A program made the position numbers and the translations under genes. Below are positions 1 to 64,000 of a DNA stretch of 64,000 nucleotides, piece after piece (the first letter of the stretch is position 1; each line of letters opens with the position of its first letter). Source of the stretch: Winogradskyella marincola (GTDB taxonomy: Bacteria; Bacteroidota; Bacteroidia; Flavobacteriales; Flavobacteriaceae); the NCBI RefSeq assembly GCF_029624125.1, contig NZ_JARSBN010000002.1, forward strand, positions 186,001 to 250,000. The letters run 5' to 3'. The notes below the pieces were generated by a model. That model saw only the letters and a list, made by a program, of their open reading frames with translations, was not told the origin of the DNA and ran no database searches.

Positions 1-320
1 TTAAGCCCTTCTACTTTTGGAGTTAAGTGTACCGTGTAATTGTTTTTAGAAATTTCTAACTTTCTTAACTGAAAAGGCTCATACAACAGATTCTTAAAGT
101 AGATAACTTCTCTGTCGTTAAACTTATTTAGATTGGCATTACCATCAAAATCGGTAACTTCGTACTTTGTTTTTTTTAAATTATATAAAGAAACACCTGA
201 AACAGGTTGATTTGTACCCTCTTCTAAAACCGTGATGGTTTGGGCTTTTATGCCTTTAGAACACAGGCACAAAATGATAGTAAAAATGATACTACATTTT
301 AGTTTTATATACTTTGTCAT
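1..320 (-). CDS. N-terminal part of a TonB-receptor-like outer membrane protein (partial)
   Basis: The reading frame starts at an ATG at 318-320 and runs off the left edge without a stop, so only about 106 residues are seen. It begins with a hydrophobic signal peptide ending in KAQ, followed by a short domain with the pattern TITVLEEGTNQPVSGVSLYN. This resembles the CarboxypepD_reg-like beta-sandwich found at the N-terminus of many Bacteroidetes TonB-dependent receptors. It lies 25 nt downstream of recO on the same strand and is probably co-transcribed with it. The transported substrate cannot be told from this fragment, and it could also be another protein carrying this domain. Confidence 0.7.
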   Translation of the reverse strand, partial: MTKYIKLKCSIIFTIILCLCSKGIKAQTITVLEEGTNQPVSGVSLYNLKKTKYEVTDFDGNANLNKFNDREVIYFKNLLYEPFQLRKLEISKNNYTVHLTPKVEGL

Positions 321-345
321 AAAATACTTCTGTAATAAAATTGGC

Positions 346-1065
346 TTAATGAAACACTTCATTTAGCACTTGTAATGATTTTGGTTTTTTAAAACCATCC
401 AAATGTAACTCAAAATAATGCAATAAGACATTTAAAAACTCTCTCCTTTGTTTTGCATTGATTTTAATACTATTTAATGCATCAAAATTTGTGCCCAATA
501 GCTGTTTTAAGAGTGTTAAATTTTCACCAGAAATAGAGTAAATACTATGATTGGTAGATTCAAAAATTCCGGATTCCATGTTAAAATATGGCTGCTCTAT
601 ATTAATACTGTCTGGTAAAAAGCCAAGATAACGCGTTAACTTTAGCAAAAACAACAAATGAAAATTAGAAAACTGATCTGCACTATCGAGATATTGTAAC
701 GCAATTTCGAGATAATTAAATAGTGATTCGTTTTTCTCTTCCTCCTTAAGTGTGTGCACTAGAACTTCTGAAAGAAATAGTGCAATAGAGCTCTTGTAAA
801 TATTAGAATGTACTGTACGATATATATAACTAAACTTTACTTCTTTAATGCCTTGAAGCGACCTATTGGTTTTAAAATTTTCTTCGAAAGATAATTGAGA
901 CAAAGCCTGGTAGTATATTGTTTTGCTACTCCCTTTTCTAGATTTTAAAACCCCTCTTAAAAGGTAAGTTACCACTCCACGCTCTTTGGTATAACACTTT
1001 ACAATAAGATCGTGGTCTCTGTATTTTAGTTTAGAAAGAACAATACCTTGGTTTTTTGCAAACAT
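346..1065 (-). CDS. recO: DNA repair protein RecO
   Basis: RecO mediates loading of RecA onto SSB-coated DNA in the RecFOR recombination pathway, in the cytoplasm. The 239-residue product has the family layout: an N-terminal OB fold (about residues 1-80, opening with KNQGIVLSKLKYRDHDLIV) followed by a helical C-terminal domain. The length is typical for Bacteroidetes RecO, and no zinc-binding cysteine cluster is visible, as is usual in this phylum. The ATG lies 1 nt past the stop of the upstream porZ gene, so the two are translationally close and likely form one operon with the receptor fragment downstream. Confidence 0.93.
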   Translation of the reverse strand: MFAKNQGIVLSKLKYRDHDLIVKCYTKERGVVTYLLRGVLKSRKGSSKTIYYQALSQLSFEENFKTNRSLQGIKEVKFSYIYRTVHSNIYKSSIALFLSEVLVHTLKEEEKNESLFNYLEIALQYLDSADQFSNFHLLFLLKLTRYLGFLPDSINIEQPYFNMESGIFESTNHSIYSISGENLTLLKQLLGTNFDALNSIKINAKQRREFLNVLLHYFELHLDGFKKPKSLQVLNEVFH

Positions 1066-1066
1066 C

Positions 1067-3448
1067 TTATCGTACTATAAGCACCTTTAAAACCTTTGTT
1101 TCAAACGAATCTAAGTCTGAAATCATTACAAGATAAACACCTGTTCTTACTATAGAGTTTCCTAGGTTTTTACCATTCCATACAGCTGTACCTCCATCTA
1201 TAGCAAAGTTATAATTAGCATTTGAAGATCTTAAATTGATATTAGACTGAGCTTCAGCAACAAGGTTACCTTCAATATCGGTAATCTTAATATTTACGTT
1301 TTCTGTTAACCCACTAATTTTAATACCTTTATTGATATCATTTAAATCATTAAATCCTAACACATTATATTCTGGTCGCACAGGATTAGGATATACAAAG
1401 GCATCTTCTAATGTTTCTTCTGGCTTAGAACCACCAGCCTTAAACGAAAGTAAACCCTTAGTTGTTGCTATATAAACCTCTCCATTATTAGAGTCTAATG
1501 CAACATCTAGAATTCTATTAGAAGGCAACGGAGAATTATCTTTTGTAAAATGATAAATGGTGTTTTGTCCGTCTGGTGAAAAGTAAAACAAACCAGAGTC
1601 TACTGTACCAACCCACTTGTTATTAGAACCATCAGCTTCAATATCTGTTATCGTTTGAGATTCTAATAACTCTTGCGCAATTCCATCTTCTAAAATAATA
1701 ATTGAACTTAAAGTAGGATTAGGGTCTTCAAAAAAGCCAGACGTATTATACAAAACCCGTAAACCTAAAACTGTACCAATCCATAATTGATTTCTATTAT
1801 CAATTTCTAAGGCTGTAACTCTGGGAGAAGGAAGGTTTTGCTCTTCTGAAACTAAATTTTTTAACGGATTAGAAAGACCTTCATTATAAGCGTAAAGACC
1901 ATTAGAATAACCACCTATCCATTTTGTACCATTATTATCTATTTCGATATCAAAAAAACCAAATTCATCATTCAATGTATCTTCTATTATTGAAGAAAAA
2001 TCATAACCTTGCCAGCTTCCTGAGTTTGGGTCATAAGATTTTAAAGGGTTTGGTGCGCGAGCAGTTAAACTCCAAAGGACACCGTCATCATCAAAAGTAG
2101 ATGCTGAAACCCTAATACTTACAGCTGATGGGTTGCTTGGAATTATTAACGACTCTAATCCACTGTTTTCTTGATTATATAAAATTGTAGGTTCAAAATT
2201 ATTTATTTCTAAAATTCCATTTTGAAAAGAACTCACAAAAGCTTGATTTGGATTAAAAGGATTTACGGATATTTTAGATAAGTTTCTGGCACCAAAAACA
2301 CTATCAAAAGGTATACTTTCCCAATTATTGTCTCGTAGATAGCTTAAACCTCTTGCTCTTTGAGGAGAAGGATCAAAAGAAAATGTATAATCTCCAAAAC
2401 ATGCCCAAACGGCATCAGAGTCTGCGTTAAGTCTAAACACCTCATTCATTAATGGTCCATTAGGTTTAATTTCTGCATATGTTAATCCATCAAAAATTGC
2501 AGTTGATAAAACACCATAATCCTGAGTGCCAATATATACATCATCATTAACTAAAACCGCAGAAGAAAAACGTGTATCATAATCTGCGTTAGTGTTATAA
2601 CTCTCAACCAACTGGGCATTCTCATCATAAACTTGAATAGTATTAATGTTTGATAAGATTAAATTACCTTGACTAACCTCCGAATCAACTGGATTTAAAG
2701 GCAATACAAATAATTGTGATAAACCAGTGTTGGTTACTTCAAAAAAAGTTCTGTCTAATCGTACTGCATAAGCTAGATCCCCTACAGTATTAATATTTGT
2801 AAAATTACCGCCTGATACGGTTTGCCATTGTGAAAAGTCAATAAGGTTAGGATTGTTTAAATCCGCTTTTTTTAAACCATTATTACCAGAGCATGCTGCG
2901 AAAATTTCGTTATTTAATACTGTAACCTGATTAACTATAATTTGCGATCCTCCATTTCCTAAAAAAAAAGTATCCCCAAATTCTAATCGCTCTAAGTCGT
3001 ACACAGAAACGCCATAATCTGTAGAAGTATAAACCAAACCTTCATGTTCATAAAAATGGTTAATAGACTTATTATCTGGCGTAATGTTTTGTTTTTCTAA
3101 AATATCTACCACAGACAACACTGAGTTATCTGTTTCTGAATACACTTCTATAAGACCTGTTTCGTAACCTATCACTAAATACTGGTATTCATCGCTATAA
3201 AGTATTGTTGTTATTTGCTCACCAGACAAGCCTTCTACCGTTGTAATTGTATTTATTTCACCTGTTAAAGTATCATATTCAAAAACAGCATTTTGAGCAG
3301 CGGCATATATTTTATCTGTTCCACTAACAACATCAACAATATCACTATAAGAAAAATGTGCTTGCCATAATGCAGAAAAATCTTGAGCACAAAGATTAAG
3401 TGATAAACTAAAAAAGAATATTAAAAATTTAAAAACCGTTTTATGCAT
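1067..3448 (-). CDS. porZ: PorZ-like two-beta-propeller protein of type IX secretion
   Basis: PorZ belongs to the T9SS attachment complex on the cell surface, where in Porphyromonas it delivers anionic LPS to the sortase PorU. A frame can open at a TTG at 3466, but the ATG at 3448 is preferred because it begins directly with a clean signal peptide (MHKTVFKFLIFFFSLSLNLC then AQ). The body of about 680 residues is made of short repeats of the two-component-regulator propeller type (for example NNGTKWIGGYSNGLYAYN, NNKWVGTVDSGLFYF). The C-terminus has YPNPVRPEYN and ends VYLVMISD...KVLKVLIVR, a T9SS sorting-like domain. The neighbour recO is 1 nt away. The identification rests on fold pattern, size and the recO linkage. 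Confidence 0.82.
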   Translation of the reverse strand: MHKTVFKFLIFFFSLSLNLCAQDFSALWQAHFSYSDIVDVVSGTDKIYAAAQNAVFEYDTLTGEINTITTVEGLSGEQITTILYSDEYQYLVIGYETGLIEVYSETDNSVLSVVDILEKQNITPDNKSINHFYEHEGLVYTSTDYGVSVYDLERLEFGDTFFLGNGGSQIIVNQVTVLNNEIFAACSGNNGLKKADLNNPNLIDFSQWQTVSGGNFTNINTVGDLAYAVRLDRTFFEVTNTGLSQLFVLPLNPVDSEVSQGNLILSNINTIQVYDENAQLVESYNTNADYDTRFSSAVLVNDDVYIGTQDYGVLSTAIFDGLTYAEIKPNGPLMNEVFRLNADSDAVWACFGDYTFSFDPSPQRARGLSYLRDNNWESIPFDSVFGARNLSKISVNPFNPNQAFVSSFQNGILEINNFEPTILYNQENSGLESLIIPSNPSAVSIRVSASTFDDDGVLWSLTARAPNPLKSYDPNSGSWQGYDFSSIIEDTLNDEFGFFDIEIDNNGTKWIGGYSNGLYAYNEGLSNPLKNLVSEEQNLPSPRVTALEIDNRNQLWIGTVLGLRVLYNTSGFFEDPNPTLSSIIILEDGIAQELLESQTITDIEADGSNNKWVGTVDSGLFYFSPDGQNTIYHFTKDNSPLPSNRILDVALDSNNGEVYIATTKGLLSFKAGGSKPEETLEDAFVYPNPVRPEYNVLGFNDLNDINKGIKISGLTENVNIKITDIEGNLVAEAQSNINLRSSNANYNFAIDGGTAVWNGKNLGNSIVRTGVYLVMISDLDSFETKVLKVLIVR

Positions 3449-3515
3449 TATAGTTTGTTTGCTCAAATATATTTAATAGTAACGACAATATTATGCTAAT
3501 CATATAATATGTAAC

Positions 3516-3549
3516 AAAAAAAGCTTCCGTAATTAACGGAAGCTTTTTA
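3516..3549 (-). terminator. Rho-independent terminator after gdhA
   Basis: A 10-bp perfect inverted repeat (AAGCTTCCGT / ACGGAAGCTT with a 5-nt loop) is flanked by A and T runs. It sits 20 nt downstream of the glutamate dehydrogenase stop, which is transcribed on the minus strand, and separates it from porZ. Confidence 0.85.
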
Positions 3550-3568
3550 ATCTTTTAAGACTTTTATA

Positions 3569-4978
<1,410 letters not shown>

Positions 4979-5073
4979 TTATTTTTTTTATATTCTCAAT
5001 TATTTTTTAAATATTCGGGCTTTGTAATAAAATTCTTCTCCCTAAAAGAAATTTGCATTTTATCCGTTTTATT

Positions 5074-5102
5074 TTGTGTTTCGTCGAGTTTTTATATATT
5101 TG
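5074..5102 (+). promoter_or_regulatory. Bacteroidetes-type promoter
   Basis: TTG at 5074-5076, an 18-nt spacer, then TATATTTG at 5095-5102. This matches the TTG-N17..23-TAnnTTTG consensus of flavobacterial housekeeping promoters and lies 30 nt upstream of the ATG at 5132. Confidence 0.6.
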
Positions 5103-5131
5103 TTCGGCAACCACTTAATCACAAGTGTTTT

Positions 5132-5935
5132 ATGGTAAGACATATTAAAAAATTATTTATGCTGTTTGGATTGATAGGTGCAATTCAAACCTCTTCTGCC
5201 CAATTGGGTTTTTCTCACGAAATAGGTGCATTTGTTGGAGCGGTTGCGTTTCAATCTGACTTTGGTGTTAGAAGTAATTTTGAAACTAATTCTGGTAATT
5301 CTGGTGTTGCACTAGGTATTGTACACTACATAAATTTTGCCTACAGAGCGGATTGTAACTGTTACACAACAGACACTTATTTTAATGATCACTTTAAAAT
5401 AAGAAGTGAAATCTCTTGGAACAAAACATCATTAGAGCATTTTGGAGAATGGGTTGATGATGACTTAACTAGTGTTGAAGCTGATAAGCTTAGAGCTCAT
5501 AGCGGAGAAGCTCAAAACTGGGATATTGGTATGCAGCTAGAGTATTTCCCTAGAAGTATTAGAGAGTTTTCTGCTGGTGCCTATTCTTTTGCCCCTTTTG
5601 CAGCAGTTGGTGCTCACTTTGTATCTTTCAATCCAACTGTTGAGACAACTTATGGAGATAGAAATCCTTTAAACAATAACAATTTCTACAGTGGTTGGAA
5701 TACTGTATCTAATGGTGATCCTTTTGTTAGTTCTGAGTCGGGCTCTACATGGTCCGTAGTTTCTAGTATTGGAACACGTTATAAACTAACAGTTTTATCA
5801 GACCTATTTGTAGAATTGAGATGGCAATATTATTTTGATGATTTTATTGATGGTCTTAATCATAAACTACCATCAAATAAGGCAAAAGACTGGAACCTTT
5901 GGCTAAATTTTGGCTACATCTATTATTTAGATTAA
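5132..5935 (+). CDS. Outer-membrane beta-barrel protein, flavobacterial family
   Basis: The product is a 267-residue exported protein. The long frame reaching back to 4934 overlaps the promoter and is not used; the ATG at 5132 gives a good signal peptide (MVRHIKKLFMLFGLIGAIQTSSA before QLGFSHEIGAF). The rest is rich in Gly, aromatic residues and alternating hydrophobic strands, and ends in WNLWLNFGYIYYLD, typical of small outer-membrane barrels. A CNC motif occurs near residue 70. It looks like the family sometimes labelled THC0290_0291 in Flavobacteriaceae, but that name is from memory. It is divergent from gdhA, and no function can be inferred. Confidence 0.75.
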   Translation: MVRHIKKLFMLFGLIGAIQTSSAQLGFSHEIGAFVGAVAFQSDFGVRSNFETNSGNSGVALGIVHYINFAYRADCNCYTTDTYFNDHFKIRSEISWNKTSLEHFGEWVDDDLTSVEADKLRAHSGEAQNWDIGMQLEYFPRSIREFSAGAYSFAPFAAVGAHFVSFNPTVETTYGDRNPLNNNNFYSGWNTVSNGDPFVSSESGSTWSVVSSIGTRYKLTVLSDLFVELRWQYYFDDFIDGLNHKLPSNKAKDWNLWLNFGYIYYLD

Positions 5936-5952
5936 TAGAAGGTTGTTTTTAA

Positions 5953-7092
5953 TTAACCTATTGCTTGTTTAAGGTCTGCTATTAGATCTTCTTTATCTTC
6001 TATACCTACACTTAGTCGTATTAATGAGTCAACAACTCCTGTTTTCTCTCTTTCATCTTTTGGTATACTTGCATGTGTCATACTTGCAGGGTGACCTGCT
6101 AAAGATTCTACACCACCAAGAGACTCTGCGAGTGTAAATATGTTTAAATTTTCAACTATTTTAATGGCTTCTTCATAATTATTTCCTTTTGTTCTAAAAG
6201 AAACCATACCGCCAAAATCTTTCATTTGAGATTTTGCAATGTCGTGATTAGGATGATTCTTAAAGCCTGGCCAATATACATTTTCAATTTTTGGATGATT
6301 ATCTAAGAACTCTGCAACTGCTCTACCATTTTCACAATGACGTTGCATCCTTACATGTAATGTTTTTATACCTCTAAGAACTAAAAAAGCATCTTGCGGA
6401 CCACAAATAGCACCACTTGCATTTTGAATAAAATATAACTTATCCGCTAATTCTTTATCTCTTACAACCAAAGCTCCCATTACCACATCACTGTGACCTC
6501 CCAAATATTTAGTAGCTGAGTGCATAACAATATCTGCACCCAAATCTAATGGCTGTTGTAAGTATGGTGTTGCAAACGTATTATCTACAGCTAATAATAG
6601 ATTATGCTTCTTAGAAATTTTTGTTATCGCTTTGATGTCAATAATATTCATCATAGGGTTTGTTGGAGTTTCTACCCAAATGAGTTTGGTTTTTGATGTT
6701 ATGTAACTTTCAATTTTATCTGCGTTATGCATTCCAACAAAATGAAACTTAATTCCAAAATCTTCATATATTTTAGTAAAAAGACGGTATGTACCACCAT
6801 ACAAATCATTTGTAGAAATCACCTCATCACCTGGTTTCATTAACTTTAAAACAGCATCAATAGCTGCTAATCCAGAACCAAATGCTAAACCATAATTTCC
6901 ACTCTCTAAACTCGCAAAAGATTGTTCTAACGCATGTCTTGTTGGGTTATGAGTTCTGGAATACTCATAGCCTTTGTGACCTCCAGGTGTAGATTGCGCA
7001 TAAGTGGTAGTTTGGTATATCGGAGGCATTACAGATCCGTGTGCAACATCAGGCTCTTGACCTCCGTGTATAGTCTTAGTATTAAATTTCAT
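5953..7092 (-). CDS. metB: Trans-sulfuration PLP enzyme (cystathionine gamma-synthase/lyase type)
   Basis: This fold-type I PLP enzyme makes or cleaves cystathionine in methionine/cysteine metabolism. The 379 residues are standard length. Visible family features are the N-terminal TKTIHGGQEPD, the substrate/tetramer region YEYSRTHNPTR, the PLP aspartate in AVDNTFATPYLQQPL, and the Schiff-base lysine in MHSATKYLGGHSDVVMG. A late SLGGVESL motif is typical of the gamma-synthase/lyase group. Synthase and lyase activity cannot be separated from sequence alone. The gene is alone on its strand, convergent with the upstream barrel gene. Confidence 0.85.
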   Translation of the reverse strand: MKFNTKTIHGGQEPDVAHGSVMPPIYQTTTYAQSTPGGHKGYEYSRTHNPTRHALEQSFASLESGNYGLAFGSGLAAIDAVLKLMKPGDEVISTNDLYGGTYRLFTKIYEDFGIKFHFVGMHNADKIESYITSKTKLIWVETPTNPMMNIIDIKAITKISKKHNLLLAVDNTFATPYLQQPLDLGADIVMHSATKYLGGHSDVVMGALVVRDKELADKLYFIQNASGAICGPQDAFLVLRGIKTLHVRMQRHCENGRAVAEFLDNHPKIENVYWPGFKNHPNHDIAKSQMKDFGGMVSFRTKGNNYEEAIKIVENLNIFTLAESLGGVESLAGHPASMTHASIPKDEREKTGVVDSLIRLSVGIEDKEDLIADLKQAIG

Positions 7093-7296
7093 ATCTATTT
7101 TATTGCTTTTATTTATCTAACGAAGCCTCTAATGTTAAAAATAATTATTAACTATTATTTTAACATATCCATTTCACTATAAATTAAAAAAGGGTTATCT
7201 TAATCGTAGTAAATTTACAGAAAACAAAACCTTGTAAAGCACAACAAATTTAACCCATAATCTGTTCTTTATTAAGCACCACAATCCCTTTAATGA

Positions 7297-8037
7297 ATGA
7301 TTAACAAGAAATCTACCTCAATTCTATCTTTAGCTTTATTTCTAAGCCTATTTTTAGTGTCTTCATGTAATAATGAGTCTAAACCTATAAGTTTTGAAAA
7401 CAACTCTTACGAAAACAACTACGAAGCTGACATTTCTGTTTCTATTGATGAAGCTGCTGGTAACGACGACATCAGTAAGGTTATTAATTTCAAAATAAAA
7501 GAAGCTATAATTTCTACGCTAAGTGATGTTACAAAAAAAACAAACTTAGAATCAGTTTTAGAAGATTTTAATTCTGAATATATTGCTTTTAAAAAAGAAT
7601 TTCCTGAAGCATCTCATCCAGCTTGGGAGCTTCATATTGAAGCTGAAAAATCTTACCAATCCGAAGACGTCATCACACTTTCTGTTAACACTTATGAATT
7701 TAAAGGTGGTGCACACGGCAATGATAAGATTAAGTTTTTAAATCTTAATACTGCTACAGGAGACGTTTACAACATAAATGATCTTGTAGAAAATTCTAAA
7801 GACTTTAAGACACTTGCCAAAACGTATTTCTTAAAATCCATTGATGCTGATAAAGAAAATAATAAAATTGAAGATTACTTCTTTGGCAAACCTTTTCAGT
7901 TACCAGAAAATATTGGATTTAGTGACGATGGTTTAGTTTTTTTATACAATGTGTATGAAGTTGCTTCTTACAATCAAGGCTACACAGAGTTTATTATTCC
8001 TTTTGATACTGTTGAGCCTTTCTTAAAAGTTAAGTAG
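7297..8037 (+). CDS. Lipoprotein with DUF4163/DUF3298 (RsiV-like) domains
   Basis: A 246-residue predicted lipoprotein. A hydrophobic leader is followed by a lipobox-like LVSSCNNE, which places the lipidated Cys near residue 24. The body matches the DUF4163-DUF3298 pattern known from Bacillus RsiV and many Bacteroidetes lipoproteins. It includes the conserved VNTYEFKGGAHGN segment, then FLNLNTATGDVYNINDLV, and a C-terminal PFDTVEPFLK. In RsiV this domain binds lysozyme, but no sigma factor is encoded next to this copy, so the role here is unknown. It is probably periplasm-facing. Confidence 0.75.
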   Translation: MINKKSTSILSLALFLSLFLVSSCNNESKPISFENNSYENNYEADISVSIDEAAGNDDISKVINFKIKEAIISTLSDVTKKTNLESVLEDFNSEYIAFKKEFPEASHPAWELHIEAEKSYQSEDVITLSVNTYEFKGGAHGNDKIKFLNLNTATGDVYNINDLVENSKDFKTLAKTYFLKSIDADKENNKIEDYFFGKPFQLPENIGFSDDGLVFLYNVYEVASYNQGYTEFIIPFDTVEPFLKVK

Positions 8038-8098
8038 GTTTTCTAATAAATCGAGCTAAAAGTCCGTTCTTTGCAACTACATTATTACAAGGTAAAAA

Positions 8099-8452
8099 AT
8101 GAAAAAAATCTATTATCTCAGTACTTGTGACACTTGCAAAAGAATCATTAATGAACTCAATCTACCTGAAGACTTTGAATTTCAAGATATAAAAACTCAA
8201 CCTATTACTAAAGTGCAGATTGAAGAGATGCGAAGTTTAACGGACAGTTATGAAGCACTTTTTAGTAAAAGAGCCAGATTATATAAAGAGCTAGATTTAA
8301 AAAACAAATCGCTTACAGAAGAAGGTTATAAAAACTACATATTAGAGCATTATACTTTTTTAAAGCGTCCAGTAATTATCTATAATAATAACATTTTTAT
8401 CGGCAACTCAAAAAAAGTAGTCGAAGCTGCAAAAAACACAATACATGAATAG
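8099..8452 (+). CDS. ArsC/Spx-family thioredoxin-fold protein
   Basis: A 117-residue cytoplasmic protein of the ArsC/Spx family. It starts MKKIYYLSTCDTCKRI, with the CxxC pair at residues 10 and 13, and continues with the family core (QDIKTQPITKVQIEEMRSL and FLKRPVIIYNNN, where Arg and cis-Pro are conserved). Classical ArsC reduces arsenate with glutathione/glutaredoxin. Many Bacteroidetes copies are simply annotated arsenate reductase, but a redox or regulatory role is equally possible and no ars genes are nearby. Its stop overlaps the next ORF by 8 nt, so it is co-translated with the EamA transporter. Confidence 0.8.
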   Translation: MKKIYYLSTCDTCKRIINELNLPEDFEFQDIKTQPITKVQIEEMRSLTDSYEALFSKRARLYKELDLKNKSLTEEGYKNYILEHYTFLKRPVIIYNNNIFIGNSKKVVEAAKNTIHE

Positions 8453-9338
8453 CAGAGCTTTTGCACTTTTTGCTGTTTTTATGGTGCAGCTACTATATGG
8501 TCTTAACTATACAATTGCCAAAAATGTGATGAACGCAAACCACATAAAACCCTTTGGCTTTGTATTGATACGTGTGGCTGGTGCAACACTTCTTTTTTGG
8601 TTATTGAGTCTTTTTCTTCCTAAAGAAAAAATTGAAAAAAAAGATTTCCTAAAGTTTATTGTTGCTGCCGTTTTTGGTGTTGTAGTTAATATGCTCTTCT
8701 TTTTTAAGGGACTAGAATTTACCTCACCTATACATGCCTCTGCAATAATGACAATTACACCAGTAATTATTTTAATTCTATCTGCTTATTTTCTAAAAGA
8801 AAAGGTAACAGCAATGAAAATAACTGGTATCGTTTTGGCTCTTTGTGGTGCTTTAGTACTTACTATTTATGGTAAATCGGCTAGAGAAGGCGACAATGTA
8901 CCTCTTGGAAATTTACTCATATTTCTTAACGCTATTTCTTATAGTATCTATATAATTTTGATTAAAAAACTTACTGCCAAGTACCATCCATTTACTTTTA
9001 TAAAGTGGCTTTTCTTGTTTGGTCTAATTATACTAATTCCATTTGGATACAACGATGTAAGTATTGTAGAGTGGCAAAACTTTACTCCTGGCGTTTGGTA
9101 CTCGGTAATATTTGTAGTTATTGGTGCTACTTTTGGCACCTATCTTCTTAACCCTCTAGCATTACAAAAACTTAGAGCATCTACTGTTGGTACATTTGTA
9201 TACTTACAGCCAGTAATTGCAGGCTTATTTGCATTAGCTGTTGGTGCAGATTTTATAGACGCCATTAAAATTGGTGCTATGCTTCTTATTTTTGCAGGTG
9301 TTTATGTCGTTTCTATGAAACCTAAACTAAAAAAGTAA
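8445..9338 (+). CDS. EamA/DMT-family permease
   Basis: A 297-residue integral membrane protein with ten hydrophobic segments arranged as two EamA repeats (roughly residues 5-140 and 155-292). The drug/metabolite transporter superfamily exports or imports small metabolites, and the substrate is unknown here. Repeat signatures include ASAIMTITPVIILILSAYF in the first half and GTFVYLQPVIAGLFALAV in the second. The start overlaps the ArsC-like gene by 8 nt, and the next gene follows one base after its stop, giving a tight three-gene operon. Confidence 0.88.
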   Translation: MNSRAFALFAVFMVQLLYGLNYTIAKNVMNANHIKPFGFVLIRVAGATLLFWLLSLFLPKEKIEKKDFLKFIVAAVFGVVVNMLFFFKGLEFTSPIHASAIMTITPVIILILSAYFLKEKVTAMKITGIVLALCGALVLTIYGKSAREGDNVPLGNLLIFLNAISYSIYIILIKKLTAKYHPFTFIKWLFLFGLIILIPFGYNDVSIVEWQNFTPGVWYSVIFVVIGATFGTYLLNPLALQKLRASTVGTFVYLQPVIAGLFALAVGADFIDAIKIGAMLLIFAGVYVVSMKPKLKK

Positions 9339-9339
9339 T

Positions 9340-10470
9340 TTGCCTCTAAAGACTAAAATATTTAAAACTGTTGATGCTATTCCAAAATCTTATTGGGATA
9401 GCCTCAACTGTACAAACAACATATACTACTCACCTGAGTTTTTAAAAGCTTTTGAACTTGCAAATGCAGACATAGAGTTTAACTATATCTTTATCTTAAA
9501 AGAAGGGAAAGCCGTTGCTTTTGCAAATACTCAGATTGTAACGATAGGTATAAAAACCATTACCAAAAACATAGCTATGGCTTCTGGCCTTAGACGCATT
9601 GTAAACAATATGTTTTGTTACAACCACATCAAGGTATTGTTTTGCGGTAATGTTTTTTTAAGTGGCGAATACGGTACATTTTTAAAGGAAGGAGAACCTA
9701 AGGTAAAAACGTTTAAAGCCATTGCAAAAGCTGTAAAAAAACTCTACCGATGCAAACGTCTTAGCACCATCTTTATTAAAGATTTTGAAGATGAATCTCT
9801 CTACATTACAGATCACTTAAAGGCTTTTGACTATGCGTCCATGCATGTAGAGCCTAACATGATTATTCATCTCGATTCTGCCTGGAACTCTTTTGAAGAT
9901 TACACCTCTGCATTAAAGTCTAAATACAGAGTAAAAGCCAACAGAGCTGACGCAAAAAGTGAATTATTAGAGGTTAAAAATTTCAGCAAAGAAGATATAG
10001 AATTCTACAAAGACGAATTACAAAGCTTATACCAAAATACCATTGATAATGCCGATTTTAATGCTCAAATTTTAAACCTCAACACATACATACACCTTAA
10101 AAATACTTTTGGAGCTTTATTTACTGTTAAGGGTTATTTTTTGGATGGTAAACTTGTTGGTTTTTTATCTGCAATGCAAAACAAAAATCATTTAGACGCT
10201 CACTTTATTGGCATAGATTACTCTAGTAATAAAACGTATGGCATCTACACCAGAATCTTAAATGATTATGTTCGTTTAGGAATAGAAACTAAATCCTCTC
10301 AAATAAACCTTGGCAGAACGGCTTCTGAAATTAAAAGCACGCTTGGTGCACAACCAAAAACTTTAACCTGCTACTGTAGGCATAAATATGGTTTACCGAA
10401 TAAAATCCTTAAGCCCTTTATAAAGAATGTTCATATAAAAACATTCAAGCAGCATCAACCTTTTAAATAA
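9340..10470 (+). CDS. GNAT/FemAB-like acyltransferase-fold protein
   Basis: A 376-residue protein that must begin at the TTG at 9340 or far inside, since no in-frame ATG occurs in the first 80 codons. The TTG lies immediately after the EamA stop. The C-terminal half (about residues 180-340) resembles GNAT/FemAB-like domains: SKYRVKANRADAKSELLEV, then a core with YFLDGKLVGFLSAMQ and DAHFIGIDYSSNKTYGIY, ending in INLGRTASEIKSTLGA. Related proteins acylate peptides, peptidoglycan or lipids, but the substrate is unknown. Its place in the ArsC-EamA operon gives no clear hint. Confidence 0.65.
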   Translation: MPLKTKIFKTVDAIPKSYWDSLNCTNNIYYSPEFLKAFELANADIEFNYIFILKEGKAVAFANTQIVTIGIKTITKNIAMASGLRRIVNNMFCYNHIKVLFCGNVFLSGEYGTFLKEGEPKVKTFKAIAKAVKKLYRCKRLSTIFIKDFEDESLYITDHLKAFDYASMHVEPNMIIHLDSAWNSFEDYTSALKSKYRVKANRADAKSELLEVKNFSKEDIEFYKDELQSLYQNTIDNADFNAQILNLNTYIHLKNTFGALFTVKGYFLDGKLVGFLSAMQNKNHLDAHFIGIDYSSNKTYGIYTRILNDYVRLGIETKSSQINLGRTASEIKSTLGAQPKTLTCYCRHKYGLPNKILKPFIKNVHIKTFKQHQPFK

Positions 10471-10490
10471 ATTCCTGCGAAAGCAGGAAT
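10471..10490. repeat. Dispersed palindromic repeat (20-nt hairpin)
   Basis: ATTCCTGC-GAAA-GCAGGAAT is a perfect 8-bp hairpin directly after the acyltransferase stop. A near copy of the same word family, followed by the same ATCTC trailer, occurs at 13268-13290, so this is a dispersed intergenic element rather than a gene-specific terminator. Confidence 0.6.
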
Positions 10491-10533
10491 CTCTTGGTCT
10501 TAATTTCCCAATCCTTTAGTATAATTATTTACT

Positions 10534-11013
10534 TTATATTTTAAGTGGCTTCGGTCTCACACCATGCTTTCTGGTATCTTCTTTGGTAAGCACTTTATAG
10601 TTTTCAGACTTTGGAAATGTATGTGCCAATTGTAACAATTCATCAGGCAAACCCGCTAGTTTTCTTGCTTTTAAGTCTATCCATGCACCTTGCATTTCGC
10701 AATACGCTAAATTCTCTCCTTTGTGATTGTAAAAATTATGTTCAAACATAAAAAGCATGCCATCTTCACTTAGACCAGACACTTCAATAGTAACTGTAAT
10801 TGGTGTACCAATAAAGGATTCTTTAAAATAGTACATGTGCTCATAGAACACAACAGGTCCAATATTATGCTTCATTATTTCTGGCATAGAAAAGCCTTGT
10901 TCGCCAAAAAAAGACATCCTCGCATGACTCATAAAATTAGTGTAAGCAGAATTGGCCAAATGACCATTAGCATCAACATCACTCCAGCGAATTTCAAATT
11001 GTTTTTTGTACAT
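10534..11013 (-). CDS. Acyl-CoA thioesterase, 4HBT hot-dog fold
   Basis: A 159-residue hot-dog-fold thioesterase. The longer upstream frame (to 11157) crosses the divergent promoter region and carries no family similarity. The ATG at 11013 gives MYKKQFEIRWSDVDANGHLA, where the WSDVDANGHL segment with its catalytic Asp is the 4HBT signature. The middle (VVFYEHMYYFKESFIGTPIT) and the QGAWIDLKARK strand complete the fold. It probably hydrolyses acyl-CoA or acyl-ACP in the cytoplasm, with unknown chain specificity. It is divergent from yicC across a 130-bp region that holds a perfect inverted repeat. Confidence 0.82.
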   Translation of the reverse strand: MYKKQFEIRWSDVDANGHLANSAYTNFMSHARMSFFGEQGFSMPEIMKHNIGPVVFYEHMYYFKESFIGTPITVTIEVSGLSEDGMLFMFEHNFYNHKGENLAYCEMQGAWIDLKARKLAGLPDELLQLAHTFPKSENYKVLTKEDTRKHGVRPKPLKI

Positions 11014-11050
11014 GGTAAATCTTTGGTTTAAGAAAACAAAGTTAACAAAC

Positions 11051-11070
11051 CCTCTTATGCACGCATAAGA
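11051..11070. promoter_or_regulatory. Perfect 9-bp inverted repeat in divergent promoter region
   Basis: CTCTTATGC-AC-GCATAAGAG lies between the divergent thioesterase and yicC genes. It is either a two-fold operator or a 5'-UTR hairpin of the thioesterase mRNA. No T-run follows on either strand, so it is not a terminator. Confidence 0.45.
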
Positions 11071-11113
11071 GTTTCTAAAAATTTTAAGATAATTTAAGAA
11101 CCGCTGATTTTTG

Positions 11114-11121
11114 TACCTTTG
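11114..11121 (+). promoter_or_regulatory. -7 promoter element TACCTTTG
   Basis: TACCTTTG matches the TAnnTTTG -7 motif of Bacteroidetes and lies 22 nt before the chosen yicC ATG. No clear TTG -33 box is seen at the expected distance. Confidence 0.5.
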
Positions 11122-11143
11122 CCCAACTTTAATCGCATCTTTA

Positions 11144-12001
11144 ATGATACAATCCATGACAGGTTATGGGAAATCTGTTTTACAACTCCCAACCAAAAAA
11201 ATATCTATAGAGTTAAAATCACTAAATAGTAAAAACTTAGATGTTAACGCTCGTATGCCATCTATGTATAGAGCAAAAGAACTAGATATTAGAAAACTAC
11301 TTGCCAAATACCTCGTAAGAGGCAAAGTAGATTTTTCGCTTTTTGTTGAAATTACAGGTGAAGACAGTAGCTCTAAAATTAACACAACTGTTGTTAAAGA
11401 ATACATGAAACAACTTAAGGATGTGGTTGACGGAGACAGTATAGAGTTATTAAAAATGGCTGTACGCTTACCAGATGCTGTAACTACAGAACGTGATGAT
11501 ATTGACGAAGAAGAATGGTTAAAAATCGCTGAAGGTATTAATGAAGCCATCTCTAAAATTGTCAATTACCGAGAAGACGAAGGTGCTATATTGAAGCAAG
11601 ATTTTACAGATAGAATTGCAACACTAAAAGAATTACTAGACCAAGTTATTGCAATGGATCCTGAGCGTATTGATGGTGTAAGAGCACGTTTAGAAAAAGG
11701 CATTGCAGACATTAAAGAAAAAGTAGATGAAAACCGTTTTGAACAAGAACTCGTTTACTACATTGAAAAGTTTGACATTACAGAAGAAAAAGTAAGACTA
11801 GATAATCATTTAGACTATTTTATAAAAACTTTAAACTCTAATGATTCTAACGGAAAAAAACTAGGTTTTATCTCTCAAGAAATTGGTAGAGAAATCAATA
11901 CCATTGGCTCAAAATCTAACTATGCACCAATGCAAAAGCTCGTGGTGCAAATGAAAGATGAGCTAGAGAAAATAAAGGAACAATTATTGAATGTGCTGTA
12001 A
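11144..12001 (+). CDS. yicC: YicC-family endoribonuclease
   Basis: The product is 285 residues. The ATG at 11144 gives the family-defining start MIQSMTGYGK; the extra 11 residues upstream overlap the -7 promoter element and are rejected. YicC proteins are RNA-binding endoribonucleases reported to affect small RNA turnover in Escherichia coli. The N-terminal YicC domain (MTGYGK, ELKSLNSKNLDVNARMP) and the C-terminal DUF1732 region (KKLGFISQEIGREINTIGSK) are both present. It is followed 16 nt later by gmk, an arrangement widespread in bacteria, and leads the yicC-gmk-nadD operon. Confidence 0.92.
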   Translation: MIQSMTGYGKSVLQLPTKKISIELKSLNSKNLDVNARMPSMYRAKELDIRKLLAKYLVRGKVDFSLFVEITGEDSSSKINTTVVKEYMKQLKDVVDGDSIELLKMAVRLPDAVTTERDDIDEEEWLKIAEGINEAISKIVNYREDEGAILKQDFTDRIATLKELLDQVIAMDPERIDGVRARLEKGIADIKEKVDENRFEQELVYYIEKFDITEEKVRLDNHLDYFIKTLNSNDSNGKKLGFISQEIGREINTIGSKSNYAPMQKLVVQMKDELEKIKEQLLNVL

Positions 12002-12017
12002 TTAAAAACAAATCTAC

Positions 12018-12605
12018 GTGTCTAAAGAATTAAATAAACAAGGGAAACTTATTGTATTTTCAGCACCTTCTGGTTCTGGCAAAACTACAATTGTACGTCA
12101 CCTTTTAAAACAACCCGAACTTAATTTAGAATTTTCAATATCTGCCACATCGCGAGAAGCACGTGGTAACGAGGTCCATGGTAAAGATTATTATTACCTC
12201 TCTCTAAAGGAGTTTAAAAACAAAATTAAAAACGACGAATTTTTAGAATGGGAAGAAGTTTATAGAGATAACTTTTATGGTACTCTAAAGACTGAGATTG
12301 AGCGCATTTGGGCACAAGGAAAGCATGTTATTTTTGATATTGATGTATCTGGTGGTCTACGTATAAAACGTAAATTCCCTGAACAAACTTTAGCCATTTT
12401 TGTAAAACCACCAGACTTAAACGAATTGGTAAGACGATTAAAAGATCGTGGTGAAGAAAGTGCTGAAAAAATTAGCATGCGTGTTGCCAAAGCTCCAGCA
12501 GAATTAGCTACAGCACCACTTTTTGACACAATTGTTGTTAACTCTAACTTAGACGAAGCTTTAGAAAACGCTTATAAACTGGTGTCTGATTTTATCAAAA
12601 AATAA
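12018..12605 (+). CDS. gmk: Guanylate kinase
   Basis: Phosphorylates GMP to GDP with ATP, an essential step in guanine nucleotide supply. The 195-residue protein starts at a GTG codon (12018), which places the P-loop APSGSGKTT near residue 17, as expected. Other landmarks are the GMP-binding SATSREARGNEVHGKDYYY and the FDIDVSGGLRIKRKF segment. It lies in the yicC-gmk-nadD operon. Confidence 0.96.
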   Translation: MSKELNKQGKLIVFSAPSGSGKTTIVRHLLKQPELNLEFSISATSREARGNEVHGKDYYYLSLKEFKNKIKNDEFLEWEEVYRDNFYGTLKTEIERIWAQGKHVIFDIDVSGGLRIKRKFPEQTLAIFVKPPDLNELVRRLKDRGEESAEKISMRVAKAPAELATAPLFDTIVVNSNLDEALENAYKLVSDFIKK

Positions 12606-12613
12606 ATATTAAT

Positions 12614-12682
12614 CTGTCACCCTGAACTTGTTTCAGGGTCTTAATTTTTTAAATAGATGCTGAAACATGTTCAGCATGACAA
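12614..12682. repeat. Dispersed repeat: two linked palindromes
   Basis: Two short inverted repeats lie 20 nt apart in the gmk-nadD gap: CCCTGAA-CTTGT-TTCAGGG and GCTGAA-ACATG-TTCAGC, the latter followed by ATGAC. The second half recurs at 13363-13387 with one arm changed. The pattern of dispersed, non-coding palindromes next to stop codons fits a flavobacterial REP-like family. Confidence 0.5.
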
Positions 12683-12688
12683 AATATT

Positions 12689-13267
12689 ATGAAAATAGGT
12701 CTTTACTTCGGCACATTTAACCCAATACACATTGGTCATTTAACGATTGCAAACCATTTAGCAGAGCATAGTGATTTAGACCAAATATGGTTTGTAGTAA
12801 CTCCTCAAAGTCCGTTTAAGAAAAAAAGTAGCTTGCTCGATAACTACCAGCGTTTAGAAATGGTATTTCAGGCAACGAAAGATTATGATAAACTGCGACC
12901 TAGTGACATAGAATTTAGTCTTAAACAACCAAACTACACTATAGATACGCTCGTTTATCTCGAAGAAAAATATCCTAACCATACGTTTTCTTTAATTATG
13001 GGAGAGGACAATCTTAAAGGGTTTCATAAGTGGAAAAACTACGAGCTAATTTTAGAAAACTACAACATCTACGTATATCCTCGTATTTCTGAAGGTAAAA
13101 CAGACACACAGTTTAAAGATCACCCAAAAATTCATCACGTAGCAGCTCCAATAATGGAAATTTCTTCAACATTTATTAGAAATTCTATTAAGGATGGTAA
13201 AAATATTCGTCCTCTACTCCCTTATGCTGTTTGGGAATACATTGACGAGATGAATTTTTATAAGTAA
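12689..13267 (+). CDS. nadD: Nicotinate-nucleotide adenylyltransferase
   Basis: Adenylates nicotinate mononucleotide to deamido-NAD in NAD biosynthesis. The 192-residue protein has the nucleotidyltransferase motif GLYFGTFNPIHIGH at the N-terminus and the second motif ISSTFIR near residue 152, together diagnostic for NadD. An MGEDNLKGFHKWKNY segment in between is the usual substrate-binding loop. It is the third gene of the yicC-gmk-nadD run, separated from gmk by the dispersed palindromes. Confidence 0.95.
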   Translation: MKIGLYFGTFNPIHIGHLTIANHLAEHSDLDQIWFVVTPQSPFKKKSSLLDNYQRLEMVFQATKDYDKLRPSDIEFSLKQPNYTIDTLVYLEEKYPNHTFSLIMGEDNLKGFHKWKNYELILENYNIYVYPRISEGKTDTQFKDHPKIHHVAAPIMEISSTFIRNSIKDGKNIRPLLPYAVWEYIDEMNFYK

Positions 13268-13387
13268 AACTCCTGCGTAGGCAGGAATCTCATAGCTTTA
13301 AGACTTATACCATTTGAGATTACTGGTATCACTTTAATGAAAGTTTTGAAATAAAAGATAGAGATACTGAAACAAGTTCAGCATGAC
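13268..13387. repeat. Composite dispersed repeat element
   Basis: This gap starts with CTCCTGCGTAGGCAGGAAT, a variant of the hairpin at 10471. It ends with ACTGAAACAAGTTCAGCATG, a variant of the element at 12660. Both halves therefore match other intergenic copies in the window, so the stretch looks like a hybrid of two repeat families. Confidence 0.5.
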
Positions 13388-13396
13388 AATTTCTAC

Positions 13397-13756
13397 TTAA
13401 AAATGATAAAAAGCATTTTCTAAATGCTCAATCTTGTAGGCTTTGTTTTCTTTAACAATGGCAATAATATCGAATCTAACCTCAACATCTAAGTCGTTTT
13501 CTGTTACATATTCGTCCACTGCTTTTACGAGGTTTTTTATCTGTTTTGGCTTTACAAAATCCTGAGGATTTCCAAACTCTAACGAACTTCTGGTTTTTAC
13601 CTCAACAATTGCCAAAATATCACCTTTTTGGGCAATAATATCAACTTCGGCTTTATCAAAACGGTAATTACGCTCCACAATATCGTAGCTATTTTCGATT
13701 AGAAAATCCACAGCCAGTTGCTCTCCTTTTTTACCAAGTTCGTTGTGTTGAGCCAT
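13397..13756 (-). CDS. YraN-family (UPF0102) putative nuclease
   Basis: A 119-residue protein of the YraN/UPF0102 family, with the restriction-endonuclease-like fold of Holliday-junction resolvases. The start MAQHNELGKKGEQLAVDFL is the family signature. The PD-(D/E)xK-type core is visible as AEVDIIAQKGDILAIVEVKTRSS, with the Asp, Glu and Lys of the catalytic motif retained. The biological role of YraN is not established. It is downstream of the small membrane gene at 13788 on the same strand, 31 nt away. Confidence 0.9.
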   Translation of the reverse strand: MAQHNELGKKGEQLAVDFLIENSYDIVERNYRFDKAEVDIIAQKGDILAIVEVKTRSSLEFGNPQDFVKPKQIKNLVKAVDEYVTENDLDVEVRFDIIAIVKENKAYKIEHLENAFYHF

Positions 13757-13787
13757 AGTTCTTTGAATAACTAGTTTTTGATAAAAT

Positions 13788-14213
13788 TTACTTTAACTTA
13801 TTAAATAAATAATCTGTTAGACTTAATTCTTTTAAAACCATACCTGCTGAAAACACATAAAACACTATAATCATTAAAGATGAAATATTCAGCATACCCA
13901 CATAAGCATTATGGCTTGACAGTATATAAACCGAATATATCAAAAGAAGTGTACCAATAACTGACAATATATTTTTGACAAACAGTTTTAATCTTAACAT
14001 GCTTAAACCAATTAACACCTTCCCTAGAAGTGAAAAGAAGCCAATTGCAGAAAGATATTCATTTGTTAGGAATGAATAATTAAACTTAAAACTACCTTCT
14101 AAAAAATCTGAAATGAAAATAATATCCGTTAATATTAAAAAGCCTACACCATGACCAGCTCCAAATAAAATAATAGAATGCATTATAATGTAAACTATCT
14201 TTATTCTTTGCAT
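13788..14213 (-). CDS. Small four-helix membrane protein, function unknown
   Basis: A 141-residue hydrophobic protein with about four predicted membrane segments (roughly residues 5-30, 52-75, 80-100 and 108-130). I do not recognise the family. The organisation (a short Gly-His-Gly loop in the first helix, GAGHGVGF) is reminiscent of DoxX-like small membrane proteins, but this is weak. It lies 6 nt after the LD-carboxypeptidase stop in the same direction, so the two are probably co-transcribed. Confidence 0.65.
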   Translation of the reverse strand: MQRIKIVYIIMHSIILFGAGHGVGFLILTDIIFISDFLEGSFKFNYSFLTNEYLSAIGFFSLLGKVLIGLSMLRLKLFVKNILSVIGTLLLIYSVYILSSHNAYVGMLNISSLMIIVFYVFSAGMVLKELSLTDYLFNKLK

Positions 14214-14219
14214 ATTATT

Positions 14220-15239
14220 TTAACGATAGCTTAATTCGGAACTTTCCTTCCCAACCTTCAACTCCACTTCTCTACCCAGCACTAATGCTCTATTATCTTT
14301 TTCATGTCCGGCTGGCATATTAAAAGCTATCGGAAAATCATAATCTGCTGTTGCATCTAATATCAATTGCTCTATCGATGTGCCCCAAAGTGTTGTGTTT
14401 TTTCTCAACTTAGACATATCACCAACAACTAAACCTTTAAGGTTTTCAAAATAACCTGCACGCTTCATACTTTGTAGCATACGATCTATATGATATTTGT
14501 ACTCACCTATTTCTTCAATAAAAAGAATTTTTCCAGAGGTATCTATACTTGTATCAGAACCTAACATAGTGTGCAACATGGTTAAATTACCACCAATTAA
14601 TTGCCCTTTTGCTTCACCTTCTCTATTATATTTAGAACCTTCTAAATCATAATTTTCAGGCTTACCGAATAGTGCTGCTTTAAACGTATCTACAGACTCT
14701 TGCACTTCTGATATATCTTTTGTTAAGCTCACACACATTAAGGCATGCAAAGACTCAAAACCTTGGTTATGTAGCTGATTATGTAACGCTGTAATATCAC
14801 TGTAACCGATAATCCACTTAGGATTCTCTTTTAGTTTGGTGTAATCTAATTTATCTAAAATTCGCACTGTACCATAACCTCCTCTTGCACACCAAATGGC
14901 ACTAATTGTTGGGTCGTCCATAGCTTTTTGCAAATCTTCGCAACGTTCTTCGTCTGTACCTGCAAAATGATTAGCCTTGCTAAACACATGTTTACCAACA
15001 GTAGCGTGCAAACCCCAACTTTTTAGTAAATCGACAGCCTGTTGCACTTCTCGCTCTCTGTTTTTTAGTATTCCCGAAGGTGCTACAATAGCAACAGTAT
15101 CTCCTTCTTTTAGGTATGGAGGCCTAATTAATTCTGATGTCATTTTATTGGGTTTATGTGTTTCATTTTGAGCATTACCTTCAAAATGCTTACCTAACAG
15201 AACCACTAAGCATAGGACTATAACTTGCTTAATATTCAT
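14220..15239 (-). CDS. LD-carboxypeptidase (peptidase S66 family)
   Basis: A 339-residue exported or membrane-associated LD-carboxypeptidase. The family cleaves the L,D bond in muropeptide stem peptides (LdcA-type) during peptidoglycan recycling or remodelling. An N-terminal signal peptide (QVIVLCLVVLLGKHFEGNAQ) is present, which is unusual for cytoplasmic LdcA. The S66 core follows: DTVAIVAPSGILKNREREV, ARGGYGTVRILDKLD, and the catalytic serine segment WIIGYSDITALHNQLH. FIEEIGEYKYHIDRML supplies the second-domain Glu. The acidic and histidine partners of the Ser-Glu-His triad appear present. Confidence 0.88.
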   Translation of the reverse strand: MNIKQVIVLCLVVLLGKHFEGNAQNETHKPNKMTSELIRPPYLKEGDTVAIVAPSGILKNREREVQQAVDLLKSWGLHATVGKHVFSKANHFAGTDEERCEDLQKAMDDPTISAIWCARGGYGTVRILDKLDYTKLKENPKWIIGYSDITALHNQLHNQGFESLHALMCVSLTKDISEVQESVDTFKAALFGKPENYDLEGSKYNREGEAKGQLIGGNLTMLHTMLGSDTSIDTSGKILFIEEIGEYKYHIDRMLQSMKRAGYFENLKGLVVGDMSKLRKNTTLWGTSIEQLILDATADYDFPIAFNMPAGHEKDNRALVLGREVELKVGKESSELSYR

Positions 15240-15314
15240 AATTTTTGGTTTTTGTAAATATAAAAAGTTAATCTCTAAGAACTAAAAGAATTAGACTGTT
15301 AGTACTATTGAAAT

Positions 15315-15350
15315 AAAAAAGGTTATCGCTATAGAACGATAACCTTTTTT
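15315..15350 (-). terminator. Terminator of the 15.4-kb lipoprotein gene
   Basis: Inverted repeat GGTTATCG/CGATAACC with an 8-nt loop, flanked by six A and six T. It lies 20 nt downstream of the minus-strand lipoprotein stop and upstream of the LD-carboxypeptidase start. Confidence 0.85.
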
Positions 15351-15370
15351 AATCTTATGAGATAGATTTT

Positions 15371-15958
15371 CTATCTAAAAAATAAACGCGGCTTTGAAGC
15401 ACCTTCTTCAGCTGGTCTTCCAAATTCATCTGAAAAATCATAAGCTCTTAAAGGTCCTGAAAAACTTCCTGAAAAAGCAGTTCCATCACTTGTTGTACCT
15501 TCAAACTCTAATTCGTAAGAAGAACCATTATCTAAAACAGAAAAACTTCCTGAATTAATAGATATTCCCTCATCTTGCTCTATTGTAGCATTAATATACA
15601 CTTCGGCATACTCATAACCACCAGCATCTGCAGACCCAAAACTATAAGTACCCACTTGTAAATCTGAAACATTACTTGTAAAAAGTTCAAAATATACACC
15701 AGAAAAAACATCCTCTGTAGGGAAAGGATATCCATCAACAGTTCTTACTTGTGTATCAACTAGTGTAATATCAAAATTATAAATGCCATCCATATACTCA
15801 CCGTAATCCATGATAACACCTGATTTTAATTGAATTTCGGTATCACCATAAATAACAACTCCGCTTCCGGATGATGAACCTCCATCATCATCATTCTTGC
15901 ATGAATAAGACATTAAGCCTACACTTAGTAGTAAAACAAATAATTTTAAGTTTTTCAT
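15371..15958 (-). CDS. Lipoprotein of unknown function
   Basis: A 195-residue predicted lipoprotein. The ATG at 15958 is preferred over the frame start at 15988 because it opens directly with the signal peptide MKNLKLFVLLLSVGLMSYSC, with the lipid-bearing Cys at residue 20. An acidic/Gly/Ser linker (KNDDDGGSSSGSG) follows, as in many Bacteroidetes surface lipoproteins. The remainder is beta-rich and Gly/Tyr/Ser-rich with no recognised domain; repeated GTTSDGTAFSGSFSGPL-type strands suggest a small beta-sandwich. The gene is monocistronic with its own terminator. Confidence 0.7.
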   Translation of the reverse strand: MKNLKLFVLLLSVGLMSYSCKNDDDGGSSSGSGVVIYGDTEIQLKSGVIMDYGEYMDGIYNFDITLVDTQVRTVDGYPFPTEDVFSGVYFELFTSNVSDLQVGTYSFGSADAGGYEYAEVYINATIEQDEGISINSGSFSVLDNGSSYELEFEGTTSDGTAFSGSFSGPLRAYDFSDEFGRPAEEGASKPRLFFR

Positions 15959-15988
15959 TTTTTTAATAATTTTTGAATTGGGTCTCAA

Positions 15989-16338
15989 TTTAATCTAATT
16001 TTCAGACTCACAAAGAAAAAACCTACAAAAACACACACTCAAGATGCTAAATATCAATTATTTCTACATAAACAAACATTACACCAACCAAAATCATAAT
16101 TAAAAATCGTTTCTTTATTTCTTAAGCCATTTGATATCAATTTCAAACTAAAATCCTATTAAACCCAAAATAGCAAAATCAAAATTGAATCGAGTTTGAT
16201 ATATGTATAGTTACATTTTGTTTTTTATCGCTTTTTCTTTTAAATCTAGAGAAAAAAAGCATTCTACTTAAAGTTAAAGACCATTATGTTTCAATACAAA
16301 AACTTAATAGTTATTTTTGCTGATTAAACTATGTTTTC
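15989..16338. other. 350-bp gap without a gene
   Basis: Very AT-rich sequence between the divergent lipoprotein gene and metG. Apart from a possible -7 element TATTTTTG at 16313-16320, about 18 nt before the metG ATG, I see no ORF, hairpin or RNA gene here. Confidence 0.5.
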
Positions 16339-18405
16339 ATGTCAAAGAGATATACTATTACAGCTGCTTTACCTTACACTAATGGTCCAATTCATATTGG
16401 TCATTTAGCAGGTGTTTATGTGCCAGCAGATATTTATTCGAGATATTTAAGATTAACAGGTAATGACGTTGCTTTTATTTGCGGTAGTGATGAGCATGGT
16501 GTTCCTATTACTATTAAAGCAAAAAAGGAAGGAGTGACTCCACAAGATATTGTAGATAAGTATCATGCTATCATCAAAACTTCATTTGAAGATTTTGGCA
16601 TTTCTTTTGACAACTATTCGCGTACCTCAGCGAAAATACATCACGATACAGCTTCAGAATTCTTTAAAACACTTTATGACAAAAATGAGTTTGTAGAAGA
16701 AGTGTCTGAACAATTATACGATGCTGAAGCCAATCAGTTTTTGGCTGATCGCTTTGTTATTGGTACGTGTCCAAAATGTGGTTTTGAAGAAGCCTATGGA
16801 GACCAATGTGAAAACTGTGGAACCAGCCACAACGCTACAGATTTAATTAATCCGAAGTCTGCCATTACAGGTAATACACCAACATTAAAAGAAACCAAAC
16901 ACTGGTTTTTACCTTTAAATAAGCACGAAGAATTTTTACGTGAATGGATTTTAAAAGGGCATAAAAAAGATTGGAAACCTAACGTTTACGGCCAAGTAAA
17001 ATCTTGGGTAGACGATGGACTACGTCCTAGAGCCGTAACCAGAGATTTAGATTGGGGAATTCCTGTGCCTGTAGAAGGTGGAGAAGGCAAAGTATTGTAT
17101 GTTTGGTTCGATGCACCTATTGGCTACATCTCTGCCACCAAAGAATGGGCTGCACGTGTAGGCAAAAACTGGGAAGATTACTGGAAAGACGAAAACACCA
17201 AACTGGTACACTTTATTGGTAAGGATAATATTGTGTTTCACTGCATCATTTTCCCATCAATGCTAAAGGCTGAAGGCTCATACATTCTACCAGAAAATGT
17301 GCCTGCTAACGAGTTTTTAAATTTGGAAGGCAATAAACTTTCAACTTCAAAAAACTGGGCCGTTTGGTTACCAGAGTATTTAGAAGATTTTCCAAATCAG
17401 CAAGATGTGTTGCGCTATGCTTTAACGGCTAATGCACCAGAAACTAAGGACAATGATTTTACATGGAAAGATTTCCAAGCCAGAAACAATAATGAGTTGG
17501 TGGCTATTTTTGGTAATTTCATTAATCGTGTTGCTGTACTAACTAACAAATATTATAACGGAGAAATTCCGCAACCAGCAGAATTTAAAGCGATAGATGA
17601 AGAAACCTTGGCAGCAGTAAAAGCGTATCCTGCGGTAATTGCAAGTTCTATTGAGCGTTACCGTTTTAGAGAAGGTAGCCAGGAATTAATGAATTTAGCA
17701 CGTCTCGGAAACAAGTATCTAGCTGATGAAGAGCCTTGGAAAACTATAAAAACAGACGAAGAACGTACTAAAACCGTAATGTTTGTGGCTTTACAAATTG
17801 CTTCGGCTTTAGCTGTGTTAAGTGAACCGTTTTTACCATTTACGTCTGATAAATTGAAATCAATTTTAAATCACGCTGAACTTGATTCTGAATTGACTTG
17901 GGAAGACATTTCAACTAAAGATGTTTTACTTCCTGCAGGTCACAGCATTCAATCCGGAAAACCAGAATTATTATTTTCTAAGATTGAAGATGACACCATT
18001 CAAAAGCAATTAGATAAACTTGAAGCTAGTAAAAAAGCCAACGAAGCGGCTAACAAAAAAGTAGAGCCTCAAAAAGAGGAAATTACTTTTGATGATTTTA
18101 CAAAATTAGACCTTCGTGTTGGTACTATTTTAGAGGCTGAAAAAATGCCAAAAACTAAAAAATTACTGGTTTTAAAAGTCGACACTGGTATCGATACACG
18201 TACTATTGTTTCTGGTATTGCAGAAAGTTTTTCACCAGAAGATGTTATCGGCAAACGTGTTACTGTTTTAGTCAACTTAGCACCAAGAAAATTGCGAGGA
18301 GTAGAAAGTCAAGGTATGATTTTAATGACTGAAGACGAAAGTGGTAATTTAGTGTTTGTAAATCCTAATATCGACGGAGTTCCTAATGGATTGAAGATTA
18401 GCTAA
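16339..18405 (+). CDS. metG: Methionyl-tRNA synthetase
   Basis: Charges tRNA-Met with methionine. The 688-residue protein has the class I HIGH motif ([10 protein letters not shown]) near residue 20 and a zinc knuckle with CPKC...CENC at about residues 145-163. The KMSKS equivalent is KLSTS (about residue 334), and an anticodon-binding helical domain follows. A C-terminal Trbp111-like OB fold (about 580-688, starting [20 protein letters not shown]) promotes dimerisation and tRNA binding. The length is typical for the long bacterial form. Confidence 0.97.
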
Positions 18406-18549
18406 TTACTCTAGTTAAAATTCTTAAATTATTAATTTTCAATCTTTTTTATTGTCAAAAACATAAAAATTAATGGTGTTCTATACCTATCTTTAGTTGA
18501 TATCATAAAAAAATGTATCTTTCTATTGATAAACTAAATTTTCTTTTAA

Positions 18550-19371
18550 ATGAAAAAAACTACTTCTTCAAAATTTACTAAACAATTAGCTAAATATGGT
18601 GCATTAACAGTTGCCATAGCAGGTGTTGCCGATGCAAATGGACAAATTGTATATACTGATGTTGACCCTGATTTTTCGGGCAACAGTGGTGATGAATTTT
18701 TCTTGGATCTTAACCAAGATACTGTAAATGATTTTAGAATACATCAATCTGGTTATAATTTATTTATAGAACCATTAACGGCTAGTAATAGTGTTCTAGG
18801 TTCTGGGTCTTCTTCAAACACCTTTGTATATCCTTATGCGCTTTCTAGTGGCGCAGTTGTTTCTGCTGGCCAACCAGTATGGCTCAACCAAGGTTTTTCT
18901 GGCGGTTTTCAATCACTAAACTATGGTTCAAGTAGTTATTGTTCTTTTGGAAATTGGTGTAGTGAAACTGATAAATTCTTAGGGTTGAGATTTACAGTTG
19001 GTGGCAATATACATTATGGATGGGCCAAGTTAGATGCAACTTTTGATAACGGATGGACCATTAAAGAATTTGCCTATAACTCTACGGCCGATGAAAGTAT
19101 AGAAGCAGGTCAACAAACCCTTGGTGTAAGTTCTAACGATATACAAGATGTTAGAATTGTTGGGCTTAATAAATCTATTGGATTATATAATCTTACAGAA
19201 ACTACTGAATATACATTATACAATATTGAAGGTAAACAGCTGCTCAATGGCAAAATCGAAAATGTAAACTCTAGCGTAATTGAAGCCAACCAAATGACTT
19301 CAGGTATTTATATTTTAGAATTAAACACGCTAGAATCTAATACTACTTTAAGGAAAAAAGTAGTATTATAA
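18550..19371 (+). CDS. T9SS-secreted protein with C-terminal sorting domain
   Basis: A 273-residue secreted protein. The N-terminus has a signal peptide (about residues 1-31, ending VADANGQ). The central part resembles secreted Bacteroidetes proteins with LGLRFTVGGNIHYGWAKLDA, a segment common in this group. The last 75 residues (from QDVRIVGLNKSIGLYNL to LRKKVVL) form a T9SS type A sorting domain that directs surface attachment or release. Function is unknown. A strong bidirectional terminator follows. Confidence 0.8.
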   Translation: MKKTTSSKFTKQLAKYGALTVAIAGVADANGQIVYTDVDPDFSGNSGDEFFLDLNQDTVNDFRIHQSGYNLFIEPLTASNSVLGSGSSSNTFVYPYALSSGAVVSAGQPVWLNQGFSGGFQSLNYGSSSYCSFGNWCSETDKFLGLRFTVGGNIHYGWAKLDATFDNGWTIKEFAYNSTADESIEAGQQTLGVSSNDIQDVRIVGLNKSIGLYNLTETTEYTLYNIEGKQLLNGKIENVNSSVIEANQMTSGIYILELNTLESNTTLRKKVVL

Positions 19372-19393
19372 AATACTTAAGAAATAACTCTTT

Positions 19394-19428
19394 AAAAGTA
19401 ACGGTAATAATTACCGTTACTTTTTTTT
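19394..19428. terminator. Bidirectional terminator
   Basis: AAAAGTAACGGTAA / TTACCGTTACTTTT stem with a minimal loop, flanked by an A run and eight T. It separates the convergent T9SS cargo gene and the phosphodiesterase-fusion gene; its T-tract includes the stop codon of the latter. Confidence 0.85.
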
Positions 19429-22030
19429 ATGATCTATTGCGATAAAGTTTGGTGTCTACACAGGCACACATTTTTTCTGTATCCAAATTCTTAAGTCCTA
19501 AAAATTTTGAAATTTTTTCTGTTATATCATTTGGTGAGTTTATCACATCCTTGTGATTAACATACATAAGTTCTACATGAGGTTCCTTGTTCTTCCAAAT
19601 AGAAACTTGATTTAGATGTTTTTCGTAAGTTTCTAAAAGACGTGTAGGTAAAACTTCGGGATCTTTACCAAGCATTACTTGTTGAGATTTTACAACTTCG
19701 CCTAAATCTCTATTCATAAAAATTACCTTATACCTATATTTTGGATCTAGATATTTCAATAATGGTGCAACTACCTTTACAGATTTGCCTTGTGCTTTTT
19801 CTATCCAAGTATTATCTCTTGCAATTGACATTACTGGGTCATACTCATAATACCCTTTAGGATTTGATTTATCCGCTTTACGATTATTGTCCGTTAAAAC
19901 TTCGAGTCCTCCTTTATCTAGCATTTGCATCATTAATGATGTCCCAGATCTAGGTAATCCAGAAACCACAACTATCTGATTTTCGATATATTGGAATGTC
20001 GATTTATCCGTTAAATCGATTGAATTTTGTTTCTTATTAATATTTTGAATAGCAGTTTCCGCCCTAAAATGCGTTTTAGGCTTCAACATTGCTGCTGTTT
20101 CATAGGCTTTTTTAGCATTTTCCAAATCTCCAAATTTTTCAAGAGCTTCGCCGAGCGTATAATGTGCTTTAGGAAAATATTTCACCAACTCTATAGCTAC
20201 AAAGGCATGATCAATGGCCTCTTCATAATCTCCTAAACGAATGTAAGTTTCTGCCAAAGCTTGGTGTGTTTTAGCTTTATCCGATTCATATTTCAAAGAA
20301 CTCTCATAGGCTTCTTTGGCATTTTCAAATTCATTGAGTTGCCTATAAATGTTACCTATCTGATACCAAACTTCAGAATTTGGTTTATTATTCTTGGCTT
20401 TATTTAAAAGCTTTAAAGCTTCATGAACTTTCCCTTTGTTAATTAAAATTTTTGCTTCAGAAAAGTAAGTGTTTATCTCAAAATACTTATCTCTTGTTTT
20501 TAGTTCTTTCAAGTATATTTCCGCCTTGTCAAAATCCTTTGTAGCAATACTTATAGATAGAAGATCCATATAAAATGGAATGACATCTATTTTAGAATCT
20601 CCTACTTTAACATCAATAGAGTCCTTTTTCTTTTTTAAACTTTCTATTTCCTCTTGTTCAAAAACAGGATAATCCTCTGAGATTAAATCCAGTAAAATTT
20701 CTTTTGCCCTATCATAATCTTTTTTACCTGAGTAGACTCTGGCTAAATTGTGCTTAAGGTCACATTTTGTTTTTAAAACTGCTGTTTCCATTTTTTCATC
20801 AGGTCGTTCTATATACCCTAAATCTATAAGCTGCTCTAAAGTTTCTTGATCACTTAATTGGTCTGCTTCTTTTGATTTGTCCTGTTCACCAAAATCTCCA
20901 CTTACATTTTCCCAAGTATCAATATAATTAGGCTCTTTAACGTCTTTAAATATATCTAAAGCTACTTTACCATCCATATCTTTTCCTATTGGCAGATTGT
21001 ACATATGTAAAATGGTAGGAGCGACATCAATAAGACCTAGTCCAAATACTTTTTCGTTCTTTTTAATGTTTGGACCAGAAGCAACAAACATTCCAAATTG
21101 TCTATGGTCGAGAGATGGTGCTGCTGGGTATTTTGGCATCTTTACAATTCGTTTATGTCCAGATTCAAATCCATGATCTGACATCACAATAACTGTAGTA
21201 TCTTTATCGACTAAAGATAGCGTCCTATCAAGCATCATATCCTGAAAACGATATGCACCAATTACACATTCGTTATAAATATCATATAAATCTTGAGGAA
21301 CACTATTTAATTTTGGTGGATGGTATTTCATAAAGGCGTGACAAATATGATCTATTAAATCATAATAAATTGCCATAAAATCCCAATCTGTTGTTCTTAG
21401 TAAGTTTGTTGCCGCAGCATGAATAGAACTATTCTCAGCCATGATTCTTGCAAAAGCCTGTAAACCCTTATGTTTTTCTTGATCTATTTGCCCAGCTTTA
21501 GGTATAAAAGGTAATATATGAGCTTCAGTAATTTCGTGAGAAAACATTCGTAAATCTTGAATATCATTCACTAAGCTTTCTGGATGAACAGTTCCCTTAA
21601 CAATAGGATTTTTGGCTTTTGGGTCTTGTTTTACTTTTTGAAATTTATCCGTTACAACAACACCATTTATTGGCTCTGCAGGAAAACTTGGCCACCAACC
21701 TACAAGATTACTTTTTAATCCTTGATTATGTAAAATATTCCATATGGCTCTAGATTTTCTTGAATTTACAGTAACAGGTCTTACTCCCTTCATATCTGGC
21801 ATTAACTCAATAAAACCAAGAACACCATGTTTGTCTGGGGTTTTTCCTGTAGCTACTGTAGACCACAACATAGGTGAATACGGAGGGTTCATTGTTGCCA
21901 TATTACCATACACACCATTATTAATTAATCTCTGTAATGCTGGCATTTGTCCTTTAGCTAAAAGGGGACCTATAATCTGCCAATCGGCTGCATCCCATCC
22001 AATTAAAAGTACTTTATTTTTTTTGCTCAT
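19427..22030 (-). CDS. Phosphodiesterase/alkaline-phosphatase-superfamily + TPR + sulfotransferase protein
   Basis: A three-part protein of 867 residues from the ATG at 22030 (MSKKNKVLLIGWDAADW). Residues about 5-380 are a type I phosphodiesterase/nucleotide pyrophosphatase domain of the alkaline phosphatase superfamily. It has metal-binding GWDAADW, the nucleophile-region NPPYSPMLWSTVATG, VIVMSDHGFESGHKR and a late HRQFG. Residues about 420-660 are TPR repeats (EVWYQIGNIYRQLNEFENAK and following). Residues about 680-867 resemble a sulfotransferase: VVVSGLPRSGTSLMMQML matches the 5'-phosphosulfate-binding loop, and NRDLGEVVKSQQVML the 3'-phosphate-binding region. It lacks a signal peptide. 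It may sense or modify sulfated or phosphorylated surface polymers, but that is inference. It overlaps a 48-codon ORF at its start. Confidence 0.85.
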   Translation of the reverse strand: MSKKNKVLLIGWDAADWQIIGPLLAKGQMPALQRLINNGVYGNMATMNPPYSPMLWSTVATGKTPDKHGVLGFIELMPDMKGVRPVTVNSRKSRAIWNILHNQGLKSNLVGWWPSFPAEPINGVVVTDKFQKVKQDPKAKNPIVKGTVHPESLVNDIQDLRMFSHEITEAHILPFIPKAGQIDQEKHKGLQAFARIMAENSSIHAAATNLLRTTDWDFMAIYYDLIDHICHAFMKYHPPKLNSVPQDLYDIYNECVIGAYRFQDMMLDRTLSLVDKDTTVIVMSDHGFESGHKRIVKMPKYPAAPSLDHRQFGMFVASGPNIKKNEKVFGLGLIDVAPTILHMYNLPIGKDMDGKVALDIFKDVKEPNYIDTWENVSGDFGEQDKSKEADQLSDQETLEQLIDLGYIERPDEKMETAVLKTKCDLKHNLARVYSGKKDYDRAKEILLDLISEDYPVFEQEEIESLKKKKDSIDVKVGDSKIDVIPFYMDLLSISIATKDFDKAEIYLKELKTRDKYFEINTYFSEAKILINKGKVHEALKLLNKAKNNKPNSEVWYQIGNIYRQLNEFENAKEAYESSLKYESDKAKTHQALAETYIRLGDYEEAIDHAFVAIELVKYFPKAHYTLGEALEKFGDLENAKKAYETAAMLKPKTHFRAETAIQNINKKQNSIDLTDKSTFQYIENQIVVVSGLPRSGTSLMMQMLDKGGLEVLTDNNRKADKSNPKGYYEYDPVMSIARDNTWIEKAQGKSVKVVAPLLKYLDPKYRYKVIFMNRDLGEVVKSQQVMLGKDPEVLPTRLLETYEKHLNQVSIWKNKEPHVELMYVNHKDVINSPNDITEKISKFLGLKNLDTEKMCACVDTKLYRNRS

Positions 22031-22160
22031 TCTTTCTTTTTGATTTTGCCTGTTTTTTAACCTCACGCCAAGCTCTTAAACCCACATCGCCTAGAGCCAA
22101 CAATCCCAAAGAACCTTTTTCAGTAACTTCATAATTATGATTAATGGTTTCTTTATTCAT
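22014..22160 (-). CDS. 48-aa ORF overlapping the fusion gene start
   Basis: A frame from ATG 22158-22160 to TAA 22014-22016 encodes 48 residues (starting MNKETINHNYEVTEKGSLGL). It overlaps the first 17 nt of the downstream phosphodiesterase-fusion gene in a different frame. The 17-nt overlap suggests translational coupling. The middle (GSLGLLALGDVGLRAW) is apolar and the tail is very basic (KKQAKSKRKNEQKK). I do not recognise the family. The divergent tex gene starts 101 nt away. Coding status rests on the clean frame, its position and the coupling geometry. Confidence 0.55.
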   Translation of the reverse strand: MNKETINHNYEVTEKGSLGLLALGDVGLRAWREVKKQAKSKRKNEQKK

Positions 22161-22261
22161 ACCATTTGTTATTTATTTGACACAATATTTAACTTTGAAA
22201 ATAAATATAAAAAACTTAATCTTTTTCCTACTACTATTTCAGGACTTCATTTACTTTATTC

Positions 22262-24379
22262 ATGATCGCATTCATTCAAAATCATACGCAATTATCACAA
22301 ACATCTATAAAAAACACCATAAAATTACTCAACGAAGATTGCACAATTCCCTTCATTTCTCGTTATAGAAAAGAAGCAACTGGTAATTTAGATGAAGTTG
22401 AAGTTGGCTTAATCGTAAAGTTTAAAGAAGAATTTGAAGCTTTAGAAAAACGAAAAGCATCCATTCTAAAAGCTTTAGAAGAACAAGATGTCTTAACCGA
22501 AGCTTTGAAGCAAAGTATTGAGGACGCTACAGACTTAACCACGCTTGAAGACTTATATTTACCATATAAGAAAAAGCGAAAAACTAAGGCTGAAACTGCT
22601 CGTAAAAATGGCCTAGAGCCTTTGGCTAAAATCCTAATGAGCCAAAATGCTAACGATATAGAATCTATTGCTTACAAGTATGTAAAAGGCGACATATCAT
22701 CTACAGAAGACGCACTAGAAGGTGCCAGACATATTATTGCCGAATGGATTAACGAGCGCACAGATATTAGAAACGCATTAAGACAGCAACTAGAACGGTT
22801 TGCTCAGATAAGCACTAAAGTTGTTAAGGTAAAAGAAACCGAAGAAAAAGCACAGAAATTCAGAGATTATTTTGATTGGTCCGAAAGTTTGGGTCGTATT
22901 CCATCGCATCGCTTGCTCGCTATATTACGTGCAGAAAGCGAAGGTTTTATCAGAGTAAAAATTGAAATTGATGACGATAAAGCCTTAGAACGCATAGACA
23001 GAAAAATTATTCGAAGTAACAATGCTTGTGCAGACCAGTTAGAATTGGCAATTTCTGATGCTTATAAGCGCTTACTTTTTCCATCGTTGAGCAAAGAAGC
23101 CTTAAATGCCGCTAAAGAAAAAGCAGACGATGCAGCTATTACTGTCTTTGCTAAAAATTTAAGACAGCTTTTATTAGGCTCACCTATTGGCGAAAAACGT
23201 GTTTTAGCTATAGATCCTGGATTTAGAACTGGTTGTAAAGTGGTTTGTCTTGATGAAAACGGTAACTTAAAACACAATGAGACCATCTATCCGCACGCAC
23301 CAAAAAATGACTTCTCTGGAGCAATAAAAAAACTGGCTTCACTTACCGAAGCGCATAAAATTGAAGCCATTGCTATTGGTAATGGTACAGCATCGAGAGA
23401 AACAGAAACTTTGGTTAGAAAAATTCAGTTTAAAAATGATGTTCAGGTTTTTGTGGTCAGCGAAGCTGGTGCGAGTATTTACTCAGCTTCAAAAAATGCA
23501 CGAGACGAATTCCCAAATTACGATGTTACTGTAAGAGGTGCTGTTTCTATTGGTAGACGATTGCAAGATCCTTTAGCAGAATTGGTAAAGATTGATGCCA
23601 AGTCTATTGGTGTTGGGCAATACCAACACGATGTAGACCAAACAAAACTACAAAAGCAACTTGGCATTGTGGTAGAAAATTGCGTAAATGCTGTTGGTGT
23701 TAATATTAATACAGCGAGTGTTTCACTTTTAAGTTATGTATCTGGAATTGGACCAAAACTAGCGGAAAATATCGTTAACTACAGAACAGAACATGGTGCA
23801 TTCTCATCAAGAAAAGCTATAAAAAAAGTGCCGCGTTTGGGAGGAAAAGCCTTTGAGCAGTCGGCTGCTTTCTTAAGAATTAAAGAGGCTAAAAACCCTT
23901 TGGATGATTCTTCTGTACATCCTGAAAGTTATGCCATTGTTGAAAAAATGGCTAAGGATGAAGGTGTTTCTATAAAAGAATTAATTGGTAATAAAAGCCG
24001 ACTTCAAAATATTGATTTAAAAAAATATTATACAGAAACCGTTGGTTTACCTACACTACAAGACATTGTAAAAGAGCTTGAAAAACCTGGTTTAGACATT
24101 AGAGAGGAAGCGAAAGTTTTTACTTTTAATCAAAACATAAAAACTATAAACGATCTTCACGAAGGACAACTTCTTCCTGGTATTGTCAATAACATTACCA
24201 ACTTTGGTTGTTTTGTAGATATTGGCATTAAAGAAAGTGGCTTAATTCACGTTTCAAACCTAAGCGATAGCTTTGTCAAAGATGTTAATGAGCACGTGCA
24301 TCTGCATCAACAAATTATAGTAAAAGTACTAGATGTTGATGTGAGCAGAAAGCGTATTCAACTGAAATTACATAAGTAG
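22262..24379 (+). CDS. tex: Tex-family S1 RNA-binding transcription accessory protein
   Basis: Tex is a conserved nucleic-acid-binding protein implicated in transcription and expression of stress or virulence genes. The 705 residues hold the usual modules in order. An N-terminal helical Tex domain (CTIPFISRYRKEATGNLDEV) is followed by a YqgF/RNase H-like domain (VLAIDPGFRTGCKVVCLD, near residue 320). Next are helix-hairpin-helix repeats (NINTASVSLLSYVSGIGPKL) and a C-terminal S1 domain (LPGIVNNITNFGCFVDIG ... SGLIHVSNLS). The length is slightly below the proteobacterial form but normal for Bacteroidetes. It is divergent from the 48-aa ORF/fusion gene pair. Confidence 0.94.
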   Translation: MIAFIQNHTQLSQTSIKNTIKLLNEDCTIPFISRYRKEATGNLDEVEVGLIVKFKEEFEALEKRKASILKALEEQDVLTEALKQSIEDATDLTTLEDLYLPYKKKRKTKAETARKNGLEPLAKILMSQNANDIESIAYKYVKGDISSTEDALEGARHIIAEWINERTDIRNALRQQLERFAQISTKVVKVKETEEKAQKFRDYFDWSESLGRIPSHRLLAILRAESEGFIRVKIEIDDDKALERIDRKIIRSNNACADQLELAISDAYKRLLFPSLSKEALNAAKEKADDAAITVFAKNLRQLLLGSPIGEKRVLAIDPGFRTGCKVVCLDENGNLKHNETIYPHAPKNDFSGAIKKLASLTEAHKIEAIAIGNGTASRETETLVRKIQFKNDVQVFVVSEAGASIYSASKNARDEFPNYDVTVRGAVSIGRRLQDPLAELVKIDAKSIGVGQYQHDVDQTKLQKQLGIVVENCVNAVGVNINTASVSLLSYVSGIGPKLAENIVNYRTEHGAFSSRKAIKKVPRLGGKAFEQSAAFLRIKEAKNPLDDSSVHPESYAIVEKMAKDEGVSIKELIGNKSRLQNIDLKKYYTETVGLPTLQDIVKELEKPGLDIREEAKVFTFNQNIKTINDLHEGQLLPGIVNNITNFGCFVDIGIKESGLIHVSNLSDSFVKDVNEHVHLHQQIIVKVLDVDVSRKRIQLKLHK

Positions 24380-24485
24380 TATTCTTTCAAAAAAAAATAA
24401 GAATCTAAAAGTGCCAGAACTTATATTGTCTGTAAATTCTTATATTGACACTGTTATAACCACCTTAAACTAACTAACAAAACAA

Positions 24486-25154
24486 ATGGACGGAATAAGA
24501 ATAATACTCATCGTTATTGCTGCTCTGATTATAATTGTGAATCTATTTATAAATTTTTCTAATATTTTTAAAATAGTTTCTTACTGCTTTAAATCAAACA
24601 CTTTAAACCAATACTGGAGTTTATTTTTTAAAAACTGTGTTAGTGCTAGAGCTCTTATCTCTTCGGTATTTGCCATAATTATAGCTGTTATAATTTTTAT
24701 TATCATTACACCTTTTGTTCTTTTTAGACGTGCTACTATTGGCAAAAAGACAGCTGCTTTAATTGAAGAAGGCATCTTATTTGAGTATCAAGATTTAAAC
24801 TTAAACGATAAAAACGTTCATTTTAATTCTAACTTAGAATCACTTACAGGCATTTCTTTAACTAATGATTTAGCAGCAACAGGAAATGTAAAAATAGACG
24901 TTACTTTGGTTATTAGCGAAATACAAACCAAAGTACAAGCTGAGGACAAGACATTTTCTTTTAAAGCTATGCATAATATTACCTTGAATGATGGTAAAGA
25001 TGCTATTGTACCTGTTTTTATAACAATTGACCAAAAAAGTCATCCTGTTTACTTTGTTTATAACGAAACGCACAAAAATCAATTCAATAAGATAAATAGC
25101 AAACTTTACAGCCGAGGATTTAAGTCTATCTATTTTTCAATTTTACCGATGTAA
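24486..25154 (+). CDS. Membrane protein of unknown function
   Basis: A 222-residue protein with two membrane segments, about residues 3-28 and 54-80, and a soluble remainder. Between the helices is a short loop; after the second comes FRRATIGKKTAALIEEGIL and a beta-rich domain with no recognised signature. No signal peptide is needed beyond the first helix. It follows tex on the same strand with a 106-bp gap, so joint transcription is possible but not shown. Confidence 0.6.
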   Translation: MDGIRIILIVIAALIIIVNLFINFSNIFKIVSYCFKSNTLNQYWSLFFKNCVSARALISSVFAIIIAVIIFIIITPFVLFRRATIGKKTAALIEEGILFEYQDLNLNDKNVHFNSNLESLTGISLTNDLAATGNVKIDVTLVISEIQTKVQAEDKTFSFKAMHNITLNDGKDAIVPVFITIDQKSHPVYFVYNETHKNQFNKINSKLYSRGFKSIYFSILPM

Positions 25155-25288
25155 GTTTTTTTAGGTTAAAAAAAAGATATTCAATTTCTAAACCTAATAT
25201 CTTTTAGGTCTTTACACAGAAGACCTAACCAGCAATGGTACTTTCATTTCTGAAGAGAAAACTATATCTTTAGAATAAAATAACTACT

Positions 25289-27658
25289 ATGAAAACACCT
25301 TCTAATCTGAGTTTTTATTCAATATTATCAATAATATTTCTAAGCCTTATTAATGTCTCATACAGTCAAGAAGAAAAGCTCGTTAAATCATACACAGACT
25401 ATCATAAAACTGCCAGAGAGATCGTTTACTTACATCTCAATAAGTCTACTTACATAAAAGGTGAAGATATTGGCTTTACAGCTTATGTTTTAGACAAAAG
25501 AAATAAAAAACCTTCAATCTACACTTCTAATCTTTATGTGATCATTGAAGATTCTAACAACACCATTGTAAAACAAAAGTTAGTACGTGTAAATGAAGGC
25601 GTAGCTTCTAACATTTTTGAAGTTGATTCTTCTTTTAGTTCTGGCACATACAGCATTAAAGCCTATACCAATTGGATGCTTAACTTTAATGAAAAGAACT
25701 ATTATTCTGAATCTATACAAATCATCGATCTCGAAAAACAAGCTAAAGAAAATACAACTCTTGCTGAAAATGATATTGATGCTCAGTTTTTACCAGAAAG
25801 TGGCCATTTACTTAGTGACGTATCTAATGTTATAGGTGTTACTCTTAAAGACCAATATGGCTACGGCATTCCAAATGCTAAAGGAACCGTTATTGACAAT
25901 AACAAAAACACAATAACAACCTTTGCGACCAACCAGTTTGGTATTGGCAATTTTCAACTCACACCTACTACAACAAACACTTATACCGTAAAACTTAATG
26001 CCGAAGGCAAAGCGTACGAGACAAGCCTTAATCAAGAAATAGAAAAGAAAGGTATTATTATCAGTCTAAACAAACTAAAAGACAAAATCTATATCTCTCT
26101 GGCTACTAATAACGAAACCTTAAATACCATTAAAAATCAAAGGTACACGCTGATGATTCATAATGGAAATAGTTATAACTTAATGGATGTTTACTTTACA
26201 GACAATACTGTTATTACTAAGGTTCTGGACAAGAATAACACCTCTCCTGGTATTAATATTGTCACGCTTCTCAATGCAGAAGACAAGCCTATTGCTGAGC
26301 GTTTGTTCTTTAATCATAGTGGTATCAAAATTATAGAACCAAGTACTGTTACAACTTCCAAAACAACCGATTCTATTGCTTTTAATTTAAAATTCAATTC
26401 TCTAAACCCTAATCTTAAAAACTCTTTTAGCATTTCGGTTTTACCGCAAGACACCAAATCTTACAACAAGGAAAACAACATTATTTCATCGACTTATTTA
26501 GAACCTTACGTTAAAGGAATTATAGAACAGCCTAAATACTATTTTACCAATACTGACCTCAAAAAAGAGTATGAATTAGACAACCTTTTAATTACACAAG
26601 GTTGGAGTAGTTATAATTGGGACGATATTTTTAAAGGTGCACCAAGCTTATCTTATGAGTTTGAACAAGGTATTACCGTAAAAACCAATACTGCTTTTAA
26701 CAGTAATGCTCAATTGATGTATAGTGTAAATAACGAAGGCTTTATGATTGCAGAAGCAAACCCTAAAGATTCATACTACTGGATTTACGGACTATATCCT
26801 GAAGATAATACTACCATCAACATGTCCGAAGTTACAGAAGCCAAAGGGCTAAAACCTGCTTCTGTGTACTTACAGTTTTTTCCAAAGGCAATACCTCAGC
26901 TTACCAATAACATCAATGATTTAATCTACAGCGAAAAAATACAAGAGCTAAAAAGAACTAATTATTCTAAAAACAACTTTTTTAAGAATACACAAAATTT
27001 ACAAGAGTCAGATACCGTAAATGTTGTGTCTAGCCCAATACTAGAAAAAAGATTTAAGCAACATGAGTTAAGCACAGACAGATTTGGAAGAGTTACTGTA
27101 GTTGATGAACAAGATGAAACCAATCTTATCAGATTAACAGATTACATAGATCAAAGAATAAAAAGTGAAAGAATAAGAACCCAAAACAGTAATGACTCTT
27201 CATTAAAAATCGGAAGATTTCAAATAAATTATTTTTTAGACGATGTACTCTTAACCGACCCAACAATTTTAGAAGGTTTATTTTTATCAGATATTGAGTC
27301 TATTGAATTTAATAGGTTTGGCGTAGGTGATGGCTACAGAAGCCCTAATGGCTTTGTAAAAATTTACACTAAAAAGTTTCCTTCTTATGGATACGACAAA
27401 AAAACCACTAAAGCATACGAATTTCCTTTAACCTTTAGTGCTGATAAAAAGTTTTATATCCCAAAATACAAACTATATCAAAATGATTTTTTTAAAAACT
27501 ATGGTGTTATAGATTGGAAAACAAACCTTACGGCAAACAAAAATGGCATTATCACTTTTAAAATCGCAAAACCAAAAGTTCCAATAAGTCTTTATATTGA
27601 AGGTATTGCAAACGATGGATCACTGGTGTCTGAAGACAAAAAAATCTCTTTAGACTAA
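25289..27658 (+). CDS. Secreted MG2/TonB-plug-type surface protein
   Basis: A 789-residue exported protein (signal peptide about 1-26, ending VSYSQ). The early region with IVYLHLNKSTYIKGEDIGFTAYV resembles the MG2 (macroglobulin) domains of large Bacteroidetes surface proteins. A middle region around residues 160-230 (PNAKGTVIDNNKNTITTF) looks like a CarboxypepD_reg-like repeat. Toward the C-terminus comes a plug-like segment (SIEFNRFGVGDGYRSPNGFV). This class is often annotated as TonB-dependent receptor plug or carboxypeptidase regulatory-like protein; its ligand is unknown. The following gene begins on the base after its stop. Confidence 0.65.
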   Translation: MKTPSNLSFYSILSIIFLSLINVSYSQEEKLVKSYTDYHKTAREIVYLHLNKSTYIKGEDIGFTAYVLDKRNKKPSIYTSNLYVIIEDSNNTIVKQKLVRVNEGVASNIFEVDSSFSSGTYSIKAYTNWMLNFNEKNYYSESIQIIDLEKQAKENTTLAENDIDAQFLPESGHLLSDVSNVIGVTLKDQYGYGIPNAKGTVIDNNKNTITTFATNQFGIGNFQLTPTTTNTYTVKLNAEGKAYETSLNQEIEKKGIIISLNKLKDKIYISLATNNETLNTIKNQRYTLMIHNGNSYNLMDVYFTDNTVITKVLDKNNTSPGINIVTLLNAEDKPIAERLFFNHSGIKIIEPSTVTTSKTTDSIAFNLKFNSLNPNLKNSFSISVLPQDTKSYNKENNIISSTYLEPYVKGIIEQPKYYFTNTDLKKEYELDNLLITQGWSSYNWDDIFKGAPSLSYEFEQGITVKTNTAFNSNAQLMYSVNNEGFMIAEANPKDSYYWIYGLYPEDNTTINMSEVTEAKGLKPASVYLQFFPKAIPQLTNNINDLIYSEKIQELKRTNYSKNNFFKNTQNLQESDTVNVVSSPILEKRFKQHELSTDRFGRVTVVDEQDETNLIRLTDYIDQRIKSERIRTQNSNDSSLKIGRFQINYFLDDVLLTDPTILEGLFLSDIESIEFNRFGVGDGYRSPNGFVKIYTKKFPSYGYDKKTTKAYEFPLTFSADKKFYIPKYKLYQNDFFKNYGVIDWKTNLTANKNGIITFKIAKPKVPISLYIEGIANDGSLVSEDKKISLD

Positions 27659-28561
27659 ATGCTAAAAATAGCATACCACCCAATTTATAAACATCCATTG
27701 CCTGAAGGACATCGTTTCCCAATGGAGAAGTACGATTTGCTACCTCAGCAATTATTGCATGAAGGGACTTGTACTAATCATAATTTTTTTGAACCTCAAA
27801 AACCAAACGACAAACACATTGTTGCTATACACGACCCAGAATACTACTACGACCTTGTTAATGTAACACTAGATCAAAGAGCTGCCAGAAAAATAGGATT
27901 TCCGTTGAGCAGAACTTTAGTAGAACGCGAAGTTTTAATTGCCGATGGCACAATTAAAGCATCAGAGTTTGCAATAAAACATAGCATAGCTATGAACATT
28001 GCTGGTGGCACACACCATGCTTACACCAATCGTGGCGAAGCTTTTTGTTTACTCAACGATCAGGCTATTGGAGCGCGATATCTTCAGAAAAAAGGACTAG
28101 CACAAATGATCCTTATTGTAGATTTAGATGTACATCAAGGTAATGGTACTGCAGAAATTTTTCAGAATGATGATTCTGTATTTACATTTTCTATGCATGG
28201 CAAAAGCAATTATCCTTTTAAAAAAGAATTGAGCGATTTAGATATCGCATTAGACAATGATACCAACGACAATACCTATCTCAAGATTCTAAAAGATACA
28301 CTTCCTAAACTTATAGATGAGCAACAACCAGATTTTATCTACTACTTGTCTGGTGTAGATGTTATTGCTTCAGATAAATTAGGAAAACTAGGCATGAGCA
28401 TAGAAGGCTGTAAAGAACGTGACCGTTTTGTTTTACAAACCTGCAAAGACCAAAGTATTCCTGTAATGTGTAGCATGGGAGGAGGATACTCAGCAGACAT
28501 AAAAATCATTGTAAATGCACATGCCAACACCTACCGATTAGCACAAGAAATTTTCTTTTGA
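27659..28561 (+). CDS. Histone-deacetylase-family amidohydrolase
   Basis: A 300-residue member of the arginase/deacetylase superfamily (class II HDAC-like bacterial enzymes). Zinc-site and active-site motifs are visible: AGGTHHAYTNRGEAFCLLND (His-His dyad region), LIVDLDVHQGNGTAEIF (metal-binding Asp and His), and YYLSGVDVIASDKLGKLG (second metal Asp). MGGGYS supplies the late loop. Likely substrates are acetylated polyamines, small amides or protein lysines; sequence cannot decide. It starts directly at the stop of the MG2-type gene (no intergenic base). Confidence 0.9.
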   Translation: MLKIAYHPIYKHPLPEGHRFPMEKYDLLPQQLLHEGTCTNHNFFEPQKPNDKHIVAIHDPEYYYDLVNVTLDQRAARKIGFPLSRTLVEREVLIADGTIKASEFAIKHSIAMNIAGGTHHAYTNRGEAFCLLNDQAIGARYLQKKGLAQMILIVDLDVHQGNGTAEIFQNDDSVFTFSMHGKSNYPFKKELSDLDIALDNDTNDNTYLKILKDTLPKLIDEQQPDFIYYLSGVDVIASDKLGKLGMSIEGCKERDRFVLQTCKDQSIPVMCSMGGGYSADIKIIVNAHANTYRLAQEIFF

Positions 28562-28563
28562 AA

Positions 28564-30858
28564 TTAGAAATTAACTCTAAAAATGAGATTTGGCGTAATC
28601 CCTAAGGATTGCTGTTTCACTTCTGTTACAGCATCATTATTAATACGATAAAAACTATTTATAGTGTTTTCACGATTTAAAAGATTCCATACAGAAAGTC
28701 CAAGATTAGCACTGGTAGCTGTGCTTAATCTAAAATTATACAATGCTGAAACATCTACTCTTAGATAGTCTTTAAGTTTAGAAGAATTAGTGCTATTGTA
28801 ATTAATTTCGCCATTACTAAGTTCGTTTCCTTCAACAGGAGTTGTTGTTGGCCTACCAGAATTCCAATTTAAACCTGCGGACACTTTTAACTTACCAGAA
28901 GTGTAATTTGTACCAAGCGTAATTGCATGCCTAATATCATAATTACTAGGAAAAGTCGCCTCTGGTAAATCGCTAAATGTATAATCGCTATTCATAAACG
29001 AGTAGCTTAGCCACGAATTGAAATTATTTAAACGCTTTCTAACTATAAAATCGAGACCTCTCACTTCATTAAATCCGCTTGTTCTTACAAATTCATATTG
29101 ATTTTGAAATCCTTGACTTTGCGTAGTAATTCCCTTAATCTTTTTATAATATCCTTCTGCACTAACCAACCATCCATTTTGGCTGTAAGACAAACCCAAC
29201 GATGCTTGACGACTTTGTATTACAGGAATATCGTTATCGTTAGACAACTGCCATCTACGTTTTTCTATACCTAAAAAATCATTCTGAAAATTTATAATCT
29301 GAGAACTATTTTGATGTTTAAATTCACCTAAAACTTCAACAGAAAAGAAGTCTAAAAACTTATGAGAAAAACTCAATCTTGGTTCTAACAGATGTTTGCT
29401 AAACTTATCTATGTAATTGTATCTTATACCAGAAGTTAGATTCGTATTTTTATTATTAGACTTATAAGAAAGCTGCGAAAATACACCATGCGTTCTCACC
29501 ACCTCAGACACTAATAACTTAAAACGTGGTACATCTACATCATCTAAATTGGTCATCTTTGTTTCTACAAAATGGTAACCACTTAGTAATTGAAACCTGC
29601 CATTAAATTTATGATTTACCTTTAGTTTTAAACTGGTTTCAGAGATCTTATTTTCCTGCAAAAATCGTTGCGAATCTAAGAGATTGGCATTAATAGATTT
29701 TAATTTATAATCTGTTTCGTAAGCTTCAAAAACGGTTTGCCATTTAGTGTTCCAAACTTTAGAATACGAGATTGCTCCTGCAATACTATGTTGAGACAGG
29801 CTGCTTTCTCTGGAATCCTCAATAGCATCAATCGTAGTGTTTTCATTAAAAACCAACTCATTGGTTGCGTTTATAAAATTGACTCTTAATATTTCGTTTT
29901 TATTTATCTTATAAATCCAACGAAAAGACGCATCATAAAAATCGAAAGTTTTATCAGAGTTTGTAATACTCATGGTATTATTTTCTACTTCTGTGTCTTG
30001 GGATATGCGCTCAAAAAAGTTGTTGTAGGTAGGAGTCTCAGTAAAATCGCTTAAAGCTTTTCTGGCCGCAACTTGCAATGAAGATCTTTTGCTAATAGGA
30101 ACATCTACAAAGCCATTGGCATCAATAAAATTTACACCAATGTTTCCATTAAAAACTTTATTAATATTTTTCTCGGTTTCCATAGAAATTGTTCCCGAAA
30201 CACCATCTGTAAATTCTGTAGACGACCCATTTTTGGTTAAAGAAACGCGTTGTGTTATCTGAGGATTAAACATGGAAATAAGGCCGAAAAAATGACCAGA
30301 TTGATACATTTTTATATCATCCCACAGAATTAAATTCTGGTCGTGAGATCCGCCTCTTATATTAATGTTAGAAACCGTTTCATTAATACTCTGTATGCCA
30401 GGAAAGGCTTGTACAGCCTGCAAAACATCAGTCTCTACCAAACCAGGCAAGATGTCAAATTCAGAAACCTTAATTTCAAAAGAACCATTACTTAGCTTAT
30501 TGATTCCTTTTACAATATAACCAGACACCATTACTTCTGAAAGTTTTTGCAAATCAAAAGCGGGATTGATAGCTATAACCAAAATCATATTATCTTCAGT
30601 AATTTGATACTGAAAATCGGTTTGAATTTCTAAATAGTTCAACGCTTCATTTAAGGAAAGTGTATTCTTTGGTGGCTCAACCAAAATACCAGAAACAGCA
30701 TCTTCGGCATAATTAAACTGAACTTTATAGCGCTGTTCTAATATTGATAAAATTTCGGACAAAGATATCCTGCTCTCAGTCTCTTGTGAAAAAGCACAGA
30801 AAGAAAAACTAAAACTAAGAAGTAGTACTAGTATGTACTGCCTAATCTGTATCGCCAT
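28564..30858 (-). CDS. FecA-like TonB-dependent receptor with N-terminal STN domain
   Basis: A 764-residue outer-membrane receptor. Order of parts: signal peptide (about 1-25, ending CAFS), STN secretin/TonB N-terminal domain (about 28-100, RISLSEILSILEQRYKVQF), plug (about 140-260, with NINIRGGSHDQNLILWDDI), then a beta-barrel ending in LIFRVNF. The last aromatic residue fits outer-membrane insertion. The STN domain is the part that signals to FecR. It overlaps the FecR gene by 17 nt, and an ECF sigma gene lies just upstream, so this is a FecI/R/A-type cell-surface signalling system. Substrate unknown; no SusD partner is present. Confidence 0.88.
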   Translation of the reverse strand: MAIQIRQYILVLLLSFSFSFCAFSQETESRISLSEILSILEQRYKVQFNYAEDAVSGILVEPPKNTLSLNEALNYLEIQTDFQYQITEDNMILVIAINPAFDLQKLSEVMVSGYIVKGINKLSNGSFEIKVSEFDILPGLVETDVLQAVQAFPGIQSINETVSNINIRGGSHDQNLILWDDIKMYQSGHFFGLISMFNPQITQRVSLTKNGSSTEFTDGVSGTISMETEKNINKVFNGNIGVNFIDANGFVDVPISKRSSLQVAARKALSDFTETPTYNNFFERISQDTEVENNTMSITNSDKTFDFYDASFRWIYKINKNEILRVNFINATNELVFNENTTIDAIEDSRESSLSQHSIAGAISYSKVWNTKWQTVFEAYETDYKLKSINANLLDSQRFLQENKISETSLKLKVNHKFNGRFQLLSGYHFVETKMTNLDDVDVPRFKLLVSEVVRTHGVFSQLSYKSNNKNTNLTSGIRYNYIDKFSKHLLEPRLSFSHKFLDFFSVEVLGEFKHQNSSQIINFQNDFLGIEKRRWQLSNDNDIPVIQSRQASLGLSYSQNGWLVSAEGYYKKIKGITTQSQGFQNQYEFVRTSGFNEVRGLDFIVRKRLNNFNSWLSYSFMNSDYTFSDLPEATFPSNYDIRHAITLGTNYTSGKLKVSAGLNWNSGRPTTTPVEGNELSNGEINYNSTNSSKLKDYLRVDVSALYNFRLSTATSANLGLSVWNLLNRENTINSFYRINNDAVTEVKQQSLGITPNLIFRVNF

Positions 30859-31765
30859 AAATTAGCACTTGGTTGGATGAACTAATTTTATAGGTTAAAT
30901 TCATGGGTTGAGTTATGGCAGAAAGGGCTTTTTCTAAATTTTTGTGAGTAAATCCACCTGAAAACAATCGCGTTGTTTTGGTGTCTTTAAAAGTGACTTT
31001 TACACTAAATTGACGCTCTAACTCAGAGACAACTTCTTTTAAAGGAACAGATTTAAAGCTACTTCTGTTTTCAATCCATTCTGGCTGGATAGCTCCTACC
31101 TTATCTTGACTAAATGTAGTGTTTAATATACGATACGTATCGCCTGCCAACAACTGTCTTGTAATGGTATCTGACGAGACCTTAACAATACCTTCGTAGC
31201 ATACAACTTCAAAATAATCTTGTCTTGCTTTTACATTAAACTCAGTACCAACAACCGTTACAACACCTTGTTTTGTTATAACATCAAATGTTTTTCCTTT
31301 GGCTACTTTAAAATAAGCTTCGCCTTCTAGATTTAGCTGTCTATTATCGTACCACGAGTCTTTATCGTATGTAATTTTAGAATCCGAATTCATTATTACA
31401 CGAGACAAATCAGGAAGTGTCATAGTCGTTTTTTCGGCTATTTGTGTGTGCTGTTCTACCATGCTATCATTCATAAACATGGTAAAGTAAATTGCCAAGC
31501 CAATAACCAAAACACTTGCAATTCTTAACGCTGGTTTTAGCCAGTTAAGACGTTTTACGGATGATCTTACTTTATATTTTGCTTTAAAGGTTTCAAAATC
31601 ATCAACCTTAGAGAATTCTGAAGCTTTGAAATGTTTTGCATCCTCAATTAACTTTCGATTAAGAGCAAAGTCTTCTCGCTTACTAAATGCTTCTTTCTCA
31701 GCATCTGTAAGATCTTCATTCAGCCATTTATTTAATAATTTATCTTCAATCATAAATTTGCTCAT
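30842..31765 (-). CDS. FecR-family anti-sigma regulator
   Basis: A 307-residue FecR-like protein. An N-terminal cytoplasmic region (about 1-80) precedes one membrane helix (about residues 82-105, IASVLVIGLAIYFTMF). The periplasmic FecR domain has LPDLSRVIMNSDSKITYD and AYFKVAKGKTFDVITKQGVV, and the C-terminal DUF4974-like part reads FKSVPLKEVVSELERQFSVK. It transmits the receptor's bound state across the inner membrane to the sigma factor. An alternative start four codons downstream is possible. Its end overlaps the receptor start by 17 nt. Confidence 0.9.
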   Translation of the reverse strand: MSKFMIEDKLLNKWLNEDLTDAEKEAFSKREDFALNRKLIEDAKHFKASEFSKVDDFETFKAKYKVRSSVKRLNWLKPALRIASVLVIGLAIYFTMFMNDSMVEQHTQIAEKTTMTLPDLSRVIMNSDSKITYDKDSWYDNRQLNLEGEAYFKVAKGKTFDVITKQGVVTVVGTEFNVKARQDYFEVVCYEGIVKVSSDTITRQLLAGDTYRILNTTFSQDKVGAIQPEWIENRSSFKSVPLKEVVSELERQFSVKVTFKDTKTTRLFSGGFTHKNLEKALSAITQPMNLTYKISSSNQVLIYGDTD

Positions 31766-31800
31766 TAAACATATAACAACTCAGCTTTCGATTCTCCTGA

Positions 31801-32325
31801 TTATTTTATTTTAAAATTTTCGAGCTCTTTTTTCAAAATATTAAAAGCGGTATAGATTCTATACTCTACTACTTTTTGTGTCACTCCCAACATATCGGCA
31901 ATTTCACTGTGCTTCTTTCCTTCAACCTTACTTAATAAAAACGCAACTCGTTGTTCTTCCTTTAAACTGCCAAGGACATTTTTATATTTTTCGAGATATT
32001 GTTCTTGCTCTAGTATAAACTCTGGTGTTTCGTTTGTGTACTGTTTTGGCTTGTTTTTTTGATAGTTTAAAACCACTTTTTGATGTTTAATTTCGTTAAG
32101 CATCAAATTATTTGCAACCGTAAACAAAAAAGATTTAGCCTTAGCAAAAGTTACTTTCTTACAGTTATCCCAAAGCTTTATAAAGGCTTCTTGAGCCTTA
32201 TCTCTTGTGTTGTATTGTGCACCATATTTGTAATACAAAAAATTGTGCACGTCATCTGAGTATTTGTTATAAACACGCTCAAATGCAGCTTCTTCACATA
32301 TATTTTCGCTAAGATCTTTAGACAA
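31801..32325 (-). CDS. ECF RNA polymerase sigma factor (FecI-like)
   Basis: A 174-residue sigma-70 family extracytoplasmic-function factor. Region 2 (about residues 15-85) has VYNKYSDDVHNFLYYKYG and the -10 recognition helix FTVANNLMLNEIKHQK. Region 4 (about 110-170) has KEEQRVAFLLSKVEGKKHSE and an HTH ending VVEYRIYTAFNILKKEL. It heads the sigma/FecR/receptor run; the gap to fecR is 35 nt. It probably drives the receptor gene, and possibly the divergent module that begins about 110 nt away. Confidence 0.92.
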   Translation of the reverse strand: MSKDLSENICEEAAFERVYNKYSDDVHNFLYYKYGAQYNTRDKAQEAFIKLWDNCKKVTFAKAKSFLFTVANNLMLNEIKHQKVVLNYQKNKPKQYTNETPEFILEQEQYLEKYKNVLGSLKEEQRVAFLLSKVEGKKHSEIADMLGVTQKVVEYRIYTAFNILKKELENFKIK

Positions 32326-32436
32326 GGTTCAAATAAAAGTTTTCATAAAGGTATAGAAATATTTTTTTGAAAAAAGTTCAGTAGTTTTTAAAAGTGAGTT
32401 GTTATATCTTAAATGGCAATAAAAACTTTAGTCATT

Positions 32437-33501
32437 ATGAAACTCAAAACATTTTTAATCTTTCTTGTAATTTCTTTCATTTTTTCTTCGTGCAGAAAAG
32501 AGGAAAGAGAGTTTATTCAAACACCAGAAGATGAAGTTTTAGAAGCCAACTCTAACATTGCTGCATTAATGCAAAGAACAGCTCTTAACGATGGATCTGT
32601 AGACAATATCGTTGATAGAGCTAACTGCTTTAACATCGCTTTTCCTTATACAGTAAATGTTAATGGTGTAGATATAGATGTAAATTCTGCAGAAGATTAT
32701 GCAGTAATTGAGTGTGTTTTTGACCAAACTGAAGACAACAGCACTTTAAACATTTCATTTCCTATAACAATTGTTTTAGCAGACTATTCTGAGGTTACTA
32801 TAAATAGTCTATCAGAGTTTGATGCTTACACCAACAGTTGCAATGACGAGAATGAATACGATGATGATATAGAATGTATCGATTTTATATTTCCTATTGA
32901 AGCTTCAATATTTAACCCAAATAATGAGCTATTAGAAACCATTACTATTGAAAACGACAATCAACTTTTTGAGTTTATAAATGATCTCGATGAAGATAAT
33001 ATAACAACCATAGATTTTCCTGTAACAGTAATTCTTGCTAATGACACAGAGGTAAGTATTAACAACTTTGTAGCGCTTGAAGATACTATTGAAGATGCTA
33101 TTGACACTTGCGATGAAGATGATGATTACGATTATAGTGACGATGATTGTGATGATTGCACGCCATCTCAATTAGAAGACTTACTCCTTGGCTGTTCTGA
33201 TTGGGAAGTAGATAAACTAGAGCGTAATGGAAATGATTATGATAATGCCTACAATGGTTATGTCTTTAACTTTTTTAATGATGGCACCATGTCTGTGTAT
33301 TGGAACTCCATTATAGAATATGGCACATGGACAACTAGTGGCACTGGTAATAATCTCGAAGTTTTAATTAACGTCCCAGCTTTACCATTGTGTAATAACA
33401 ATTGGATTTTGCACGAAATAGAAAACTGTTCTGTCGAAACAAAAATAGACCTAAGAGTTGGAGATGAAGACAGATTGCGATATGAGAATAATTGCAATTA
33501 A
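32437..33501 (+). CDS. Repeat-containing acidic lipoprotein
   Basis: A 354-residue predicted lipoprotein from the ATG at 32437 (MKLKTFLIFLVISFIFSSC, lipidated Cys at residue 19). Four related segments of about 60-70 residues follow, each built on the pattern FP-hydrophobic-(I/V)-(L/N)-A-(D/N)-x-(S/T)-E-V-x-I. Examples are FPITIVLADYSEVTINSL and FPVTVILANDTEVSINNF. A very acidic stretch (DEDDDYDYSDDDCDDC) separates them from a C-terminal domain (GCSDWEVDKLERNG ... GTWTTSGTG). The C-terminal domain resembles the next gene's product. Function unknown; the acidic clusters suggest calcium or metal binding. Confidence 0.75.
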   Translation: MKLKTFLIFLVISFIFSSCRKEEREFIQTPEDEVLEANSNIAALMQRTALNDGSVDNIVDRANCFNIAFPYTVNVNGVDIDVNSAEDYAVIECVFDQTEDNSTLNISFPITIVLADYSEVTINSLSEFDAYTNSCNDENEYDDDIECIDFIFPIEASIFNPNNELLETITIENDNQLFEFINDLDEDNITTIDFPVTVILANDTEVSINNFVALEDTIEDAIDTCDEDDDYDYSDDDCDDCTPSQLEDLLLGCSDWEVDKLERNGNDYDNAYNGYVFNFFNDGTMSVYWNSIIEYGTWTTSGTGNNLEVLINVPALPLCNNNWILHEIENCSVETKIDLRVGDEDRLRYENNCN

Positions 33502-33528
33502 TAAAACAAACCTTAAAATCAATTAACC

Positions 33529-34008
33529 ATGAAAACTAAAGCTCTTTACAGTATTTTATTAATGATGAGTTTTTCATTAATGTCTTTTACATGTTCTGAT
33601 GACGATGATGGTAACAATCAGGATGATAATTCGCAAGAAATAGCTCAAATACAAACAACCGTAGAATCAGGTGACTGGATTGTGACAAGCTACATAGACT
33701 CAGGCACAGACGAAACCAACGACTTTAATGGTTACACTTTTACTTTTGGAACCAACGGTAGTATTACAGCAACCAACGGTAATACAACTTACAATGGTAC
33801 TTGGTCTGTTACTGATAGTAATAGTAATGATGATAGTCCAGATAGTGACATAGACTTTAATATTTCATTCCCTGTACCAGATGATCATGATTTTGATGAT
33901 TTAAATGACGATTGGGATATTATTAGTCACAGTAATAACATGATTAGCTTAAGAGATGTTAGTGGTGGAGATGGAAGCGTAGACACTTTAATATTTGAAA
34001 GAAATTAA
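33529..34008 (+). CDS. Acidic lipoprotein related to the upstream protein's C-terminus
   Basis: A 159-residue lipoprotein (MKTKALYSILLMMSFSLMSF before the lipidated C), followed by an acidic linker of DDDDG type. The single domain (GDWIVTSYIDSGTDETNDFN, FNGYTFTFGTNGSITAT, YNGTWSVTD) has the same W, FNGY, TF..NG and GTW landmarks as the C-terminal domain of the preceding lipoprotein. They look like duplicated copies of a lipocalin-like beta fold. It lies 28 nt downstream of that gene and probably belongs to the same operon. Confidence 0.72.
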   Translation: MKTKALYSILLMMSFSLMSFTCSDDDDGNNQDDNSQEIAQIQTTVESGDWIVTSYIDSGTDETNDFNGYTFTFGTNGSITATNGNTTYNGTWSVTDSNSNDDSPDSDIDFNISFPVPDDHDFDDLNDDWDIISHSNNMISLRDVSGGDGSVDTLIFERN

Positions 34009-34025
34009 TTAGAAAACACCAAGCA

Positions 34026-34415
34026 ATGCGTAAGTGGATAATAATATTGGTTATTGCAATAGTTGTATCAATTTTTGGCTACAATTACATATACCAAGAC
34101 CACAGAGATATTGAAAGTGAACAAGCGGAATTCACAATGACTTCTTCGGAAATAAATCAATTATTTTCTAAAAATTCCACTTCTGCTGAGCAAAAATTTT
34201 TAAACAAAACTATTGAAGTTTCAGGCTTAATAACAGATATCAACAGTAATGACATTACTATTGATGATAGCGTATTCTGTCAATTCTCAAACAATCTTGA
34301 AACCTCATTAGACAAAAATGAAAACATAAAAATAAAAGGACGTGTTATTGGTTATGACGATTTGCTAGAACAAGTAAAACTAGACCAATGCACTATTATT
34401 AACCAATTAAAATAA
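34026..34415 (+). CDS. Small OB-fold (tRNA_anti-like) membrane-anchored protein
   Basis: A 129-residue protein with one N-terminal membrane helix (about 4-22, IIILVIAIVVSIFGYNYIY) and a C-terminal domain of OB-fold type. KTIEVSGLITDINSNDITID, then NENIKIKGRVIGYDDLLEQV and KLDQCTI match the tRNA_anti-like family seen in Bacteroidetes. It is periplasmic by topology, so nucleic-acid binding is not implied. It sits between the lipoprotein and the T9SS cargo gene with gaps of 17 and 6 nt, within the operon-like run. Confidence 0.75.
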   Translation: MRKWIIILVIAIVVSIFGYNYIYQDHRDIESEQAEFTMTSSEINQLFSKNSTSAEQKFLNKTIEVSGLITDINSNDITIDDSVFCQFSNNLETSLDKNENIKIKGRVIGYDDLLEQVKLDQCTIINQLK

Positions 34416-34421
34416 AAAATC

Positions 34422-35576
34422 ATGAAGAACAATTACTTTCTAAAAACAACCACTCTACTTGCATTAGTGTTACTAGGTTTTTCTAGTCTCAGTGCTCAAG
34501 TAAGAATTGCAAAGCTAGATCCTGCAACAAATTCAGTTACTTTAAAAAACTATGGCAGTACAAATGTTCCAATATCTGGTTATTGGTTTTGTAATTATCC
34601 TGCTTACGGACAAGTTAGTTCCATGACTTCTGTTGCCAGTTTAGACCCAGGAGAAGAAGTAAATATTGCTAGCTCTGTTAGTTTTGCTGTAGCAGATGGA
34701 GAATTTGGACTCTACAACACCAATAGTTTTGGGTCTTCAACTGCGATGGAAGATTATATGCAATGGGGAAGCGCAGGACACCAAAGAGAGTCTGTTGCTG
34801 TTGCTAAAGGTATCTGGTCTGCAGGTACATTTATAGATCTTGCCGCACCTTTTGCCTACAGTGGCTCAGGTACAGAAAATGGTGCCGAGCAATGGATAAC
34901 ATTTAGAAGCGTTAGAATCTCTAAACTAGACCCTAGCACCAACTCTGTAGCACTTAAAAACTTTGGTTCATCTGCTGTAGATATTTCAGGTTATTGGTTT
35001 TGTAATTTCCCAGCTTACGGACAAGTTAGCGCTATGACGAGTACAGTAATGTTAAATCCAGGTGAGGAAATAAATATCGCTAGCTCTATTAGCTTTGCTG
35101 TTGCTGACGGAGAATTTGGTCTTTATAACACCAATAGCTTTGGGTCAGATACTGCAATGGAAGATTACATTCAATGGGGAAGTGCTGGTCACCAAAGAGA
35201 ATCTGTAGCAGTAAATAAAGGTATTTGGGATGCTGGTACTTTTATAAATGTTGCTCCTCCTTTTGAGTATACTGGCAATGGTTCGCAAGATGGTGTAGTC
35301 TACTGGAGTACACTTGGCATTAATAACTTTGAGGAAATGGGTAATGTTAAACTATATCCTAATCCTTCAAACGCTGTTCTTAATATAAACGTTGAAACCG
35401 TTGGTGCAAATGGTACTTTAGAGGTTTATAACATCCTTGGCAAAAAAGTATTACGTCAAGAAATAGAATTAGACCAAACATCTCAAATTGATGTTTCTGG
35501 TTGGGATAGTGGTGTATACTTAGTTAAAATTTCTTCTGATAATGGTGAAGAAACTAAACGATTTGTAAAGCAATAA
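34422..35576 (+). CDS. T9SS-sorted surface protein with two tandem lamin-tail-like domains
   Basis: A 384-residue secreted protein. After the signal peptide (ending SSLSAQ, about residue 26) come two nearly identical domains of about 135 residues each (about 27-163 and 164-300). They begin VRIAKLDPATNSVTLKNYGS and VRISKLDPSTNSVALKNFGS, a lamin-tail (LTD)-like pattern. The C-terminal 80 residues (KLYPNPSNAVLNINVE ... GVYLVKISSDNGEE) are a T9SS type A sorting domain. The DNA of the two copies is also very similar, so the duplication is recent or kept similar by gene conversion. Ligand unknown. Confidence 0.82.
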   Translation: MKNNYFLKTTTLLALVLLGFSSLSAQVRIAKLDPATNSVTLKNYGSTNVPISGYWFCNYPAYGQVSSMTSVASLDPGEEVNIASSVSFAVADGEFGLYNTNSFGSSTAMEDYMQWGSAGHQRESVAVAKGIWSAGTFIDLAAPFAYSGSGTENGAEQWITFRSVRISKLDPSTNSVALKNFGSSAVDISGYWFCNFPAYGQVSAMTSTVMLNPGEEINIASSISFAVADGEFGLYNTNSFGSDTAMEDYIQWGSAGHQRESVAVNKGIWDAGTFINVAPPFEYTGNGSQDGVVYWSTLGINNFEEMGNVKLYPNPSNAVLNINVETVGANGTLEVYNILGKKVLRQEIELDQTSQIDVSGWDSGVYLVKISSDNGEETKRFVKQ

Positions 35577-35631
35577 ACCAAACAGTTTTAGCTAGAAAAT
35601 AATCTACATTACATAATTTAATTATTAAAAA

Positions 35632-36486
35632 ATGAGACCCTTATTTATACTCATCATGCTATCGCTATGCCAAATTTTAACGGCTCAAGGAGATGATTTA
35701 CTTAGCGAAATTGACACTGATTCTGTTGGAGACCAATATGCTACAGCAGCTTTTAAAGGTCTAAAAATCGTAAACTTTGAATCTACCAAACTCGTTGCAA
35801 AAAAAGAATTAACCTTCATTGTTTCTCACAGATTTGGTAGCATCGAAAATGGATTTGACAGTTTCTTTGGACTAGATGATGCTGTTACCAGATTAAACTT
35901 TGTTTATGGTATCACTGATGGAATAAATATTGGTGTATCTCGTAGCTCGTTTCAAAAAATTTATGAAGCCTCAGCTAAATATAGACTAGTAAGACAAAAA
36001 GAAAATGGTTTTCCATTTACTATAGTTGCCTATAATTCGATTTTAATAAATACCGCATTAGAAAAAGAAAATTTACCGAAGTTAGAATTTAGGGATCGTC
36101 TAGGATATACAGCGCAATTGCTTATATCTAAAAAAGTAAGTTCAAAATTGTCATTGGAAGTGGCACCTACATTTTTTCATGACAATTTTGTGGCTTATGA
36201 CGAACAGCACAACTCGCAATATGCTATTGGTTTTGGAGGACGACAAAAATTAGGCAAGCGTTGGTCTATAAACTTAGATTACGGATGGCATCTTAACAGA
36301 GCTGATGGCTCACCTTTTAAAAATCCTCTTTCTATTGGGTTCGATTTAGAAACTGGAGGGCACGTTTTCCAAATGCATTTTTCTAACGCTCAAGCCATGA
36401 ATACCAATGGTTTTTTGGGGCAAGCCACAGGAGATTGGAGCTATGGCAACATCTATTTTGGGTTTAACTTAAGTCGTGTGTTTTAA
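35632..36486 (+). CDS. DUF5777-family outer-membrane beta-barrel protein
   Basis: A 284-residue exported beta-barrel protein. The signal peptide ends at about residue 19 (ILTAQ). The segment FESTKLVAKKELTFIVSHRFG with following FFGLDDAVTRLNFVYGITD is characteristic of DUF5777 proteins, and the chain ends in an aromatic FNLSRVF. In Flavobacteriaceae this family typically sits beside a haem lipoprotein and a YceI protein, as here. It may form a channel or organising barrel for the module. Confidence 0.8.
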   Translation: MRPLFILIMLSLCQILTAQGDDLLSEIDTDSVGDQYATAAFKGLKIVNFESTKLVAKKELTFIVSHRFGSIENGFDSFFGLDDAVTRLNFVYGITDGINIGVSRSSFQKIYEASAKYRLVRQKENGFPFTIVAYNSILINTALEKENLPKLEFRDRLGYTAQLLISKKVSSKLSLEVAPTFFHDNFVAYDEQHNSQYAIGFGGRQKLGKRWSINLDYGWHLNRADGSPFKNPLSIGFDLETGGHVFQMHFSNAQAMNTNGFLGQATGDWSYGNIYFGFNLSRVF

Positions 36487-36500
36487 AAAAAACAGTAATT

Positions 36501-36863
36501 ATGAAATTTAAATACCTCTTATATTTTGCAAGCTTATTCTGCTTTTCAAACTGTTCTTATAACAGTGAAGATGACTTAACAGAAAATGTTATTATTGAAG
36601 AATTTGTAACCTACGAAGACAATATAAAATCTATAATAGACACCAATTGTATTTCATGCCACAGTAGTCCTCCAATTAACGGAGCACCAAATTCTCTGGT
36701 AACCTATAACGATGTTGTAGATGCTATAGAAAACAGAGATTTAATTGGACGTATTTCTACCACAGATGCTGGTTTTGTAATGCCGTTTGGAGGTCCAAGA
36801 TTACCACAAAACTTAATAGATCTTGTTGTTCAATGGGAACAAGAAGGTTTGTTAGAAAACTAA
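36501..36863 (+). CDS. c-type haem-binding lipoprotein
   Basis: A 120-residue lipoprotein (MKFKYLLYFASLFCFSNC, Cys at residue 18) with one haem-attachment motif CISCH near residue 53. A later methionine in FVMPFGG is a possible axial ligand. It resembles single-haem cytochromes at the C-terminus of cell-surface proteins. The start is 14 nt after the DUF5777 gene, and the YceI gene follows. It may carry electrons or bind haem at the outer membrane. Confidence 0.85.
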   Translation: MKFKYLLYFASLFCFSNCSYNSEDDLTENVIIEEFVTYEDNIKSIIDTNCISCHSSPPINGAPNSLVTYNDVVDAIENRDLIGRISTTDAGFVMPFGGPRLPQNLIDLVVQWEQEGLLEN

Positions 36864-36874
36864 AATATTACGTT

Positions 36875-37423
36875 ATGAAAAAGGTCATATTTTTAGCACT
36901 ATTCTCAATAAGCATAAGTGCAATAGCTCAAAGCAAATACCTAACCAAAACAGGACAATTAAATTTTGAAGCCTCTGTACCTTCTTTTGAAGAAGTTGCT
37001 GCAAAAAACAATGCTGTTACTGCAATTTTAAATACTGAAAACGGAGAATTTGCAGCCTTAGCTTTAGTAAAAGGCTTCCGGTTTAAAAATGCTTTGATGG
37101 AAGAACACTTTAATGAAAATTATGCCGAATCTGATAAGTATCCAAAAGCAACTTTTAAAGGAAAAGTTGATGACCTAGATTTTGACGATTTAAGTAATGA
37201 AGAAAGTAACACTTCAATTGATGGTTCATTAACATTTCATGGAGTCACAAAACAAGTTGAAGGCATTCCTTTAACCCTAAAAAAGGAAGATGAAAAAATT
37301 ATTATTTCAGGTAATTTTAAGGTGTTAGCATCAGATTTTGAGATTGAAATCCCAAAAATTGTTGCTAATAAATTATCTAACGAAGTTGATATAAATTTTA
37401 GGTTTGAATTGGTTAAAAAATAG
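36875..37423 (+). CDS. YceI-family periplasmic lipid-binding protein
   Basis: A 182-residue protein from the ATG at 36875, which gives a signal peptide (MKKVIFLALFSISISAIAQ). The longer frame overlaps the haem gene and is rejected. YceI proteins form a lipocalin-like barrel that holds a polyisoprenoid or similar lipid. Visible landmarks are TGQLNFEASVPSFEEV, the MEEHFNENYAESDKYPKATF strand that is typical of the family, and LTFHGVTKQVEGIPLTL. It is the last gene of the module; a strong terminator follows. Confidence 0.9.
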   Translation: MKKVIFLALFSISISAIAQSKYLTKTGQLNFEASVPSFEEVAAKNNAVTAILNTENGEFAALALVKGFRFKNALMEEHFNENYAESDKYPKATFKGKVDDLDFDDLSNEESNTSIDGSLTFHGVTKQVEGIPLTLKKEDEKIIISGNFKVLASDFEIEIPKIVANKLSNEVDINFRFELVKK

Positions 37424-37439
37424 AATTCTATTCTAAAAC

Positions 37440-37471
37440 CAAAAGCGCTAGTTAGTACTAGCGCTTTTTTT
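37440..37471. terminator. Bidirectional terminator between YceI and slipin genes
   Basis: AAAAGCGCTAGT-TAGT-ACTAGCGCTTTTTT, a 12-bp stem with a 4-nt loop and T-run. It lies between the convergent stops at 37423 and 37482. Confidence 0.9.
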
Positions 37472-37481
37472 GTACACCTAC

Positions 37482-38579
37482 TTATTTTCCAGAGAAAATC
37501 TCTTTCAATTGTGTTACCATATTTCCATTGCCTGACACAGTGATTTCACCAATCTTTTCGGCAATTTTTTCAACATACTCCATCTCTTTTAGCTTGTATA
37601 ACATATCATTCTCCTCCATCAACTTTGCTGTGTTTAACAAACTACGTGTAGAAGCTGTTTCTTCACGTCGCATAATAACGTTGGCTTGTGCTTTCTTTTG
37701 TGCAACTAAAACCTGGTTCATAATATCTTTCATTTCACCAGTTAAAATCACATCTCTTATACCGCAGTTTATAACGGTAACACCTAACTTTGATGCGCTT
37801 GTTTTTACGTCTTCAAACACTGTTTCTGCAATATTATCTTTACGTTCTAGCAATTCATCTAAGGTGTAAGCACCAACATAAGCACGCAACACCAACTGCA
37901 TTGTAATGTATAATTGCTTTTCGTAATCCTTGTTTTCTAAAAGTGCTTTTTCTACATCTTTAACTTTGTACTGTGTGTAAAAGTTGATACGAATAGCAGC
38001 TTTATCTTTAGTTAACAATTCTTGTCCTGAAATTTCTAATTGAAGCTGACGCAAATCGGCTTTAGCAATTTTTATAGAAGTATCATTTCTCCAGAAACGG
38101 TATGTACCACCTCCGAGTGTCTTTGTATATACATCGTCTACTAAAAGCACGGCTTTTTCGTAAGCTGCAACTTCAAAAGTTCTGATGTATTTATTAACTT
38201 CATAATTGCTAAAAAGTGACTTATCTAAGTTTTCAGTTATATAAATTTTGTTTAAATCTACACGTACATACTCACGCTCGATTAGACCTTTCCAGAACAC
38301 ATAACGACCAGCGTTTAGGACATTTTTAAAGTTTCCTTTTTCGTAAAGTAAAACAATCTCTCCGTCCTTTACCTCTACCACATCTAACATAGCAGCTAAA
38401 ACCTCATCTTTTAAGAGAACTTCTAATGCTATTGGTGTAGTAAAACTAGTGCTCAAATCATACATTAGTACACGCTGGTTAAAACCTAACCAGTGCAAAC
38501 CTTCAGTAATTACTCTAACGTAATCACCTTTTTTGAATACCAAACCTACTTTTCCGGCATTAATTCTTACTCGTAACAT
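37482..38579 (-). CDS. Soluble slipin (SPFH/Band-7 domain protein)
   Basis: A 365-residue stomatin/slipin-like SPFH protein without any membrane helix. The N-terminal part contains two or three imperfect repeats of a short beta segment (KKGDYVRVITEGLHWLGF, EKGNFKNVLNAGRYVFWKG, GGGTYRFWRND). The SPFH core follows (SGQELLTKDKAAIRINFYTQ ... ISGQ..LRAYVGAYTLDELLERKDNI). A C-terminal coiled coil carries AQKKAQANVIMRREETASTR, the classical Band-7 tail. Slipins of this kind are known from bacterial RNA-repair neighbourhoods with RtcB and Ro60. Here the gene is downstream, on the same strand, of a dense array of tRNAs and tRNA-like RNAs. Confidence 0.88.
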   Translation of the reverse strand: MLRVRINAGKVGLVFKKGDYVRVITEGLHWLGFNQRVLMYDLSTSFTTPIALEVLLKDEVLAAMLDVVEVKDGEIVLLYEKGNFKNVLNAGRYVFWKGLIEREYVRVDLNKIYITENLDKSLFSNYEVNKYIRTFEVAAYEKAVLLVDDVYTKTLGGGTYRFWRNDTSIKIAKADLRQLQLEISGQELLTKDKAAIRINFYTQYKVKDVEKALLENKDYEKQLYITMQLVLRAYVGAYTLDELLERKDNIAETVFEDVKTSASKLGVTVINCGIRDVILTGEMKDIMNQVLVAQKKAQANVIMRREETASTRSLLNTAKLMEENDMLYKLKEMEYVEKIAEKIGEITVSGNGNMVTQLKEIFSGK

Positions 38580-39029
38580 TGTTTTTAGTTTTTTAATTAA
38601 ACATCATTTTTGCCAACTAAGGCGAATTGGTAATACTTGTAACGGACGGATTACCAGCTTCAAAATGGTATTGACGAGTTCAACACTTTTTTGAAGTTTA
38701 TCTTTATTTTAAATTTTACTTTTAAAAAATAGCAGATTGCAAATCATCTCATCTACACGGAATTACTCATAGCAATATCTGCCATAATCAGTGCGATGAC
38801 TGCACGTTAAAAAAGGAAATCCTATTGATTTTGTCTTTTAACCTTTAATCATAACAGTAACTATTTTTGAAATTACAAATCAGTAATTCAAAGTACATCT
38901 GAGATTGCTTGTTATTGAACACTAATAGTTACTATTAAAGCCAATCTACAATCTACTATTTCGTCATTTTTGTTGAGTAGTGTGACGGGACTACTTGTCT
39001 ATCAGTTTTATAAGATGATAAGCTTAAAT
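38580..39029 (-). ncRNA. 450-nt non-coding leader/3' region between tRNA-like unit C and slipin
   Basis: No ORF is supported here. Read on the minus strand it has several hairpins. A TATCA/TGATA stem-loop (39002-39022 on the plus strand) directly follows the anticodon arm of unit C. AGTAGT/ACTACT lies at about 38970-38997, and GGTAAT/ATTACC (38628-38656) sits just upstream of the slipin ATG. A loose stem around 38734-38783 is followed by a T-run (38722-38731) and may act as a terminator. The sequence is probably the 3' end of the RNA array and the slipin leader. Confidence 0.4.
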
Positions 39030-39110
39030 CCTACATTATGAGTGTAGTGCTCTAACCTACTGAGCTACAAAGCCTAATTTGTGGTGGCTTTGACAGGAAT
39101 CGAACCTGTG
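39030..39110 (-). ncRNA. tRNA-like unit C: permuted tRNA-Met(CAT)-like element with encoded CCA
   Basis: On the minus strand the order is T-arm (39093-39109, ACAGG-TTCGATT-CCTGT), then acceptor 3' strand CAAAGCC (39086-39092). An 11-nt linker ACCACAAATTA (39075-39085) follows, then acceptor 5' strand GGCTTTG (39068-39074), D-arm with GG in the loop, and anticodon arm CTACA-CTCATAA-TGTAG (39031-39047, anticodon CAT). The two acceptor strands pair over all 7 bp. This is a circular permutation of a tRNA-Met. The linker begins with ACCA, the normal discriminator plus CCA end. No standard 3' half follows the anticodon arm. Confidence 0.75.
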
Positions 39111-39120
39111 CAACTAAAGA

Positions 39121-39140
39121 GACATTCTTTAAAGAATGTC
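39121..39140. repeat. Perfect 20-nt palindrome between tRNA-like units B and C
   Basis: GACATTCTTT/AAAGAATGTC is a 10-bp perfect palindrome in the 39-nt joint between the anticodon arm of unit B and the T-arm of unit C. In RNA it would form a hairpin in the variable-arm position. Confidence 0.6.
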
Positions 39141-39147
39141 AACTGTT

Positions 39148-39218
39148 CGCTAGAACCAAAATCTAGTGCGTTTCCATTTCCGCCATATCCGAAACCGGAT
39201 AGTGGGACTCGAACCCAC
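39148..39218 (-). ncRNA. tRNA-like unit B: permuted, capped tRNA-Leu-like element with TTG anticodon
   Basis: Minus-strand order: T-arm GTGGG-TTCGAGT-CCCAC (39202-39218), acceptor 3' strand TATCCGG (39195-39201), only two bases TT, acceptor 5' strand TCGGATA (39186-39192). Then come TG, D-arm GCGG-AAATGGAAA-CGC and anticodon arm CTAGA-TTTTGGT-TCTAG (39150-39166). The acceptor strands are fully complementary (one G-T pair), so they form a hairpin closed by a GTTT loop. With no space for mature ends or CCA, it cannot become a normal tRNA without unusual processing. The D-arm resembles tRNA-Leu, but the anticodon TTG would read the Gln codon CAA. Confidence 0.75.
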
Positions 39219-39712
39219 ATGAACTGGTGGTTTTTATTTTGGTAAAAAAACCGTAACCTTCAAGTCTAGTTGAACATAAAACGAGATACATCTCTGCATC
39301 GCATTATGCAATAGTGCTATACCGAAACACCCAACAAGACTAGCTTGATATCTTAAAAAAAGCGTTCTGAGAATACCTTCGCTTTAGGATAAACTTTCCT
39401 AGGATTATAGCCGTAGCCCTTCCCTAGTTTTCCACGCGCTTCTCATTGCTTAGAGAATTACGTACTTATCCGATGCCTTAATACATTGTAACCGTTCGGC
39501 AACTTAGACTTGGCCTGCATAGTGGCTTAACACCACGCTTTGCAATTACAAGGGTTGGCTCCCTCACCATTCATAGACGTCCTCTCTTGAGGCGGCCTAT
39601 TAGAATGTTTACCGCACAATAAAGGCTTGCGACCTCTACCGTCCCATATATTTCAATGGGTTTAGGCAACTACTAACTGCTACAATGTCCGAAGTCTTTT
39701 GCTTTTAAATCG
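39219..39712 (-). ncRNA. 494-nt structured RNA region preceding unit B
   Basis: Non-coding sequence between the anticodon arm of unit A and the T-arm of unit B. On the minus strand it is rich in stable hairpins: CCCAT/ATGGG, CCTC-AAGA-GAGG, GTGG-TGTTAAG-CCAC, TTCTC/GAGAA, GAGAT-GT-ATCTC and GGTTTTT/AAAAACC. A long-range stem TCAAGCTAGT/ACTAG(A)CTTGA encloses about 80 nt. No group I or II intron core, tmRNA or RNase P signature was recognised. It appears to be a large ornate RNA whose exact ends are unknown. Confidence 0.55.
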
Positions 39713-39781
39713 CTGTATCTAAAGTACAGTGCTCTACCAGTTGAGCTATCCTTTTGGTTCAGGACTGGGACTCGAACCCAG
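39711..39781 (-). ncRNA. tRNA-like unit A: permuted element with TTA (ochre) anticodon
   Basis: Minus-strand order: T-arm CTGGG-TTCGAGT-CCCAG (39765-39781), then TCCT-GAACCAAA-AGGA (a 4-bp stem capped by 8 nt, replacing the acceptor). Then come TA, D-arm GCTC-AACTGGTA-GAGC (39731-39746) and anticodon arm CTGTA-CTTTAGA-TACAG (39713-39729). The loop positions give anticodon TTA, which pairs with the stop codon UAA. T-loop TTCGA and D-loop GG are intact, so the elbow could form. No canonical 5' half lies upstream. The acceptor pairing is weaker than in units B and C. Confidence 0.65.
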
Positions 39782-40272
39782 ACTATTTTTTGACCTAGAA
39801 GAAGGGCTTCGAAAATGGCTTCGTAGATTTTAGCCTACAAAATACCAACCTTCTCCTTGCATGTTTCCCAACACACGGTAAGTTAAGTCACCGAACTGTT
39901 TCCAATCGGGTAACTCTTATACTGCAATACGCTCCGTAAGGTTGGATGACCTTAACGTAACCCATTACTACAACTTTTCCTATTGGTGTCTCCACCTCAA
40001 GCTTCATTAAAATTGGCTATAGATTCTTAAAATACCTCAGCGGTTGCCCCTAGTACTTAGTAACCTACGTTTGTTGCTTGCTTACGTGTACTATCTTCTG
40101 AAGAAAACAGTCTCCATTTGCAGTGCCTGCAAACAGATTTATCCTTGTTACCAAGTTTATCTAAGGACGATAAGCCGCCCCAACATTCAACAATAAAAAT
40201 TGAGAGTGCTGATTTTTTTTTAATGATGAAACTTATTATCTAAGTCTCATACAATGTCAATGAACTTTGTTG
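39782..40272 (-). ncRNA. 491-nt structured RNA region preceding unit A
   Basis: Non-coding sequence between the tRNA-Phe gene and the T-arm of unit A. Minus-strand hairpins include TTTGCAG-GCA-CTGCAAA, CTTG-GTAA-CAAG, TAAGGT-CATCCA-ACCTTA and GTAG-8 nt-CTAC. The length is within 3 nt of the region before unit B, and both carry the word GACATTGTA close to their 5' end. This hints at homologous domains, although most of the sequence is not alignable by eye. No ORF is supported. Confidence 0.5.
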
Positions 40273-40345
40273 TGGAACAGACAGGACTCGAACCTATATC
40301 GCCAGATCTTCAATCTGGTGCATTGACCAACTTTGCTACTGTTCC
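40273..40345 (-). tRNA. tRNA-Phe (GAA)
   Basis: Canonical cloverleaf on the minus strand. Acceptor GGAACAG/CTGTTCC pairs over 7 bp. Anticodon arm is CCAGA-TTGAAGA-TCTGG with anticodon GAA. T-arm is ATAGG-TTCGAGT-CCTGT. The D-stem is poor (only three pairs), and CCA is not encoded (ACAAC follows). It is first in line before the structured RNA region. Confidence 0.85.
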
Positions 40346-40386
40346 AGAATTTTAGTGCCTATCAAGATTAGTTCGTTCAACACTTA

Positions 40387-40472
40387 TGGTGGGAATTGAA
40401 AGATTCGAACTTTCTAAGTACAATACAACTGTTTTACAGACAGTCTCAGCTCACCAACGCTGACGAATTCCC
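40387..40472 (-). tRNA. tRNA-Tyr (GTA)
   Basis: Minus-strand cloverleaf. Acceptor GGGAATT/AATTCCC is perfect, and CCA is encoded. D-stem TCAG/CTGA, anticodon arm ACTGT-CTGTAAA-ACAGT with anticodon GTA, T-arm GAAAG-TTCGAAT-CTTTC. It has a 13-nt variable region, as expected for bacterial tRNA-Tyr. Base 8 is C instead of the nearly universal U, a sign of divergence. Confidence 0.85.
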
Positions 40473-40479
40473 AAATTTG

Positions 40480-40553
40480 AGACAAGAATGAGATTCGAAC
40501 TCATAAAAAAACAGAGTTGCAGTCTATTGCCTTAACCATTAAGCCATCTTATC
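40480..40553 (-). tRNA. tRNA-Cys (GCA)
   Basis: Minus-strand cloverleaf. Acceptor GATAAGA/TCTTGTC pairs over 7 bp with one G-T. D-stem GCTT/AGGC, anticodon arm ATAGA-CTGCAAC-TCTGT with anticodon GCA, T-arm ATGAG-TTCGAAT-CTCAT. CCA is not encoded (TC follows the acceptor). It is the 5'-most RNA of the array, 27 nt after the hairpin that follows the TPR gene. Confidence 0.85.
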
Positions 40554-40557
40554 TTTA

Positions 40558-40585
40558 AAATCGGCAAACCAAGGCCTGCCGATTT
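40558..40585 (-). terminator. Hairpin between TPR gene and tRNA array
   Basis: AATCGGCA/TGCCGATT with a 10-nt loop, followed on the minus strand by TTTT. It lies between the TPR stop (40608) and tRNA-Cys (40553). It may be a partial terminator or a processing site; the short T-run makes full termination uncertain. Confidence 0.55.
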
Positions 40586-40607
40586 GTTTATTCTCCCTTC
40601 TTTTTAA

Positions 40608-41192
40608 TTACAATAAATTATTTAACCGATTCTGAAACCAGCTATTTTTAGTTTCTGTTTCAGCTTCTTTTTTAGCCTGATTTTCTAAGACTCTATTTGC
40701 ATTTGCCTGCACCTTTCTTTTCTTTTTTACACGAGACAAAACACCATCTACAAAACATATAAAATCATCATTTAACGCTAATTGCTTTGCTTCTTTTAAA
40801 GCGCGTTCTGCGTCTTCAAACTGAGTCATACTCTCAAACAGTTGGCCTTGTGCCAATGCTATACCAGCCTTATCTATACCTTTTACAGTCTTGGCAAAAT
40901 CAATAACTTTTTGAGCTTCTTCAAAGTCCTCGTTATTGGTTAATAACCTTATGTAGTCTGGATAAATATCTGTTAAATCCAATCTGCTTGCCAAGGCGCT
41001 TTCGTAATATGTCTTAGCTGTTTCGTAATCACCCAATTGCTCTGCATATACTTTTGCCATTAAGTGCAACGCTTTGGCATTTTCTGGATCGTAAGATAAC
41101 GCATAGTGCAAGGCTTCAACCGCTTTTTCTAATTCCCAAGGATACGCTTGTATTGCTCTAAACAAGTGTATGTTTTGTAATATATTTCCCAT
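40608..41192 (-). CDS. TPR-repeat protein linked to the tRNA/slipin array
   Basis: A 194-residue soluble protein from the ATG at 41192 (MGNILQNIHLFRAIQAYPWE); an in-frame TTG 15 nt upstream is an alternative. Tetratricopeptide-like helical pairs fill residues about 20-150 (ALSYDPENAKALHLMAKVYA, DYETAKTYYESALAS, EDAERALKEAKQLAL). The C-terminal tail is Lys/Arg-rich (VKKKRKVQANANR), which could contact RNA. It is the only protein gene immediately upstream of the tRNA array and runs in the same direction. A scaffold role is plausible but unproven. Confidence 0.75.
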   Translation of the reverse strand: MGNILQNIHLFRAIQAYPWELEKAVEALHYALSYDPENAKALHLMAKVYAEQLGDYETAKTYYESALASRLDLTDIYPDYIRLLTNNEDFEEAQKVIDFAKTVKGIDKAGIALAQGQLFESMTQFEDAERALKEAKQLALNDDFICFVDGVLSRVKKKRKVQANANRVLENQAKKEAETETKNSWFQNRLNNLL

Positions 41193-41291
41193 TTTCCCTT
41201 TATTCAATAGTTAATACTGTCTTAAATGCATCGCCTTTAATGGATGCTTTTAAAACTGTTTGTTTTTGATTAAATCTTAATGTTGAGACAT

Positions 41292-41330
41292 AAAAAAATC
41301 CGAAACAGTTTTATTGCTTCGGATTTTTTT
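41292..41330 (-). terminator. Terminator after the 41.35-kb 39-codon ORF
   Basis: AAATCCGAA/TTCGGATTT with a 13-nt loop, A and T runs on both sides. It lies 17 nt after the stop of the minus-strand ORF at 41347 and 100 nt before the TPR gene start. Confidence 0.8.
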
Positions 41331-41346
41331 CTGGAAGATGATCTGC

Positions 41347-41466
41347 CTACTTATAAACAGACATTTCAGAAATATACCGAAGCCTTTTTTTATTTGACCC
41401 TAAGTCGCGTACAATCGTACACGATGGTTCTCTAAAATTTTGAATTACTATACTATGCTTTAGCAT
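41347..41466 (-). CDS. 39-aa ORF with dedicated terminator (small protein or RNA)
   Basis: ATG at 41464-41466 to TAG at 41347-41349 encodes exactly 39 residues (MLKHSIVIQNFREPSCTIVR ...), basic and with one Cys. It is preceded by an A/C-rich leader (repeated AACAA words) and followed by a strong hairpin terminator. Another 39-codon ORF with the same arrangement lies at 41873, though the peptides are not clearly similar. The unit could also be an untranslated small RNA. Confidence 0.4.
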   Translation of the reverse strand: MLKHSIVIQNFREPSCTIVRDLGSNKKRLRYISEMSVYK

Positions 41467-41805
41467 GGCTTCTTGTTTTTGTTATTGTTGTTTTTTGATG
41501 CGAATCTTTTGTTTGATTCTGCGGTGCAAATATAAAGTTGATTTTTTGAAACTTCCAAATAAAATTTCAATTTAAGATGCTGATTATCAATTAATTGAAG
41601 TTAAAAAAGAGCATAGAAATTCCTGTCCACTTTATGCAGATTCTTGGAGACTTACGACAAACACTTGTTTCTCAAAAGTTTAACCTTCAATGCTTATATT
41701 TTAGTTTTTAAAATCTTGTTTCAACTTTTATCTAAAAAAATTTCATTTTTTATTTTCTAACTTTTAATTGCTTTGGGTTTTTCCTTCATTTTTTGATTTA
41801 TAAAC
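41467..41805. other. 340-bp gap
   Basis: AT-rich spacer between the two 39-codon ORF units. Apart from the A/C-rich leader just upstream of 41466, I see no ORF, tRNA or strong hairpin here. Confidence 0.4.
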
Positions 41806-41809
41806 AAAA

Positions 41810-41845
41810 AAAGGCGTCCAATTTCTTGGACGCCTGTATTCTATA
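41810..41845 (-). terminator. Terminator after the 41.9-kb 39-codon ORF
   Basis: GGCGTCC-AAGAAATT-GGACGCC on the minus strand followed by seven T. A textbook Rho-independent terminator 27 nt downstream of the ORF stop at 41873. Confidence 0.9.
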
Positions 41846-41872
41846 AATGGGTTTAGTCTAAATCATTTGTAA

Positions 41873-41992
41873 TTAATGATTAACATAGATACATAGCGTC
41901 CTTCCGCGTTGAAATAATTCGATACTATTTCCGCGATAATCCCACTGACACATCAGTGATTTTGGTGCTTTATGTACTCTTGTTGTTATCAT
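41873..41992 (-). CDS. 39-aa ORF with own promoter and terminator (small protein or RNA)
   Basis: ATG at 41990-41992 to TAA at 41873-41875 encodes 39 residues (MITTRVHKAPKSLMCQWDYR ...), basic with two Cys. It has a promoter-like TTG-N20-CATATTTG (42001-42031) just upstream and a strong terminator just downstream, so a transcript of about 180 nt is expected. A perfect hairpin CACTGA-TGTG-TCAGTG lies inside the frame, so a structured RNA is an alternative reading. Confidence 0.42.
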   Translation of the reverse strand: MITTRVHKAPKSLMCQWDYRGNSIELFQRGRTLCIYVNH

Positions 41993-42000
41993 TAGTGGTA

Positions 42001-42031
42001 CAAATATGATATATTATTTACTTAAAATCAA
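42001..42031 (-). promoter_or_regulatory. Promoter of the 39-codon ORF unit
   Basis: On the minus strand, TTG (42029-42031), a 20-nt spacer and CATATTTG (42001-42008, one mismatch to TAnnTTTG). The ATG follows 9 nt after the -7 motif, so the leader would be very short. Confidence 0.5.
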
Positions 42032-42145
42032 AATTCAACTTCAAATTAGATTAAATATGAATTACAGATATAGACCAATATCTCCTTTTGAATAGTTTTA
42101 GTTTGATGCTCATAGTCTGTATCTTTGATAAAAAAGGAGAATATT

Positions 42146-42670
42146 ATGTTATCAAAATCAATAGAAACTGCATTAAATAAGCAAATACGTATAGAAGCGG
42201 AATCTTCTCAGGTATATTTAGCAATGGCTGTTTGGGCAGAAGTAAAAGGTCTGGAAGGTATATCTAATTTTATGTACGACCAGTCTGATGAGGAGCGTGA
42301 GCACATGCTAAAACTTGTGAAGTTTGTTAACGAACGTGGTGGACACGCTCATATCTCAGAGCTTAATGCACCTAATGTAGAGTTTAATTCTTTTAAAGAA
42401 ATGTTTCAAAAACTACTAGAACATGAAGTTTTTGTATCAGAAAGTATTAATGAGCTTGTACACATCTCTTTGCAAGAAAAGGATTATGCTACTCACAATT
42501 TCTTACAGTGGTATGTTGCAGAACAAATAGAAGAAGAAGCTGTTGCCAGAACTATTCTTGATAAAATTAACATGATTGGAGACGATAAAGGAGGTCTTTA
42601 TTTATTTGATAGAGATATACAACAGTTAACGGTAAGCTCTGCTGCTCAGACACCTGGAGCTGGTATGTAA
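42146..42670 (+). CDS. ftnA: Ferritin (bacterial non-haem FTN type)
   Basis: A 174-residue ferritin that oxidises and stores iron in a 24-mer cage. The ATG at 42146 follows a clear ribosome binding site AAAAGGAG; the track frame from 42125 uses an unlikely TTG. Ferroxidase residues are visible: Glu in RIEAESSQVYLAM, the EEREHMLKLVKF pair, and QWYVAEQIEEEA later. The four-helix bundle spans about residues 1-150. A -7 element TATCTTTG occurs at 42120-42127. Iron is the likely physiological signal, but no Fur box was identified. Confidence 0.94.
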   Translation: MLSKSIETALNKQIRIEAESSQVYLAMAVWAEVKGLEGISNFMYDQSDEEREHMLKLVKFVNERGGHAHISELNAPNVEFNSFKEMFQKLLEHEVFVSESINELVHISLQEKDYATHNFLQWYVAEQIEEEAVARTILDKINMIGDDKGGLYLFDRDIQQLTVSSAAQTPGAGM

Positions 42671-42704
42671 TTGTTAAAATTTATTTAGAACAAATTAAAA
42701 TAAG

Positions 42705-42712
42705 TATATTTG
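42705..42712 (+). promoter_or_regulatory. -7 promoter element of the Lys/Cys microprotein gene
   Basis: TATATTTG fits TAnnTTTG. It lies 40 nt before the ATG at 42752, and the palindrome CCCTC-TTTT-GAGGG (42731-42744) sits in the predicted leader. Confidence 0.5.
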
Positions 42713-42751
42713 CAGCCTAATTTAAAGAACCCTCTTTTGAGGGAACTAAAG

Positions 42752-42937
42752 ATGGGCAAAAAGAAAAAGGATAAAAAGGATAAAAAGCTTAAAAAAGAGC
42801 GCATAAAAATTTTAGAAGTTTCTGGCGTTGATACTTTAGGTAAAGTAAAGTCTAAGTGCTGTAAGAAATATAAAAAGGCAGAGCATAAACGATGTAAAAA
42901 GTGCCCTTGCTTTGATCTTCTAAAAAAAGTAGCCTAA
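42752..42937 (+). CDS. Lys-rich, Cys-containing 61-aa protein
   Basis: From the ATG at 42752 the product is 61 residues: a very basic N-terminus (MGKKKKDKKDKKLKKERIK) followed by KVKSKCCKKYKKAEHKRCKK and CPCF. The five Cys in a CC-x11-C-x2-CPC-like arrangement suggest a small metal-binding or RNA-binding protein. The frame's ORF-track start lies upstream of the palindrome and lacks a start context. I do not recognise the family; a ferritin gene precedes it. Confidence 0.7.
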   Translation: MGKKKKDKKDKKLKKERIKILEVSGVDTLGKVKSKCCKKYKKAEHKRCKKCPCFDLLKKVA

Positions 42938-42986
42938 AAATTTTAAGTCTTGTAATGTTTTATAGTGTATGTAGACTTACATATAC

Positions 42987-43829
42987 ATGAAATATACATT
43001 TAATGAATTTGCTACAGGTGCAATTTTTAATATTGGTAATACCGACAACCTTACTCCATTAAAAAAAGCACAACAAGTTAATCTTTATACATTTATCTGG
43101 GCCAACTCTCAACCTATAGAGCTTGTAATAGACAGTGTTCCTATTACGCTACCAGCAAATCATATTTTAGCACTTACACCTATACAATACATACAGTATA
43201 TTAGTGGTAGGGATGTAATTTTATATCAATTTAACAGAGAATTCTACTGTATAAAAGATCATGACCATGAAGTAAGCTGCGCTGGTATGCTGTTTTTTGG
43301 TAATATTAATATCCCAATTATAAGCCTTGATGAAAAAGAACAACAAAAGTACAAAACGCTTCACGAGGTTTTTATTGATGAGCTTGAAACTAAAGATAAC
43401 ATACAAGCCGAAATGCTCAGAATGTTGATGGGTAGATTTATTATAAAAAGTACCCGGTTACTAAAAGCAAAAGAGGGCATTATTGAAACTCAAAAAAGCT
43501 CAAAAGTAGATTTACTAAGAGCTTTCAACGTATTAGTAGAACAGCATTTTAAAAACGAACATAGTGTGTCTTTTTATGCTGAAAAACTTTATAAATCACC
43601 CAAAACGCTCTCTAATAATTTTGCAAAGCTTAACCGTAGTCCGTTACAAATTATTCATCAAAGAATTGTTTTAGAAGCTAAACGATTGCTTACCTACACA
43701 GATAAATCTGCAAAAGAAATTGCTTACGACATTGGTTTTGATGATGCATCACACCTTAGCAGATTATTTAAAAAATATACCTCTCAATCGCCTTCTGAAT
43801 TTAAAAAATCCCTAAACACACTTACTTAG
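42987..43829 (+). CDS. AraC-family transcriptional regulator
   Basis: A 280-residue AraC-type regulator. Residues about 1-170 are a cupin-like sensor domain (FNEFATGAIFNIGNTDNLTP ... FNREFYCIKDHDHEVSC), and about 180-280 hold the two helix-turn-helix motifs. These include the conserved LTYTDKSAKEIAYDIGFDDA followed by SHLSRLFKKYTSQSPSEFK. Two near-identical 68-bp promoter copies lie immediately downstream, just before a 51-aa ORF and the CMD-like gene, so these are the probable targets. Confidence 0.92.
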   Translation: MKYTFNEFATGAIFNIGNTDNLTPLKKAQQVNLYTFIWANSQPIELVIDSVPITLPANHILALTPIQYIQYISGRDVILYQFNREFYCIKDHDHEVSCAGMLFFGNINIPIISLDEKEQQKYKTLHEVFIDELETKDNIQAEMLRMLMGRFIIKSTRLLKAKEGIIETQKSSKVDLLRAFNVLVEQHFKNEHSVSFYAEKLYKSPKTLSNNFAKLNRSPLQIIHQRIVLEAKRLLTYTDKSAKEIAYDIGFDDASHLSRLFKKYTSQSPSEFKKSLNTLT

Positions 43830-43896
43830 GAAATATTGACAAGTCTAAGGGCAAATTCTTCATTCTATTCTCCTACCGCTTCCTTCATCTTTGTAG
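43829..43896 (+). promoter_or_regulatory. Promoter/operator copy 1 downstream of the AraC gene
   Basis: Starts GGAAATATTGACAAGT and ends TTCATCTTTGTAG. It shares with copy 2 the words GACAAGT-TAAGGG and TTCATTCTATT. A CATCTTTG (-7-like) ends the block 26 nt before the ATG at 43920. It is the likely operator of the adjacent AraC regulator. Confidence 0.6.
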
Positions 43897-43919
43897 TGTA
43901 ATTTTTAAAACTATAAAAG

Positions 43920-44075
43920 ATGAAACATTCCATTAAATCCATATTCAATCTTATAGAAATATTTGCAAAAAGCCCTAGACGCATTGCAACAAGTACATTA
44001 TCTAATACGCATTGCGAGCACGAGCAATTGCATGATTATTACTGCGACGCAGAAAAACCTCACGTTAACCCTTAA
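43920..44075 (+). CDS. 51-aa ORF in the AraC-controlled run
   Basis: ATG at 43920 to TAA at 44073-44075 encodes 51 residues: KHSIKSIFNLIEIFAKSPRR then a Cys/His-rich part with THCEHEQLHDYYCD. It lies exactly between promoter copies 1 and 2. The Cys-His pattern (CEHE...HDYYCD) suggests metal binding. The overlapping longer frame at 43963 in another phase is not supported. I do not know the family. Confidence 0.6.
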   Translation: MKHSIKSIFNLIEIFAKSPRRIATSTLSNTHCEHEQLHDYYCDAEKPHVNP

Positions 44076-44143
44076 GGAAATAATGACAAGTATAAGGGAA
44101 GTATTTTCATTCTATTACTTCCCTTTCTACTGCAACTTTGTAC
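44076..44143 (+). promoter_or_regulatory. Promoter/operator copy 2 before the CMD-like gene
   Basis: Starts GGAAATAATGACAAGT directly after the stop of the 51-aa ORF and ends with CAACTTTGTA (-7-like CAACTTTG). About three quarters of its 68 bp match copy 1 by eye. It is 55 nt upstream of the next ATG. Confidence 0.6.
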
Positions 44144-44197
44144 CATCAAAAAAATTAAATAACAAACGCTGATTTATTCAGCATAAAAATTAAAATT

Positions 44198-44746
44198 ATG
44201 AGCACATTTAATGTACCAACACGAGAAAACGTTAGTGAAAACAACCAAGCAATTTTTGACAACCTAAAAAAGGCTTTAGGATTTGTACCAAACTTATACG
44301 CAACTTATGCGCACAGTGATACTGCTTTAGAAAACTACTTAAACTTTGCTAACGCAAAAACATCGTTGTCTGCTAAAGAAAAAGAAGTTGTAAACTTAGC
44401 TGTAAGCCAAGTAAACGACTGTATTTATTGCTTATCTGCTCACACAGCAATTGGTAAAATGAATGGTTTTACTGACGAACAAATTTTAGAATTAAGAGCT
44501 GGTTTTTCTTCAGTAAACACCAAATTAGATGCTTTGGCAAAATTGGCAAAAAACATTACAGAAAATAGAGGTCGTACAGATGCAGATGTTTTAGAAAACT
44601 TCTTTAACGCTGGCTACACCAAAGCCAATTTAATAGATACTATTTCTTTAGTTGGTGACAAAACCATCTCTAATTATGTACACAGTACCACACAAGTACC
44701 TGTAGATTTTCCAGAAGCTCAGCCATTAAAAACTGAAACTGTATAA
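44198..44746 (+). CDS. CMD/AhpD-like alkylhydroperoxidase-family protein
   Basis: A 182-residue protein of the carboxymuconolactone decarboxylase/AhpD-like family. The catalytic CxxC is in NDCIYCLSAHTAIGKMNG (Cys at about 89 and 92) with the following His, as in peroxidase-type members. It probably reduces peroxides or reactive metabolites. It follows operator copy 2 and is linked 20 nt to a cupredoxin-like gene, suggesting a redox stress unit under the AraC regulator. Confidence 0.9.
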   Translation: MSTFNVPTRENVSENNQAIFDNLKKALGFVPNLYATYAHSDTALENYLNFANAKTSLSAKEKEVVNLAVSQVNDCIYCLSAHTAIGKMNGFTDEQILELRAGFSSVNTKLDALAKLAKNITENRGRTDADVLENFFNAGYTKANLIDTISLVGDKTISNYVHSTTQVPVDFPEAQPLKTETV

Positions 44747-44766
44747 CCTTAAAATCTTTATTAAAA

Positions 44767-45156
44767 ATGAAAAAATTAATTTCTATCCTAATTATTGCAT
44801 TAAGCCTTACACTTACTGGCAATGCACAAGATCATATGATGAACGATACTAAGGCTACAGTAGTAACCTTAGAACAAACAAAAGGCAAGTTTACAAAAGA
44901 GAAACTTACATTATCTGAAGGCGATTATGTTTTTAATATTAAAAACAACAATGTTGGTCACGATGTTGGCTTTGTATTGGTAAAGAAAGGTGAAGATGTC
45001 AGTAATCCAGACAATCACATAAAGTCTGCATACGTTACTAAAGCTGTTAAAAACAATAGTTCTGAAAAAACAAAAGTTACCACACTGTCAAAAGGTGAGT
45101 ACATTTATTTTTGTCCTCTTAACCCTACACCTCAGTATAACTTAACGGTAAAGTAA
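44767..45156 (+). CDS. Cupredoxin-like periplasmic protein
   Basis: A 129-residue exported protein (signal peptide about 1-20, ending TGNA) with a cupredoxin-like fold. VFNIKNNNVGHDVGFVLVKK holds the N-terminal copper-type His. The C-terminal loop KGEYIYFCPLNPTPQYN has Cys but lacks the usual following His (CxxxxH) and Met, so the copper site looks incomplete or altered. It is the last gene of the AraC-linked run and precedes a strong terminator. Confidence 0.8.
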   Translation: MKKLISILIIALSLTLTGNAQDHMMNDTKATVVTLEQTKGKFTKEKLTLSEGDYVFNIKNNNVGHDVGFVLVKKGEDVSNPDNHIKSAYVTKAVKNNSSEKTKVTTLSKGEYIYFCPLNPTPQYNLTVK

Positions 45157-45179
45157 GAAATTATTAGACCATATTTTGT

Positions 45180-45214
45180 GCGCGACTTTGTTTAAAGTCG
45201 CGCTATTTTTTTTT
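45180..45214 (+). terminator. Terminator after the cupredoxin-like gene
   Basis: GCGCGACTTT-GTTT-AAAGTCGCGC is a 10-bp perfect stem followed by TA and ten T. Confidence 0.9.
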
Positions 45215-45225
45215 ACTTTTCTGCA

Positions 45226-45867
45226 ATGATTAGATACCGAAAAGTAAGAGGCAATAACCGTATAATAAAATCTATTGAAGAATGGAAAACCTATAATCTA
45301 GATTTAGACTTAGGGTATCTACAATCTAGCCAAAGAAACTATTGCAAAATATGGGTAAGCCCTTTTGCTGACATATCTATTAGAAACTCTGAAATACCCT
45401 CGCCCAAAGGAAAGCATAGGCAAGAAATTATAAAAGGCTTATTAGAAATTTATAACCATTGGGAAACACAACTCAACACCCTAAACAAACCTTATTATTT
45501 AGCCATTTGGTTACTAGAGCCACGACTAGAAAAATCTCAGGTAGTTTGTGCTATAGATAGCATGATGGACTTCTATGACATTACATTTTACAAACCAAAA
45601 GCGCAGCGCAAATTTCCATCTCAAAACTACGGTAAGCTTACAAATCAATTAGACCAATTTAATTGGACATATGCCTTAGATGAAGACCATTTTTTTCAAT
45701 CAGATATCGATCTAGAAGAAGATAGGTATGCCTCAAAAAGTGATTACTTAGAGATGCAAAAATGGTACAAAAGAAAATTAAAACAAGGTATAAGAAGTGC
45801 GCCTTCTAATGACGACACTTTTTATGCAGTAAGAAAAGGCATAGCCTGGATTGGCACAAAAAATTGA
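45226..45867 (+). CDS. Cytoplasmic protein of unknown function, 213 aa
   Basis: A 213-residue protein without signal peptide or membrane helices. It is rich in Lys, Tyr and Trp (RQEIIKGLLEIYNHWETQLN, YYLAIWLLEPRLEKSQVVC). The C-terminal part (YALDEDHFFQSDIDLEEDRY) has several acidic runs. No domain is recognised. It stands alone between two terminators. Confidence 0.65.
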   Translation: MIRYRKVRGNNRIIKSIEEWKTYNLDLDLGYLQSSQRNYCKIWVSPFADISIRNSEIPSPKGKHRQEIIKGLLEIYNHWETQLNTLNKPYYLAIWLLEPRLEKSQVVCAIDSMMDFYDITFYKPKAQRKFPSQNYGKLTNQLDQFNWTYALDEDHFFQSDIDLEEDRYASKSDYLEMQKWYKRKLKQGIRSAPSNDDTFYAVRKGIAWIGTKN

Positions 45868-45879
45868 CTTACTAATTAA

Positions 45880-45910
45880 AAAAAGGGTAGTTGTATACTA
45901 CCCTTTTTAT
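45880..45910. terminator. Bidirectional terminator
   Basis: AAAAGGGTAGT-TGTAT-ACTACCCTTTT stem between the convergent 213-aa gene and ssb. Confidence 0.85.
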
Positions 45911-45927
45911 ATTGCGTTATTATAATC

Positions 45928-46260
45928 CTATTTCCCTAGCATCAAAAGCTCATGACACACCACTTCTGTAATGTAGCGTTTAATACCATCTTTATCTTGC
46001 CAAGAGCGCGTTGTTAGCTTACCTTCAATGGCAACTTCTTTTCCTTTGCTTACAAATTTCTCAACGATTTGAGCCGTTTTTCCCCAAGCTACAATATTGT
46101 GCCATTGTGTATCTGTAACTTTTTCGCCATTGGCATTTTTGTAACTTTCGTTAGTAGCGATAGAAAATTTTGCAAGCATTTTACCAGACTCAAGGTTAAT
46201 GATTTCTGGATCGTTTCCTAGATTACCAATCAACTGTACTTTGTTTTTTAATGCGTTCAT
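45928..46260 (-). CDS. ssb: Single-stranded DNA-binding protein, short form
   Basis: A 110-residue SSB: OB fold with MNALKNKVQLIGNLGNDPEI, then SIATNESYKNANGEKVTDTQ and WHNIVAWGKTAQIVEKFV, and the strand IAIEGKLTTRSWQDKDG. It ends at HELLMLGK without the acidic tail that normally recruits partner proteins, so it may be a secondary SSB. It lies at the edge of the cassette region. Confidence 0.9.
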   Translation of the reverse strand: MNALKNKVQLIGNLGNDPEIINLESGKMLAKFSIATNESYKNANGEKVTDTQWHNIVAWGKTAQIVEKFVSKGKEVAIEGKLTTRSWQDKDGIKRYITEVVCHELLMLGK

Positions 46261-46472
46261 GTGTTTTAATTTTATACGTTAAACAGTTAATACAATTGAA
46301 CCTTAATGATTCAACACTGCAAAGATGAGGTGGTTAACAAATTTTATTCGGTAATTACCTATTTAATTTCGTTTGTAATTATTTGTAGTCGTTTGTAAAC
46401 GAATAATGCTTTGCTATTATGGTATTTTGTGGTAGATTTAAGTCTAAATAGTTAAACTGCTTTTATACGGTA

Positions 46473-46482
46473 GTTGTGTGTA
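46473..46482. repeat. Left end (R'-like core) of cassette 1
   Basis: GTTGTGTGTA is the first element of the cassette array. It is complementary to TACACACAAC at 47001-47010, the right-hand core of the same cassette. Confidence 0.6.
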
Positions 46483-46501
46483 ATTTGAGCGAACTTATAA
46501 A

Positions 46502-46996
46502 ATGACAAGAACTTTAACTTTAATATTGATTATGGGATTATTTAGTAAACTGTTTGGTCAAACGGAAAAAAAGAATTCTGAACCTTCTGTAAAACAAGAA
46601 CTACAATTGGAATTCAATGTTATGAAAAATATTTCCTTGGAGAAATGCCAGAAATATGAAAATTCAGAACAATTCAAATTGATTGAAAACGGAATTTATC
46701 AAGATTTAAATGACAATGATAACACTAAATACCGAATGACTATTTCATATGACCTTGAGCCTGAAAATGACACAAATAACCAGTATCCATTAGAAGACAT
46801 TTTGGACAAATATTATTTACACGTATCAGACTTTTTAGAATCTGAAAATAATTCTGACCCTCATAACTTTAAACTTGAATTAGCTGGAGAATTGGATGAC
46901 TTGAAGAAAAGTCAAGAAATAATAGGAAAAAAAGTCTATAATCAGGAGTTTAAAAGTGACGATGGACAAATAAGAGTGAACTTAATAATCGAATAA
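46502..46996 (+). CDS. Cassette 1 ORF, unknown function
   Basis: A 164-residue product starting at ATG 46502 with a signal-peptide-like segment (TRTLTLILIMGLFSKLFGQ). An internal ATG at 46532 (MGLFSKLFG) is an alternative start that makes a cytoplasmic protein. The body is acidic with no recognised domain (NTKYRMTISYDLEPENDTNN). It is the sole gene of the first integron-like cassette and stops 5 nt before the right repeat. Confidence 0.6.
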   Translation: MTRTLTLILIMGLFSKLFGQTEKKNSEPSVKQELQLEFNVMKNISLEKCQKYENSEQFKLIENGIYQDLNDNDNTKYRMTISYDLEPENDTNNQYPLEDILDKYYLHVSDFLESENNSDPHNFKLELAGELDDLKKSQEIIGKKVYNQEFKSDDGQIRVNLIIE

Positions 46997-47000
46997 AAAC

Positions 47001-47136
47001 TACACACAACAATGGCTATAAGTAATTGCTTGTTCTCGCCTACTTCTGAAAATCCTGGCGGATTTTCAGTTCGGTGTGTACTTGCAAAATTAAGTGCTAA
47101 ACCACGCAACTACTAATAGCCGAGACCGTTATGTGC
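47001..47136. repeat. attC-like repeat 1 (about 136 nt)
   Basis: Right core TACACACAAC, AAT, GGCTAT (47014-47019), then an internal stem-loop CTGAAAATCC-TGGC-GGATTTTCAG (47046-47069). ATAGCC (47116-47121), GAGACC and GTTATGTGC (47128-47136) follow. GGCTAT pairs with ATAGCC. The spacing of the outer and inner pairs parallels attC R''-L''...L'-R'. The cores fit AAC/GTT but not the full GTTRRRY consensus. Confidence 0.6.
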
Positions 47137-47162
47137 AAGCTGAAACAACACTTCGATAATCA

Positions 47163-47795
47163 ATGAAAAACGGAAAATATTTTGACATATTAAATTCTTT
47201 ACCAGCTTATGGTGAAATGTATGTACCAATTTCCGAGGACAATGTTCCATTTTATTCCGAGGGTTTTGTAATAAGGTTTTATAAATCAGATGGTGAAGAT
47301 TGGGTTGCGAACTTCCAAACTGGATGGACTGAATTCAATTATGTACACGAATTCGAAACGAACCCAAATATTTTGGTAGTTGCTGGAGGAACTTGTTATT
47401 TGATGAACCCAAACAAAAAAGAACCTATCAATGTATTCGGTGTTGGCTTTCAGAATTATTTAAAAACTGAAAGTAACCAAATAGTCTTGCAAGATTTAAC
47501 GGATTTGACTGTTGTCGAACCAAACGCAGATTATTGGCGGACGGAAAGAATATCTTGGGACGGAATAAAGGACTTAAAACTGAATGGTAAATTTGTAACT
47601 GGTTTATCATACGACCCAATGAATAGTAAAGAAGAATGGGTCGAATTCATTGTTGACCTTGAAAATAGAGAAGTTAAAGGCGGAAGTTATAGAAAATATG
47701 AGTTTAAGCCAATAGGAGAAAACGTGGAGAGTGTAAAACCGAAAAAAGATAAAAAATCGTGGTGGAATTTCGGAAATGGAAAAGCCAGCACATAA
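47163..47795 (+). CDS. Cassette 2 ORF, unknown function
   Basis: A 210-residue protein with no signal peptide. Visible segments are YFDILNSLPAYGEMYVPISE and DYWRTERISWDGIKDLKLNG; a Trp/Asp-rich middle and a basic tail (KPKKDKKSWWNFGNGKAST). No family recognised. Its stop codon lies inside the right core repeat (GCACATAAC), as is common for integron cassettes. Confidence 0.65.
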   Translation: MKNGKYFDILNSLPAYGEMYVPISEDNVPFYSEGFVIRFYKSDGEDWVANFQTGWTEFNYVHEFETNPNILVVAGGTCYLMNPNKKEPINVFGVGFQNYLKTESNQIVLQDLTDLTVVEPNADYWRTERISWDGIKDLKLNGKFVTGLSYDPMNSKEEWVEFIVDLENREVKGGSYRKYEFKPIGENVESVKPKKDKKSWWNFGNGKAST

Positions 47796-47927
47796 CAACG
47801 GCTATAGTTCATTACGGCTGAAATTCCTAATCGGAATTTCGAGCCTTTTTGCTAAATTTATGGTTACGGCGGAATGATACTCGCGTACCATTCCGTAACG
47901 AAACCATAACCAAAACCGTTGCCCACC
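47788..47927. repeat. attC-like repeat 2 (hybrid, about 140 nt)
   Basis: Right core GCACATAAC (47788-47796) is complementary to the cassette 2 left core GTTATGTGC. Then GGCTATAG, a hairpin GAAATTCC/GGAATTTC, and a long stem from TTATGGTT to AACCATAA (about 47859-47909). It ends with left core GTTGCCCACC (47918-47927) of cassette 3. The inner GGCTAT lacks its ATAGCC partner, so it looks recombined from two attC-like types. Confidence 0.55.
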
Positions 47928-47935
47928 ATTGGAAA

Positions 47936-48364
47936 ATGACAGACGAAGAATTAAAAAAAATAATTTTTGAACTTGAAAAAAGGAATGAAAAGGAAAAGGC
48001 TTTTTTCGGATTTTATGAATATGGTGGTGGACCAGATGAAAGTCATATTAAAGCCAATCGAAAAGGACTTGAATTATTCGCAACTGAACTACTCAAAGTC
48101 GGAATTGAATCTGAAAATCGGGAATTTAAAAAAAATGGGACTGAATCAATTGGATTGAACACTGATTGGCTTGATGAAAATGGTGAATTCTTCTTTGATT
48201 TTGTAGAATTAACCAAAAAAGATAAGGCGCCAACTGAAAAGACTTTTCCTGAACATAAAGAAACTTGGAAAGACAAAGCTTTTAGAGTTGGTTGTTTTGG
48301 AATAGGAATTCTATTGGTTGGACTAATTATTGTCGGACTGATAACAGTTTTAAATTGGATATAA
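47936..48364 (+). CDS. Cassette 3 ORF, tail-anchored small protein
   Basis: A 142-residue protein from ATG 47936, just after the left core; the track start upstream runs through the repeat and is rejected. It is a soluble acidic N-terminal part (EKRNEKEKAFFGFYEYGGGP) with one C-terminal membrane helix (about 120-140, GILLVGLIIVGLITVLNW). Family unknown. Confidence 0.62.
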   Translation: MTDEELKKIIFELEKRNEKEKAFFGFYEYGGGPDESHIKANRKGLELFATELLKVGIESENREFKKNGTESIGLNTDWLDENGEFFFDFVELTKKDKAPTEKTFPEHKETWKDKAFRVGCFGIGILLVGLIIVGLITVLNWI

Positions 48365-48371
48365 TAAAAAC

Positions 48372-48510
48372 GGTGGGCAACAATGCATAACCGCAATTAC
48401 GGCGGATTCGACTACGTCCGAATCCTCTCGGAATTGCTAAGGCCAGTTCTAAACCGAAAATTATTAACTTTAAATCCGTAACTGACGGTTATACGAGACC
48501 GTTGGCTGTA
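48372..48510. repeat. attC-like repeat 3 (about 139 nt)
   Basis: Right core GGTGGGCAAC (48372-48381) is complementary to the left core GTTGCCCACC of cassette 3. Inner pair ATAACCG (48387-48393)/CGGTTAT (48486-48492) encloses a stem GGATTCG/CGAATCC. Then ACGAGACC and the left core GTTGGCTGTA (48501-48510) of cassette 4. The most complete attC-like fold of the set. Confidence 0.62.
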
Positions 48511-48522
48511 ATTAGAGCAAAT

Positions 48523-48960
48523 ATGAGTACAATAGATAACATTTATAAAAAGGAATATAAAGAAGTTGTGGAACTTTGGGAAGCTTCGGTAAGAGCAACT
48601 CATCATTTTCTAAAAGAAGAAGATATCGAACATTTTAAACCACTAATTTTAAATACATATTTAGATGCAGTTGAATTAAAATGCATTAGAAATAATAGAA
48701 AAATAGTTGGTTTTCTTGGAGTTGCTGGCCAAACCCTAGAAATGTTATTTATTCATCCTGATTCTAGAGGAAAAGGAATTGGAAAAACACTCTTGAACTA
48801 TTCAATTGATAAATTAAAAGTGACAAAAGTTGACGTAAACGAACAGAATGAACAAGCTGTTGGATTTTACAAACACTCTGGATTTGAAGTTATTAAACGT
48901 TCAGAGTTGGATTCTTCTGGAAAACCTTATCCAACTTTACATATGGAATTAAAAAAATAA
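48523..48960 (+). CDS. Cassette 4 ORF: GNAT-family N-acetyltransferase
   Basis: A 145-residue GNAT acetyltransferase from ATG 48523; the track start includes repeat sequence. The acetyl-CoA motif is SRGKGIGKTLLNYSIDKL (about residue 91), followed by VDVNEQNEQAVGFYKHSGFE. Such stand-alone acetyltransferases are frequent integron cargo; the substrate is unknown. Confidence 0.85.
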   Translation: MSTIDNIYKKEYKEVVELWEASVRATHHFLKEEDIEHFKPLILNTYLDAVELKCIRNNRKIVGFLGVAGQTLEMLFIHPDSRGKGIGKTLLNYSIDKLKVTKVDVNEQNEQAVGFYKHSGFEVIKRSELDSSGKPYPTLHMELKK

Positions 48961-49035
48961 CCACAGTTAACAATGTATAACCGTAATTACGGCGGATTAG
49001 ACTATACTTTGACTACGATCAGTGCTTAACCGAAA
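48961..49035. repeat. Truncated attC-like repeat 4
   Basis: CCACAGTTAAC (48961-48971) pairs with the cassette 4 left core GTTGGCTGT when two G-T pairs are allowed. The inner TATAACCG is present, but the CGGTTAT and GTT right half are missing. The next gene begins directly after, which suggests the array ends here or a deletion removed the rest. Confidence 0.55.
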
Positions 49036-49038
49036 AAT

Positions 49039-49992
49039 ATGAAAACAACATTATATTTAGTACTAATTTTAATCCTCCTTTCTTGTCAAAAGAAAATATC
49101 TGAAAAAACTCAACACAAAGAATTTAACACTAAAACAGAAATTAAAAAATTAGAGCTTAACGACACCATTATTTATTTAAGTGATGATAATGATTTAGCA
49201 CTAATAAAGCTGACTTTGATTCCAAATGGGACTTTTGATTTTCACATGAGTATTTATCCTGAGACCATGCAAGACTCTGAACCTAAACCTGAGATTATCA
49301 AAGCAAATGGAATATGGAATGGAAATAAAAAAACTGTATTACTCAACTTTGAAAAACAAGAAAAAGATTCATTGAATTTAAATAAGATTTTTGACTCTAA
49401 CTATGCAAAAGAAAATGAATTTAAGGTTAATAATAATACAGTTGAGATTGACTATTCCTTAGATAAATTGAATATTTGGGGAATTAGTTGTTATAAATCA
49501 AAAAAAGAAAACAGCGAAATTAGCACAACTGTTTCAACCAATTCAAACTCTAAATTCCCAATTTGGATTGAAAAAATTAACTTAGACATTAATTCCGAAT
49601 TAGGACAGCATCAAAAAAGAAATATCAAAGAATTTAATAAAATTAATGATTCCCTTTCTATTTGTGTATTTATACTTAATGATGGTGTTTGTTCAAAATA
49701 TTCTTTGGTTACTTTTCTTAACCAAAATGAAATTGATAATGCCGAAATTGGAATAGAATGTGACCAAGATATGTCAATCCCAGAATACAAATGGAAAGAA
49801 TTTGAATTCTTATCAACAACGACATTTCAGACAATAGAGTTTTCAGAACATGTTAACGATTCTCTAATTGACAATAATGGCTATATAAAAAAAGGGTATG
49901 ATTTTATGGAATCTAAAACAACAATTGATTCTATTATTAAGGTTTTCGAAATAGATAAAACTGGAAAAATAACTGGCACAAACAATGAATAA
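49039..49992 (+). CDS. Lipoprotein, unknown function (array edge)
   Basis: A 317-residue predicted lipoprotein (MKTTLYLVLILILLSC, Cys at residue 16) with a Lys/Asn-rich body. Residues about 20-150 form one beta-rich part (GTFDFHMSIYPETM, ANGIWNGNKKTVLLNFEK). Residues 155-317 form a second (KFPIWIEKINLDINSELGQH). No known domain is recognised. It follows the truncated repeat and has its own short promoter-like leader. Confidence 0.65.
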   Translation: MKTTLYLVLILILLSCQKKISEKTQHKEFNTKTEIKKLELNDTIIYLSDDNDLALIKLTLIPNGTFDFHMSIYPETMQDSEPKPEIIKANGIWNGNKKTVLLNFEKQEKDSLNLNKIFDSNYAKENEFKVNNNTVEIDYSLDKLNIWGISCYKSKKENSEISTTVSTNSNSKFPIWIEKINLDINSELGQHQKRNIKEFNKINDSLSICVFILNDGVCSKYSLVTFLNQNEIDNAEIGIECDQDMSIPEYKWKEFEFLSTTTFQTIEFSEHVNDSLIDNNGYIKKGYDFMESKTTIDSIIKVFEIDKTGKITGTNNE

Positions 49993-50116
49993 TTAATTGC
50001 AATTATAATTCTTCTACAAATTTCAATCTTATTCATTATCTTTCGATTACAGCAAAAAATCACAACTACTTTTCCGTTAGCGTTACACACTAACACGTTG
50101 TAAGCAATTAGAATAC

Positions 50117-51082
50117 ATGAACAAAAAAATTATAAGCACCATAATTGCAATTGGGATTCCGGTTGTTTATGCAACCCTTGTCCGAATGGCATTTGGGATG
50201 AGACTAAAGACTTGGGATGATTATTTTCAGGTAATGTCTACAACTTTTTTATTCTTGCTTCCTACAATAATTGGTACTCTAACCGTGTACCTATCAAGCC
50301 AGGAAAAAGCAAAAAGTATTACATACAGAATATTTACACCTTGGGTTCCTGTTTTATTATTCTTATTTCTAACATTGGCTTGGGGAATTGAAGGTTGGGC
50401 CTGTTGGATAATGATTTTACCTGTCTTTTTATTAGCTGCATCCATTGGCGGATTATTTGGTGGTTATTTAAAAACCTACAAAAAAAATGACCGACTAAAC
50501 ATTTCGCTGTTAGTATTATTACCGTTTTTAGTTGGGCCAATAGAAAGTGTTATTGAAACGATTCCGGCAACCTATAAAGCCTATACCTACATAGATATTG
50601 ATGCTCCTGCGGAAAAAATTTGGGATAATGTAACACGTGTAAAAGAAATTCCTGTAGAACAAGATAAAGGCTATCTTACAAGAATGCTTGGCTTTCCCAG
50701 ACCTGTAAAAGCAGAATTGAATTTTGAAGGAGTTGGCGCATACAGAGAAGCTATTTTTACAAAAGGGCTTGTGTTTCATGAAACTGTAACAGAGTACGAA
50801 GACAACAAAAAAATGGTGTTTTCTATAAAGGCATATCCACACGAAATACCATCAACCACTTTAGATGAGCACGTAGTTATTGGTGGAGATTATTTTGACG
50901 TTTTAGATGGCACCTACGAACTCGAAAAACTACCAAACGGACTGCATCGTTTGCATTTATACAGTCACTTTAAAATGAATACAACTTTTAATTTCTATGC
51001 TGGTTGGTGGGGAAAATGGATAATGAAAGATATTCAAAACAACATTTTGCAAGTAGAGAAAAAAAGGTCTGAGATTGAATAA
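50117..51082 (+). CDS. Membrane protein with C-terminal SRPBCC-like domain
   Basis: A 321-residue protein. Four or five membrane helices occupy about residues 5-155 (VVYATLVRMAFGMRL, LLPTIIGTLTVYLS, WVPVLLFLFLTLAWG, LLVLLPFLVGPIESV). The rest resembles an SRPBCC/START-type ligand-binding fold (YIDIDAPAEKIWDNVTRV, KEIPVEQDKGY, YSHFKMNTTFNFYAGW). The membrane-anchored SRPBCC combination occurs in some Bacteroidetes proteins; ligand unknown. GTTGTAAGC just upstream (50097-50105) may be another core-like element. Confidence 0.7.
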   Translation: MNKKIISTIIAIGIPVVYATLVRMAFGMRLKTWDDYFQVMSTTFLFLLPTIIGTLTVYLSSQEKAKSITYRIFTPWVPVLLFLFLTLAWGIEGWACWIMILPVFLLAASIGGLFGGYLKTYKKNDRLNISLLVLLPFLVGPIESVIETIPATYKAYTYIDIDAPAEKIWDNVTRVKEIPVEQDKGYLTRMLGFPRPVKAELNFEGVGAYREAIFTKGLVFHETVTEYEDNKKMVFSIKAYPHEIPSTTLDEHVVIGGDYFDVLDGTYELEKLPNGLHRLHLYSHFKMNTTFNFYAGWWGKWIMKDIQNNILQVEKKRSEIE

Positions 51083-51172
51083 TGCCTGCAAATAATAAAA
51101 ATATAAAACTGCAATTGTACTTTAAAAAACCTAAAGAAATAGTATTCTTATAGCCTTACTTTTAACTTTACC

Positions 51173-51817
51173 ATGAAACGTTTGCTCAGCTACATTTATC
51201 CCGTGACCAAAACCATCGAATCCAAATACAGCGGAAAGCTAGAAATCACATGGTATAACGGCAAAAAACACCTTAACTCAGCGAACGCCAACTATAGTTA
51301 TGGTTCACTACAACGCATTCTAAAGTTTGGGTTAAAAAAGATAGATCTTTCCAAAGTAAATTCAGTTTTAATTTTAGGATTAGGAGGCGGAAGTGTCATT
51401 GAAACTTTACGACAAGATTTTAATTATTCTGACCTAATTGAAGCTGTAGAACTTGATCCTGTAATAATAGATATAGCCAAAACAGAATTTGGTATAGAAC
51501 AGAACGAAACATTAAAAATTCATTGTGCTGATGCCTATGAATTTGTTAAAGACCACTCAAAAACATTCGATCTTATTATTGTTGATCTTTATATAGATTT
51601 AGATGTTCCTAATAAATTTCTGGATTTTAAATTTTGGGATCATATTTTGGCACTAAAAAATTCCTCTGGCTCCATAATTTTCAATGCTGCAGTTAAGGTT
51701 TCAAAAGCTGATAAAATCATTTCGATTTCAAATTACCTGAAGACAAAAGTATTCAAGGTTGAGCTTTACGACAATGTTAACAATACCAACACCGTCATTA
51801 TAGCAAAAGGGTTGTAA
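51173..51817 (+). CDS. Spermidine-synthase-like methyltransferase-fold protein
   Basis: A 214-residue protein with a Rossmann methyltransferase fold similar to spermidine synthases. LILGLGGGSVIETLRQDF is the SAM/dcSAM loop, VELDPVIIDIAK the acidic motif, CADAYEFVKDHSKTFDLIIV the following strand. It lacks the full active-site set for aminopropyl transfer, as is common for SpeE-like proteins of unknown function. Location: cytoplasm. Confidence 0.8.
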   Translation: MKRLLSYIYPVTKTIESKYSGKLEITWYNGKKHLNSANANYSYGSLQRILKFGLKKIDLSKVNSVLILGLGGGSVIETLRQDFNYSDLIEAVELDPVIIDIAKTEFGIEQNETLKIHCADAYEFVKDHSKTFDLIIVDLYIDLDVPNKFLDFKFWDHILALKNSSGSIIFNAAVKVSKADKIISISNYLKTKVFKVELYDNVNNTNTVIIAKGL

Positions 51818-51895
51818 TTATTTAAAAATTAACCTCTTGCCAACAGAACTTATTTATAACCTATAACGCAAAAGCATCAACATAAACCAACCGTT

Positions 51896-52357
51896 TTGTA
51901 TTTTAAAAGAATAAAAATAACCGAATTAAGTACCGAAAAAATTGAAAGTAATGTTAGGCTACTTTCCTTAAGGCGGCATACATCTCTTGATTTTAAGTCA
52001 GCCTCAACTTACGTAGCAGAACCTAATAAGTTTTTCTTAGGTTATGAAAACGACAGAAAAATTGATTTGCTAAGAATCATAACACCATTTGAAAGATTAC
52101 TTCCAAAGATAATTGTGACGTTTGACAAAACGAATTTTCAGGAATATAAGTTGAGGTTGAAATTAATCTCAATGGTCAGTTTAATTTTATTGACTATTGG
52201 CTTGATTTTTAATTTAGTATATTCAATTCAAAATGGACGCTTAGAAAGTGATTTCGGATCTATCGTAATAGTGAATCTAATTTTTTACTTACTTCTTTTT
52301 GTTGAATATAAGTTAGTGAAAAGAAAAATGGATCTAACTTTAAATTGGAAAGAATAA
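51896..52357 (+). CDS. Small membrane protein, unknown
   Basis: A 153-residue product starting at a TTG (51896), with a basic N-terminal domain and two membrane helices near the C-terminus (ISMVSLILLTIGLIFNLV and IVIVNLIFYLLLFVEY). No ATG upstream gives a better frame. No family recognised. It belongs to a run of small accessory genes with loose spacing. Confidence 0.5.
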   Translation: MYFKRIKITELSTEKIESNVRLLSLRRHTSLDFKSASTYVAEPNKFFLGYENDRKIDLLRIITPFERLLPKIIVTFDKTNFQEYKLRLKLISMVSLILLTIGLIFNLVYSIQNGRLESDFGSIVIVNLIFYLLLFVEYKLVKRKMDLTLNWKE

Positions 52358-52422
52358 AAATTACAAAATATTGATACTAGCATTCTGTAATTACAATGTA
52401 ATCAAAATAAAAACCGAAACAC

Positions 52423-53076
52423 TTGAAATTAAAACTTATACCAACCTTACTTCTATTTCTGGCTCTATTAAATTGTAGCGACAAAAGACCACCTCAAACC
52501 ACAAGCTTTGAGAACTTGTATAAGGTTAGTTCATCTAAAATGAAAATGAACCAATCTACGCTAGAAATTACATTAATGGACGACTCTTACATTTATTTTG
52601 AAGACTACAACGAACTAAAATTTGAGGTCTTTTTAAATACCAATTATAATAAGCTAAAAGATTACGAAGCCATAAAACTAACATCCACCCAAATGGGAAG
52701 AGATGATATTTACAGCAAAACATTTTCAAAAAGTGACTTAAAAAAAATAAACAACACCTTTAAAAACCAACACTTAAAAAGAAATCTGTATAGTATCGTT
52801 AATAGTTTTGATGCAAGTGAATTATGGAATTTTAGATCTACTGTCATTCAGTTTTCAGACTATGCAAAAGATTCAAAAAAGCTAAACTACATAGAACTTG
52901 TCACAAGACATTCTGAGTTACAAAACGGAACCCGAAAAGACTCAGTTGCCACACAAAGAATTAAGCTTATTAAAGACTTCTTTGAGGAAGAGGGCATACA
53001 AGACGCTTGGGATAAAAATGATAGAAGGATTGATGCTAGTAACTTAGTTTTAAAACTAAACTTAATCTTGCAGTAG
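52423..53076 (+). CDS. Lipoprotein, unknown function
   Basis: A 217-residue predicted lipoprotein starting at TTG 52423 (LKLKLIPTLLLFLALLNC, Cys at residue 18). The mature part is Lys/Asp/Asn-rich with no recognised domain (YIYFEDYNELKFEVFLNTNY, NFRSTVIQFSDYAKDSK). It is 65 nt after the previous ORF. Confidence 0.6.
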   Translation: MKLKLIPTLLLFLALLNCSDKRPPQTTSFENLYKVSSSKMKMNQSTLEITLMDDSYIYFEDYNELKFEVFLNTNYNKLKDYEAIKLTSTQMGRDDIYSKTFSKSDLKKINNTFKNQHLKRNLYSIVNSFDASELWNFRSTVIQFSDYAKDSKKLNYIELVTRHSELQNGTRKDSVATQRIKLIKDFFEEEGIQDAWDKNDRRIDASNLVLKLNLILQ

Positions 53077-53123
53077 CAAAGTATTAATTATTAACTTCAC
53101 TACCTCAAACGCACATAAAACCA

Positions 53124-53339
53124 ATGAATTTTTTAGAAAAATTACCATCCTTAATCCTCTTTGGTATATTACTTTTCTTTTGGAATAAATATATAGTAAC
53201 AACATTGGTAAAAAAAGTTGTGCAACTAAATCCAGATAATGATTGGTTGGCAGCAAATCAACATATTTTTATAAAAGGATTTCAAACTTTTTATTGGGCT
53301 TCTTATATAATGATAATAATCACATTTTTAGTATCCTAA
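53124..53339 (+). CDS. 71-aa membrane protein
   Basis: A short protein with two hydrophobic helices (LPSLILFGILLFFWNKYIV and TFYWASYIMIIITFLV). It starts at ATG 53124 and ends 9 nt before the next gene, so the two are co-transcribed. No homolog recognised. Confidence 0.55.
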   Translation: MNFLEKLPSLILFGILLFFWNKYIVTTLVKKVVQLNPDNDWLAANQHIFIKGFQTFYWASYIMIIITFLVS

Positions 53340-53348
53340 TAAGTACAC

Positions 53349-53885
53349 ATGAAAACGTATTACATAAAAAAAGAAGGCATTGATGACTATGTAAACAGGG
53401 AAACAAAGAAAAAAATGAGGATTAGTGCAATTGGCTTTTTCATTTTTTTCATTCTAATGTTTGCTTTTACATATTCTTACGGAGTACACAAAATTTTAAT
53501 GCTACCACTTGCTATCTTTTTTCTAATCATTTTGGGTGTAATCTACACATCGAGTTTGTCTCAAATCAAAAATTTAATAGACCTTACTTGTTTTGTTTTT
53601 TCAGAAGAATCAGTATCAAAATTACTAGATAAAGAACAGCTTAATTTAATGAACAAAGTTGGCGTCTCAAGAAACGAGCATAGATATGGTGTAAAGTTTA
53701 ACCAAACCATTAAGTTTAGTAATATTGAATCTACTGCGATAAAAGCAAATGAAATTGTTATAAAATCTAGAGATTATGATTTTACAACTGGTAATGGTAA
53801 AATTTCAATACCCAAAGAAATTGAAGATTACGAGACTATTAAAGCAGAAATTATAAAAAATGCTGACGTGTATAAATTAGTGTAA
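53349..53885 (+). CDS. 178-aa membrane protein of unknown function
   Basis: Two membrane helices (about residues 24-45 and 50-72: ISAIGFFIFFILMFAFTYSY, LMLPLAIFFLIILGVIYTS) and a soluble C-terminal part with RVGVSRNEHRYGVKFNQTIK. A PH-like or bacterial YdbS-type fold is possible but not clear. It ends 49 nt before the response regulator. Confidence 0.55.
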   Translation: MKTYYIKKEGIDDYVNRETKKKMRISAIGFFIFFILMFAFTYSYGVHKILMLPLAIFFLIILGVIYTSSLSQIKNLIDLTCFVFSEESVSKLLDKEQLNLMNKVGVSRNEHRYGVKFNQTIKFSNIESTAIKANEIVIKSRDYDFTTGNGKISIPKEIEDYETIKAEIIKNADVYKLV

Positions 53886-53934
53886 AACCTAAAAATTCCC
53901 ATTTCTTTCCAAGATCTTAAAGTAAATTTGTGAT

Positions 53935-54612
53935 GTGAAAATTTTAGTAATAGAAGACGAGCCACAGTTACTCAGTAATGTAAAAGAATCTCTAGAAAAA
54001 GAGAAGTTTCTGGTAGAAACAGCTTCAGATTATCATGAGGCAATAGACAAACTCTTTATATATGAGTACGACTGTATATTACTAGATATTATGCTACCTA
54101 ACGGCAATGGTCTACAGATTCTATCTCAACTCAAGGCGGAAGAAAAAAGTGAAAATGTAATTATAATTTCTGCAAAAGACTCACTAGACGATAAACTCAA
54201 AGGGCTAGAACTAGGTGCAGACGACTATCTCACAAAACCATTTCATTTAGCAGAGCTCAATGCTAGAGTTAAAGCTGTTTTAAGAAGACAAAAATTAAAT
54301 GGCAAAAACACACTCCAAATTGCTAATGCTACACTAGATCTAAGAGAACGAACATTTATTGTAAATAATCAAAAAATTTCTTTGAACAGAAAAGAGTTTG
54401 ATATTCTTAATTATTTTTCACTCAACCTCAACAGATTAATCACAAAATCTGCGTTAGCAGAGCATGTTTGGGGAGATCATTCTGATAATGCCGATAATTT
54501 TGACTTTGTATACTACCAAATTAAAAATTTGCGCAAAAAGCTACAATCTGCTAATGCAGATATAGAAATAGAGTCTGTTTATGGTATTGGATATAAACTG
54601 ATTAAAAAATGA
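53935..54612 (+). CDS. OmpR-family response regulator
   Basis: A 225-residue two-domain regulator. The receiver (about 1-120) has the phosphoacceptor D51 in CILLDIMLPNGNG, the acidic pair in VIEDEP, and K in LTKPFHLAELNARV. The winged-helix OmpR-type DNA-binding domain (about 125-222) has LNRKEFDILNYFSLN and DFVYYQIKNLRKKLQ. The start codon is GTG. It overlaps the histidine kinase gene by 4 nt, and the PepSY-like and porin genes follow as likely targets. Confidence 0.94.
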   Translation: MKILVIEDEPQLLSNVKESLEKEKFLVETASDYHEAIDKLFIYEYDCILLDIMLPNGNGLQILSQLKAEEKSENVIIISAKDSLDDKLKGLELGADDYLTKPFHLAELNARVKAVLRRQKLNGKNTLQIANATLDLRERTFIVNNQKISLNRKEFDILNYFSLNLNRLITKSALAEHVWGDHSDNADNFDFVYYQIKNLRKKLQSANADIEIESVYGIGYKLIKK

Positions 54613-55895
54613 AATTACTTAACCAGTCTATAAAACACCTCTCTATTTCCATCTTAGCTATTGTAACAATTTGGGCAATAGTTTTTTATTTTAATATGCT
54701 AAATGAAATAAAAAGCAGTATTGATGAAGGTCTAGAAAACTACAAACGGTTAATTATACAAAACGCACAACAAGACTCAACCATTTTAACCAAAACATAC
54801 TTTGACGAAAGTTTTTTTGCTATTCAACAAATTAACAAACAAAAAGCACTCTCAGTAAAAGATGATTATAGCGATACGGTACTTTATATGCAAGACGCAG
54901 ATGATACAGAACCAGAAGCAGAACCTGTAAGAATGCTAACCACTGCCTTTGAGCTAAATGGCAAATACTACCAACTAAAAGTCGCTAACTCCATGGTAGA
55001 AGAAGATGACTTAGTAAAAGAACTTCTTTACGATATTATCTGGCTTTATCTTAGTTTAATTCTTGGCATTATCTTCATTAATAATTTTGTCTTAAAAAAG
55101 CTTTGGAAACCTTTTTATGATTTCTTAAGTCAGCTAAAAAAGTACCACCTAGGCAAAACCGAAGACTTGCCTAAAACAAAAACCAAAACAAAGGAATTTA
55201 ACGACCTACAGAATGTTGTTACCAATTTGCTAGCGCACACTTCACAAATCTACGAACACCAAAAGCAATTTATAGAAAATGCTTCGCACGAGCTACAAAC
55301 ACCTTTAGCTATAGCCACTAATAAATTAGAATTATTAATTGAAAACGGAAAACTTCAAAACAATCAAGCCCAAACAATTGCTGAAGTAATGGGTATTATA
55401 GAACGTTTGGTGCGCTTAAATAAATCTTTGTTATTATTAACCAAAATAGAAAACAAACAGTTTTTAAATAATCAAGATGTATTAATAAATACTGTTGTAA
55501 AAAAGAATAGCAGCAACTTAGAAGAAATAGCAGCTTTCAAAAAAGTAAAAATTTCTGTGCTAGAAACAGCAAATCTGTCTACAAAAATGGATCCTTCATT
55601 AGCCAACGTTATTGTTTCTAACCTATTAAGAAATGCCATATTTCATAACATACCTAACGGAAATGTACACATAGAAATCACAAATGACACCCTTAAAATA
55701 AGCAACACAGGAAACAACCTAAAACTTGATAAAAACTCTATTTTCAATAGATTTTACAAACCCAATAACGCTTCAAAAGGAACAGGTCTTGGTTTGGCCA
55801 TTGTAAAAGCAATATCAGACACTTATGGTTTTAGAGTATCCTATTCTTATATAGACACCTTACATTGTTTTTTAATTAAGTTTCCTGCTAACTAA
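54609..55895 (+). CDS. Sensor histidine kinase
   Basis: A 428-residue membrane sensor. TM1 at about residues 10-30, periplasmic sensor about 31-140, TM2 about 143-162. The HisKA domain has H227 in ENASHELQTPLAIATNKL. The HATPase has LRNAIFHNIPNGN, GTGLGLAIVK and the N and G boxes. It partners with the OmpR-type regulator it overlaps. The periplasmic part is acidic (ADDTEPEAEPVRM) and is probably the ligand sensor. Confidence 0.93.
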   Translation: MKLLNQSIKHLSISILAIVTIWAIVFYFNMLNEIKSSIDEGLENYKRLIIQNAQQDSTILTKTYFDESFFAIQQINKQKALSVKDDYSDTVLYMQDADDTEPEAEPVRMLTTAFELNGKYYQLKVANSMVEEDDLVKELLYDIIWLYLSLILGIIFINNFVLKKLWKPFYDFLSQLKKYHLGKTEDLPKTKTKTKEFNDLQNVVTNLLAHTSQIYEHQKQFIENASHELQTPLAIATNKLELLIENGKLQNNQAQTIAEVMGIIERLVRLNKSLLLLTKIENKQFLNNQDVLINTVVKKNSSNLEEIAAFKKVKISVLETANLSTKMDPSLANVIVSNLLRNAIFHNIPNGNVHIEITNDTLKISNTGNNLKLDKNSIFNRFYKPNNASKGTGLGLAIVKAISDTYGFRVSYSYIDTLHCFLIKFPAN

Positions 55896-55972
55896 GTTTG
55901 TTCCCAAGTCTTTCCAGATTTGGGTATTTCTTTTGTCTTGTAAATGAATTATTAATCTAAAAAAATTACAAG

Positions 55973-56419
55973 ATGAAGACACAAATTTTAATTATTGGCA
56001 CTACTCTAGCTGTTTTATCAACACTACAAGCACAAGACATTCCTCAAAACCAAGTTCCATCGGTTATTGTTAATGAGTTTAACAAAGAATTCTCTAAAGC
56101 AACAGATATAGAATGGGAAATGGATGGCAACTTATATAGTGTAGACTTTGAAATTGGCTGGAATATAGACCATGAAGTATGGTACAATACCGAAGGAAAA
56201 ATAGTGAAGCACAAGAAAGATATTTCTAAAAAAGAACTACCAAAGACAGTTAAAAACAGATTAGAAAAAAGTTTTAAAGGCTATACAATAGACGACTTAG
56301 AACAAATTACAGACAATAAAGAAACAGTCTATAAAATGGAGCTAAAGTCTCTAACAAAAACAGATTGGGATATTGTTATAGATGCTTCAGGTAATGTTTT
56401 AAGCAAAATAGCGGACTAA
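55973..56419 (+). CDS. PepSY-like periplasmic protein
   Basis: A 148-residue exported protein (signal peptide ending STLQAQ, about residue 20) with two PepSY-like repeats. WEMDGNLYSVDFEIGWNIDH and TDWDIVIDASGNVLSK-type strands match the Bacteroidetes PepSY-like (BLIP-like) family. This family is often encoded with two-component systems. It shares a TAATG junction with the downstream porin, so both are co-translated. Confidence 0.85.
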   Translation: MKTQILIIGTTLAVLSTLQAQDIPQNQVPSVIVNEFNKEFSKATDIEWEMDGNLYSVDFEIGWNIDHEVWYNTEGKIVKHKKDISKKELPKTVKNRLEKSFKGYTIDDLEQITDNKETVYKMELKSLTKTDWDIVIDASGNVLSKIAD

Positions 56420-57597
56420 TGTATAAGACGCTTTTAGCTGTATTTTTTATAACCCTTACCCACATTTTACAAGCACAACAGAAAAGAAACAATTTTTCTA
56501 ATTGGTTTGAGAAAATACATATTGGTGGTTATATGCAAATAAGGTACAATGGGTTGTTAGAAACAAACACAGACTTAAGTTGTGAGCAGTGTGATGAAAA
56601 TTGGGGAAAGGATAATAATGGAATGTCCTTTAGACGTATACGCTTCAAAATTAAAGGGCAGATTTCACCTCAAATATTTTTCTACTTTCAACCAGATTTT
56701 GCTAAATCTATTGGAGAAAACCATCATGTTGGGCGTTTAAAAGACGCCTACATTGATGTGGGTTTAGACAAAAAAAATGAATTTCGCATTAGAATAGGAC
56801 AAAGCAAAGTTCCTTATGGTTTTGAAAACATGCAATCTAGCAGCAACAGATTACCTTTAGACAGAGACGATGCTCTTAATAGTGCTGTAAAAGACGAGCG
56901 AGATCTTGGTGTGTTCTTCTATTGGGCTACCAAAGAAAAGAGAGAGCTTATAAAAAATCTAAGAAAATCTGGTTTAAGTGGTGGAGACTTTGGCTTGTTT
57001 GCTTTTGGATTTTACAATGGGCAAACTGCTAATCATTTTGATGAAAACAATGAATTTCACTTGGTGTCTCGATTTTCGTACCCTATAGAACTAAAAAATC
57101 AAGTAATAGAATTGGGTATTCAAGCTTATTCAGGAAAATATGTTGTTACAAATCATAGTCAAGATATTAATACAAATATTAAAGGCTACAGAGATCAGCG
57201 GATGGCATTATCATTTTTACTTTATCCTCAACCTTTTGGCATTCAAATGGAATACAACTTTGGCGAAGGACCTGAGTTTAATAAAACTACAAACTCTATT
57301 TTAGTAAAACCTTTACAAGGAGGATATGCTACATTTTCTTACTATACAGAAAAGTGGAATCAACAATTTTATCCTTTTGTCCGTGTACAATACTACAAAG
57401 GAGGAAAAAAACACGAACTAGATGCCAGAAGTTACACCGTAAAAGATGCTGAGATTGGCATAGAATGGCACCCAATTCCTCATTTCGAATTTTTGGCTGA
57501 GTATACTTTTTCTGATCGTAGATATGAAGATTTTGAAAATCCTATTAACCATCAAAATGGAGGACTTATGAGAATACAAGCACAATTAAAGTTTTAA
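56419..57597 (+). CDS. OprO/OprP-like porin
   Basis: A 392-residue outer-membrane porin (signal peptide ending LQAQ, about residue 19). The pattern GGYMQIRYNGLLETNTDLSC, then RFKIKGQISPQIFFYFQPDF and the terminal IQAQLKF match phosphate-selective porin O/P family proteins, widespread in Bacteroidetes. Substrate specificity cannot be inferred. It lies in the two-component/PepSY operon, and a terminator follows. Confidence 0.85.
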   Translation: MYKTLLAVFFITLTHILQAQQKRNNFSNWFEKIHIGGYMQIRYNGLLETNTDLSCEQCDENWGKDNNGMSFRRIRFKIKGQISPQIFFYFQPDFAKSIGENHHVGRLKDAYIDVGLDKKNEFRIRIGQSKVPYGFENMQSSSNRLPLDRDDALNSAVKDERDLGVFFYWATKEKRELIKNLRKSGLSGGDFGLFAFGFYNGQTANHFDENNEFHLVSRFSYPIELKNQVIELGIQAYSGKYVVTNHSQDINTNIKGYRDQRMALSFLLYPQPFGIQMEYNFGEGPEFNKTTNSILVKPLQGGYATFSYYTEKWNQQFYPFVRVQYYKGGKKHELDARSYTVKDAEIGIEWHPIPHFEFLAEYTFSDRRYEDFENPINHQNGGLMRIQAQLKF

Positions 57598-57610
57598 AAG
57601 AATTTCAAAA

Positions 57611-57647
57611 AAAATAAAAAAGCACCTCTATATAGAGGTGCTTTGTG
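57611..57647 (+). terminator. Terminator after the porin gene
   Basis: AAAGCACCTCTA-TA-TAGAGGTGCTTT stem with flanking A and T runs. Confidence 0.85.
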
Positions 57648-57830
57648 TTGGCTACTAATTTTTATGTTCTAAGGATTAGATTAAGATTCCCCTTAATAAA
57701 TCTTAACATTTCAAAAATAAAAAATAATCCTTAGATATAAGGTAATTTCCTATAAGAAAACACCTATAAATCTTTCATAATCATTTGTTTTCTAGTATTT
57801 TGTATTTATTTTATTCAAAATTTTAAGCTT

Positions 57831-58181
57831 ATGCAAAGAAAATGTCCTGAGTGTGGAGATAGAATCATTGGCCGAATTGACAAAAAATTTTGTAGTGATA
57901 GCTGTAGAAATGGTCACAACAATCGTATTAACAAAGACTCTAAAAACTTAATACGAAATACCAATAATCGTCTTAGAAAAAACTACAGAATCTTAGAGAT
58001 GCTCAATCCCAACAAGAAAACAAAATGCTCTAGAGCTAAGCTTATAGAAAAAGGATTTGATTTTAACTATTTTACAAGCATATACACTACAAAAGCAGGA
58101 GCTATATACTACTTTGTATACGACCAAGGCTATTTACCATTAGAAAGTGATTATTACGCTCTGGTAAAACGAGATGATTAG
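57831..58181 (+). CDS. Zinc-ribbon protein (DUF2116-like)
   Basis: A 116-residue cytoplasmic protein that begins with a zinc ribbon RKCPECGDRIIGRIDKKFCS followed by SCRNGHNNR (CxxC...CxxxC). The rest is basic (KNLIRNTNNRLRKNYRIL) with FYTTKAGAIYYFVYD-type strands. It could bind nucleic acid. The last 4 nt overlap the convergent CBS gene. Confidence 0.75.
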   Translation: MQRKCPECGDRIIGRIDKKFCSDSCRNGHNNRINKDSKNLIRNTNNRLRKNYRILEMLNPNKKTKCSRAKLIEKGFDFNYFTSIYTTKAGAIYYFVYDQGYLPLESDYYALVKRDD

Positions 58182-58660
58182 CCTTTAGTGGTGCTATTCC
58201 AATTTTCGCCTTTAAGTTCTAAAGCTGCCTTAAGAATATCCTTTTGGCTAATTTGACCTACTAACTTACCATTTTCTACAATAGGAAAACGCCTTCGTTT
58301 AGAGTTTAAAAACTTATTTGCAGCATCAAAAACATCCATATTACCATCAATAGTCTCAACATCCTTTGCCATACGCTTTTCTACATTATCGTGCTCTAAT
58401 GGCATGTTGTAATAACGGCTTTCACTAAGTTGCTTAAGACAATCTCCTTCAGAGATAATACCAATCAACTCTTGCCTGTCATTAACTACTGGTCCTCCAG
58501 AAATCTTATACTTTATTAAAGACTCTACAACTTCTTGTACCGTTTGCTCTGGTCTAAACGTTATAAGATTGGTAGACATGTAATCTCTTACTTTTAGCGC
58601 AGTTGCCTGTGCAGTTGTTTGCTGTTGCTTACGCGCACCTTGAAAACTCTTTATTCCCAT
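58178..58660 (-). CDS. Two-CBS-domain protein
   Basis: A 160-residue protein with two CBS motifs. MSTNLITFRPEQTVQEVVES opens the first, with SGGPVVNDRQELIGIISEGD. MAKDVETIDGNMDVFDAANK opens the second, with RRFPIVENGKLVGQISQKDI. CBS pairs bind adenosine ligands such as AMP or ATP and regulate enzymes or channels; no partner is fused here. The N-terminus has Gln/Ala-rich residues. Confidence 0.9.
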   Translation of the reverse strand: MGIKSFQGARKQQQTTAQATALKVRDYMSTNLITFRPEQTVQEVVESLIKYKISGGPVVNDRQELIGIISEGDCLKQLSESRYYNMPLEHDNVEKRMAKDVETIDGNMDVFDAANKFLNSKRRRFPIVENGKLVGQISQKDILKAALELKGENWNSTTKG

Positions 58661-58773
58661 AACATTTAAATTTTAGTGTTCATTTAAAGTTACTGAAAAT
58701 TAATTGGTTAGCAAAATGAAAAAATTCTTACGCAATTGTTACGTATTTTTAGCTCATAAAACTTTATCAAATT

Positions 58774-59583
58774 TTGAAGAAGAAGATTAGCATTATCGGT
58801 TGTGGTTGGTTGGGTTTTCCGCTTGCCAAACACTTTGTCGATAATGGTTACGTAGTTAAAGGATCTACAACCACAAAAGCCAAACTAAAAACACTTAGCA
58901 ATGCTGGTATTGAAGCGTTTACTATTCAGCTAAACGAAAAAGGAATTACCGGAAATTATCCTGATTTTTTTAAAGAAAGTGACACTGTTATTATCAACAT
59001 TCCTCCTGGTTTAAGAAAAAATCCTAACAAAAATCATGTTGAAGAAATACAACATTTAATAAAAGCTATCGCAACTCAAAGCATTAAAAACATTATCTAC
59101 ATAAGCTCTACTTCTGTTTTTAATGACGAATCAGATTTTCCGGTTATAAATGATAGTTCTGCCCCAAATGCCACAACTAGAAGCGCCAAACAACTCATTG
59201 CCATAGAAGATGCGCTTCAAAAAAATCCTAAATTCAATACTACTATAATTCGTTTTGGTGGTTTGTATGATTCGCAAAGGCATCCTGCTAAATTTTTAGC
59301 TGGTAAAACCAACGTATCAAATCCTGAAGCTCCTGTAAATCTTATTCACAAAGAAGACTGCATTAATATTATAAGTCTCGTTCTTAAAAAAAATATTCAA
59401 AATGAAATATTAAATGCTGTGCATCCAGATCATCCTTCAAAAAAAGAGTACTATACCAACTATTGCAAAGAGCACCAACTAGAGCTGCCAAAATTTAATA
59501 TGGAAGAAAAAAGTAAAGGAAAATTAATAGAAAGTATAAAATTGGAACAGCTTTTGAATTACAGCTGGAAACAGGCACTATAG
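58774..59583 (+). CDS. NAD(P)-binding SDR-like protein (YeeZ-type)
   Basis: A 269-residue Rossmann-fold protein. It starts at TTG 58774 (KKKISIIGCGWLGFPLAKHF), which is the first plausible codon before the GxGxxG-like motif. Conserved parts are IYISSTSVFNDESD, the catalytic-type region with ARSAKQLIAIEDA, and IRFGGLYDSQRHPAK. The YeeZ-like subgroup is of unclear function. It stands alone before a TPR gene. Confidence 0.8.
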   Translation: MKKKISIIGCGWLGFPLAKHFVDNGYVVKGSTTTKAKLKTLSNAGIEAFTIQLNEKGITGNYPDFFKESDTVIINIPPGLRKNPNKNHVEEIQHLIKAIATQSIKNIIYISSTSVFNDESDFPVINDSSAPNATTRSAKQLIAIEDALQKNPKFNTTIIRFGGLYDSQRHPAKFLAGKTNVSNPEAPVNLIHKEDCINIISLVLKKNIQNEILNAVHPDHPSKKEYYTNYCKEHQLELPKFNMEEKSKGKLIESIKLEQLLNYSWKQAL

Positions 59584-59653
59584 AAATTAATAGTTTATTA
59601 AGAGCTATATTCTTAAAATTTTATAGTTTTAGCCATCAAAATTTATATTTATA

Positions 59654-60373
59654 ATGAAACAGATTACAATTGCAGTTGTTATGCTTTTCTCGGTAAGTGT
59701 TTTTGCCCAGACTAATGCAGATTTAAAAGCACACTACGAGACTTATTACAAGGAGATGAAAAAGCAAGGTGATGTACAAGGTATTATTAACGCCTTAACG
59801 CACCTTAATATATTAGAGCCTTCTGTAGCAAGAAAAGACACCTTAGCATATTTATACCTTTCTGAAGGTAAATATTTGCAGGCCCTAAACACTATTGGTG
59901 TAGAAAAAAATGCTTCAGATTCTGATATGAATGTTGAAGTAAAAGCTTTAGCTCTAAAAAATCTTAATCAGCCAAAATTAGCTTTAGAGCACTATGAGGT
60001 TTTATTTAAGAGAGAACCAAGCGTTTATTTAGCTTACGAAATGGCAGATATGAAAATTCAAGTAAAAGATTTAGCAGGTGCAAAATCTAATATTGAATAT
60101 GGTTTAGCCAACGTAAAGGATGATATGAAGCGTGCGTTTTACGAAACACAACAGCCTTACGAAACATCTATGAAAGCTGCGCTTTTATGCTTAAAGGGTT
60201 TATTAACCTTTACAGAAAACAGAGCTACAAATGTTGATGCGGCAATTAAGCTTATGAATGATGCTTTAGCCATTGATCCTAATTTTAATCTTGCAAAGGT
60301 TAGCAGACAAGGTTTAGAAAGCCAAAAAGCCCAGCAAGCACAAGCTGCTGCAGCTGCCACTAAACAGAACTAG
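59654..60373 (+). CDS. Exported TPR protein
   Basis: A 239-residue protein with signal peptide (about residues 1-18, ending SVFAQ). Helical TPR-like repeats follow, for example ALTHLNILEPSVARKDTLAY, ALKNLNQPKLALEHYEVLFK and KLMNDALAIDPNFNLAKVSR. It ends in a low-complexity Ala/Gln tail (AQQAQAAAAATKQN). It is probably periplasmic and a scaffold. A terminator follows. Confidence 0.75.
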   Translation: MKQITIAVVMLFSVSVFAQTNADLKAHYETYYKEMKKQGDVQGIINALTHLNILEPSVARKDTLAYLYLSEGKYLQALNTIGVEKNASDSDMNVEVKALALKNLNQPKLALEHYEVLFKREPSVYLAYEMADMKIQVKDLAGAKSNIEYGLANVKDDMKRAFYETQQPYETSMKAALLCLKGLLTFTENRATNVDAAIKLMNDALAIDPNFNLAKVSRQGLESQKAQQAQAAAAATKQN

Positions 60374-60397
60374 ACAGTTCTTTTAAAGATTTCACAT

Positions 60398-60430
60398 AAA
60401 AAAAGCTGCCTAAAAAGGCAGCTTTTTTTG
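60398..60430. terminator. Bidirectional terminator
   Basis: AAAAAAGCTGCC-TAAAAA-GGCAGCTTTTTTT hairpin between the convergent TPR and M13 peptidase genes. Confidence 0.9.
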
Positions 60431-60452
60431 TTTTTATATCAATAGTACTAGA

Positions 60453-62519
60453 CTACCATATTCTTACTCGTTGCTCTGGCGCAAGATACATAGCATCTCC
60501 TTCCTTAATATCAAATGCTTCATAAAATGCATCTACATTTTTTAAAGGTTGCGTTGCTCTAATATGACCTGGCGAATGCGGATCTGTATTAATTTGAGTT
60601 CTTAAAGCTTCATCTCTTATTAATGTTCTCCATACTGTTGCCCAAGACATAAAGAAACGTTGTTCTGGCGTAAAACCATCTATGTTGTCTGGTCTTCCGT
60701 TCTCTTCAAAGTATAACTGTAATCCGTCATAAGCACCAAGAACACCACCTAAATCTCCAATATTTTCACCTAAAGTAAAAGGTCCGTTTACATAAACACT
60801 GTCTAAAACCTCTAGCGCAGAGTATTGGTCTGCCAGTGCTTTTCCTCGCTTTTCAAACTCTTCTAAATCTGCTGGTGTCCACCAGTTATTTACATTACCA
60901 TTAGCATCAAAACGAGCACCAGAATCATCAAAAGCATGAGAAATTTCATGACCAATAACAGCTCCTATTCCTCCATAATTTACAGCCTCATCTGCTGTGT
61001 AGTTATAAAAAGGTGGCTGTAATATTGCTGCCGGAAAAACAATCTCGTTATTAAGTGGATTAAAATATGCATTCACAGTTTGTGGTGCCATTCCCCATCT
61101 TGTCTTGTCTACTGGTTCGTTAATTTCACTTAAATTTTTCTTTTGAGACCAAGCACCTATTGCTAGCATGTTATCTGCATAAGAGTTTCCTTCTTTAACT
61201 TGTAACTCAGAATAATCTTCCCACTCGTCTGGGTAAGCTATTTTTACAGTAAACTTATCTAGCTTTTCTATGGCTTTCTTTTTAGTTTCTTCGCTCATCC
61301 AATCTAAATTGGTAATTCTATTCTGAAATGCTTTAATAACATTAGCTATCATTTTTTCAGCTTTCTCCTTAGCTTCTGGAGGAAATTTTGCTTGTACATA
61401 AAGCTGTCCTACAGCTTCACCAACACTACCATCTACAGTACCAAGCGCACGCTCGTCTGCTGGGCGCATTACCTTAGACCCATTTAGAGTTTTATCATAA
61501 AACTCCCAATTGGCTTTTTCTATTTCTGTTGTTAAGTATCCTGAAGCACCATTTAATGTACTCCAATCCATCAATGTTTTTATATCTTCTATCGATGTAG
61601 ATTTTAAAAATGCATCCATAGCCATCATATACTTTGGCTGCATTACCAAAAGCGTATCTACTTTCTTTTCAATACCCATATCATCCATAAACTTTTGCCA
61701 ATTAATAGATGGTGCCATCTTTTGTAAATCTGCAACAGATGTTGGGTTGTTAAAGTTTCTAATATCTCTGCTTGCCACCTTATCTAAGCGAGGCTCTGCA
61801 AGTTGAGTTTCCATTTCAAGAATTCTTTCTGCAGCTGCTTTTGCATCTGCTTCTGTATAGTTAATATACTGAAGCATTCTTGCAACGTGTGCTACATACT
61901 TATCTCTTATTTCTTTGGTTTTCGCGTCTTGGTCTAAATAATAATCGCGCTGTAACCCTAAGCCTGCAGGATATAACCAAGCCATGTTCATGCTACTATC
62001 GTTAAGTCCTGGATTAGCTCCAATACCAGCAAATGGTGCACCTACACCTAATGTCGATGCATATACTGTTTGCATATCGTTTAGGTTATTTATACCATCT
62101 ATCTTATCTAACAATGACTGTATTGGCTTAATGCCTTGCGCATTACGCGCTACTGTATCTAGCTCTGATTCAAAAATTAATAGTGCTTTTTGTTGGTCCG
62201 AGCCTTCTTTATAGGTTCCTAATTCTTTGGATGTATTTAATATTTCTAATACATCTTTTCTGGTAGACTTGCGTAACACACCAAATCCTCCCCAACGAGT
62301 TTCATCATCTGGAATAGTATTGGTTTCTAGCCATTTTCCATTAACGTACTTGTAAAAATCTTCTTTTGGACTTACACTTGTGTCCATGTTTTCCAAAATA
62401 ATACCTGGAATTTTCTCTTCTGCCATAGCAGCGTCTTTCTTGGCTTCTTCTTTACAACCTAATACTGTAAAAAAAGCCAAACCTGATATCGCTAGAACGC
62501 GATTAAGATTGGTTTTCAT
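60453..62519 (-). CDS. M13-family zinc metallopeptidase (PepO/neprilysin-like)
   Basis: A 688-residue lipoprotein-type M13 endopeptidase (signal ending AISGLAFFTVLGC, Cys at about residue 22). The zinc-binding HEISH lies in AVIGHEISHAFDDSGARF, with the downstream Glu in LGENIGDLGGVLGA. The substrate-side NAYFNPLNNEIVFPAAIL is the family motif. It probably cleaves peptides in the periplasm or on the outer membrane. The length is standard. Confidence 0.94.
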   Translation of the reverse strand: MKTNLNRVLAISGLAFFTVLGCKEEAKKDAAMAEEKIPGIILENMDTSVSPKEDFYKYVNGKWLETNTIPDDETRWGGFGVLRKSTRKDVLEILNTSKELGTYKEGSDQQKALLIFESELDTVARNAQGIKPIQSLLDKIDGINNLNDMQTVYASTLGVGAPFAGIGANPGLNDSSMNMAWLYPAGLGLQRDYYLDQDAKTKEIRDKYVAHVARMLQYINYTEADAKAAAERILEMETQLAEPRLDKVASRDIRNFNNPTSVADLQKMAPSINWQKFMDDMGIEKKVDTLLVMQPKYMMAMDAFLKSTSIEDIKTLMDWSTLNGASGYLTTEIEKANWEFYDKTLNGSKVMRPADERALGTVDGSVGEAVGQLYVQAKFPPEAKEKAEKMIANVIKAFQNRITNLDWMSEETKKKAIEKLDKFTVKIAYPDEWEDYSELQVKEGNSYADNMLAIGAWSQKKNLSEINEPVDKTRWGMAPQTVNAYFNPLNNEIVFPAAILQPPFYNYTADEAVNYGGIGAVIGHEISHAFDDSGARFDANGNVNNWWTPADLEEFEKRGKALADQYSALEVLDSVYVNGPFTLGENIGDLGGVLGAYDGLQLYFEENGRPDNIDGFTPEQRFFMSWATVWRTLIRDEALRTQINTDPHSPGHIRATQPLKNVDAFYEAFDIKEGDAMYLAPEQRVRIW

Positions 62520-62709
62520 GTGTTTTAATTGTTTGATTAATTATGGTCACATGCAATTCGCTATTGATCATTCTATAAAACGATTATATTAAGAATATGC
62601 TCGTGTCATAATTTGGTTTTAGTTAAATTAGAATTAAATGTAGTTAGTAATAAGACCTGTAAAACAAGAAAATGTTACATCTTAACAAAATTTTAAGACA
62701 AACAAAATT

Positions 62710-63237
62710 CTAATACTCAGACTTTATTTTCTCATAAAAATCGCGTTCTAACTTTTTATTTATTTGATAATTAAGGTTAGCAAACGCAACTAGCACTTCT
62801 TTTACACTTTCAAGTTTAAGCTGGTTATCAATATTATCTAGTGTTAAATTTTCGTTCAATCTTAAGATTGACGTTTCAATAATTGCTGTTCTAGATATTA
62901 CCGGATTAGACCTGAGAATGCTAGGTGTTTTTAGCTTTAAAGTATCTATAAACCCTTTTAAAAGAGCTTTATCTCCATTAAAAAAAGACAAATCTGCCTT
63001 TTTTAGGTAATTAACCTGTATGGCTAATTCCTGATATTTATCCCAATCTGCAACCGCGTTTTCACCTCTAGAGCTCAGCACATAATCTGTGTACTTAAAC
63101 CCTTCAATAGTCTTTGCCGTAATTACTTGCTGTGTATTAGCACTTTCTTCTGCATTTTGTTCTGAAGATGGCTTACCATCTTTACAGTTGATAAATAGAA
63201 GAAAACACGCATTAAGAAGCAAAAATCCTGTTCTCAT
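62710..63237 (-). CDS. Lipoprotein, unknown function
   Basis: A 175-residue predicted lipoprotein (MRTGFLLLNACFLLFINC, Cys at residue 18). The rest is helical, with DYVLSSRGENAVADWDKYQE and LRLNENLTLDNIDNQLKLES. No known domain. It lies upstream of the M13 gene on the same strand with a 190-nt gap that holds no other feature I can see. Confidence 0.65.
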   Translation of the reverse strand: MRTGFLLLNACFLLFINCKDGKPSSEQNAEESANTQQVITAKTIEGFKYTDYVLSSRGENAVADWDKYQELAIQVNYLKKADLSFFNGDKALLKGFIDTLKLKTPSILRSNPVISRTAIIETSILRLNENLTLDNIDNQLKLESVKEVLVAFANLNYQINKKLERDFYEKIKSEY

Positions 63238-63355
63238 ATTGTACTTTATTTGCTGTAAATATACTTAAACTATTATTTTCATTTCATAGTATATTCTTAA
63301 GATATAGATTATCAACTTTTTACTGTAAGGCTATTTTTTTTGAAAATTTTAATTT

Positions 63356-63383
63356 TTGAACACCTAAATTCTTCATATTTTTG
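63356..63383 (+). promoter_or_regulatory. Bacteroidetes-type promoter
   Basis: TTG (63356-63358), 17-nt spacer, TATTTTTG (63376-63383), a full consensus match; the ATG at 63404 follows 20 nt later. Confidence 0.65.
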
Positions 63384-63403
63384 AGAATACTTTAATTACA
63401 CTT

Positions 63404-64000
63404 ATGTCTTCTAAAATTTTAATCATAGGTGCCTGCGGACAAATAGGCACAGAGCTCACTGCCAGACTTAGAGAAATTCATGGTACAGAGAATGTTATAG
63501 CCAGCGATATTAACACCAGAAAGCTAGAATTAGTAAATTCTGGTCCTTTTGAAATTATCGACGCCAAAAATTTTAATGCCATAAAAGACTGTTGTGTTAA
63601 CTATAATGTAGACACCGTTTATCTTATGGCTGCACTTTTGAGTGCTACAGGAGAAAAATATCCTATGGAAGCATGGGATCTAAATATGAACTCACTTTTT
63701 CATGTTTTAAATTTAGCTAAAACAGGAATTATTAAAAAAGTATATTGGCCAAGTAGTATTGCTGTTTTCGGCCCAACAACACCTAGAGACAACACTCCTC
63801 AACATACTATTTGCGAGCCAACAACTGTGTATGGTATAACCAAACAAGTTGGTGAGCGTTGGTGCGAATACTACTATAATAAATATAATGTTGATGTAAG
63901 AAGTATCCGTTATCCTGGAATTATAAGCCATAAAGCAATGCCTGGTGGAGGGACAACAGATTATGCTGTTGAAATATATCATGAAGCTATTAAAAATGGT
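63404..64000 (+). CDS. NAD-dependent epimerase/L-threonine dehydrogenase-like protein (partial)
   Basis: The first 199 residues of an extended-SDR protein that runs off the right edge. The NAD-binding motif is ILIIGACGQIGTELTARL, followed by DTVYLMAALLSATGEKYPME and the active-site type VYGITKQVGERWCEYYYNKY (Tyr-x3-Lys). This combination resembles short-chain L-threonine 3-dehydrogenases, which oxidise threonine to 2-amino-3-ketobutyrate. Other NDP-sugar epimerases are possible. It has its own promoter. Confidence 0.8.
   Translation, partial: MSSKILIIGACGQIGTELTARLREIHGTENVIASDINTRKLELVNSGPFEIIDAKNFNAIKDCCVNYNVDTVYLMAALLSATGEKYPMEAWDLNMNSLFHVLNLAKTGIIKKVYWPSSIAVFGPTTPRDNTPQHTICEPTTVYGITKQVGERWCEYYYNKYNVDVRSIRYPGIISHKAMPGGGTTDYAVEIYHEAIKNG

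What the first reader, a model, noticed from the sequence alone, without database searches (positions are those of the whole stretch)
39030..40553. Array of circularly permuted tRNA-like RNAs between a TPR gene and a slipin gene
Seen directly: on the minus strand, three normal tRNAs (Cys, Tyr, Phe) are followed by three units whose parts come in the order T-arm, acceptor 3' strand, short cap, acceptor 5' strand, D-arm, anticodon arm. In units B and C the two acceptor strands pair over 7 bp with each other and not with any other strand in the array. T-loops keep TTCRA and D-loops keep GG, so a tRNA elbow could form. Permuted tRNA genes are known from red algae and some archaea, and permuted tRNA-like domains from bacterial Y RNAs. 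I know of no description of such an array beside a slipin in Flavobacteriaceae. Inference: the locus makes tRNA mimics (decoys, sensors or guides) in an RNA repair or tRNA-damage system, with slipin and the TPR protein as partners.
Basis: partly seen in the sequence, partly recalled or inferred. Interest (0 to 1): 0.95.

Follow-up and report, generated by a model that had tools for sequence, protein, structure and literature searches.

The report
Slipin-linked RNA with rearranged tRNA mimics
Beside a membrane-protein gene, this bacterium and many relatives carry a large RNA that imitates tRNA with its parts in rotated order and the amino-acid end sealed, possibly part of a system for coping with damaged tRNA.

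Summary
After three ordinary tRNAs the minus strand holds two structured RNAs. (2) A ~625-nt RNA (39349-38724) holding units B and C, directly upstream of slipin, covered by no Rfam family. Acceptor strands pair in the permuted register (6.28 of 7 against 2.81 for the canonical rival, 3.59 shuffled). In 49 relatives the permuted cloverleaf covaries (98.6% of cells paired). The acceptor is sealed by a loop. Of 29 family genomes with this slipin, 28 have such a unit about 0.4-0.75 kb upstream; RtcB ligase is enriched (22 of 29 against 42 of 270). One relative has RtcB and RlaP in slipin's place. Best reading: a tRNA-mimic scaffold of a slipin-based RNA-repair or translation-stress island; function is inferred and this genome lacks RtcB. 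Burroughs and Aravind 2016 (recalled, not readable here) named an SPFH-linked tRNA-like RNA.

The parts
40608..41207 (-). TPR-repeat protein gene (199 aa, TTG start uncertain)
   Evidence: Pfam TPR_19 6.4e-8; relative upstream on the same strand in 37 of 48 distinct loci with 4.5 kb held upstream
40272..40553 (-). tRNA-Cys (40479-40553), tRNA-Tyr (40387-40472), tRNA-Phe (40272-40345)
   Evidence: ARAGORN
39361..40271 (-). GOLLD RNA, flavobacterial form; 3' domain 39857-39361; the 5' bound is inferred from the end of tRNA-Phe and from conservation in two relatives
   Evidence: RF02032 131.1 bits, E 7.8e-36, whole model; conserved in L029 and L030; 11 distinct fetched loci besides the window, 6 of which built the profile
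39713..39781 (-). Unit A: permuted tRNA-like module in the GOLLD linker (T-arm, 4-bp capped acceptor, D-arm, anticodon arm)
   Evidence: R1 44.1 bits; T-arm in 11 of 11 GOLLD copies that reach the linker, window included
38724..39349 (-). Slipin-linked tRNA-mimic RNA, whole, from the conserved first base to the U-run
   Evidence: 64-sequence RNAalifold consensus; first base 39349 and U-run from 38729; fold of the window copy
39253..39349 (-). 5' leader hairpin domain, with the most conserved sequence
   Evidence: alignment A2; paired columns 16-99 with two-sided changes; part of its conservation is by selection, since loci were found through it
39150..39218 (-). Unit B: T-arm 39218-39202, acceptor TATCCG/CGGATA capped by GTTT, D-arm, anticodon arm ctagattttggttctag
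39031..39109 (-). Unit C: T-arm 39109-39093, 7-bp acceptor joined through ACCACAAATTA, D-arm, anticodon arm with CAT
38724..39030 (-). 3' domain, closed by a long helix and ending in a U-run (terminator-like)
   Evidence: consensus columns 389-394/587-592 and 423-426/583-586; fold
37482..38579 (-). Slipin (SPFH/Band-7) gene, 365 aa
   Evidence: PF01145 6.2e-33; PDB stomatin 3bk6 1.3e-14

Best explanation
The locus is a translation-stress / RNA-repair island: spare tRNA genes, a GOLLD RNA, and a ~625-nt RNA co-inherited with the slipin next to it. Shown by comparison: the RNA carries two tandem tRNA domains in circularly permuted order, whose elbow, D, T and acceptor elements are under selection; the acceptor is sealed by a loop, and in most of the first units examined in relatives the RNA leaves through the anticodon stem, like a tRNA opened in its anticodon loop. 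Inferred: the RNA is transcribed with the tRNA array, binds slipin or is held by slipin's membrane ring, and uses its tRNA elbows to dock tRNA-handling enzymes (RtcB, RlaP where present, others here) so that broken tRNAs are captured and repaired or replaced.
For: Permuted pairing against the canonical rival. Covariation on A1: 98.6% of cells paired, 192 cells with two-sided change against 56 shuffled; same helices from RNAalifold, and again in a 64-sequence alignment chosen by redundancy and slipin distance, not by pairing. Slipin in 84 of 85 distinct loci; 28 of 29 slipin genomes with the unit upstream (compared by hand); 18 of 19 other slipin genomes of the phylum sample, of which 13 above 56 bits, 4 at 53-55 bits (the range that tandem tRNAs can reach) and 1 at 33 bits. 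RtcB in 22 of 29 slipin genomes against 42 of 270 others (Fisher p 3.5e-11; kinship not corrected). RtcB downstream on the same strand in 14 of 57 distinct loci. L043 has RtcB and RlaP instead of slipin. In 18 of 72 distinct loci with a tRNA upstream the tRNA ends at the base before the RNA starts. Anabaena: slipin alr0740, rtcB and a 26-tRNA operon are derepressed in a trcR mutant (PMC10272220, passages).
Against: No RtcB, RNA_ligase, RlaP or TROVE in the window's genome; 7 of 29 slipin genomes lack RtcB, and 43 of 57 loci show none within 3.8 kb downstream. L043 keeps the leader but has no unit after it, and L064 (Chitinophagales MAG) has leader and slipin but no clear unit; L182 has slipin without a unit. 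No binding or expression data. In the window, unit B has a complete anticodon arm, so the opened-anticodon form is not what this copy shows.
Confidence: 0.55

Rival explanations
1. Decoy or inhibitor: the tRNA mimics titrate anticodon nucleases or other tRNA-targeting toxins, having an elbow but no intact anticodon loop, while the tRNA array refills the pool.
For: In 59 of the 70 first units with an independently found D motif, the anticodon stem has five pairs made by strands outside the hairpin. A competitive-inhibitor role is proposed for YrlA by Hughes et al. 2020 (PMC7790460, passages). A tRNA gene lies upstream in 72 of 92 distinct loci.
Against: Near-obligate slipin linkage and the large 3' domain are not needed for a decoy; the second unit keeps a whole anticodon arm in 35 of 43; no PADLOC match for slipin or TPR.
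Confidence: 0.2
2. Cis-acting leader of slipin: the RNA senses free tRNA-binding protein or damaged tRNA and controls readthrough of the U-run into slipin.
For: Just upstream on the same strand; ends in a long helix and U-run; tRNA-mimicking leaders exist for threonyl-tRNA synthetase (recalled).
Against: In the window about 145 nt remain between U-run and slipin (not measured in the relatives); two mimics and a 600-nt RNA are large for a leader; L043 keeps the leader motif in front of other genes.
Confidence: 0.15
3. Permuted genes for real tRNAs, matured through a circular intermediate as in red algae.
For: Some units keep NCCA after the 3' acceptor strand, 14 of 176 units including window unit C, and CCA-like letters also stand in several GOLLD linkers; RtcB is a tRNA ligase.
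Against: 162 of 176 units lack it; caps are mostly short (median hairpin 17 and 18.5 nt in first and second units); no RtcB or RNA_ligase in this genome.
Confidence: 0.03
4. Ordinary tandem or decayed tRNA genes that only look permuted.
For: Model R1 scores 40-55 bits on what look like tandem tRNAs elsewhere; cmscan calls two canonical tRNAs here at 41 and 33 bits.
Against: Canonical partners pair worse than shuffled ones (2.81 against 3.59 of 7); tandem copies would pair both ways.
Confidence: 0.01

Closest known systems
Bacterial Y RNA YrlA (RF02553) of rsr-yrlBA-rtcBA operons
   Same: Permuted tRNA-like module (T-arm, capped acceptor, D-arm) near RtcB
   Different: Here two tandem modules in a ~625-nt RNA with other 5' and 3' domains; slipin instead of Ro60/TROVE; YrlA scores 39.1 and 29.1 bits here, below its cut-off of 69; no TROVE in this genome (relatives not tested)
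SPFH/Band-7 module with a 'novel tRNA-like molecule' (Burroughs and Aravind 2016; recalled abstract, not read)
   Same: Band-7 protein with a cognate tRNA-like RNA in RNA-repair contexts
   Different: Cannot be compared in detail here; whether permutation, tandem units, leader, 3' domain or GOLLD were described is unknown to me
GOLLD RNA (RF02032)
   Same: Whole-model match at E 7.8e-36, beside tRNA genes, variable linker between 5' and 3' domains; tRNAs in the linker are known (PMC12286853, passages), as is a pseudo-tRNA inside a mycobacterial GOLLD (PMC6582537, passages)
   Different: Below the gathering score; in bacterial chromosomes of Flavobacteriaceae; the linker tRNA is in permuted order. 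Whether the linker tRNAs of other GOLLDs are permuted I did not test
Permuted tRNA genes of red algae and archaea (PMC3978253, passages)
   Same: Order of halves
   Different: Those are ligated and processed to working tRNAs with a free acceptor; here the acceptor is capped and mostly lacks CCA
Anabaena TrcR regulon (PMC10272220, passages)
   Same: Slipin, RtcB and a tRNA array repressed by one regulator
   Different: Scattered genes; the term tRNA-like does not occur in its main text

Membership tests
GOLLD (RF02032) | Covariance-model match over the whole model | tested here: inconclusive
   131.1 bits, positions 1-416, E 7.8e-36, but under the gathering score of 150; six relatives 119-136 bits
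GOLLD (RF02032) | Near tRNA genes, about 800 nt or more with a variable linker | tested here: met
   Lies after tRNA-Phe; about 910 nt if the inferred 5' bound is right; linker varies
GOLLD (RF02032) | Nanocage assembly | not testable with these tools
   Needs cryo-EM
YrlA / bacterial Y RNA | Rfam YrlA match over cut-off | tested here: not met
   39.1 and 29.1 bits against 69
YrlA / bacterial Y RNA | Permuted tRNA-like module | tested here: met
YrlA / bacterial Y RNA | Partner Ro60/TROVE protein | tested here: not met
   No PF05731 in the window's genome; relatives not tested
Permuted tRNA genes (algal/archaeal type) | Yields a mature tRNA with free CCA end | tested here: inconclusive
   NCCA after the acceptor strand in 14 of 176 units; no RNA data
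SPFH/Band-7 tRNA-like RNA system (Burroughs and Aravind 2016) | Band-7 gene beside a tRNA-like RNA, RNA-repair genes nearby | tested here: inconclusive
   The features as recalled are present in the family, though the window's genome has no repair ligase; identity with their RNA cannot be tested, paper not held

The most novel reading that the evidence does not exclude
Bacteroidota carry a slipin-anchored RNA machine in which two tandem, circularly permuted tRNA domains with sealed acceptors imitate tRNAs opened at the anticodon, capturing tRNA-damage or repair enzymes at the membrane; in some genomes a neighbouring GOLLD nanocage displays a third permuted tRNA elbow in its lumen, as part of the same tRNA-protection island.
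Probability: 0.3. Interest if true: 0.88.

Novelty: new variant of a known kind. Interest (0 to 1): 0.73.

Why it matters
It defines a structured RNA with tandem permuted tRNA mimics that travels almost one-to-one with a slipin, which gives a concrete RNA ligand to test for bacterial SPFH proteins, ties GOLLD and its linker to tRNA mimicry, and makes the roles of slipin and of Y-RNA-like tRNA mimics in RNA repair directly testable.

Tried and rejected
Canonical tRNAs split by long introns: rejected, 5' halves do not pair with the next 3' strand. Tandem-tRNA artefact: recognised as a trap for model R1 (210 of 299 genomes, inflated) and rejected for the slipin loci. Viral origin of the slipin-linked RNA: no match of the leader pattern in viral contigs; the phage collection gave only a tRNA match, in 2 records of one phage. 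Known defence system: PADLOC empty for the 7 proteins given. One RNA made of all three units: rejected, A is GOLLD. A self-splicing intron between the halves was considered and dropped without a separate test once GOLLD was found.

Limits of the counts: one search matched 25 of 299 genomes; I fetched wider stretches for 20 of the 24 other than the window's, leaving G105, G110, G188 and G296. Eight genomes were fetched twice, so the tallies (for example slipin 90 of 91) were recounted on 92 distinct loci; the report uses those. A1 holds 49 of the 53 references listed (first units with a D motif and a short cap); I left out L061, L081, L097 and L042, whose first recognised unit fits the upstream anticodon strand poorly, so the anticodon helix is favoured by that choice; the figure before it is 59 of 70. 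T arms were chosen with 5 of 5 pairs, so T-stem pairing there is partly by selection. By the rule, 88 of 91 distinct loci have at least one unit and 76 of 91 two; of the three without, L095 has one by R1 (58.5 bits), L064 and L043 do not. The GOLLD-linker test found a hairpin followed by a D motif in 9 of 11, but it had no shuffled control, its motif is loose and the match in L114 looks accidental; five of the nine hairpins are 6-8 bp. The 28 of 29, 22 of 29 and 18 of 19 tallies were made by hand from printed tables.

Full report
What is there. Reading 40800-38400 on the minus strand, ARAGORN finds tRNA-Cys, Tyr and Phe. Behind them lie not one array but two RNAs. The first, from about the end of tRNA-Phe to 39361, matches GOLLD over the whole Rfam model (131.1 bits, gathering score 150, E 7.8e-36). 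The same stretch is conserved in L029 and L030. A profile of seven copies (window and six relatives) finds it in 11 distinct fetched loci, the six that built it and five more (L078, L101, L070, L109, L125, the last cut by the locus end), with a fragment in L063 (L056 repeats L030). Unit A sits in its linker. In all 11 copies that reach the linker, window included, there is a T-arm, and in 9 of 11 a hairpin and then a D-arm motif follow it, 6-8 bp long in five (no shuffled control, one match doubtful). The known GOLLD linker points into the nanocage and sometimes holds tRNAs (PMC12286853, passages; words beginning with permut do not occur in its main text).

The second RNA starts at 39349 and ends near 38724 with a U-run. 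None was found in viral contigs. No Rfam family covered this RNA; the significant matches there are the sub-threshold YrlA match and tRNA matches to the units.

Permutation is real. Taking 91 non-redundant loci, window included, I located T-arms and, without looking at acceptor pairing, D-arms (124 of 194 T arms, 123 usable). Acceptor strands of one unit pair with each other at 6.28 of 7 positions, with all four Watson-Crick types at 5 of the 7 positions; the canonical alternative pairs at 2.81 (n=68), below shuffled partners at 3.59. In 49 first units the cloverleaf opened at the anticodon has 98.6% paired cells, 16 of 18 pairs with two-sided changes and a covariation score of 0.618 against 0.238 shuffled and at most 0.175 when slid; RNAalifold returns the same 18 pairs plus one. 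On 64 sequences from leader to slipin start, chosen by redundancy and distance to slipin, RNAalifold again finds both units, the leader hairpin, extra hairpins and long-range 3' helices. There the T-loop is TTCRA in 62 (unit 1) and 63 (unit 2) of 64, and the D-loop of unit 1 has GG in 64 of 64.

Two subtypes exist. In 59 of 70 first units examined the anticodon stem has five pairs made by a strand before the T-arm and one after the D-arm, so the unit resembles a tRNA opened in the anticodon loop; the second unit has a whole anticodon arm in 35 of 43. In the window, unit B is of the second kind, enclosed by a small GUUC/GAAC helix when folded alone. The acceptor ends in a loop, mostly short; NCCA follows the 3' strand in 14 of 176 units, among them window unit C, so aminoacylation looks unlikely for most.

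Neighbours. Slipin follows within 1.3 kb in 84 of 85 distinct loci long enough to tell; the exception, L043, has RtcB and two RlaP-type proteins after the leader, with a TPR gene and tRNAs before it as elsewhere, and no unit after the leader. RtcB follows on the same strand within 3.8 kb in 14 of 57, and some RtcB lies in the held stretch of 28 of 92. In 299 family genomes slipin is in 29; 28 of these have a unit about 0.4-0.75 kb upstream on the same strand (compared by hand); the exception G200 has only a slipin fragment. RtcB occurs in 22 of the 29 and in 42 of the other 270 (Fisher, not corrected for kinship). Across 395 genomes of the phylum sample 20 have slipin; 18 of the 19 other than the window's have an R1 match upstream: 13 above 56 bits, four at 53-55 bits where tandem tRNAs can also score, one at 33 bits; L182 has none. 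They span several families by the kinship column. In 18 of 72 distinct loci with a tRNA upstream, the tRNA ends exactly at the base before the RNA begins, which suggests that tRNA 3' processing can free its 5' end (inference). The window's genome has no RtcB, TROVE, RNA_ligase or RlaP.

How it may work. Elbow-bearing tRNA mimics that could hardly be charged, beside an oligomeric membrane scaffold and, often, an RNA ligase, suggest a docking RNA for tRNA repair or surveillance. In Anabaena a slipin gene, rtcB and a 26-tRNA operon rise when the repressor TrcR is lost (PMC10272220, passages), an independent link between slipin and translation stress. A decoy role, already suggested for YrlA (PMC7790460, passages), and a cis-leader role remain open.

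Novelty. Searches for slipin, Band-7 or SPFH together with tRNA-like (and RtcB, RNA repair or RNA ligase) gave no paper, but the library lacks Burroughs and Aravind 2016, whose abstract as I recall it names SPFH/Band-7 modules with a novel tRNA-like RNA. I made no search for GOLLD with permutation beyond, and of the 11 papers listed on permuted tRNA I looked into one (PMC3978253, passages). I therefore rate this a new variant of a known kind: the architecture (tandem permuted domains, sealed acceptor, leader and 3' domain), the slipin coupling beyond one family and the GOLLD linker module are what may be new.

Noticed in passing
L043:5208-9561: RtcB plus two adjacent RlaP-type ORFs and two unnamed ORFs (147 and 230 aa) stand where slipin is elsewhere; relatives of the unnamed ORFs recur at L072, L077 and L111, and of RlaP at L059, L072 and L119.
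   Followed up: partly
L061 (same genome as L039), L066, L069, L034, L045 upstream of the element: A second, distant RtcB family (26-29% identical to L043's) lies upstream of the element; in distant relatives L174, L175, L177, L181-L183 such an RtcB (27-31%) lies on the 3' side of slipin (strand not printed).
   Followed up: no
L031:5711-5786 and L030:7536-7608: Flavo-1 RNA (RF01705) lies between this RNA and slipin in L031, and just after slipin on the other strand in L030.
   Followed up: no
G033:C34:162072-162394: Evenly spaced matches of about 50 bits that look like tandem tRNA genes: a general trap when searching for permuted tRNAs (the stretch itself was not fetched).
   Followed up: no
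L094:3190-3690: HD-domain protein beside slipin and RtcB.
   Followed up: no
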